Assembly (NCBI GenBank): GCA_934394515.1
Contig: CAKRRU010000048.1
Location: 1 to 17,625, forward strand
Reading direction: 5' to 3'
Length of the DNA stretch: 17,625 bases
DNA from: an uncultured Acetatifactor sp.
Lineage (GTDB): Bacteria > Bacillota > Clostridia > Lachnospirales > Lachnospiraceae
The position numbers and the translations under genes are program-made. The notes beneath the pieces were generated by a model. The model saw only the letters and a program-made list of their open reading frames with translations. It was not told where the DNA came from and ran no database searches. Shown one piece after another: positions 1-17,625 of this stretch. How positions within the stretch are numbered: position 1 is the first letter of the stretch; each line of letters starts with the position of its first letter.

Positions 1-2
1 TA

Positions 3-125
3 CTCCTCGATGCAGGAATGCATTGCCTGGGATGCCCTGCTTCACAGGGAGAGACCCTGGAAGAGGCAGCTATGGTGCATGGTATTGATGTAGATGAGCT
101 TATGAAAGTGATCGAGGAAATGTAA
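3..125 (+). CDS. C-terminal end of a small DUF1858-type CxxC redox-domain protein (5' cut by window)
   Basis: The last 40 residues of a plus-strand gene are visible, entering at the left edge in frame 3 and ending at TAA 123-125. The visible part reads [20 protein letters not shown] and continues as a short acidic helix ending in VIEEM. A CLGC pair followed by a small, glycine-rich segment and a helix is typical of the short DUF1858 / hybrid-cluster-protein-associated redox disulfide domain family, whose members are about 65-75 residues and often stand alone. The biochemical role of that family is poorly defined; a thiol/disulfide or metal-binding function is inferred from the CxxC pair. The start, promoter and upstream partner lie outside the window. 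It converges on mecA and shares its terminator. Confidence 0.75.
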
Positions 126-151
126 GCGGATTTTCCGTAACATTACTTTAT

Positions 152-197
152 AAAATAAGAGAGCCCCGGATGTAGAAGGGAGCTCTCTTATTTTTTT
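152..197. terminator. Bidirectional hairpin terminator between the DUF1858 gene and mecA
   Basis: The arm AATAAGAGAGC at 154-164 pairs with AGCTCTCTTATT at 181-192, with extra CCC/GGG pairing inside, and is followed by a run of seven to eight T on the plus strand. On the minus strand the arm is followed by TTTTA and A/T-rich sequence. It lies between the stop of the DUF1858 gene (125) and the stop of mecA (203), so it can end both convergent transcripts. Confidence 0.85.
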
Positions 198-202
198 ATA
201 TT

Positions 203-916
203 TCAGACATTTGCAAGGCGCTGCAGAGCATGATCTGCAATCAGAGTAGAACAATGTTCATCCAGAAAAGTCCGGCTGGCGGCGGTAGAACGTCTGGGAA
301 CGCCGTATTCTGAAATTATATTGCAGACACGATCGAAAACATCACGGCTTTCAGTTCCCTGAGTAAGGACAAGGTAATACCCGACGGCCCCTTCTTCGTG
401 ATATAAAGTGCTGAGACCGCAGTAATGATTTCCTATTACAGCAGCCGCATTTATGACCTGATTCAGAGAATCCATACAGAACAGGCGGGAACGGACAGTA
501 TCGGTCTCTTCGGGAGCAGGAGCGGAAGGCGCATCTTTTGCGTTTTCTTCGTCCTGAATACGGCGGAACAGATCAAGAACTTCATCCGCAGAACCGGGCC
601 CGTCTTCGTCATCCATATCTTCGGTGACCGAGGGGGCAAAACGGGAAAAACGGGTATCAAGCTCTTCGGGATCTTCCACTTTGGTAATGATCAGTACAAT
701 ACAATCCGGATTCAGAGGAATTGCCTCGATCATCAGAGGGATATCTTCTGCCTCGAATCCGAATTCGAAGTTGGCCTGCTGCATCATGTCACGGAAGAGA
801 GATTTTGCTTTTTCCGTGCCGTAGGCAAGTTCACTTATTTTTAATTCGCGGCTTGCAAGATCCTCACGGGTCAGCGTGCAGCGAATCTGATTTTCATTTA
901 CTTTTTCTATTTTCAT
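203..916 (-). CDS. mecA: MecA-family adaptor protein for ClpC
   Basis: The product is 237 residues, within the usual MecA/YpbH range (about 210-250). Known members deliver substrates to the ClpC-ClpP protease and stimulate ClpC assembly; ComK is the classic substrate in Bacillus. The N-terminal part (about 1-85) begins MKIEKVNENQIRCTLTREDL and contains the typical segment ending in ITKVEDPEELDTRFSRFAP. A low-complexity acidic linker rich in D, E, P and A follows (about 95-140). The C-terminal ClpC-binding-like domain (about 143-237) contains LFCMDSLNQVINAA and YHEEGAVGYYLVL. ATG at 916 is chosen because an AAAGGAAG ribosome site lies nine bases upstream (926-933). It is monocistronic: a convergent gene lies downstream and a 500-base non-coding region upstream. 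The family call is confident; the substrates here are unknown. Confidence 0.92.
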   Translation of the reverse strand: MKIEKVNENQIRCTLTREDLASRELKISELAYGTEKAKSLFRDMMQQANFEFGFEAEDIPLMIEAIPLNPDCIVLIITKVEDPEELDTRFSRFAPSVTEDMDDEDGPGSADEVLDLFRRIQDEENAKDAPSAPAPEETDTVRSRLFCMDSLNQVINAAAVIGNHYCGLSTLYHEEGAVGYYLVLTQGTESRDVFDRVCNIISEYGVPRRSTAASRTFLDEHCSTLIADHALQRLANV

Positions 917-960
917 GCGACAACACTTCCTTTCTGCTTTCGCATTGGTATGCTATATAG

Positions 961-987
961 CTTATACTTTCCCGATATTTTAGTCAA
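961..987 (-). promoter_or_regulatory. Possible mecA promoter
   Basis: On the minus strand TTGACT (987-982) is followed after 15 bases by TATAAG (966-961). The spacer is short for a vegetative sigma factor, so this is tentative. A 10-bp palindrome GCTATATAGC (952-961 region) overlaps the downstream edge and could be a binding site or chance. Confidence 0.35.
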
Positions 988-1027
988 TAGAAGCTATTCA
1001 CAGTTTAAAAAAATTTAATAAAACATC

Positions 1028-1056
1028 TTGCCAAATAAGAGAGCGCGGTGTATAAT
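1028..1056 (+). promoter_or_regulatory. Vegetative promoter for the 1063-1349 RNA
   Basis: TTGCCA (1028-1033), a 17-base spacer and TATAAT (1051-1056) make a near-consensus housekeeping promoter. The expected start is at 1063-1064, exactly the first base of the long helix described for the RNA candidate. Confidence 0.75.
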
Positions 1057-1062
1057 CCGACC

Positions 1063-1349
1063 TATAGATGCCTCTGATACTCCGGTGCAGAGAGGAGGCT
1101 GACAGTTCTCATATTTTCTTGTTGATTTACCAGGGAACGATTCGTTCCATTTCATCCCATTTTTATATTTATTATGCAGACAGCTATTGGTGTATTTGGG
1201 TGTTTACGTTACGGCAATCTGTAAAATATAGTATGGAGATGTCTTACAGGCATATACGTGCCCGGTCATAATATTTCAACAGATATTTTCACAATCATAA
1301 TTCCAACTTTTAATTTTTATTTTTACTAGCACTGTCAGAGGCATTTATA
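1063..1349 (+). ncRNA. Candidate structured RNA (287 nt) or long structured leader, class not recognised
   Basis: This segment fills most of the 524-base gap between mecA and the next gene. Its ends pair over 17 bp: bases 1063-1079 with 1333-1349, including ATGCCTCTGATA against TGTCAGAGGCAT and TATAG against TTATA. Only two pairs are G-U and there is no bulge. The predicted promoter start is at the first paired base. Inside are a perfect GGAACG/CGTTCC hairpin with a three-base loop (1134-1148), a CTGTAA/TTACAG stem (1219-1249) and a small CTCC/GGAG hairpin (1080-1097). The inside is A/T rich. No terminator with a T-run follows before the next gene, so it could be a processed RNA or the leader of the gene at 1441. 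I could not match it to 6S, tmRNA, SRP, RNase P, T-box or a riboswitch I know. Open frames inside lack ribosome sites. Confidence 0.55.
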
Positions 1350-1440
1350 CATGAAACGTACCTATATCCGGGAAGCAGCGTTTATTTAGAGTGTGTCACG
1401 AATACTTTTGGTCTGAGAATGCTGCAGACAGGAGGTGCCG

Positions 1441-1683
1441 GTGGAAAAAAAGAAAGGTGCAAAGCCCCTTAAGAAAGAAGAGATTTTCAGAAAAAATGTG
1501 GAAAACTACTTTCGGAGACTGCAAAAGAAAGGGGCGGAGCTGTATGTTGACGGGGAAAAGGTCTCACCGTCAAAGGCGGCAGAATACGCCGTCAGAGAAG
1601 AAAGCCCATATATGGCAGACTATATATTGGGAGAGCAGGGCGAAATCAGTCAGATCCGACTGGATAAAGTGGATCCGCAATAA
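1441..1683 (+). CDS. Small lysine-rich protein of unknown function
   Basis: An 80-residue protein with GTG start at 1441, chosen because GGAGG at 1431-1435 lies five bases upstream. The first third is very basic (MEKKKGAKPLKKEEIFRKNV) and likely helical. The rest reads as a compact domain with YVDGEKVSPSKAAEYAVREE and then ADYILGEQGEISQIRLDKV. The segment with a short beta turn (YVDGEKV) followed by an alanine-rich helix could be a small DNA- or protein-binding module, but I recognise no named family. There is no signal peptide, membrane segment or cysteine pair. It lies downstream of the 1063-1349 RNA with no obvious promoter of its own, so both may share one transcript. The start site and codon pattern support a real gene; function is unknown. 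Confidence 0.75.
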   Translation: MEKKKGAKPLKKEEIFRKNVENYFRRLQKKGAELYVDGEKVSPSKAAEYAVREESPYMADYILGEQGEISQIRLDKVDPQ

Positions 1684-1722
1684 TGGGTGTCAGCCCGCAC
1701 CTGCCTGAAAATGAAAAAGGGA

Positions 1723-1774
1723 GCACTGCAGGAATACAAAACGGGATTGCCTCTCTGGCTGTGTCCTGCAGTGT
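1723..1774. other. Inverted repeat downstream of the small basic protein gene
   Basis: Bases 1723-1733 (GCACTGCAGGA) pair with 1764-1774 over 11 bp with one G-U pair, leaving a 30-base loop. There is no T-run after it, so it is not a standard intrinsic terminator. It may stabilise the upstream mRNA end or end transcription weakly. Confidence 0.45.
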
Positions 1775-1796
1775 GAAGCCTGACTTGTATTGTTCC

Positions 1797-1826
1797 TTGT
1801 ATTATGGGTAGAAACTGTGATAGAAT
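1797..1826 (+). promoter_or_regulatory. Probable promoter for the GH18 gene
   Basis: TTGTAT (1797-1802), an 18-base spacer and TAGAAT (1821-1826). A start near 1833 would leave a leader of about 70 bases before the ATG at 1906. Confidence 0.5.
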
Positions 1827-1905
1827 AAGTCTGTTCATTTCGAAGAGAACAGAATGGAGAAAATGCAAGAAATATGCAGGCAGATGTCTGCGGATGGGAG
1901 CACAT

Positions 1906-3606
1906 ATGAAGAAAAAAGTATTACCGGTGATCGTGGCAATTTTGCTGATCCTCATTATCGGCGGTGGCGCACTGGGCAAAGTGCTGTTGGATAAGTATTC
2001 CTATAGCAAGGAAGAAGCAGACTGGAACGAATTTTATCAGGTGTCGGAAAATGATAAAAGTGCCATTATCCTGCAGGATGAAATGGTAGAAGAGCAGGCT
2101 CTTATAAAAGAGGGTGCCTGCTATTTTGATCTGGCAACTGTTCATAAATATATGAATGAAGTATTTTATGCGGATATGACAGAAAATCTGCTGCTGTATG
2201 CGACGCCGACAGAGGTGATCCGGACCGGCTTTGGCGGGAGCAGCTATACAACCACCGCAGGTGAGCAGAATACCGATTATGTAACCTGCTTTACGGAGGG
2301 AGATACTGTATATGTAGCGGCGGATTATGTAAAGCTGTTTACGAATTATTCTTATGAATGTTTTGACAGACATGTACAGGTTTATACGGAATGGGGCACC
2401 AGACAGGTGGCACAGTTGAAGAAGAATACAGCAGTCCGGTTAAGAGGCGGCGTGAAGAGTCCGATCCTCACACAGGCAGCGAAAGGCGATACGCTTGAAA
2501 TTTTGGAACAGATGGAGACCTGGAGCAAGGTAAAGACCGCAGATTCTGTAATCGGATATGTGGAGAATAAGCGTCTGGGGGATTTTACGGAAGAGACAGA
2601 GATGCCGGTAACCGATTACCAGGAGCCGGAATATACCTCTCTCACCAGTGACAGCAAGATCTGCCTCGGATGGCATTCCATCGGCGGTGTGGGCGGCAAT
2701 GATACTCTGTATTCCATGGTATCCGGTACGAAGGGCATGAATGTCATCGCACCCACCTGGTTCAGCCTGACGGATGAGAGCGGATCCATGCGCAGTTTTG
2801 GAACTACAGATTACGTGAACACAGCCCACAATATGGGCTTGCAGGTATGGGGCGTGGTGGATAACTTTAATTACGCCAATGAGACCGGCAATGCTGTCAG
2901 CACGCTCAATATGTTGTCCTCTACCACCAACAGACAGAACTTTATACAAAATGTGGTAAATGCGGCAGTCAGCCTGGGGCTGGACGGCATTAATGTGGAT
3001 TTTGAGCAGCTCAGTAGTGACTGCGGACCGCACTATGTGGAATTTATACGAGAGCTTTCCATTCAGTGCCGTAACAACGGGCTGGTATTGTCCATTGCCA
3101 ATTATGTACCTTTTAATTTTAATGACTATTACCGTCTGGACATTCAGGGAGAGGTGGCTGATTATGTCATCATCATGGGATATGATGAACACTGGCATGG
3201 AAGCAAAGATCCCGGAAGTGTGGCAAGTATCAGCTATGTGTCCGGAGGACTGGACAGAACCTTGCAGGAAGTTCCTGCCAACAAGGTGGTCAATGCGCTT
3301 CCGTTCTATACGATCCTGTGGAAAACAGAGGGAACGGATGTGACGGACGAATACGTCACCATGAACAATGAGGCAGACTTCATGAGCAGGGCAGGAGTGA
3401 CAGCGGAATGGGATGAAGAGACTTGTCAGAACTACGCAGAATGGACATCCGGCAGTGCTACCTATCAGATCTGGCTGGAGGATGCAGAATCCATCGCCGT
3501 AAAACTGAACATGATGACCACGAAAAATATCGGAGGTGCGGCTGTGTGGAGACTGGGATACGGCACCCAGGCAGCATGGGAACTCATTAATGCATACCTT
3601 CAGTAA
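1906..3606 (+). CDS. Membrane-anchored SH3b / glycoside hydrolase family 18 protein
   Basis: A 566-residue protein. ATG 1906 is chosen over an upstream in-frame ATG (1804) because GGGAG at 1896-1900 precedes it and it begins a clean signal anchor: KKK followed by a hydrophobic stretch at about 5-24. Residues about 60-165 resemble the copper-amine-oxidase-N-type stalk domain seen in Clostridial wall proteins, about 166-230 look like a bacterial SH3 domain (peptidoglycan binding), and 250-566 form a GH18 barrel. The GH18 signature DGINVDFE is intact: Asp360 to Glu367, with Glu367 as the predicted acid. The following YDEHW motif also fits. GH18 members of this architecture (YaaH/SleL-like) cleave N-acetylglucosaminyl bonds in spore or vegetative peptidoglycan; chitinase activity is less likely. 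It probably acts at the outer face of the membrane on wall glycans. It has its own promoter and ends at a strong terminator. Substrate is inferred, not shown. Confidence 0.88.
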   Translation: MKKKVLPVIVAILLILIIGGGALGKVLLDKYSYSKEEADWNEFYQVSENDKSAIILQDEMVEEQALIKEGACYFDLATVHKYMNEVFYADMTENLLLYATPTEVIRTGFGGSSYTTTAGEQNTDYVTCFTEGDTVYVAADYVKLFTNYSYECFDRHVQVYTEWGTRQVAQLKKNTAVRLRGGVKSPILTQAAKGDTLEILEQMETWSKVKTADSVIGYVENKRLGDFTEETEMPVTDYQEPEYTSLTSDSKICLGWHSIGGVGGNDTLYSMVSGTKGMNVIAPTWFSLTDESGSMRSFGTTDYVNTAHNMGLQVWGVVDNFNYANETGNAVSTLNMLSSTTNRQNFIQNVVNAAVSLGLDGINVDFEQLSSDCGPHYVEFIRELSIQCRNNGLVLSIANYVPFNFNDYYRLDIQGEVADYVIIMGYDEHWHGSKDPGSVASISYVSGGLDRTLQEVPANKVVNALPFYTILWKTEGTDVTDEYVTMNNEADFMSRAGVTAEWDEETCQNYAEWTSGSATYQIWLEDAESIAVKLNMMTTKNIGGAAVWRLGYGTQAAWELINAYLQ

Positions 3607-3668
3607 ATTGAAAGTTACGCGAGCAATGACCATTTCTATTGCTTTGGTGCAAATCGTATCAAAATAGC

Positions 3669-3728
3669 AAAATCAGTACAAAAAAACTTCTAAATCAAGC
3701 ATTTTTTGTACTGATTTTATTATTTTTC
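3669..3728. terminator. Strong bidirectional terminator with 17-bp perfect stem
   Basis: Bases 3669-3685 are the exact reverse complement of 3702-3718, with a 16-base loop. The stem starts with A tracts and ends in T tracts on both strands, followed by TTATTATTTTT on the plus strand. It can end the GH18 transcript and the sortase/substrate transcript arriving from the right on the minus strand. Confidence 0.85.
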
Positions 3729-3733
3729 CCATT

Positions 3734-3797
3734 TTAGCGAAAATAAGCTCTTATAAAAGGTCAAAATCTACTGTTTTTGTATTTTTTTAGCGAAAAA
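3734..3797. repeat. Short direct repeat TTTTAGCGAAAA
   Basis: TTTTAGCGAAAA occurs at about 3733-3744 and again at about 3786-3797 in an A/T-rich stretch between the terminator and the long palindrome. No function is evident. The stretch 3719-3817 otherwise holds nothing I can name. Confidence 0.4.
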
Positions 3798-3817
3798 TGG
3801 CGTTTTTAATACAAACA

Positions 3818-4051
3818 GAACTCCCGGAGCAGCAGCCCCTCGTGCAGGTGTCTGTCGGAGAGTGTTGATATTTTCTTAAGCAGTGGTGAGTAATCAGGGC
3901 GGAGCAAACACGATGTTTGCGACAGGCGGTCGGCGGCATGGATGTCGCCTGGAGCCGTGCCCGTCCTAATTAGAAACACTTTATCCACTGCTTTAGAAAA
4001 TTCACATTCGGAGACCGATACCTGCATGAGGGTCTGCTGCTCCGGGAGTTC
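3818..4051. repeat. 234-bp imperfect palindrome with nested hairpins
   Basis: The left arm starting GAACTCCCGGAGCAGCAG at 3818 is matched by the reverse complement of the right arm ending at 4051. Both then share CCCTCxTGCAGGT and, further in, AAGCAGTGG against CCACTG. Pairing continues inwards through TAAT/ATTA and AGGGCGG/CCGTCCT. The centre carries a perfect GCAAACA/TGTTTGC hairpin with a CGA loop (3904-3920) and a second hairpin, GGCGGC with GTCGCC (3932-3949). As RNA it would fold into a long rod ending in two hairpins. It begins 44 bases after the stop of the sortase substrate gene and lies before that operon's terminator, so it would be part of its 3' untranslated region. It has more GC than its left flank. 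It may be a small non-autonomous mobile element or a dispersed repeat, or a structured RNA; no copy elsewhere in the window. Confidence 0.65.
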
Positions 4052-4094
4052 GTCCGGTTTACGGCAGCCCTACGGTACGAGCCATGCACTCAAT

Positions 4095-4961
4095 TTACTG
4101 AACATATTTTCTGCGAACAGCATATCCGCCGATCAGGCATACCGCAGCTGCACCCAGGAACCAGACTGCCCTGGAAGTTTCCCCGGTCTTGGGAACATCA
4201 TCATATGCAGAAGAGGAAGCGGTGTTCTGAGCAGGCTGTGCGGGAGCAGTTGTCTGAGCAGGCTGTTCGGCAACAGGGGCAGGAGTCGCAGCAGAAGCCG
4301 CTGCGGTCTTGCTGTAGTACTGCCCGGCTGTTTTCAGAGAGCCGTCTTCAACGGTCAGCTTCCCTTGTGCGAAATTGTAAGCTTCATAGTATGTGAGCTG
4401 ATCACGGTTATCTTTTGCAATGAGATGATTTACAGTACCCAGACACCCGATATAAGCGTGAAGATTGTTCCCGGATTCATCTTCGGTACCGAGCATTTCC
4501 AGAGTATCTACATTATTGTTGAAGTTGGCTCTGGCATTACCGTACACATAAGCGTGAGAAACATCACCGTTAATTGCTGCAGTGGTGTTTGCCAGGACAA
4601 AGACATTGTCATAACCGTTTGCATAAACTACAGCTGTTTCTCCTGCGGAGGATCTCACGGTCAGATTGCCTAACCGGACAGATAATTTCAGAGGCTTTGA
4701 ATTGCCGGATCCGTTATTGTTATCAACGACAACATAATCCCCATCTTTAATGCTCTGCTGCAGATAGTACAGATCCCGCTCCGATGCTTCATCGGACCAG
4801 CTGGATGCCTGCTTGTACATCCAATCTCCTTTTTCAGAGGAATAACTGACAACGTAGGTGACAGGTTCTGCAGCTTTTACCGTAAGCTTTCCCGGACCGG
4901 GAACAGTAAGGCATACAGCAGCGACCGTGAGCAGTGCGACGAACTTTTTGAGTCTCTTCAT
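4095..4961 (-). CDS. Sortase-anchored surface protein with VPKTG sorting signal
   Basis: A 288-residue secreted protein. ATG 4961 is chosen because CCTCCT on the plus strand (AGGAGG, 4966-4972 region) lies just upstream and the protein then starts with MKRLKKFVALLTVAAVCL, a typical signal peptide, with probable cleavage after VKAA. Residues about 30-200 are rich in short beta-strand-like units with repeated V/I/L-x-V and N/G turns (for example LSVRLGNLTVRSS, VFVLANTTAAINGD, AYVYGNARANFNN), suggesting a beta-helix or beta-roll. A P/A/Q/T-rich spacer (about 222-252) would cross the wall. The C-terminal signal is VPKTG at 256-260, a hydrophobic stretch and a RRK tail. It starts 25 bases after the sortase stop, so both are one operon and this is very likely that sortase's substrate. 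Ligand and role are unknown. Confidence 0.85.
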   Translation of the reverse strand: MKRLKKFVALLTVAAVCLTVPGPGKLTVKAAEPVTYVVSYSSEKGDWMYKQASSWSDEASERDLYYLQQSIKDGDYVVVDNNNGSGNSKPLKLSVRLGNLTVRSSAGETAVVYANGYDNVFVLANTTAAINGDVSHAYVYGNARANFNNNVDTLEMLGTEDESGNNLHAYIGCLGTVNHLIAKDNRDQLTYYEAYNFAQGKLTVEDGSLKTAGQYYSKTAAASAATPAPVAEQPAQTTAPAQPAQNTASSSAYDDVPKTGETSRAVWFLGAAAVCLIGGYAVRRKYVQ

Positions 4962-4986
4962 AGGCAACCTCCTGATAGTCTGTGAA

Positions 4987-5871
4987 TTATTCCTGCACGG
5001 GAAGATAAAAATCACCGGGCTCCACTTCCTTTGCGACCACGACAAACCGTCCCTGCTCTACATGGTATACACAAGTGGATAACGTAAGAAAATGATCTCC
5101 AAACTCTGCGGTAACACCGGTGTCGTACTGGGATAATTGTTTAATATTGTTATAAAAGTCATCAAATTCTTCCAGAGTGTCGGCCTGGAAAAATTTGTAG
5201 AACTTAAATACCTCATCGGTTTTTCTGTATACCTGGGAGCGGAAGACAGCGATCACTTCATAATTGCGCTGACACTCTTCGGTGTACAGGATGATATTTT
5301 TATGTTTTTCGTAGAAAGCCTGATCCTCGTAATCTGTCAGGTTACCGAACATGGCACCGGATTTCATATTGTGTCCGTGAATAATGAGGTTTGTAGTCAA
5401 AGGAGCCAGACAGCTGTCAGCGTCCAATAGCAGACAGCCGTTTTTATTCTCACTGCCGTCAAAAGCACGATAGAGATAATAGGTCTCATCTTCGGGAGTC
5501 CACATGACAGGATAGTCAATATTGGTCCCCGGAATCCGGAGCCAGGCAGCCATGTCCTTGTTGGCAAGAAAACTGTCGGCATAAGGATTGGCAATACGGT
5601 CAATGGATTCTGATTCACCGGAAGAAAGAGTCTCACTTATGGTGGATCCGGTACCGGGTTCCGAAGCGACAGTTTCCTTTGCTGCAGAAGATTCTACAGA
5701 GGAAGTTTCGGCGGCAGCATCTGTCGAAACCGTCGGACGCACTGCATCCACAGCCTCCTCCATGTGCCGGTCCTCCAGGCGGCCTTTTATAGACAGAATC
5801 ACCGCTGTCAGAACACAGATCCCAGCCAGAACAAACAAAATAATAGAAAGAACTTTTTTATCTGATTTCAT
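4987..5871 (-). CDS. srtB: Class B sortase
   Basis: A 294-residue membrane transpeptidase that cleaves a C-terminal sorting signal and attaches the protein to peptidoglycan. A single membrane helix (about 6-27) is followed by a 70-residue S/T/E-rich linker and the catalytic domain. Landmarks are LIIHGHNM with His165/His167, then GAMFGNLTDY, TLSTC with the nucleophile Cys267, and GRFVVVAKE with Arg275. The HGH...GAMFG and YxxF-type insert and the TLSTCxY motif point to class B rather than class A, C or D. Start: ATG 5871 begins MKSDKKVLSI; an upstream in-frame ATG at 5907 would add 12 residues. Neither has a good ribosome site, and a promoter predicts transcription to start at the A of ATG 5871 (see separate entry). 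Clostridial class B enzymes known to accept PxTG motifs fit the VPKTG signal next door. Confidence 0.92.
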   Translation of the reverse strand: MKSDKKVLSIILFVLAGICVLTAVILSIKGRLEDRHMEEAVDAVRPTVSTDAAAETSSVESSAAKETVASEPGTGSTISETLSSGESESIDRIANPYADSFLANKDMAAWLRIPGTNIDYPVMWTPEDETYYLYRAFDGSENKNGCLLLDADSCLAPLTTNLIIHGHNMKSGAMFGNLTDYEDQAFYEKHKNIILYTEECQRNYEVIAVFRSQVYRKTDEVFKFYKFFQADTLEEFDDFYNNIKQLSQYDTGVTAEFGDHFLTLSTCVYHVEQGRFVVVAKEVEPGDFYLPVQE

Positions 5872-5877
5872 ATATTT

Positions 5878-5907
5878 ATTATACTCTGAATCCGTGATAC
5901 CATGCAA
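5878..5907 (-). promoter_or_regulatory. Sortase promoter predicting a leaderless mRNA
   Basis: On the minus strand TTGCAT (5907-5902), an 18-base spacer and TATAAT (5883-5878) lie so that the seventh base after the -10 is the A of ATG 5871. No Shine-Dalgarno sequence is present between the -10 and the ATG. If used, the message would have no leader. Confidence 0.6.
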
Positions 5908-5944
5908 GAGCCTGAAACGAAAGGATTTCTTAATTTTTTTTCAG

Positions 5945-5971
5945 ATATTTCCAGAAGAAAATGCATATAAA
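5945..5971 (+). promoter_or_regulatory. Possible sporulation sigma-E-like promoter of the amidase gene
   Basis: No vegetative promoter is apparent upstream of the amidase. ATA (5945-5947), 16 bases, then CATATAAA (5964-5971) resembles sigma-E sites (ATA, 16-18 bases, CATACAnT) but lacks two of the usual -10 bases. cwlD of Bacillus is sigma-E dependent, which is why it is worth listing. Confidence 0.25.
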
Positions 5972-6007
5972 ATCATATAGAATAAATGAGGCAGCGGAGA
6001 ACAGGGG

Positions 6008-6733
6008 ATGGAACAGAAAATATTACGGGTGCTTATGGTGTGTCTGCTTCTTGGCTCCATGGCAATTGTGGGAAGAGAAACTGCGGAATATGTAAAAACA
6101 GTGAATGCCGTAAATGCGCTGCATAGTCTCGGGCATGGTACGACCGGCGAACGGTGTGTGGTCATAGATGCCGGACACGGTGGGGATGACCCCGGTAAGA
6201 TCGGTATCAACGGTGCACTGGAAAAGGATGTAAACTTAATCATTGTTGAAAAGCTGAAGAAGTATCTGGAGGCAGACGGCATCAGAGTGGTGCTGACCAG
6301 GGAGACCGGGGATGGACTGTATGATGAAACGGCATCCAATAAAAAAGTACAGGACATGAAGCGGAGAATTGAAAAAATAGAGGAGGCGGATCCGGTGCTG
6401 ACGGTCAGTGTACATCAAAACAGCTATCCGGAGGAATATGTACATGGTGCCCAGGTCTTCTACTACAATGGCAGCAGTGAGGGAGAGAAGTTGGCGGCAC
6501 TGCTCCAGAATCAGCTGAAAAAAGAACTGGATGAGGAAAACCACAGGCAGATCAAACCCAACGACAGCTATTATCTTTTGAAGAAAACCACAGGAACCAT
6601 TGTCATCGTTGAATGCGGATTTCTGTCGAATGCGGAGGAAGCGGAAAAACTTTGCAGGGATTCCTATCAGGACAGGGTGGCATGGGCAATCCATAAGGGC
6701 ATTTTGCAGTACATCAACAGTCTGGAAAAATGA
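6008..6733 (+). CDS. cwlD: N-acetylmuramoyl-L-alanine amidase (Amidase_3, CwlD-like)
   Basis: A 241-residue zinc amidase that removes peptide side chains from muramic acid in peptidoglycan; CwlD itself prepares the muramic-delta-lactam of spore cortex. Residues about 5-22 form a signal peptide or anchor and about 50-238 the Amidase_3 domain. All expected metal and catalytic residues are visible: His57 in DAGHGG, Glu72 in ALEKDVN, His136 in VSVHQNSY and Glu202 in VIVECGFLSN. Length and lack of a separate wall-binding domain match CwlD rather than the larger LytC/CwlB. ATG 6008 follows GGAG (5996-5999) by eight bases. It is divergent from the sortase, with 136 bases between. No terminator follows before the next promoter. 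The symbol rests on architecture only; a vegetative amidase of the same fold is possible. Confidence 0.8.
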   Translation: MEQKILRVLMVCLLLGSMAIVGRETAEYVKTVNAVNALHSLGHGTTGERCVVIDAGHGGDDPGKIGINGALEKDVNLIIVEKLKKYLEADGIRVVLTRETGDGLYDETASNKKVQDMKRRIEKIEEADPVLTVSVHQNSYPEEYVHGAQVFYYNGSSEGEKLAALLQNQLKKELDEENHRQIKPNDSYYLLKKTTGTIVIVECGFLSNAEEAEKLCRDSYQDRVAWAIHKGILQYINSLEK

Positions 6734-6771
6734 AAAAATAAATAACAGAAAAAATGAGGCTGAGACAAGAG

Positions 6772-6800
6772 TTGTATACACGGTATCCTTATGATAAAAT
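6772..6800 (+). promoter_or_regulatory. Promoter of the hairpin leader and GT-C-like gene
   Basis: TTGTAT (6772-6777), 17 bases, TAAAAT (6795-6800). The expected start at 6807 is the first paired base of the hairpin at 6807-6879. An overlapping TATAAT (6800-6805) is a second possible -10. Confidence 0.55.
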
Positions 6801-6806
6801 ATAATA

Positions 6807-6879
6807 ATGTCGGGATCAAAAGGTCTTTCACCCACTTATGAGCAAGCGCATGTGGGCTTAGACCTTTTGATTCTGGCAT
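6807..6879 (+). ncRNA. Long hairpin leader or small RNA
   Basis: Bases 6807-6826 pair with 6860-6879 over 20 continuous pairs, three or four of them G-U, which suggests RNA rather than a DNA site and favours the plus strand. After a small internal loop (TTCA / CTT), CCCAC (6831-6835) pairs with GTGGG (6852-6856). The apical loop contains GAGCAAGCG. No T-run follows, so this is not a terminator. It sits 62 bases before the ATG of the next gene, between a promoter and that gene. It could be a stabilising 5' cap for the message, a regulatory leader, or a dispersed intergenic repeat; I do not recognise a known class. Confidence 0.55.
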
Positions 6880-6941
6880 CATATAATCTGTATGCTGTAA
6901 GATACCATTGCAGGATACAATAAAGAAAAACAGGTGAGAAA

Positions 6942-8711
6942 ATGCGTCGATTTGAGAAAATACAAAACGGTCTGTTGGCCGCTATTGTGACATTTACATT
7001 GCAATGCACGTATGAAGTATATGTTGGAGGGTATGAGGATTCCAGCCTTGTGAACGGACTGAATAAGCTGTACGGAGCTTTTTATACTCTGAATTACATG
7101 GATCTGCTGGTATTTGCCGCAGTCATTCTCATGATTCGGGAAGTTCGTAAGAGAGATAAGAAGATAGATATCGCTACAGTGGTTTTTTCGGCGGTTTTGT
7201 CGTTCCTTCTTGTGGTGTGCATCAGCTTTCAAAAATATAATTCCGCTGTTTTCCTGTGGGGAAATGCTTTTCAGGTGCTGTTATCGTTCTTTTGCATGAT
7301 CGGATTTTTTATTCTGCTGTATCTGGTGCTGCGCCTGACTTACCGGGGGCTGGAACAGGTACAGCCGGCAGGTGGACAGGCTGGAAAACATCTGCAGCTT
7401 GTGGGATTCCTGATGATTTTTTTCAGCTGGCTTGTGTGGATCCTGTTGAACTATCCCGGCACCACAAGCGGAGACGGCTTGGTCCAGCTGAAACAATTCT
7501 TTGGGGAGCAGCACTGGGGAGCAGCACATCCGCCGATTTCTTCAGCCATTATGGGAATCTGTTTTGTGACGGGAAGGGCTATCGTGGATGCGAACTTCGG
7601 TTTCTTCCTATATTATCTGCTGCAGACAGTTGTGGGAGCTTTCGTTTTCTCCCTAAGCATGAAGAAACTGCAGGAACTGGGCATATCCTGGAAATGGTGC
7701 ATGGTGGGAAATCTGTTTTTTGCATTTTGTCCGCTTTGGGGAACTTATGCCCAATGGTTTGAAAAGGACCTGTTGTATACAGAAATGACCGTGCTGCAGG
7801 CAATTTATCTGATGGAGACCATCAAAAAGCAGAAATGCGCAGGAAAAGATGCAGTACTTCTGACAATTTTCAGTATTTTGTCTGCGCTATTTAGAAACAA
7901 CGGAATCTATGCCATTGTTCCGGCACTGATTCTGCTTGCGGTATATCTGAAAAAGAAGGAACGCATCCGGGTACTGCTGGTATTGCTGGTAACCGTACTG
8001 GCTTATAAAGGCGTAACCGTGCTGGTCTACGATCAGATATTGAGAGCAGGGAAACCGGCAGCATCAGAAGCCATGAGCATCCCGTTCCAGCAGACGGCGA
8101 GATATGTCTGTGAGTACGAAGATGAAGTGACGGAATATGAGAGACAAGTGTTGGATGATGTTCTGAATTTTGAGGGAATGAAAAGTTATCAGCCCAATAT
8201 TTCGGATCCGATCAAAATTTTGTACCGGGGCGGAGATCTGACAGATTATATGAAGATCTGGGTGCAGATGTTCTTCAAGCATCCGGGATGTTACGTAGCA
8301 GCTTTTGTCAACAAGGGATACGGCTATCTGGCACCGGTGGAGCAGAATATTGAGGCCTGGATCCAGCTGGAATATCCTGAGTATGCACAGGAACTGGGAA
8401 TTCAGCATGTATTCCCGATACAGACCTCGGAATTCCTTCTGCAGATCTGGTTTTTGAGCATGCGGCTTCCGCTAGTAAAATATCTGTGTACACCGGGATT
8501 GTATACCTGGATTCTGCTGGCAGCGGCGTTCTTCTTATGGAAAAAGAAAAAGCACAGTGCGCTCATTTTACTGGTACCCAGTTTTATGAATGTACTGGTA
8601 TGTCTGGCATCCCCTATGGCGAATGCAATCCGCTATGAACTGCCTACGGTGGCAGTGGTACCGCTTCTGATCGGATGGACGGTTTATTCCGTGCAGAGGC
8701 AGGCAGAATAA
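6942..8711 (+). CDS. Polytopic membrane protein, DUF6020 / GT-C glycosyltransferase-like
   Basis: A 589-residue protein with about 11-13 hydrophobic segments: N-terminal helices around 8-25, 50-67, 77-95, 105-130 and 150-170, a loop with LLNYPGTTSGDGLVQLKQFFG and HPPISSAIMG at about 170-205, further helices to about 370, a soluble insert of about 120 residues (about 375-490) and C-terminal helices. A first extracytoplasmic loop with acidic residues and HPP-like motifs is typical of GT-C enzymes that use polyprenyl-phosphate sugars, and the P-G-x-x-S-x-D phrase is typical of the Clostridial DUF6020 family. This suggests transfer of a sugar to a wall polymer or lipid, but no catalytic residue can be assigned. 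ATG 6942 follows AGGTGA (6932-6937). It is transcribed from the promoter at 6772 behind the hairpin element. Confidence 0.7.
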   Translation: MRRFEKIQNGLLAAIVTFTLQCTYEVYVGGYEDSSLVNGLNKLYGAFYTLNYMDLLVFAAVILMIREVRKRDKKIDIATVVFSAVLSFLLVVCISFQKYNSAVFLWGNAFQVLLSFFCMIGFFILLYLVLRLTYRGLEQVQPAGGQAGKHLQLVGFLMIFFSWLVWILLNYPGTTSGDGLVQLKQFFGEQHWGAAHPPISSAIMGICFVTGRAIVDANFGFFLYYLLQTVVGAFVFSLSMKKLQELGISWKWCMVGNLFFAFCPLWGTYAQWFEKDLLYTEMTVLQAIYLMETIKKQKCAGKDAVLLTIFSILSALFRNNGIYAIVPALILLAVYLKKKERIRVLLVLLVTVLAYKGVTVLVYDQILRAGKPAASEAMSIPFQQTARYVCEYEDEVTEYERQVLDDVLNFEGMKSYQPNISDPIKILYRGGDLTDYMKIWVQMFFKHPGCYVAAFVNKGYGYLAPVEQNIEAWIQLEYPEYAQELGIQHVFPIQTSEFLLQIWFLSMRLPLVKYLCTPGLYTWILLAAAFFLWKKKKHSALILLVPSFMNVLVCLASPMANAIRYELPTVAVVPLLIGWTVYSVQRQAE

Positions 8712-8778
8712 GCTTTCCATTTTATTGTGGATATGATACACTATATCCAAATGCATTGGAATAACAGAAGGTAATGAT

Positions 8779-9843
8779 ATGGATACTGAGATCATAAAAA
8801 TTCACCCGGGAGAAGGTCCGGTCAGTGCGGAAGATGATGTAAAACTCCGCACTGCCGGGGAAATCCTGAAAAGGGGAGGACTGGTGGCATTTCCTACCGA
8901 AACGGTATACGGACTCGGCGGGGATGCGTTAAATCCCACATCCTCTCAAAAAATTTATGCGGCAAAGGGCAGACCATCGGACAATCCCCTGATCGTTCAC
9001 ATTTTTCGATTTGAGGATATCTATAAGATCACCCGGAACGTTCCGGAGGAAGCCCGGAAAATAGCCGACGCTTTCTGGCCGGGACCGCTTACTATGATCC
9101 TGCCAAAGTCAGAGGAAGTCCCTTATGAGACGACAGGCGGGCTGGATACGGTAGCAATCCGCATGCCCTCTCATCTGGCAGCGCAGAAACTGATCGAGTA
9201 CAGCGGCGGATACATTGCGGCTCCCAGTGCTAACACTTCCGGCAAGCCAAGCCCTACGGTGGCAAAATATGTCGTGGAAGATATGATGGGACGGATCGAT
9301 GCAATCATTGACGGCGGAGAAGTGGGAATCGGACTGGAATCCACGATCATTGATCTGACGGTGACACCGCCGCAGATTCTTCGTCCGGGATATATCACAC
9401 AGGAGAAACTGAGCGCAGTACTGGGGACGGTGGATACGGATACCACGATCCTGAGGGCGGACAGCGGACAGGCTCCCAAGGCTCCGGGAATGAAATACCG
9501 GCATTATGCACCAAAGGGTGAGCTTACCATTGTGGAGGGAACTCCGGAACAGGTAAGAGAGTATATTAACCGGGAAGCAGCCGCAGATCATGCGGCAGGA
9601 GAAAAGACCGGCATCATCGGAACGGAAGAAATGCTGTCCGGGTATACGGCGGATGTGGTAAAAAGCGTTGGCAGCCGTAAGGATGAAGACAGCATTGCCA
9701 GACACCTGTACACGATCCTACGGGAATTTGATGACGAGGGTGTGACGAAAATCTACTCCGAGGGCTTTTCCACGGAGGGATTCGGACAGGCCATTATGAA
9801 CCGGCTGTTGAAAGCGGCAGGTCATAAAGTAGTAAAGCTGTAA
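8779..9843 (+). CDS. tsaC: L-threonylcarbamoyladenylate synthase, two-domain Sua5/YwlC type
   Basis: A 354-residue enzyme that makes threonylcarbamoyl-AMP from threonine, bicarbonate and ATP for the t6A modification at position 37 of ANN-decoding tRNAs, in the cytoplasm with the TsaB/D/E proteins. The YrdC-like domain (about 20-205) has the opening GGLVAFPTETVYGLGGDA, the KGRPSDNPL motif (Lys63, Arg65) and APSANTSGKPSPT (148-160), which bind substrate and nucleotide. A C-terminal Sua5 domain (about 235-352) with KAPGMKYRHYAPKGEL at its start marks it as the long Sua5 form. ATG 8779 follows AGAAGG. The 67-base gap upstream holds a TGGATAT/ATATCCA hairpin (8728-8749) without a T-run and no clear promoter. 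It heads the rpiB-upp-deaminase group, as ywlC does in Bacillus. Confidence 0.93.
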   Translation: MDTEIIKIHPGEGPVSAEDDVKLRTAGEILKRGGLVAFPTETVYGLGGDALNPTSSQKIYAAKGRPSDNPLIVHIFRFEDIYKITRNVPEEARKIADAFWPGPLTMILPKSEEVPYETTGGLDTVAIRMPSHLAAQKLIEYSGGYIAAPSANTSGKPSPTVAKYVVEDMMGRIDAIIDGGEVGIGLESTIIDLTVTPPQILRPGYITQEKLSAVLGTVDTDTTILRADSGQAPKAPGMKYRHYAPKGELTIVEGTPEQVREYINREAAADHAAGEKTGIIGTEEMLSGYTADVVKSVGSRKDEDSIARHLYTILREFDDEGVTKIYSEGFSTEGFGQAIMNRLLKAAGHKVVKL

Positions 9844-9872
9844 ACAGAAAATATGATACGAGGAGAATGAAA

Positions 9873-10304
9873 ATGATAGCAATCGCAAGTGATCATGGCG
9901 GATATGATCTGAAGGAAAGAGTAAAAAAATACTTAGAGGAGAAAAACATCCCTTACCGGGATTTCGGATGTGACAGCAAAGCAAGCTGTGATTATCCTGT
10001 ATTCGGACATGCGGCGGCAAAGGCTGTGGCAGACGGTAGCTGCGAGAAGGGTATCGTGATCTGCACCACCGGTATCGGTATCAGCATTTCCGCTAACAAG
10101 GTAAAAGGAATCCGCTGCGCACTCTGCTCCGACTCTCTGTCGGCAAAGATGACCAGACTGCACAACGATGCCAACATGCTGGCAATGGGTGCGGGAATCG
10201 TCGGCGAGAATCTGGCGCTGGAGATCGTGGAGACTTTCCTGAACACACCTTTTTCCGGAGAAGAGAGACACAGCCGCAGAATCAGCCTGATCGAAGAGAT
10301 CTAA
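9873..10304 (+). CDS. rpiB: Ribose-5-phosphate isomerase B
   Basis: A 143-residue enzyme of the pentose phosphate pathway that interconverts ribose 5-phosphate and ribulose 5-phosphate. ATG 9873 is preferred to 9867 because AGGAG (9861-9865) is then seven bases away and the protein starts with the typical MIAIASDHGGYDLKE. Catalytic Cys64 lies in GIVICTTGIGIS and His97 in RLHNDAN, with His8 in SDHGG binding phosphate; these correspond to Cys66 and His99 of the E. coli enzyme. A related lactose/galactose isomerase LacAB is less likely given the neighbours and the SDHGG/RLHNDAN pattern. It starts 29 bases after tsaC and is probably cotranscribed with it. Confidence 0.95.
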   Translation: MIAIASDHGGYDLKERVKKYLEEKNIPYRDFGCDSKASCDYPVFGHAAAKAVADGSCEKGIVICTTGIGISISANKVKGIRCALCSDSLSAKMTRLHNDANMLAMGAGIVGENLALEIVETFLNTPFSGEERHSRRISLIEEI

Positions 10305-11003
<699 letters not shown>

Positions 11004-11014
11004 AGGAGACACCC

Positions 11015-11506
11015 ATGAGTGCCAAACGCAGTGACTATATCAGCTGGGATGAATATTTTATGGGGGTAGCCCACCTGTCGGGAATGCGGTCCAAGGATCC
11101 GAATACCCAGGTGGGAGCCTGCATTGTCAGCCCGGACAATAAGATCCTGTCCATGGGATATAATGGGTTCCCCAAGGGATGTTCCGATGATGAATTTCCC
11201 TGGGAGAGGGAAAACCCGGAGAATAAGAATCTGACGAAGTATCCCTTTGTGACACATAGTGAACTGAATGCCATTTTGAATTATCGCGGCGGTTCTCTGG
11301 AGGGGACGAAGCTGTATGTCTCCCTGTTTCCATGCAATGAATGCGCAAAAGCTATTATACAGGCCGGGATCCGCACAGTGGTATATGACAGCGATAAGTA
11401 TAAAGGAACCCCGTCCAATCGGGCCGCCAAGCGTATGTTTGATGCGGCCGGAGTGGAGTATGTGCAGTATTCGAAGACAGGACGAATGATACACATCGAG
11501 GTCTGA
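11015..11506 (+). CDS. dCMP deaminase
   Basis: A 163-residue zinc deaminase converting dCMP to dUMP, the precursor for thymidylate. Zinc and proton-shuttle residues are visible: His81 and Glu83 in HSELNAIL, Cys107 and Cys110 in LFPCNEC. The DPNTQVGACIVSPDNKIL motif (28-45) and the GYNGFPKG loop are typical of dCMP deaminase rather than cytidine or guanine deaminase. Its Bacillus relative is called ComEB. ATG 11015 follows AAGGAG; the gene begins 11 bases after upp, so the two are cotranscribed, joining uracil salvage with dUMP supply. Confidence 0.94.
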   Translation: MSAKRSDYISWDEYFMGVAHLSGMRSKDPNTQVGACIVSPDNKILSMGYNGFPKGCSDDEFPWERENPENKNLTKYPFVTHSELNAILNYRGGSLEGTKLYVSLFPCNECAKAIIQAGIRTVVYDSDKYKGTPSNRAAKRMFDAAGVEYVQYSKTGRMIHIEV

Positions 11507-11530
11507 GCAACAGATAAAGGAGTAAAACGG

Positions 11531-12694
11531 TTGAAGCGCCTACAGAAGACAGCTGTGTTGCTTGCAGCAGTGATCCTTGCAGGATCCTTTTCTTCGGAAG
11601 ACGTCAAAGTGGAAGCTGCCAGCAGCACATGGCAGCAGATCCAGCAGGAACAGCAGGAGAAAAATAACCTGCAAAACCAGCTGGATCAGGAAAATGACAA
11701 TCTGGAGAACCTGAAGGGAGAACAGAATTCCCTCAAGGGACAACTGAATAATCTGAACGGTCAGCTGACGGAGGTCAGCGATAACCTGGCGGATCTGGAA
11801 CGACAGATCACGGAGAAAGAACAGGAGATCGCAGACACACAGGACAGTCTGGAAGAGGCGAAAGCCACGGAGGCATGGCAGTATGAGTGCATGGTGATCC
11901 GGGTACGGGATATGTACGAGCGGAATGAGACCAGCTATATCAATGCACTTCTGAGCGCGCAGAGTTTTGATAAATTGTTGAATGCCGCTGACTTTTTCGA
12001 ACGGATCGCCGCTTATGACCAGAAGAAATTGAAGGAATTCGAGGAGAACCGCAAGCTGATCGAAGAGGAGGAGGCAAGACTCCAGACAGAGAAAGCAGAG
12101 CTGGATCAGCTGAAAGTGGCAGCGGAAGCCGAGAAGAGTAAGGTATCCGGTCTGATCAGTCAGACGTCCAACAGTATCGCAAAATATGCCGGAGATATTT
12201 CGGAAGCGGAACAGAGAGCGCTGGCATATGAAGAGGAAATCCGGAAAAAAGAGGACAATCTGGAATCCTTACGGAAGAAGCTGGCGGAAGAGATTGCTAT
12301 GTCCCAGAAGGCAGCGAATGCAACCTGGAGAGATATTTCGGATATTTCTTTTGAAGAAGGAGACCGCTATCTGTTAGCGAATCTGATTTATTGTGAAGCA
12401 GGCGGGGAATCTTATGACGGACAGCTGGCGGTAGCCAGCGTGGTCATCAACCGTGTCAGAAGTTCGGTTTATCCGAACACAGTGGTAGGAGTAATCTATC
12501 AGAATAAACAATTTTCACCGGTAGCCAGTGGACGCCTGGAACTGGCGCTGGCGGCCAATAAAGCCACCAGCCGCTGCTATCAGGCAGCAGATGAAGCAAT
12601 GTCCGGAGTGACCAATGTAGGCAACTGCGTATATTTCCGTACTCCGGTGGAAGGATTGACCGGTATCAATATCGGCGGACACGTATTTTACTAA
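11531..12694 (+). CDS. Secreted coiled-coil protein with C-terminal SleB-type wall hydrolase domain
   Basis: A 387-residue exported protein. The start is TTG 11531: AAAGGAGT (11516-11523) lies seven bases upstream and the protein then begins with a signal peptide (MKRLQKTAVLLAAVILAG) cleaved near VEAAS. Residues about 35-255 are a long Q/E/L/N-rich coiled coil like that of PcsB/EnvC proteins (QEQQEKNNLQNQLDQENDNL and onward). Residues about 270-387 form a SleB/CwlJ (Hydrolase_2) domain: NLIYCEAGGES with the predicted catalytic Glu289, then VVINRVRSS, GVIYQNKQFSPV and a C-terminal GGHVFY. SleB is a lytic transglycosylase of cortex peptidoglycan. The PcsB-type coil suggests regulation at the septum by a membrane partner such as FtsEX, which is inference. 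It starts 24 bases after the deaminase. Confidence 0.88.
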   Translation: MKRLQKTAVLLAAVILAGSFSSEDVKVEAASSTWQQIQQEQQEKNNLQNQLDQENDNLENLKGEQNSLKGQLNNLNGQLTEVSDNLADLERQITEKEQEIADTQDSLEEAKATEAWQYECMVIRVRDMYERNETSYINALLSAQSFDKLLNAADFFERIAAYDQKKLKEFEENRKLIEEEEARLQTEKAELDQLKVAAEAEKSKVSGLISQTSNSIAKYAGDISEAEQRALAYEEEIRKKEDNLESLRKKLAEEIAMSQKAANATWRDISDISFEEGDRYLLANLIYCEAGGESYDGQLAVASVVINRVRSSVYPNTVVGVIYQNKQFSPVASGRLELALAANKATSRCYQAADEAMSGVTNVGNCVYFRTPVEGLTGINIGGHVFY

Positions 12695-12710
12695 ACGAAA
12701 GCGAAAATCT

Positions 12711-14489
12711 ATGAGAATTAACAGCGTAGAACAGAAGGGTTATGCGAATAGAATCATGGACTGGAAGGTCTTCGTAAGGCAGAATCTGGTGGCAGCCAAG
12801 GCATCGGAATTTTACTATGAATTCGTTGGGGAGAATTCTTTCCGTCCGGTGAGCGAATTGGTTTTGCCCGAAGACGGTGAACTGTTGAGGGAAGCAGTGG
12901 AGGCGGATCCGTTCCGTCCGCTGGAATTGTTCACGGTACTCAGCAATCTGAAGGACAGTACACGGAATGTTTATCTGCGTCTGGAACAGAGTGAACAGAC
13001 GGAAAACGGTATTCCGCTGTATCAGATCACAATCTCCGATATACATGATCTGGAGGGAAGAAATTTACGCCTGGAGCATAGTATTCTGAAATATCGTCAT
13101 TTCATGACGCTGCAAGATGTATACTTTTTTGAATATCTCATCGACAGGGACAGTATTACAGTCTATAAATATGTTAATGAGCGTGCCATGAACCGGTTTG
13201 AGGGTTCTCTGAATATTTTGATCGGGAATGTGGAACAGGCTCATGACGGCAGTGACATTGCCAGACTGAAGGATCAGCTTCGCACGTTCTGCGCACATCT
13301 GCGTAATGGGGAAGACTTTTTCGAAATGGAATTCATCCGCGGGCAGGAAGACAGGGAGATATGGAAGGTAAAAGGTGCCAGAATCCCGAAGAACCGCGAT
13401 ATGGTGGCAGGCATCATATCCCCGGACCGGAACCGCGAGAAGGAAGCTTATTACCTGACCCCGGCAGCCAGAGATGCGGGAACCGGTCTGCTGAATAAAC
13501 GGGCATGGACAGAATATACTATTGAGCAGTTGAACCGTAAGGATCACAGCACCAGATGGCTGGTAATTATCGATATCGATGATTTCAAACATATTAATGA
13601 TACCTATGGTCATATTTTTGGAGATCAGGTGATCCGGAGAGTGGCGGAGATCATGCAGATGCTGGTGGGACAGCGGGGCGTGATAGGCCGTTTCGGCGGA
13701 GATGAATATGTGATTCTGCTGGAGAAGGTAGCCACCAGAGAACAGCTGAAGATATTGCTGAAGACCATTGCAAAAGAATTTGCGCTGGCTTTCGATCCAA
13801 AGATCCATGTGACGGCTTCCATCGGTGTATCGGAATATCCGGTAGACGGATCCGAATATGAGGAACTGATGCGGAAGGCTGATAAGGCGCTTTACCTTGC
13901 CAAGGAAAAAGGCAAGAACCGCCATATTATCTATGAAGAGAGACTGCATGGCAAGCTGGAGTCCGATGATATGCAGAATATGGCTATGGCCTATGCGGTA
14001 TCCAAGGAGAAAAAGCGGGAAGCCGTCACGGAGATGATCACGGGAATATGCATCTTTGGAGTACAGTCGGTGGTGAATAACCCGGAAAAATTGCAGCAGA
14101 TCCGCAGTCTGTTTGATCTGGACGGTATTACGATCTTCTCAGAGAGAGGAGAAAAACTTGTCTGCAGAAGTGGTAATTATATGGCAGAAGCACCGGACGG
14201 GCGACCGGGATTCGAGGACAAAAAGTATCTGGCTCTGTTTGGAGAGGACGATATTTTTGTGGAATCCAATATGGTGAAGCTGCGCTCCCAGAATCCTGCG
14301 GCTTATGCCGTGACACAGAAACAGGAGATCGGTGCGGCACTTCAGTGCCTGTCCCGCAAAGAAGGAATACCATATGTAATGGTAAATTACGAGGTGTTCA
14401 ACCGGAACAGGAAATGGTCGGACGAAGATGTTACACTGTTGACGGTTCTTGGGCATTGCATCGGTAATCTGCTTTGCAGCGCAGAATAA
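12711..14489 (+). CDS. Diguanylate cyclase with N-terminal sensor and C-terminal extra domain
   Basis: A 592-residue cytoplasmic protein with no membrane segment. The N-terminal part (about 1-125 and 130-250) looks like two PAS-like sensor domains. The GGDEF domain (about 255-415) has GLLNKRAW, IDIDDFKHINDTYGHIFGDQ and an intact active site at 329-333 (GGDEY), so it should make c-di-GMP from two GTP. The RxxD inhibitory site normally four residues before RFGGDE is absent (GQRGVI is found). The C-terminal 170 residues contain a GAF-like stretch (about 455-590: LFDLDGITIFSERGEKL ... EEDVTLLTVLGHCI pattern). ATG 12711 lacks a strong ribosome site; it starts 16 bases after the SleB gene and may be translationally coupled. 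An internal ATG at 12756 is an alternative. Confidence 0.88.
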   Translation: MRINSVEQKGYANRIMDWKVFVRQNLVAAKASEFYYEFVGENSFRPVSELVLPEDGELLREAVEADPFRPLELFTVLSNLKDSTRNVYLRLEQSEQTENGIPLYQITISDIHDLEGRNLRLEHSILKYRHFMTLQDVYFFEYLIDRDSITVYKYVNERAMNRFEGSLNILIGNVEQAHDGSDIARLKDQLRTFCAHLRNGEDFFEMEFIRGQEDREIWKVKGARIPKNRDMVAGIISPDRNREKEAYYLTPAARDAGTGLLNKRAWTEYTIEQLNRKDHSTRWLVIIDIDDFKHINDTYGHIFGDQVIRRVAEIMQMLVGQRGVIGRFGGDEYVILLEKVATREQLKILLKTIAKEFALAFDPKIHVTASIGVSEYPVDGSEYEELMRKADKALYLAKEKGKNRHIIYEERLHGKLESDDMQNMAMAYAVSKEKKREAVTEMITGICIFGVQSVVNNPEKLQQIRSLFDLDGITIFSERGEKLVCRSGNYMAEAPDGRPGFEDKKYLALFGEDDIFVESNMVKLRSQNPAAYAVTQKQEIGAALQCLSRKEGIPYVMVNYEVFNRNRKWSDEDVTLLTVLGHCIGNLLCSAE

Positions 14490-14503
14490 CACAAAATAAA
14501 ATG

Positions 14504-14557
14504 AGAGCAGAAACACAGGGCCGGACGTACGGCATATCATGTGTTTCTGCTCTTTTT
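14504..14557. terminator. Bidirectional terminator between cyclase and DUF402 gene
   Basis: AGAGCAGAAACACA (14504-14517) pairs perfectly with 14540-14553 over 14 bp with a 22-base loop, followed by TTTTT. On the minus strand the stem directly abuts the DUF402 stop codon and ends in an A/T-rich tail (TCATTTTATTTTGTG), so both convergent genes can use it. Confidence 0.88.
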
Positions 14558-15039
14558 CACAGTCCGCTCTTTTCTAACGGACTCTGCAAACGGTCAAATT
14601 TATCACGGTAAATGATGGTGATCAGGTTGTTCAGCTGACGCAGACATGCACTCATCTGTGCCTGGGTGATCAGACCCTTTTCCAGCGCTTCGGCCAGCTC
14701 GTCCAGATCTACGACATGCATCCGGCCGTCGGGATACAGGATAATGTCGGCCAGCAGATCCGTGACGATCAGGGAATTGTTCTCCGGATGAGCAGTGTAT
14801 TCCACAATATCACAGTACCAGTACAGAAGAGAACCGTCATGGCGGTAGAACTTGCTGATCTTGAAGCCTTCTTTAAGATAATAGCAGGAACAGCCATGAG
14901 AAAAGGTCGTCTTGGGATTCAGCGTTTTCCACTTTGTCAAAATATAATCTTCTGTCTGTTCCACGATGATATCGTCTTTTAGCAGGATACATTCTTCGGG
15001 AATCAGACGTTTCCGGTAGATCTGCAGTTCATTGCTCAT
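14557..15039 (-). CDS. DUF402 domain protein
   Basis: A 160-residue soluble protein. The core LLYWYCDIVEY...SLIVTDLLADIILYPDGRMHVVDLDELAEAL (about 68-115) is the DUF402 signature. DUF402 includes nucleoside di/triphosphatases (NtdP/SA0684 type) and the RNA-binding FAU-1 proteins, so phosphohydrolase activity on nucleotides is possible, with Asp97 and Asp110-type residues as candidate metal ligands. ATG 15039 follows AAAGGAGA (15046-15053). It lies 30 bases after the acetyltransferase and is probably cotranscribed with it. Substrate is not predictable here. Confidence 0.82.
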   Translation of the reverse strand: MSNELQIYRKRLIPEECILLKDDIIVEQTEDYILTKWKTLNPKTTFSHGCSCYYLKEGFKISKFYRHDGSLLYWYCDIVEYTAHPENNSLIVTDLLADIILYPDGRMHVVDLDELAEALEKGLITQAQMSACLRQLNNLITIIYRDKFDRLQSPLEKSGL

Positions 15040-15069
15040 AGGGTTTCTCCTTTGTATATATGGTATCTG

Positions 15070-15630
15070 TCAGAGTTCGGGAAACGGGATAAAAGGCTTT
15101 GGAGGAAGCGTGTGAGGACACAAAGTCTTCTCCATCCAGATCATGTCATGCCATTTTTCCTGCTTATAACCGGAAGCATGAAAATGAGCTACGGTCTGAT
15201 AACCGTGTTTCTCATGGAAGGCAATACTTGGCGGATTCGGGTAAGTAATGCAGGCACATACATTGCAGACATGCTGTGCGGTCAGGTATTCTTCCAATTT
15301 CCGGTATAAGAGACTGCCGACACCGCTGTTTCGCAGATCCCGGCAGACATAGATGGAAGTCTCCACGGACCAGTCATAGGCAGCCCGTCCTTTGAATGCG
15401 GAAGCATAGGCGTAACCTACAGGTTCACCGTCCTGTTCCGCTACCAGATACGGATATCGTGTAAGGGTGCGCCGGATCCGCTCCGCGAACTCTTCCACGG
15501 AAGGAACGATATATTCAAAGGTAATGGAAGTGTGTTCCACATAAGGGGCATAAATGGCTGCCAGCTTTGCGGCATCTTCCACAGCAGCGGTACGGATCCG
15601 CAACTGACTGTTTGTATCTGCAGTTTCCAT
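15070..15630 (-). CDS. GNAT acetyltransferase of the phosphinothricin-acetyltransferase (PAT) type
   Basis: A 186-residue GNAT enzyme transferring acetyl from acetyl-CoA to an amine. The PAT pattern is visible: IRTAAVEDAAKLAAIYAPYV at the N-terminus, TSITFEY (Glu39), acetyl-CoA loop RNSGVGSLLY (100-109), the PNPPSIAFHEKHGY motif near 131-144 and a W/H-rich end (KWHDMIWMEK). PAT homologues acetylate phosphinothricin, methionine sulfone or sulfoximine; the natural substrate is often unknown. A cysteine-rich strand VCNVCAC (121-127) is unusual. ATG 15630 follows AAGGAG. The promoter carries a perfect palindrome, so it is probably controlled by a repressor. It heads the acetyltransferase-DUF402 unit, divergent from atp. 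Confidence 0.88.
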   Translation of the reverse strand: METADTNSQLRIRTAAVEDAAKLAAIYAPYVEHTSITFEYIVPSVEEFAERIRRTLTRYPYLVAEQDGEPVGYAYASAFKGRAAYDWSVETSIYVCRDLRNSGVGSLLYRKLEEYLTAQHVCNVCACITYPNPPSIAFHEKHGYQTVAHFHASGYKQEKWHDMIWMEKTLCPHTLPPKPFIPFPEL

Positions 15631-15665
15631 GAGACTCTCCTTCTTCCTATAAAATAGTTACTCAA

Positions 15666-15694
15666 ATAGTACCCCGGGGTACTTTCCGAGTCAA
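15666..15694 (-). promoter_or_regulatory. Promoter of the acetyltransferase operon with a palindromic operator
   Basis: On the minus strand TTGACT (15694-15689), 17 bases, TACTAT (15671-15666). The spacer and first bases of the -10 contain the perfect 16-bp palindrome AGTACCCCGGGGTACT (15668-15683). Its position would let a dimeric protein block polymerase, or a MerR-type activator distort the spacer, although MerR spacers are usually 19-20 bases. The core resembles GC-rich metal- or thiol-sensor operators such as CsoR-type sites; that comparison is inference. Confidence 0.65.
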
Positions 15695-15701
15695 TCTTTT
15701 T

Positions 15702-15778
15702 TTGACAGGATTTTATAGATTTTTTACCATTTTGGCAGGGTAATTTTACTGGACAGAGTGTTCGGATTTCGTTATAAT
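15702..15778 (+). promoter_or_regulatory. Two tandem candidate promoters for the atp operon
   Basis: The upstream one is TTGACA (15702-15707), 17 bases, TACCAT (15725-15730). The downstream one is TGGACA (15750-15755), 17 bases, TATAAT (15773-15778). The second predicts a start near 15785 and a leader of about 84 bases to the GTG at 15869. Confidence 0.5.
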
Positions 15779-15868
15779 AACTATAGGTTTGCCCTGTTAT
15801 GGGAACAATATTTTCAAAAATGCACAAAAAATAAAAGCCGAGAGCAGAAATCAACACGGGAGGATATT

Positions 15869-16126
15869 GTGTCAAGGAAAAAGAAACCCTATGACAGACA
15901 GGTGTTCCGGGCAGTTACACTGATCATGCAGTTTGGCCTCAATATGCTGGTACCGATCTGCCTGATGTCTGCAGCGGGTATCTGGCTGGATGATCATTTT
16001 GGAACAAACTTCTGGATGATCCTGCTTTTCTGTATGGGAGCTGTGGCCGGAGGGCAGAATGTATACCGTATGGCCAGAACGATTTATGAAGACAGCGATG
16101 ATAAACACATTAAAAAAGATAAATAG
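15869..16126 (+). CDS. atpZ: AtpZ/AtpI-family ATP synthase accessory protein
   Basis: An 85-residue membrane protein with two helices (about 18-37 and 47-66). The GTG start at 15869 is chosen because GGGAGG (15858-15863) lies five bases upstream; the frame is open further but lacks a site. The phrase LMSAAGIWLDDHFGTNFWMILLF and the following GAVAGGQNVYRM match the F0F1-ATPase gene1 / AtpZ family. AtpZ-like proteins accompany ATP synthase operons and have been linked to Mg2+/Ca2+ transport and c-ring assembly. It overlaps the next gene by 29 bases, so both are translationally coupled. AtpZ and AtpI are easily confused; the next gene fits classical AtpI better. Confidence 0.78.
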   Translation: MSRKKKPYDRQVFRAVTLIMQFGLNMLVPICLMSAAGIWLDDHFGTNFWMILLFCMGAVAGGQNVYRMARTIYEDSDDKHIKKDK

Positions 16127-16625
16127 AACAGTACTGGAGATGGTGATAGGGATTCTGCTTTTAGGAATCCTGGCACAGATCATAGGTGCATTTGTTGTTA
16201 GTATTGTGGCAGCGGATGAAATCATGTATGCCAAAAGTCTGTGGTTCGGCATTCTGCTGGCACTGGCAGCCACACTTCACATATACAGATCCCTTGACAG
16301 AGCATTGGATCAGCCGGAGAAGACGGCAGGCAAGATGATATTCCGTGCGTATGTTTTACGCTATGTGATGGTGATTTTTTTCCTGGCGGTGATCATGATC
16401 ACAGAGGTCATGAATCCGTATGTTTTTTTCTTTACCTATATTATCAGCCTGAAAGTAACGGCATTTCTACAGCCGATTACTCATAAATTATGCAACAAAA
16501 TGTTTCACGAGACGGATCCCGAACCGCATACGCTGACAGAAGAAACCGCAGAAAACGGTGAAATGCCGGAAACTGTGGGTGAGATGCGTACAGAGGAAAA
16601 TGCCGGAAGTGAAGCAAAAGAATAA
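16098..16625 (+). CDS. atpI: ATP synthase subunit I (AtpI)
   Basis: A 175-residue protein with four hydrophobic helices (about 12-36, 44-62, 85-105 and 108-125), the usual shape of AtpI (ATP-synt_I), an assembly factor for the c ring. The start is placed at ATG 16098 inside atpZ; ATG 16086 in the same frame is an alternative, and neither has a strong ribosome site, fitting coupling to atpZ. The tail of about 40 residues is very acidic and repetitive in E and T (TLTEETAENGEMPETVGEMR and beyond), which is not general in AtpI. It starts the operon with atpZ, followed 20 bases later by atpB. Confidence 0.72.
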   Translation: MINTLKKINRTVLEMVIGILLLGILAQIIGAFVVSIVAADEIMYAKSLWFGILLALAATLHIYRSLDRALDQPEKTAGKMIFRAYVLRYVMVIFFLAVIMITEVMNPYVFFFTYIISLKVTAFLQPITHKLCNKMFHETDPEPHTLTEETAENGEMPETVGEMRTEENAGSEAKE

Positions 16626-16645
16626 AAGAATAAGGAGGTGAAACA

Positions 16646-17377
16646 ATGGAACATGGAATTCTGTTATCCGGTGCCGATAATATCGATTTTATGATACATG
16701 GCGTGTTTAAGTATTCCTTTTTCGGTCATGAGGTATGGATAACGACCACACACGTGTGTCTGCTGATCATCATGCTGCTTATCATTGGTTTTGCCATTGC
16801 CGCCAATCGCTGTATGGCCAAGGCCAGAGAAGTGCCGGAAGGTTTTCAGAATGTGGTGGAACTGATCGTAGAAAAGCTCGACGGCATGGTGGATATGCCG
16901 ATGGGAAAGGCTGCACCGAAGTTTTATAACTATATCGGTACGATCTTTATTTTCATTCTGGTAAGTAATATTTCCGGTCTGCTGGGACTGCGCCCCCCTA
17001 CCGCAGACTACGGTGTGACATTGCCGTTAGGTGTTCTGACATTTATTCTGATTCATTATAATCAGTTCAAATATCAGAAGCCGAAGGATATCTGGGTGGA
17101 TATGTGTTCTCCGCTGCCGCCATGGCTGCCGATCTGGCTGCCGATCAACCTGATCAGTGAGATCGCAGTGCCGATTTCGTTGTCATTGCGTTTGTTTGCG
17201 AACGTATTGTCCGGAACGGTAATGATGGCATTGATCTATGGTCTGCTTGGTGTGATCGCAACGGCATGGCCCGCAGCATTGCATGTATACTTTGATCTGT
17301 TCTCCGGAGCGATTCAGACCTATGTATTCTGTATGCTGACGATGACTTATATCTCCAATGCAAGAGGAGATGCTTAA
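16646..17377 (+). CDS. atpB: F0F1 ATP synthase subunit a
   Basis: A 243-residue membrane subunit that forms the ion half-channels next to the c ring. The essential arginine is Arg182 in PISLSLRLFANVLSG, and the expected five to six helices are present. A Pro/Trp-rich stretch (PLPPWLPIWLPINLISE) precedes the Arg helix. ATG 16646 follows a nearly perfect AAGGAGGTGA by five bases. The C-terminus IQTYVFCMLTMTYI matches the family end. Spacing to atpE is 58 bases. Confidence 0.97.
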   Translation: MEHGILLSGADNIDFMIHGVFKYSFFGHEVWITTTHVCLLIIMLLIIGFAIAANRCMAKAREVPEGFQNVVELIVEKLDGMVDMPMGKAAPKFYNYIGTIFIFILVSNISGLLGLRPPTADYGVTLPLGVLTFILIHYNQFKYQKPKDIWVDMCSPLPPWLPIWLPINLISEIAVPISLSLRLFANVLSGTVMMALIYGLLGVIATAWPAALHVYFDLFSGAIQTYVFCMLTMTYISNARGDA

Positions 17378-17405
17378 AACAACTGTACGAAATAGATTCT
17401 GCTAA

Positions 17406-17625
<220 letters not shown>

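Follow-up and report, generated by a model that had tools for sequence, protein, structure and literature searches.

A structured RNA between mecA and a GH18 gene in Lachnospiraceae

The DNA analysed here, a stretch of 17,625 nucleotides from an uncultured Acetatifactor sp. (the window), carries between mecA and a small gene a 287-nt segment whose RNA structure we consider near certain from comparative evidence; the mechanism is less certain. The shape of the RNA has probably been kept by evolution in dozens of related species. A comparison of loci revealed the order of the elements: divergent mecA on one side, and on the other strand the RNA, an optional small gene, and a GH18 gene. Our preferred reading, held with modest confidence, is that this is a Lachnospiraceae RNA with a function of its own, and that in loci with the small gene it is also the leader of that gene. 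The transcription, 3′ end, and function of the RNA we infer from the sequence. The Lachnospiraceae are a major family of gut bacteria. Large structured bacterial RNAs of undetermined function, such as raiA, OLE, GOLLD, and ROOL, are few, and work on them has been informative. The features of the locus are collected in Table 1.

Table 1. Coordinates of the features at the locus, in window positions
Feature	Position	Strand	Evidence or remark
mecA, divergent neighbour	203..916	-	Pfam PF05389, 239.8 bits
Sigma-A type promoter, TTGCCA-17-TATAAT	1028..1056	+	consensus match; same place in relatives
Structured RNA core, 287 nt	1063..1349	+	covariance model R1, 202.9 bits (the window itself is among the model's 18 rows); fold z −4.2
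P1 5′ arm, at predicted transcription start	1063..1079	+	two-sided changes, shuffle test
P1b 5′ arm, GUGC (mostly GUAC in relatives)	1085..1088	+	pairs with 1329-1332
Shine-Dalgarno-like element, AGGAGG (RRGGAGGC in most relatives)	1093..1098	+	alignments
P2 5′ arm, UGUUGA	1120..1125	+	pairs with 1276-1281
P2a hairpin, GGAAC-GAUUC-GUUCC	1134..1148	+	4 of 5 pairs with two-sided changes
P3 5′ arm, CAUC (CAUCCUU in many relatives)	1153..1156	+	pairs with 1238-1241; tentative
P3 3′ arm, GAUG	1238..1241	+	pairs with 1153-1156; tentative
Highly conserved block, GAUGUCUUACAGG	1238..1250	+	alignments; pattern
P4 hairpin, apical length varies in relatives	1247..1264	+	tentative
Mostly unpaired conserved block, UUUCAAC..UUUUCAC..AUAAUUC	1274..1303	+	alignments
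P2 3′ arm, UCAACA	1276..1281	+	pairs with 1120-1125
P1b 3′ arm, GCAC	1329..1332	+	pairs with 1085-1088
P1 3′ arm	1333..1349	+	two-sided changes at 13 of the 14 pairs counted; 98.1% of cells paired
Conserved tail, GUCACGAAUACUUUUGGUC (UAUAUCAC-n-CUUUUGG in relatives)	1395..1413	+	pattern
Shine-Dalgarno sequence of small gene, AGGAGG	1430..1435	+	sequence
Small gene, 80 aa from a likely GTG start at 1441	1441..1683	+	42 homologues; listed ORF 1435-1683, 82 aa
GH18/SH3 gene, conserved neighbour, likely start at 1906 (ORF 1804-3606)	1906..3606	+	Pfam PF00704

The promoter and the helix at its predicted start were both located where an earlier note on this DNA had placed them. TTGCCA occupies positions 1028-1033 and TATAAT positions 1051-1056, with a 17-nt spacer and 11 of 12 consensus matches. 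It is the best-scoring of four promoter-like sites within positions 900-1900, where shuffled sequences average 2.6 sites. The P1 helix begins 7 nt behind the −10 box, at the 5′ end of the RNA as predicted from the promoter consensus. As the note had described, it pairs 1063-1079 with 1333-1349 without a bulge, in 17 pairs of which two are G.U. Among helices spanning 100-420 nt in the 518-nt gap from mecA to the small gene it is the longest; in 60 dinucleotide shuffles of this gap the longest helix averaged 11.4 bp, and none exceeded 14 bp. The 287-nt segment folds at −73.6 kcal/mol (z −4.2; reverse strand z −2.9). A different hairpin, in which the 5′ arm of P1 would pair with the RRGGAGG element (GCCUC/GAGGC in the window), was rejected by eye, because the element is kept in distant relatives while the sequence of the P1 arm is quite different there.

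A genome scan was run with the window's MecA, and the best 80 of 257 relatives were used. The closest, L001 and L002 (Lachnospiraceae bacterium GAM79), have MecA proteins 83-84% identical to that of the window. A covariance model, R1, was built from 18 sequences (the window and 17 loci). It found the RNA in 79 of these 80 MecA loci, 77 of them at E ≤ 0.01, with L060 and L074 matching only at E 0.3-0.4; in the 80th locus, L049, the RNA was recognised by eye. Sixty-two of the 79 R1-positive loci lie outside the training rows of the model, and in all 79 the RNA is on the strand divergent from mecA, which encodes the ClpC adaptor MecA. Whole-genome searches of four genomes gave one strong copy in each. 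With R1, which is tuned to close relatives, a scan of 250 genomes of the family that scored seven candidates per genome at first look gave five matches, including the centre genome. R1 also matched four of 30 mecA loci from the family at E ≤ 1e-4; two of the four are apparently already in the MecA set (G001 is the genome of L002). A sequence-pattern search of 397 family genomes returned no matches, with a pattern that also misses the RNA-bearing G001.

The arrangement of promoter and helix recurs upstream of mecA in the relatives, as TTGNNN-17-TATAAT and a long-range helix that begins at the predicted start. In 65 of 81 sequences (the 80 MecA loci and the window) the strongest long-range helix began 0-14 nt downstream of the best −10 box; 2000 permutations of the helix positions among loci gave on average 11.6 such sequences and at most 23. 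The meeting of promoter and helix, on which the earlier note had built its case, is a recurrent feature of the locus. Among the 30 family mecA loci eight passed the same test; this result is suggestive only, because the permuted maximum was also eight (mean 2.4; 2000 permutations).

To assess the structure, 27 of the 81 sequences were aligned, and 41 pairs were drawn from the same alignment, partly by eye. Standard pairs made up 94.5% of the structure, and 23 of the 41 pairs showed two-sided changes; shuffles averaged 10.1 such pairs, and none of 500 reached 23. When the structure was slid along the alignment, a control that favours it since it came from the same alignment, 30-40% of cells were paired as compared with 94.5% in register. 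P1 carries most of the two-sided changes (13 of 14 pairs), and its cells comprise 318 Watson-Crick, 41 G.U, 2 A.C, and 5 other combinations. The two-sided changes, together with the excess of G.U over A.C, show that selection acts on the RNA of the + strand. The P1 arms of one sequence form a duplex of −23.2 kcal/mol where the small gene is present (49 sequences) and of −20.9 kcal/mol where it is absent (31 sequences); arms swapped between species gave −14.8 kcal/mol in all 80 and −13.4 kcal/mol among the 31. In distant relatives the P1 sequences differ and still pair, e.g., GAAGAUAGUAU/AUACUAUCUUC in L101 and GAGGUGCCAAUAUUAGU/ACUGAUAUUGGCAUCUC in L105. The earlier note had named uncompensated changes in the two arms as evidence against a real structured RNA. 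The covariation analysis of the 17-bp helix revealed instead that both arms change with compensation across the homologous loci.

Within the domain, comparison supports P2a, like P1, as RNA pairing, while P1b and P2 pair but hardly vary: 100% of P1b cells are paired, with two-sided change at one of four pairs, and 97.5% of P2 cells, with three of six pairs invariant. P3 (88.9% of cells paired) and P4 (86.9%), each with two-sided changes at two of six pairs, are weaker than P1. The earlier note had also proposed two internal hairpins. The one at 1134-1148 is P2a and was borne out; the other, at 1219-1249, was discarded, its arms being invariant in the two closest relatives and not conserved beyond them. 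The core block GAUGUCUUACAGG was found by pattern in 71 of 80 loci. The Shine-Dalgarno-like element at 1093-1098 is conserved in distant forms of the RNA too, and no conserved start codon was seen behind it in the alignments.

The end of the RNA that the earlier note had implied, at 1349, is not supported: a conserved tail lies beyond it, and no intrinsic terminator was found within 900-1900, a result that also weighs against our preferred reading. A tightened pattern detected the tail in 68 of 80 sequences, and from P1 to its start there are 3-104 nt, with a median of 35; a looser pattern gave 69 sequences, one of them (L058) apparently spurious. Among the 12 misses, L001, L033, and the L068 group carry a degenerate form recognised by eye, and L002 does not. 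That the tail is missing from L002, which is closely related to the window and has the small gene, is counted against our preferred reading. Directly behind P1 in L002, at the expected site of the tail, inverted repeats AACTATTCAGA..TCTGAATAGTT were observed. The RRGGAGG element and the CUUUU tail are complementary, and the element is the best partner of the tail in 42 of 66 RNAs as compared with 27% for shuffled tails. In the 66 of 80 sequences that could be scored, the own pairing (−8.90) matched the permuted one (−8.93; fraction 0.59), and no covariation was found between element and tail.

A gene of 70-80 amino acids follows the RNA in 48 of the 79 RNA loci, and its ribosome site lies behind the tail. 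In its protein family G, E, and YMxD are invariant in sets of 20 and 36 aligned rows. The protein had no Pfam or NCBIfam match over the cut-off and no PDB sequence match below E 0.5. AlphaFold2 predicted an alpha-beta-alpha-beta-beta arrangement with a mean pLDDT of 84; compared with the PDB, this predicted fold had no match at E ≤ 0.001, and we therefore draw no function from it. The gene family is a trait of the Lachnospiraceae, found in 67 of 120 sampled genomes of the family; among 196 genomes of the class two have it, the centre genome G001 and G265, the latter also in the 397-genome family sample.

These observations bear on a reading of the RNA as a sensory leader, riboswitch-like or protein-binding, that would act on the small gene purely in cis, with translation set by the region of tail and Shine-Dalgarno sequence. 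Beside the frequent presence of the gene behind the RNA and the spread of its family, this reading is favoured by small-gene loci in which mecA is not in view. Divergent mecA was found within 1 kb in 22 of 28 small-gene loci; of the other six, two (L139 and L145) are contig ends. At L145, where mecA may lie past the contig end, the promoter, P1-like arms, the core block, and the tail stand upstream of the small gene; L153 and L151 have partial tails only, and L146 has the promoter and the GGAGG element with the helix placed otherwise. Such traces tie the RNA to the small gene and count against our preferred reading. A leader of this gene would be expected to have the gene behind it, and in 31 of 80 scored taxa the gene is absent while the RNA is kept (49 have it; the 31 include L010, which ends at a contig edge). 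On a quick MecA tree its presence and absence require at least seven changes, four of them forced by starred branches. In the loci without the gene P1 remains paired and the tail is kept in 30 of 31, as compared with 38 of 49 with the gene, which makes a leader for the small gene alone unlikely. Against it stand also the apparent promoter of GH18 and the finding of neither a terminator nor a covarying alternative pairing. We consider the purely cis-acting leader rather unlikely, and nevertheless the foremost of the alternatives.

Of the 79 RNA loci all but L010 (78 loci) have GH18 downstream on the strand of the RNA, 199-638 nt behind P1 where the small gene is absent. This arrangement would suit a leader for the whole unit, with read-through into GH18 as the true target and the small gene as an optional insert. 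A separate promoter-like site (at least 9 of 12 matches) was found before GH18 in 57 of 78 loci, whereas shuffles gave a mean of 12.0 and a maximum of 21. The RNA, with the small gene, is therefore plausibly a separate unit, and we regard a leader for GH18 as improbable.

Several further elements were noticed around GH18. An operator resembling GTCAAAATTGGTAATGAC, within two substitutions, occurs in 26 of the 78 GH18 upstream stretches of 130 nt, e.g., in L043 (4342-4370, − strand), L023, and L068. It is accompanied by a TAGAAT-type −10 box and in some cases has an inverted repeat behind it; the site looks like a regulated GH18 promoter. In the window an inverted repeat, GCACTGCAGGA..TCCTGCAGTG, lies behind the small gene at 1723-1773 (+ strand) and has no T run; it is a possible boundary element. 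Downstream of GH18, at 3853-4016 (+ strand), the window carries a TwoAYGGAY RNA (RF01731; 106.5 bits, with the gathering score at 43). A sortase gene (Pfam PF04203) occupies 4987-5907 on the − strand. The adjoining gene for a 316-aa protein (4095-5045, − strand) had no Pfam match, and the C-terminus of its product resembles a sortase signal.

A 17-bp inverted repeat spanning 287 nt beside a promoter could also belong to an invertible or mobile element and act as DNA; the constant orientation to mecA in all 79 loci found, the 41 G.U against 2 A.C cells, unexpected for a DNA repeat, and arms that differ between distant relatives yet stay complementary leave this reading hardly any probability, and we regard it as refuted as far as sequence can do so. 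A coding region is the least credible of all: an open frame of 67 aa (1068-1271) diverges and meets stops in the two closest relatives, L001 and L002.

We return to the preferred reading, in which the RNA works in its own right and, where the small gene exists, is also its leader. The complementarity of P1 and the tail in loci without the gene, with the promoter-like site of GH18, together argue that the RNA is maintained for what it does itself and not merely as a leader of the small gene, and the choice between a non-coding RNA and a leader leans accordingly. From the sigma-A-type promoter would come a structured RNA that begins exactly at the base of P1. P1, extended by P1b, would close a domain that comprises P2, the P2a hairpin, a short P3, the P4 hairpin, and long stretches of conserved sequence that are unpaired as drawn; the tail UAUAUCAC-n-CUUUUGG would follow behind P1 at the distances given above. 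By analogy with raiA/ModT, the RNA may act on its own, probably as a stable RNA or RNP in trans. Where the small gene exists, the spacing of tail, Shine-Dalgarno sequence, and start codon suggests that the same transcript would double as its 5′ leader. That the RRGGAGG element pairs with the CUUUU tail, possibly in competition for the Shine-Dalgarno sequence of the gene, is a guess. We tentatively propose, as something that may well prove otherwise, an undescribed class of large trans-acting structured RNA, characteristic of the Lachnospiraceae, between mecA and GH18 with an optional small partner protein. A link to the ribosome is possible through the conserved Shine-Dalgarno-like element without a start codon. 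The RNA is connected with a small uncharacterised protein family of the Lachnospiraceae. The natural absences of the small gene separate the function of the RNA from that of a leader, and if the proposal is true, a genetic test would be direct in a culturable commensal; Acetatifactor muris DSM 23669 (L029) and Lachnospiraceae bacterium GAM79 (L002) are two such bacteria that carry the RNA.

The earlier note had recognised no known class in this segment, and the comparison with Rfam 15 agrees with it. No catalogued family matches the RNA, either in the window or in the 13 relatives searched (of 80): the only match of the window at the gathering score is the TwoAYGGAY RNA, outside the RNA region, and the 13 loci, searched whole, gave none. 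At E ≤ 10, positions 900-1900 gave three matches, to a microRNA (0.28), sRNA P31 (7.9), and a snoRNA (7). None of them covers the core on the strand of the RNA, and all are at chance level; the first is raised by the inverted repeat at 1723-1773. L027 and L038 gave two matches each at E ≤ 5, with a best E of 2.4, also at chance level. ARAGORN found no tRNA or tmRNA gene in the window. The raiA model RF03072 had no match at E ≤ 10 within 900-1900 and none in four RNA-bearing genomes, in a search in which the control genomes gave none either. Literature searches, and a term search of the main texts of PMC8040213, PMC11109978, and PMC8632094, did not find a description of the RNA or its locus; the main text of PMC11109978 has no word beginning with mecA, Lachno, Roseburia, Blautia, or Butyrivibrio. 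A transcription-start map is available for Clostridium phytofermentans (PMC5171806).

Among known systems, orphan riboswitch-type leaders share with this RNA a complex fold before a conserved gene with its Shine-Dalgarno sequence; unlike them, the RNA and its tail are kept without the gene. A long terminal helix closes 6S RNA (RF00013), which is a stable RNA, and such a helix closes the RNA here too; RF00013 has no match here, whereas 6S RNA was found over the cut-off elsewhere in all four genomes tested. The smtA motif, as one of several large ncRNAs of this kind, is likewise a large RNA class from comparative genomics with undetermined function (PMC11109978). The nearest precedent is raiA/ModT, by analogy and not by membership. 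The RF03072 model has 209 positions as compared with 287 nt here, and raiA has gene neighbours other than those described above. Like the RNA of this work, for which the promoter is predicted, raiA/ModT is a structured RNA of Bacillota behind a sigma-A promoter; it was first proposed to be a riboswitch and acts in trans (PMC11706538).
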